Shown here piece by piece: positions 1 to 5,335 of a stretch of DNA of 5,335 nt. Below the pieces are notes generated by a model. The model had not been told where the DNA came from. It worked only from the letters and a program-made list of their open reading frames with translations, and searched no databases. Position 1 is the first letter of the stretch. Every line of letters starts with the position of its first letter. The stretch spans positions 8,910-14,244 of the forward strand of contig PLSH01000258.1 in assembly GCA_003165095.1 (NCBI GenBank). The letters run 5' to 3'. Both the position numbers and the translations under genes were made by a program. The DNA comes from Acidobacteriaceae bacterium. GTDB taxonomy: Bacteria > Acidobacteriota > Terriglobia > Terriglobales > Acidobacteriaceae.

Positions 1-1128
1 ACGCAGGAGTCCAGCGTCATCGTCACCGGCAAGGTCAGAGCCGACCAGCGCGCCCCCGGCGGCTTCGAACTCGACGTCGAAGACATCCAGGTGATTCAGC
101 GCGTCCCCGAATCCGACCCCTACCCCATCACCCTCAAGGAGCATGGCGTCGATTTCCTCATGGAGCACCGCCATCTCTGGGTCCGCAGCCCGCGCCAGTC
201 CGCCATCCTCCGCATCCGTGCTGAAATCATGCGCGCCGCCGCGGAGTATTTCGATAGCAACGGCTTCATCCGCACTGACCCGCCCATCCTCACCCCGGCC
301 GCCTGTGAAGGCACCTCCACCCTCTTTCCCGTCGACTACTTCGGCGACCCGGCCTACCTTACGCAAAGCGGTCAGCTCTACATCGAGGCCACGGCGCTGG
401 CGCTGGGCAAGGTCTACAGCTTCGGCCCCACTTTCCGCGCCGAAAAATCCAAGACCCGCCGCCATCTCACCGAGTTCTGGATGATCGAGCCCGAAGTCGC
501 CTTCATGGACCTCGACGGCTTGCTCGAACTGGCTGAAAACTTCCTTTCTCATATCGTCCAAAGCGTTCTCAAGAATCGCGCTTCCGAGCTCGTAGTGATC
601 GGCCGTGATCCCGCCAAACTCCAGGCCATCGCGCCCCCCTTTCCGCGCCTGCGCTACGACGATGCCGTCGAACTGCTCAACGCCGCCCACAAGACCGGCC
701 AGCTCGAACAGCCTTTTGAATACGGAAACGACTTCGGCTCTCCAGATGAAACCTGGCTCAGCTCGCAGTTCGACCGTCCCGTCATGGTTCACCGCTATCC
801 CGCCGACGTAAAAGCCTTCTATATGGAGCCGGACCCGCAGGATGCCCGCTACGCCCTTTGCGTGGACGTCCTTGCCCCCGAAGGCTACGGCGAAATCATC
901 GGAGGCTCCCAGCGCGTCTCCAGTTTCGAGCTTCTCAACGCCCGCATCGAGCACCACAATCTGCCCAAAGAGGCCTTCCAGTGGTACCTCGACCTGCGCC
1001 GTTACGGCAGCGTCCCCCACTCCGGCTTCGGCATGGGCATTGAGCGCGCGGTCGCATGGATCTGCGGCCTGGACCACGTGCGAGAGACCATCCCCTTTGC
1101 CCGCACCCTCCATCGCATCTACCCCTGA
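1..1128 (+). CDS. asnS: Asparaginyl-tRNA synthetase, 3' part (5' end outside window)
   Basis: This class II aminoacyl-tRNA synthetase charges tRNA-Asn with asparagine in the cytoplasm. The frame is open from base 1 to the TGA at 1126-1128, giving 375 residues. AsnRS proteins are usually about 430-460 residues, so roughly 60-80 N-terminal residues, including the start of the anticodon-binding OB fold, are missing. The end of the OB fold ([10 protein letters not shown]...[10 protein letters not shown]) is still visible. The linker motif EHRHLWVRS follows. Class II motif 2 lies at 421-495 ([10 protein letters not shown] then [13 protein letters not shown]), and GGSQR lies near base 901. Motif 3 ([10 protein letters not shown]) is at 1024-1053, with its ATP-binding arginine. 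The [17 protein letters not shown] form of motif 2 and the GGSQR segment fit AsnRS better than bacterial AspRS. The gene is intact as far as seen. The next gene, purA, starts 177 bases downstream. Confidence 0.95.
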
Positions 1129-1130
1129 GC

Positions 1131-1156
1131 GCGCCGCCGGATTCTTCTTGCGGCGC
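1131..1156 (+). other. GC hairpin just after the asnS stop
   Basis: A perfect 7-bp inverted repeat (GCGCCGC at 1131-1137, GCGGCGC at 1150-1156) with a 12-base pyrimidine-rich loop begins two bases after the asnS stop. It is placed like a transcription terminator or 3'-end stabiliser. No T-run follows the stem, so it does not meet the usual intrinsic-terminator pattern. The rest of the asnS-purA gap (1157-1305) holds a TATCAT hexamer at 1183-1188 that could be a -10 for purA, but I see no convincing -35. Confidence 0.35.
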
Positions 1157-1305
1157 ACGCCGCCCGCGAGCCAGGCAGGGTTTATCATCGAAGAGGCCTC
1201 GGGGATCAGGCCGCGGGCCGCCGTGCCCGCATCCTATCGATTGCCCATGCGCAGCCAGTCGTCCCAACCTGCCTGTGCCGGGCCGTTTTGCGGAAATGGA
1301 ACGAC

Positions 1306-2640
<1,335 letters not shown>

Positions 2641-2692
2641 ACTTGAGAAGCACCCCAGGGACCGGCCGCTGAGGCCGAAAGGAACCGCCTTT

Positions 2693-2980
2693 ATGGTCAG
2701 TTTTATTGTCTGGTTCAAGTTCGTCACGGAAGACCGGGCAGAAATCGCGGAAATCCTGCGCCTTCTGGCTGATGCTTCCCGCCAGGAACCAGGCTGCGTC
2801 AACTTCATTCCGCACCAGCTCAAGGAAGATCCCGACACCGTGGTGATCTACGAACAGTACCTCGACGATCAGGCCCTGGCCGCGCACCGCGAATCGGTGC
2901 ATTTCAAGAAATATGCGGTCGGCGGCATTTACCAGAAAATGCGCGAGCGCAACCTCCAACCCCTCGCTGCTCTCGTTTAA
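2693..2980 (+). CDS. ABM-domain protein, putative quinol monooxygenase (YgiN-like)
   Basis: This 95-residue protein matches the pattern of the antibiotic biosynthesis monooxygenase (ABM, dimeric alpha/beta ferredoxin-like) fold. It has an opening strand (VSFIVWFKF), then a helix (DRAEIAEILRLLADASRQEPG). The signature CVNFIPHQLKEDPDTVVIYEQYLDDQALAAH, with hallmark E-x-G-C and Y-E-x-Y positions, is followed by SVHFKKY. Family members include YgiN-type quinol monooxygenases, haem-degrading relatives and many with no known substrate, so the reaction here cannot be named. The ATG at 2693 is supported by an AAAGGA ribosome site at 2678-2683 with nine bases of spacing. The same frame stays open upstream over purA, but that is a shadow. 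The gene begins 52 bases after purA, so it may share its transcript. The protein is probably cytoplasmic, as no signal peptide is visible. Confidence 0.85.
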   Translation: MVSFIVWFKFVTEDRAEIAEILRLLADASRQEPGCVNFIPHQLKEDPDTVVIYEQYLDDQALAAHRESVHFKKYAVGGIYQKMRERNLQPLAALV

Positions 2981-2989
2981 TTCCTTCAC

Positions 2990-3010
2990 GACGTCCAATA
3001 AGGGGACGTT
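2990..3010 (+). other. Small hairpin after the ABM gene
   Basis: GACGTCC (2990-2996) can pair with GGACGTT (3004-3010), giving six Watson-Crick pairs plus a G-T wobble closed by a 7-base loop. It lies ten bases after the ABM stop codon. A C-rich tract rather than a T-run follows, so it is only a weak terminator candidate. Confidence 0.3.
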
Positions 3011-3048
3011 CTCACCCCCCGTTGCAAGCCGGTTCCTGAACGGGAAAA

Positions 3049-3114
3049 TTGACCGCATGTTCATGCGCTGTGAGCTGAACTGCATTGACCGGTATGCCGG
3101 TCCGGGACTACCAT
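3049..3114 (+). promoter_or_regulatory. Possible promoter/operator region of the DUF4440 gene
   Basis: Two copies of ATTGACCG occur 36 bases apart (TTGACC at 3049-3054 and 3085-3090), and each overlaps a short palindrome. These are CGCATG-TT-CATGCG at 3054-3067 and GACCGG-TATG-CCGGTC at 3087-3102. The second TTGACC is five of six to the sigma-70 -35 consensus. TACCAT at 3109-3114, four of six to a -10, sits 18 bases downstream. Transcription from there would start almost at the ATG at 3125, which agrees with the lack of a ribosome site. The -10 match is weak. The palindromes could be protein-binding sites or chance in GC-rich DNA. Confidence 0.3.
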
Positions 3115-3124
3115 CCGTTACGCC

Positions 3125-3643
3125 ATGACGGGTTCAACAAACCAATCCTCGAATCTGATTCGCCGGCTGCCGGCAGCCCGGATGTTGGGGCCGGCGCTGC
3201 TGCTGGCAGTGTGCGCGGTTCCCCTTTTCGCCGGATTGCAGAGGGCGCAAAAGCACGAGCGCCGCCACGAGATCGACCACCTTGAAGAGGTCTGGCGCGA
3301 TGCCGTCCTCAAGGAAAACTCTGCGGCCATGAGCTCCCTGCTCGCCGACGACTATATGGCCATTACCCCCAACGGCACGCTGCAAACCAAGGATGACGCC
3401 CTCGCCAGTCTCCATGCCGGCCGCGTTCACCTCACCGGCCTCACCATCTCCGACCGAAAAGTCCGTTTCTACGGAACCACCGCGCTGGTCACCTCCACGA
3501 CCCAAGTCCAGGGAACGGGGCCCGATGGCGACATCTCCGGCTGCTACCGCTACACCCGCGTCTATGTGCAGGACCCCCAGGGCGTGTGGAAGATCGTCAG
3601 CTTTGAGGCCAACCGGATCGTCGCCCCCCGCGACCGCAAATAA
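3125..3643 (+). CDS. Exported DUF4440 / NTF2-like (SnoaL-fold) protein
   Basis: This is a 172-residue protein with an N-terminal export segment. Basic residues (RRLPAAR, about 13-19) are followed by a hydrophobic core (MLGPALLLAVCAVPLFAG, 20-37), with a likely signal-peptidase site near residue 37. The rest (about 50-165) reads as a DUF4440 domain of the NTF2-like cone fold. It has HLEEVWRDAVLKENSAAMSS, then LLADDYMAITPNG, then strands ending YRYTRVYV and GVWKIVSFEANRI. Known members of this fold include ketosteroid isomerases and many binding or scaffold proteins; most DUF4440 members have no assigned reaction, and none is offered here. No clear ribosome site precedes the ATG at 3125. An in-frame ATG at 3182 (residue 20) would still leave a hydrophobic segment but lose the basic leader, so the upstream start is preferred. 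The next feature is the RAYT unit, 24 bases after the stop. Confidence 0.85.
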   Translation: MTGSTNQSSNLIRRLPAARMLGPALLLAVCAVPLFAGLQRAQKHERRHEIDHLEEVWRDAVLKENSAAMSSLLADDYMAITPNGTLQTKDDALASLHAGRVHLTGLTISDRKVRFYGTTALVTSTTQVQGTGPDGDISGCYRYTRVYVQDPQGVWKIVSFEANRIVAPRDRK

Positions 3644-3667
3644 GTTCCCTGGATCTCCAGACCATGC

Positions 3668-3706
3668 TGAGGGTGCCTCCGGTCCCTGGCTTTTGGGGAC
3701 CGGGGA
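3668..3706 (+). repeat. Left terminal palindrome of the RAYT unit
   Basis: This 39-bp sequence is an inverted copy of 4329-4367 with three mismatches. It contains its own hairpin: CCGGTCCC (3679-3686) pairs with GGGACCGG (3696-3703) around a 9-base loop. A leading TGAGGGTGCC lies outside the stem. A single T at 3678 weakens a stem that is two pairs longer in the right copy. Confidence 0.85.
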
Positions 3707-4115
3707 GGGAAGCACCACGCCGCCCAAACTTTTCGGTTGGAGAATTCTCGCAGTGTATGAAAGGCCAGCGCATCCGTTATCAGCAAACGGGGGAGTTTCA
3801 CTCGCCTCACCTTCAGCAGTTTCCGGCGTCAGCCATACCTATCGACGGCGAGCGGCGATGGAGCTTTTTGAAGATGCGTTGGAGCGCGCTCGGCTGCGTT
3901 ATCTCTTTGCAGTCGCTGGTTACGTGGTCATGCCGGAGCACGTGCATCTGTTGGTCAATGAGCCAGGGCGCGGGCTCTTATTTAGAACCGTTCAGGCCTT
4001 CAAGCTGTCGGTTTCGATGCGCAGCCGCGAAAGACCATTTTGGCAGGCGCATTATTACGATTTCAACGTCTCATCGCATCAGAAGTTCGTGGAGAAGTTG
4101 CGATCCATTCATCGC

Positions 4116-4164
4116 AATCCGGGGTCCCCAGCACACGAACTTTGTGCGCTGGGGTGGAATCCGG
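4116..4164 (+). repeat. REP-like palindrome inserted in the transposase relic, with 7-bp direct repeat
   Basis: AATCCGG occurs at 4116-4122 and again at 4158-4164, a period of 42 bases (14 codons). Between the copies lies a palindrome: CCCCAGC (4126-4132) pairs with GCTGGGG (4148-4154). One A-C mismatch follows, then three more pairs (4134-4136 with 4144-4146). Removing one 42-base period restores the expected RAYT motif IHRNPVKGGL. The duplicated repeat gives the protein a second Asn-Pro (NPGSPAHELCALGWNP). This palindrome differs from the terminal palindromes of the unit, so it belongs to another repeat family. Confidence 0.8.
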
Positions 4165-4328
4165 TCAAGGGCGGCCTCGCTACCAAGCCCGAGGGGGGGC
4201 TCTGGTCAAGCTATCGCCATTATCAAACGGGAATGCACGGAAACGTAGAAATCGAATCGGAATGGACGGCCTGCGAGAGAGGCTGGCAACTGCCTGCGTG
4301 GATGCGCAACAGACAGCTCGATTCCCCT

Positions 4329-4367
4329 TCCCCGGTCCCCAAAGGCGAGGGACCGGGGGCACCCTCA
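4329..4367 (-). repeat. Right terminal palindrome of the RAYT unit
   Basis: This is the inverted partner of 3668-3706. Its internal hairpin is stronger: CCCCGGTCCC (4330-4339) pairs perfectly over ten bases with GGGACCGGGG (4349-4358) around a 9-base loop. The transposase frame reads through it to the TGA at 4371-4373. The stem could also act as a barrier to transcription or exonucleases, which is inference only. Confidence 0.85.
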
Positions 4368-4501
4368 ACTTGATAATGCGCGGTATGAGACCAGGGCCAC
4401 CCGCCGACAAACCGGGCACAGTTCGTGTCTATGTCGCTTCGCATTGTGCCGAGACCAACAGATGGTAGACTTCGACCTGTCGTTGCAAGGGATCCAGCAT
4501 T

Positions 4502-4807
4502 ATGCGTAGGGTGACAAAACTGCTGCTTAAATGGCTTTTCGTTGCTTCATTTCATGTTGGATACTTGCTCGTTTTGTACGGAGCAAAGGCACTTCGGTTC
4601 GTACCTGCTCCCTATCTTTTCAAGATATTCGTCTGGCTCGAATTGCCCTCAATCATCGCTTTTTCTCTCTACTATCATTTCCTTCTTCGATCGGACTTGC
4701 TGTCTGAATCCGGGCGTCACGCGACGGCCGCATCGTATTCAATCCTTGCCAGCCTGTTGTCACTTTATTGCGGCGTTTTTTTGTGTCTGAACACTTTTGG
4801 TGAATGA
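4502..4807 (+). CDS. Small three-helix membrane protein, function unknown
   Basis: I do not recognise this 101-residue protein. It has three hydrophobic stretches likely to span the membrane: about residues 7-27 (LLLKWLFVASFHVGYLLVLYG), 38-62 (around YLFKIFVWLELPSIIAFSLYYHFLL) and 76-98 (around SILASLLSLYCGVFLCLNTF). The basic N-terminus (MRRVTK) suggests the N-terminal end stays inside. The start is supported by AAGGGA at 4487-4492 with nine bases of spacing. A possible weak promoter (TTGTGC at 4444-4449, TAGACT at 4466-4471) lies just upstream. Base composition is about 46% GC by hand count, well below purA, where sampled lines exceed 70%. This fits recent acquisition or a weakly expressed accessory gene, although membrane proteins are always somewhat T-rich. 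It lies between two repeat elements, with no functional partner nearby. Confidence 0.65.
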   Translation: MRRVTKLLLKWLFVASFHVGYLLVLYGAKALRFVPAPYLFKIFVWLELPSIIAFSLYYHFLLRSDLLSESGRHATAASYSILASLLSLYCGVFLCLNTFGE

Positions 4808-4853
4808 CTTTTCCCACAAAGGATACGTCGGCAACGCACGCAACCCGTCAGAC

Positions 4854-4880
4854 CCAATCCACTAGACCAATCCACTAGAC
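4854..4880 (+). repeat. Tandem 13-mer CCAATCCACTAGA, two copies
   Basis: CCAATCCACTAGA occurs at 4854-4866 and again at 4867-4879 with no gap. A third copy of the core (GACCAATCCACTA, 13 bases identical to 4865-4877) is at 5103-5115, directly in front of mutM. The four-hairpin element lies between copies two and three. Confidence 0.85.
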
Positions 4881-4910
4881 CTCATTTCTCACAAGGCGCG
4901 TCAACGAATT

Positions 4911-4960
4911 TGTAGCGCCGGCCTCCTGGCCGGCTGTAGCGTGGGTCTCCCGACCCACGC
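4911..4960 (+). repeat. Left double-hairpin arm
   Basis: Outer stem: GCCGGCC (4917-4923), loop TCCT, GGCCGGC (4928-4934). Inner stem: GCGTGGGTC (4939-4947), loop TCCC, GACCCACGC (4952-4960). Both stems are perfect and are separated only by TGTA. Confidence 0.85.
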
Positions 4961-5019
4961 AGGACGCCGTTTGCTCCGTCACGGTGTGTGCAAACTATTT
5001 AGATGAACGAGTCTTTGCT

Positions 5020-5069
5020 CTGGCGGCGAGGGCGCCGCCAGTACAGCCGACCAGGAGGTCGGCGCTACA
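5020..5069 (-). repeat. Right double-hairpin arm
   Basis: On the + strand, the inner stem is CTGGCGGCG (5020-5028), loop AGGG, CGCCGCCAG (5033-5041). The outer stem is GCCGACC (5046-5052), loop AGGA, GGTCGGC (5057-5063). The arm has the same length and spacing as the left arm but the opposite orientation. Confidence 0.85.
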
Positions 5070-5113
5070 GAGCGTCGATCTGGCCGCGAGAAATGCAGGC
5101 CCGACCAATCCAC

Positions 5114-5119
5114 TAAAAT
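5114..5119 (+). promoter_or_regulatory. Candidate -10 of mutM, implying a leaderless transcript
   Basis: TAAAAT matches the sigma-70 -10 consensus at five of six positions and ends six bases before the mutM ATG at 5126. Transcription would start at or next to the A of the ATG. No ribosome site is visible before the ATG, which agrees with a leaderless message. No good -35 is seen at the expected distance (around 5091-5096). The hexamer overlaps the end of the third 13-mer core. Confidence 0.4.
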
Positions 5120-5125
5120 AGACCC

Positions 5126-5335
5126 ATGCCGGAGCTTCCCGAAGTGGAAACGATTGCCCGTGGCGTTCATGAGCGGTTGCGCGGAGACCGCATCGTGCAG
5201 GCCTGGTTCGGCTCTCATCCCGAACCCTTCAAGACTCCCGCGGCGCGCCAGTCCAAAAGCCTCGCGGGACGCGGCTTCCTCGCCGTCCACCGCACCGGAA
5301 AACACATCGTCTGCGAACTCGGTCCATCGGCCCCC
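5126..5335 (+). CDS. mutM: Formamidopyrimidine-DNA glycosylase, N-terminal part (3' end outside window)
   Basis: MutM (Fpg) removes 8-oxoguanine and formamidopyrimidines from DNA and nicks the resulting abasic site, starting base-excision repair. The 70 residues seen open with MPELPEVETIARG, the diagnostic Fpg/Nei N-terminus. Pro2, exposed after Met removal, is the catalytic nucleophile and Glu3 is the partner acid. The Lys in RTGKHIV (residue 59) matches the conserved catalytic lysine of Fpg near position 57. MPELPEVET favours Fpg over Nei (endonuclease VIII), but the C-terminal zinc finger is outside the window. The ATG is fixed by the motif. No Shine-Dalgarno sequence precedes it. Confidence 0.93.
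   Translation, partial: MPELPEVETIARGVHERLRGDRIVQAWFGSHPEPFKTPAARQSKSLAGRGFLAVHRTGKHIVCELGPSAP

Follow-up and report, generated by a model that had tools for sequence, protein, structure and literature searches.

The region upstream of mutM in an Acidobacteriaceae genome carries two inverted copies of a short hairpin which differ at two positions only, and these positions pair with each other. The question raised by this locus is whether such a compensatory difference reflects the preservation of a folded form, either as a DNA substrate recognised as a hairpin or as a structured RNA, as the original prediction suggested, and by which system the pairing would be maintained. The window (the whole stretch of 5,335 nucleotides that was analysed) and its relatives make it highly probable that the two arms are double-hairpin GTAG REPs of a RAYT (HUH/Y1) clade, lying head-outward in a non-autonomous, IS1380-ended MITE of 221 bp found at CTAG-like sites.

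An inverted-repeat search of the window recovered the 28-nt arms (4911-4938 and 5042-5069) as 93% complementary, with two differences. These correspond to positions 11 and 20 of the arm, which are mutually pairing in a 7-bp stem: G4921/C4930 in the left arm, and A/T in the right one (reverse strand, 5059/5050), form the fifth pair of a GCCGRCC-TCCT-GGYCGGC stem, as a G-C and an A-T pair respectively. The two-difference description of the outer 28-bp ends was therefore exact. The feature itself, placed at 4911..5069, is real but was drawn too small, considering the second hairpins (4939-4960 and 5020-5041) and a mobile unit reaching from 4879 to 5099. Each arm is a double hairpin of the type TGTAG-hp1-TGTA(G)-hp2, and in both arms the short stem-loop has GTAG as its 5' foot (4912-4915 and, in reverse, 5068-5065); two inverted REPs with a spacer, as in a REPIN, are thus present. 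The features of the region, with the evidence for each, are the following.

4854..4879, forward strand: two CCAATCCACTAGA units in tandem, preceding the element (repeat search).
4879..5099, no strand: MITE-like mobile element of 221 bp (full-length homologues with unrelated flanks in genomes G004, G005 and G009).
4879..4892, forward strand: left terminal inverted repeat (TIR), ACCTCATTTCTCAC, of the family CCYGCATTTCTCAC (copy comparison, TIR pattern).
4911..4961, forward strand: left double REP, TGTAG-hp1-TGTAG-hp2 (own fold, family profile, RAYT association).
4912..4915, forward strand: GTAG foot of the left REP (sequence; GTAG in 129 of the 152 readable family copies).
4917..4934, forward strand: left hp1, stem GCCGGCC/GGCCGGC, loop TCCT, containing G4921-C4930 (sequence, fold).
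4939..4960, forward strand: left hp2, 9-bp stem GCGTGGGTC/GACCCACGC, loop TCCC (fold).
4961..5019, no strand: spacer with a small inverted repeat, GTTTGC (4969-4974) / GCAAAC (4990-4995) (sequence, copy comparison).
5019..5069, reverse strand: right double REP, TGTAG-hp1-TGTA-hp2 (own fold).
5020..5041, reverse strand: right hp2, stem CTGGCGGCG/CGCCGCCAG (copy alignment, fold).
5046..5063, reverse strand: right hp1, stem GCCGACC/GGTCGGC, with the A-T pair at 5059/5050 (alignment, fold).
5086..5099, reverse strand: right TIR (copy comparison, TIR pattern).
5105-5117: a similar unit, CCAATCCACTAAA, right of the element (repeat search).
5126..5335, forward strand: start of mutM, formamidopyrimidine-DNA glycosylase (PF01149, E=3.7e-13).

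Each half of the element, folded alone, gives two perfect hairpins (-21.9 and -22.3 kcal/mol), none of 200 shuffles being as stable as either, and the whole 171-nt stretch folds with z = -10.4. In the full-stretch fold the arms pair with each other, C4930 being left unpaired and G4921 facing T5059. Thus, the G-C/A-T difference keeps the local hairpins and weakens the arm-to-arm pairing.

As regards the site, a DUF4440 gene lies upstream of mutM in 21 of the 30 relatives fetched; from stop to start, the two genes are 17-159 bp apart in 16 of these and 576-792 bp apart in 5, as against 1482 bp in the window; judging from this comparison of sequences, it is most likely that the intergenic region of the window gained a Y1 element, an orphan ORF and the MITE. 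The 101-aa ORF at 4502-4807, between the Y1 element and the MITE, contains hydrophobic stretches; it had no Pfam match, and none of 398 relatives' genomes matched it in a search run without a positive control. The CCAATCCACTAAA unit at 5105-5117 adjoins a possible mutM -10 (TAAAAT), and in one of the mutM relatives (L257) a different double REP is found upstream of the gene.

The hairpins are not confined to this site. The pattern TGTAGCGCCGRCCTCCNGGYCGGCTGTA was found at 60 loci in a scan of the genome-contig collection, belonging by title to 59 Acidobacteriaceae or Terracidiphilus MAGs and one Syntrophobacteraceae MAG (one of 61 matches was dropped for its duplicate context, though it came from a different genome), and among these 60 unique matches the pair of interest was G-C in 57, A-T in 2 and A-C in 1. 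An exact-pattern search over the phylum matched one of 297 genomes, the centre genome itself. BLAST matches to the element numbered 46, 47 and 48 in genomes G001, G003 and G004, and 2-40 in the others, which indicates many dispersed copies. The Syntrophobacteraceae contig (L014, PLSV01000020.1) bears an acidobacterial module, and misbinning is likely, since no more than 2 BLAST matches were obtained in its genome (G008).

For the covariation analysis, copies were collected with a sequence-only nhmmer profile, chosen to avoid selecting for structure, which was built from 45 seeds (all hp1-pattern) and searched against 1.17 Mb of fetched loci, themselves obtained partly with the hp1 pattern and the MITE query. 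After removal of N-containing hits and repeated contexts, the 219 aligned hits left 162 distinct copies, gapped cells being skipped. Over 15 stem pairs, two-sided Watson-Crick changes amounted to 319 cells (68 in hp1, 251 in hp2), against 53 one-sided cells and 9 changed on both sides yet unpaired, where cells count copies rather than events on a tree and are inflated by related copies. The hp1 pair 12-19 was Watson-Crick in 155 of 158 copies (shuffled mean 84) and the hp2 pair 32-47 in 131 of 144 (shuffled mean 41), the shuffles ignoring relatedness; all four Watson-Crick pairs occur at the latter, with counts of 46/39/33/13. The same excess is found in the 96 copies outside the fetch pattern (37 two-sided changes versus 19 in hp1, 134 versus 20 in hp2). 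Furthermore, perfect stems, of four types in hp1 and sixteen in hp2, occur in 133 of 151 and 89 of 115 copies, respectively. Aligning all the copies, the check proposed with the original prediction, hence shows strong covariation in the family: the hairpin shape persists while the stems drift in sequence from one subfamily to the next. By themselves, the two copies of the window offer a single pair, for which chance covariation between two unrelated palindromes might have been invoked; such an origin is refuted by the 162-copy test and retains a negligible probability. In some loci (L017, L052, L091-L093), hp2 is interrupted by a CTTCGACTGCGCTCAGGGCAGGC-like repeat, a repeat within a repeat.

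The strong folding and the location upstream of a gene might suggest that the hairpins owe their preservation to being transcribed, with a role in mRNA stability, in termination or as a small RNA, and frequent G-T pairs and proposed RNA roles are mentioned for GTAG REPs in passages of PMC3733652. However, the Rfam scan of the window gave no match at the gathering threshold, and the mismatch cells of the family (25 G-T, 17 A-C and 20 other) show no clear wobble tolerance of the G-U type expected in RNA, the excess of G-T over A-C having p = 0.28. Moreover, the module is tied to RAYT genes at 7 loci. Nothing favours an RNA hairpin over a DNA hairpin, and the structured RNA that had been offered as one option is very improbable.

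The link with RAYT genes comes from a PF01797 search of 12 genomes, in which 58 matches were listed, and from the scan of the flanks of 48 distinct Y1_Tnp places (50 loci, two of them repeated). The hp1 module adjoins 7 of the 48 places, on both sides in 5, where in four cases the two copies make a simple inverted pair; RAYT genes flanked by the same REPs, heads outward, were seen in four loci, and in several flanked genes the C-terminal codons extend into the module. All 4 flanked proteins tested exceed the NCBIfam REP_Tyr_transpos cut-off of 80, with 82-86 bits. In a 28-row tree, made from 27 loci with a Y1 protein passing a simple motif filter plus the window (the dREP-flanked L144 being left out), six flanked proteins form one clade (100/97) with no unflanked member. 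As the module flanks one RAYT clade, the arms appear to be GTAG-type REPs of that clade of Acidobacteriaceae, a link seen in relatives rather than in the host genome. The RAYT family recognises folded single-stranded REPs, and the association thereby backs the reading of the hairpin as the recognised form.

The arrangement is in line with what has been described for the GTAG REPs and REPtrons of RAYT/TnpA_REP (parts of PMC2817692, PMC3733652 and PMC8266576), which share the GTAG foot, the short perfect palindrome with a tiny loop, the many dispersed copies, some of them flanking a Y1/HUH transposase gene, and complementary changes among their stem subfamilies. REPs that flank RAYT genes and keep their palindromes through complementary mutations (PMC2817692), GTAG families whose complementary stems exist in alternative forms, as well as heterodimers (PMC3733652), and compensatory changes in REPINs (PMC3116915) are all reported in the sections consulted, and a mid-stem mismatch affects or almost eliminates the cleavage of a perfect-palindrome REP (PMC8266576). 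Unlike the REPs described there, the module studied here consists of two tandem hairpins, GTAG-hp1-(GTAG)-hp2, and no GTAG family of such sequence in Acidobacteria was found in the same parts of PMC2817692, PMC3733652 and PMC8266576.

The Y1 ORF of the window itself (3756-4370) was considered as the mobiliser and rejected: it lies outside the module-flanked clade, on a long branch of unsure placement, the palindromes flanking it differ from the module, it scores 49.8 against the NCBIfam cut-off of 80, and it reads LRSIHRNP where most of the relatives compared have RYIHRNP, a serine thus standing in place of the presumed catalytic tyrosine. This ORF (3756-4373) has its own inverted palindromes (GGTCCC...GGGACC), in repeats at 3667-3705 and 4330-4367, which recur in L014, L029 and L030. 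As a Y1 transposase with flanking inverted repeats it resembles the TIRYT/TIRtron of Acidobacteria described in part of PMC3733652; its place in the protein tree and its repeats differ from those of the REP module, of which it is not the mobiliser on present evidence.

Regarding the larger unit, BLAST of 4880-5100 gave full-length copies in genomes G004 (92%), G005 (88%) and G009 (87, 86 and 86%), together with a damaged sixth copy in G009 (75% identity), and their flanks are unrelated to those of the window, so that the unit occupies unrelated sites in three other genomes. It is short, TIR-bounded, with no coding capacity seen, and recurs at unrelated sites, as MITEs do. A family search with the 221-bp element matched only one of 300 genomes (G004), which is weak evidence of rarity, only two candidates having been scored in the genomes listed. 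A 17-base TIR pattern was matched 53 times in G003, 19 times in G010 and 18 times in G009, the reversed control giving 0-2 matches in these genomes (0 in G003); five further genomes had 1-6 matches to the pattern, and G002 and G013 had none. The REP module lies inside 19 of 20 TIR pairs of 90-300 bp (loci L161-L210), all in genomes chosen for having the module, and MITEs devoid of it may exist elsewhere; the lone module-free pair, of 290 bp, looks like a chance match.

With respect to the target, CTAG directly adjoins the left end of 6 of the 20 pairs and the right end of 8, as compared with 721 CTAG in 1,165,040 bases. Exact 4-bp duplications were found in 5 of the 20 short pairs and in 10 of 35 in a wider set, where the shuffled mean was 5.0 and the maximum 12 (5000 shuffles), so that a CTAG preference explains part of them. 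Clean duplications are CTAA/CTAA in L049 and L063 and TTAG/TTAG in L094 and L051; the window copy, which has CTAG on its left and CCCG on its right, lacks a clean 4-bp duplication.

Decayed transposase copies have the same ends. Locus L217 has both TIRs, CTAG on both sides and a PF13701 match between them, and L192, a longer remnant without the REP module, also has both TIRs around a PF13701 match; both remnants begin with MTECNQE. At L229, the contig ends inside the element after the left TIR, and the IS1380 match of 155.6 bits is below the NCBIfam cut-off of 180. No intact IS1380 element with CCYGCATTTCTCAC TIRs was found, including among TIR pairs further apart. Two candidates were discarded: L228, the strongest PF13701 match, which on checking had no CCYGCATTTCTCAC ends, and L191 as an autonomous element, which turned out to be a MITE interrupted by an IS110. 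In L191, the IS110-family sequence (975-2609; 160.7 bits, cut-off 140) lies inside hp1 of the REP module within the MITE; the targeting of REPs by IS is the subject of PMC1525189.

A second TIR family, GACCGCATGAWTTGGTAAT, also carries the REP module, as seen in 12 rows which do not estimate how frequently it does so, since they lie in loci retrieved by way of the module or of adjacent genes. In 9 of the 12 rows the distance between outer repeat edges is 109 bp, and CTAG is nearby on both sides in 9 of the 12. The repeat was matched in 10 of 10 genomes searched, with 3 to 28 hits against 0-2 in controls. Like other MITEs, these elements, here IS1380-derived, are 109-233 bp long, with no coding capacity seen, TIRs of about 14 bp, a CTAG-like target and decayed transposase copies with the same ends; they differ from ordinary MITEs in the REP module found in 19 of the 20 short TIR pairs, the longer L192 remnant lacking it.

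The same structure could be read as a REPIN that the RAYT mobilises as a whole, with 31-32 bp of outer sequence hitch-hiking at either end. Two inverted REPs with a short spacer make up the REPIN plan, and the outward heads of the REPs at the four flanked RAYT loci are in agreement with it. REPINs and HH REP heterodimers (parts of PMC3116915 and PMC3733652) share with the window element the local or long hairpin and partners with different stems and compensatory changes. However, the conserved unit does not end at the REPs: it runs some 31 bp past them, to 4879 and 5099, and ends at the CCYGCATTTCTCAC TIRs, which are changed in 2 of 102 cells (2.0%) among six intact copies, near the value for the stems. 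These TIRs also delimit elements with a single module (130-144 bp), as well as the IS1380-type remnants. Mobilisation as a REPIN is accordingly judged quite improbable, and the TIR-bounded MITE is preferred as the unit that recurs.

How the stems change once inserted was followed in the six intact 221-bp copies (window, L049, L062, L063, L074 and L087), all of which combine a left-hand G-C with a right-hand A-T pair. In the family, the pair is G-C in 143 of 158 copies, A-T in 9, A-C in 4 and G-G in 2; eight of the nine A-T cases come from the right-hand REP of a 221-bp element (L017 and the damaged L091 included), and the ninth belongs to a separate REP, at L024:112, a position identical with L142:112. 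The A-T variant being common to all six intact copies, the difference seen in the window represents about one event, an inherited difference between two REP subfamilies. The proposal of a hairpin recognised as such thus pointed in the right direction, in view of the family covariation and the RAYT flanks, but the single pair on which it was based records one inherited event. Among the copies analysed, L063, L074 and L091 form a subgroup in which the hp1-hp2 junction is partly replaced by GTCGCCGCGGCGACC, giving a new palindrome between the hairpins.

Stem columns were changed in 12 of 384 cells (3.1%) of the six intact copies and the remaining columns in 89 of 840 (10.6%), with a Fisher p = 3e-6 for stem versus rest in which the cells are not independent. 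When the damaged L091 is added, the contrast falls to 8.3% versus 11.7%, but this copy is poorly aligned and is the source of 17 of the 28 changed cells; a lack of stem conservation in inserted copies, which rested on it, was rejected, and without it the stems are conserved. The 11 changed pair cells of the intact copies comprise 7 broken, 3 G-T and 1 two-sided, and with L091 the counts become 19 broken, 5 G-T and 4 two-sided. The original prediction would have attributed the covariation to chance if stem-breaking changes were as frequent as pair-preserving ones, and within the 221-bp copies this is what was observed, though the changes are few. Preservation of the folded form holds, therefore, between subfamilies, where compensation is seen across the 162 copies, and hardly at all in the form of compensation among copies of the 221-bp element.

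Two mechanisms bear on this contrast. If the hairpins were selected in place at each inserted copy, as binding sites or through the expression of neighbouring genes, stems would be conserved at unrelated sites, as they are in the six intact copies (3.1% versus 10.6%). Selection in place is nevertheless unlikely: only 1 of the 11 changes is compensated, the copies lie at unrelated places, the contrast shrinks with L091, and a recently spreading shared ancestor with selected stems gives the same contrast. Stem conservation may act by either route. Alternatively, covariation could be mutational, through quasi-palindrome correction, in which template switching between hairpin arms copies changes without selection. 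Perfect palindromes with short loops, such as these, are good substrates for this process, and the low stem divergence of the intact copies, as well as a two-sided change from C-G to T-A in hp2 of L087, of which L062 shows the T-G state, would agree with it. Yet 10 of the 11 changed stem cells are still unpaired or G-T, states which fast correction should remove, so that correction is considered a rather doubtful source of the covariation.

In the preferred explanation, the dispersed REP module flanks RAYT genes and retains its stem complementarity during subfamily drift; by analogy with RAYT biochemistry, the RAYT would have to recognise the folded single-stranded hairpin, and lineages which restore pairing would keep spreading. 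The REP pair of the window forms part of a TIR-bounded unit that recurs at unrelated sites, and this 221-bp unit would have been moved by an IS1380 transposase. The G-C/A-T difference would then go back to the union of two REP subfamilies into a heterodimer in the MITE ancestor; it leaves both local hairpins intact and lowers the pairing between the arms. Against this explanation stand the REP feet: among the 152 copies left when 10 without a readable foot are set aside, 129 have GTAG, 15 GTAC and 8 another foot, and the foot at the RAYT of L146 is GTAC as well, despite the loss of cleavage that a GTAC foot caused in the S. maltophilia system (PMC8266576).

Compensatory changes in REP stems are already known and ordinary for REPs; the unusual part is the REP module riding in DDE-type, CTAG-targeting MITEs, of which no report was found in the parts of the open-licence PubMed Central literature covered. 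A more tentative idea is that of a standing partnership between two unrelated systems, in which CTAG-targeting DDE-type MITEs of both the CCYGCATTTCTCAC and GACCGCATGAWTTGGTAAT families might carry the RAYT hairpin module, the HUH system keeping the pairing and the IS1380-type system spreading it. If this were true, one small element would combine ends for an IS1380-type transposase with folded single-strand sites for an HUH enzyme. Finally, the family provides a natural covariation data set on a double-hairpin REP of one RAYT clade in a little-studied phylum, comprising 16 types of perfect hp2 stem, and a system for telling the spread of REPs by RAYT from their hitch-hiking in a DDE MITE, which bears on the question of how REPs disperse.
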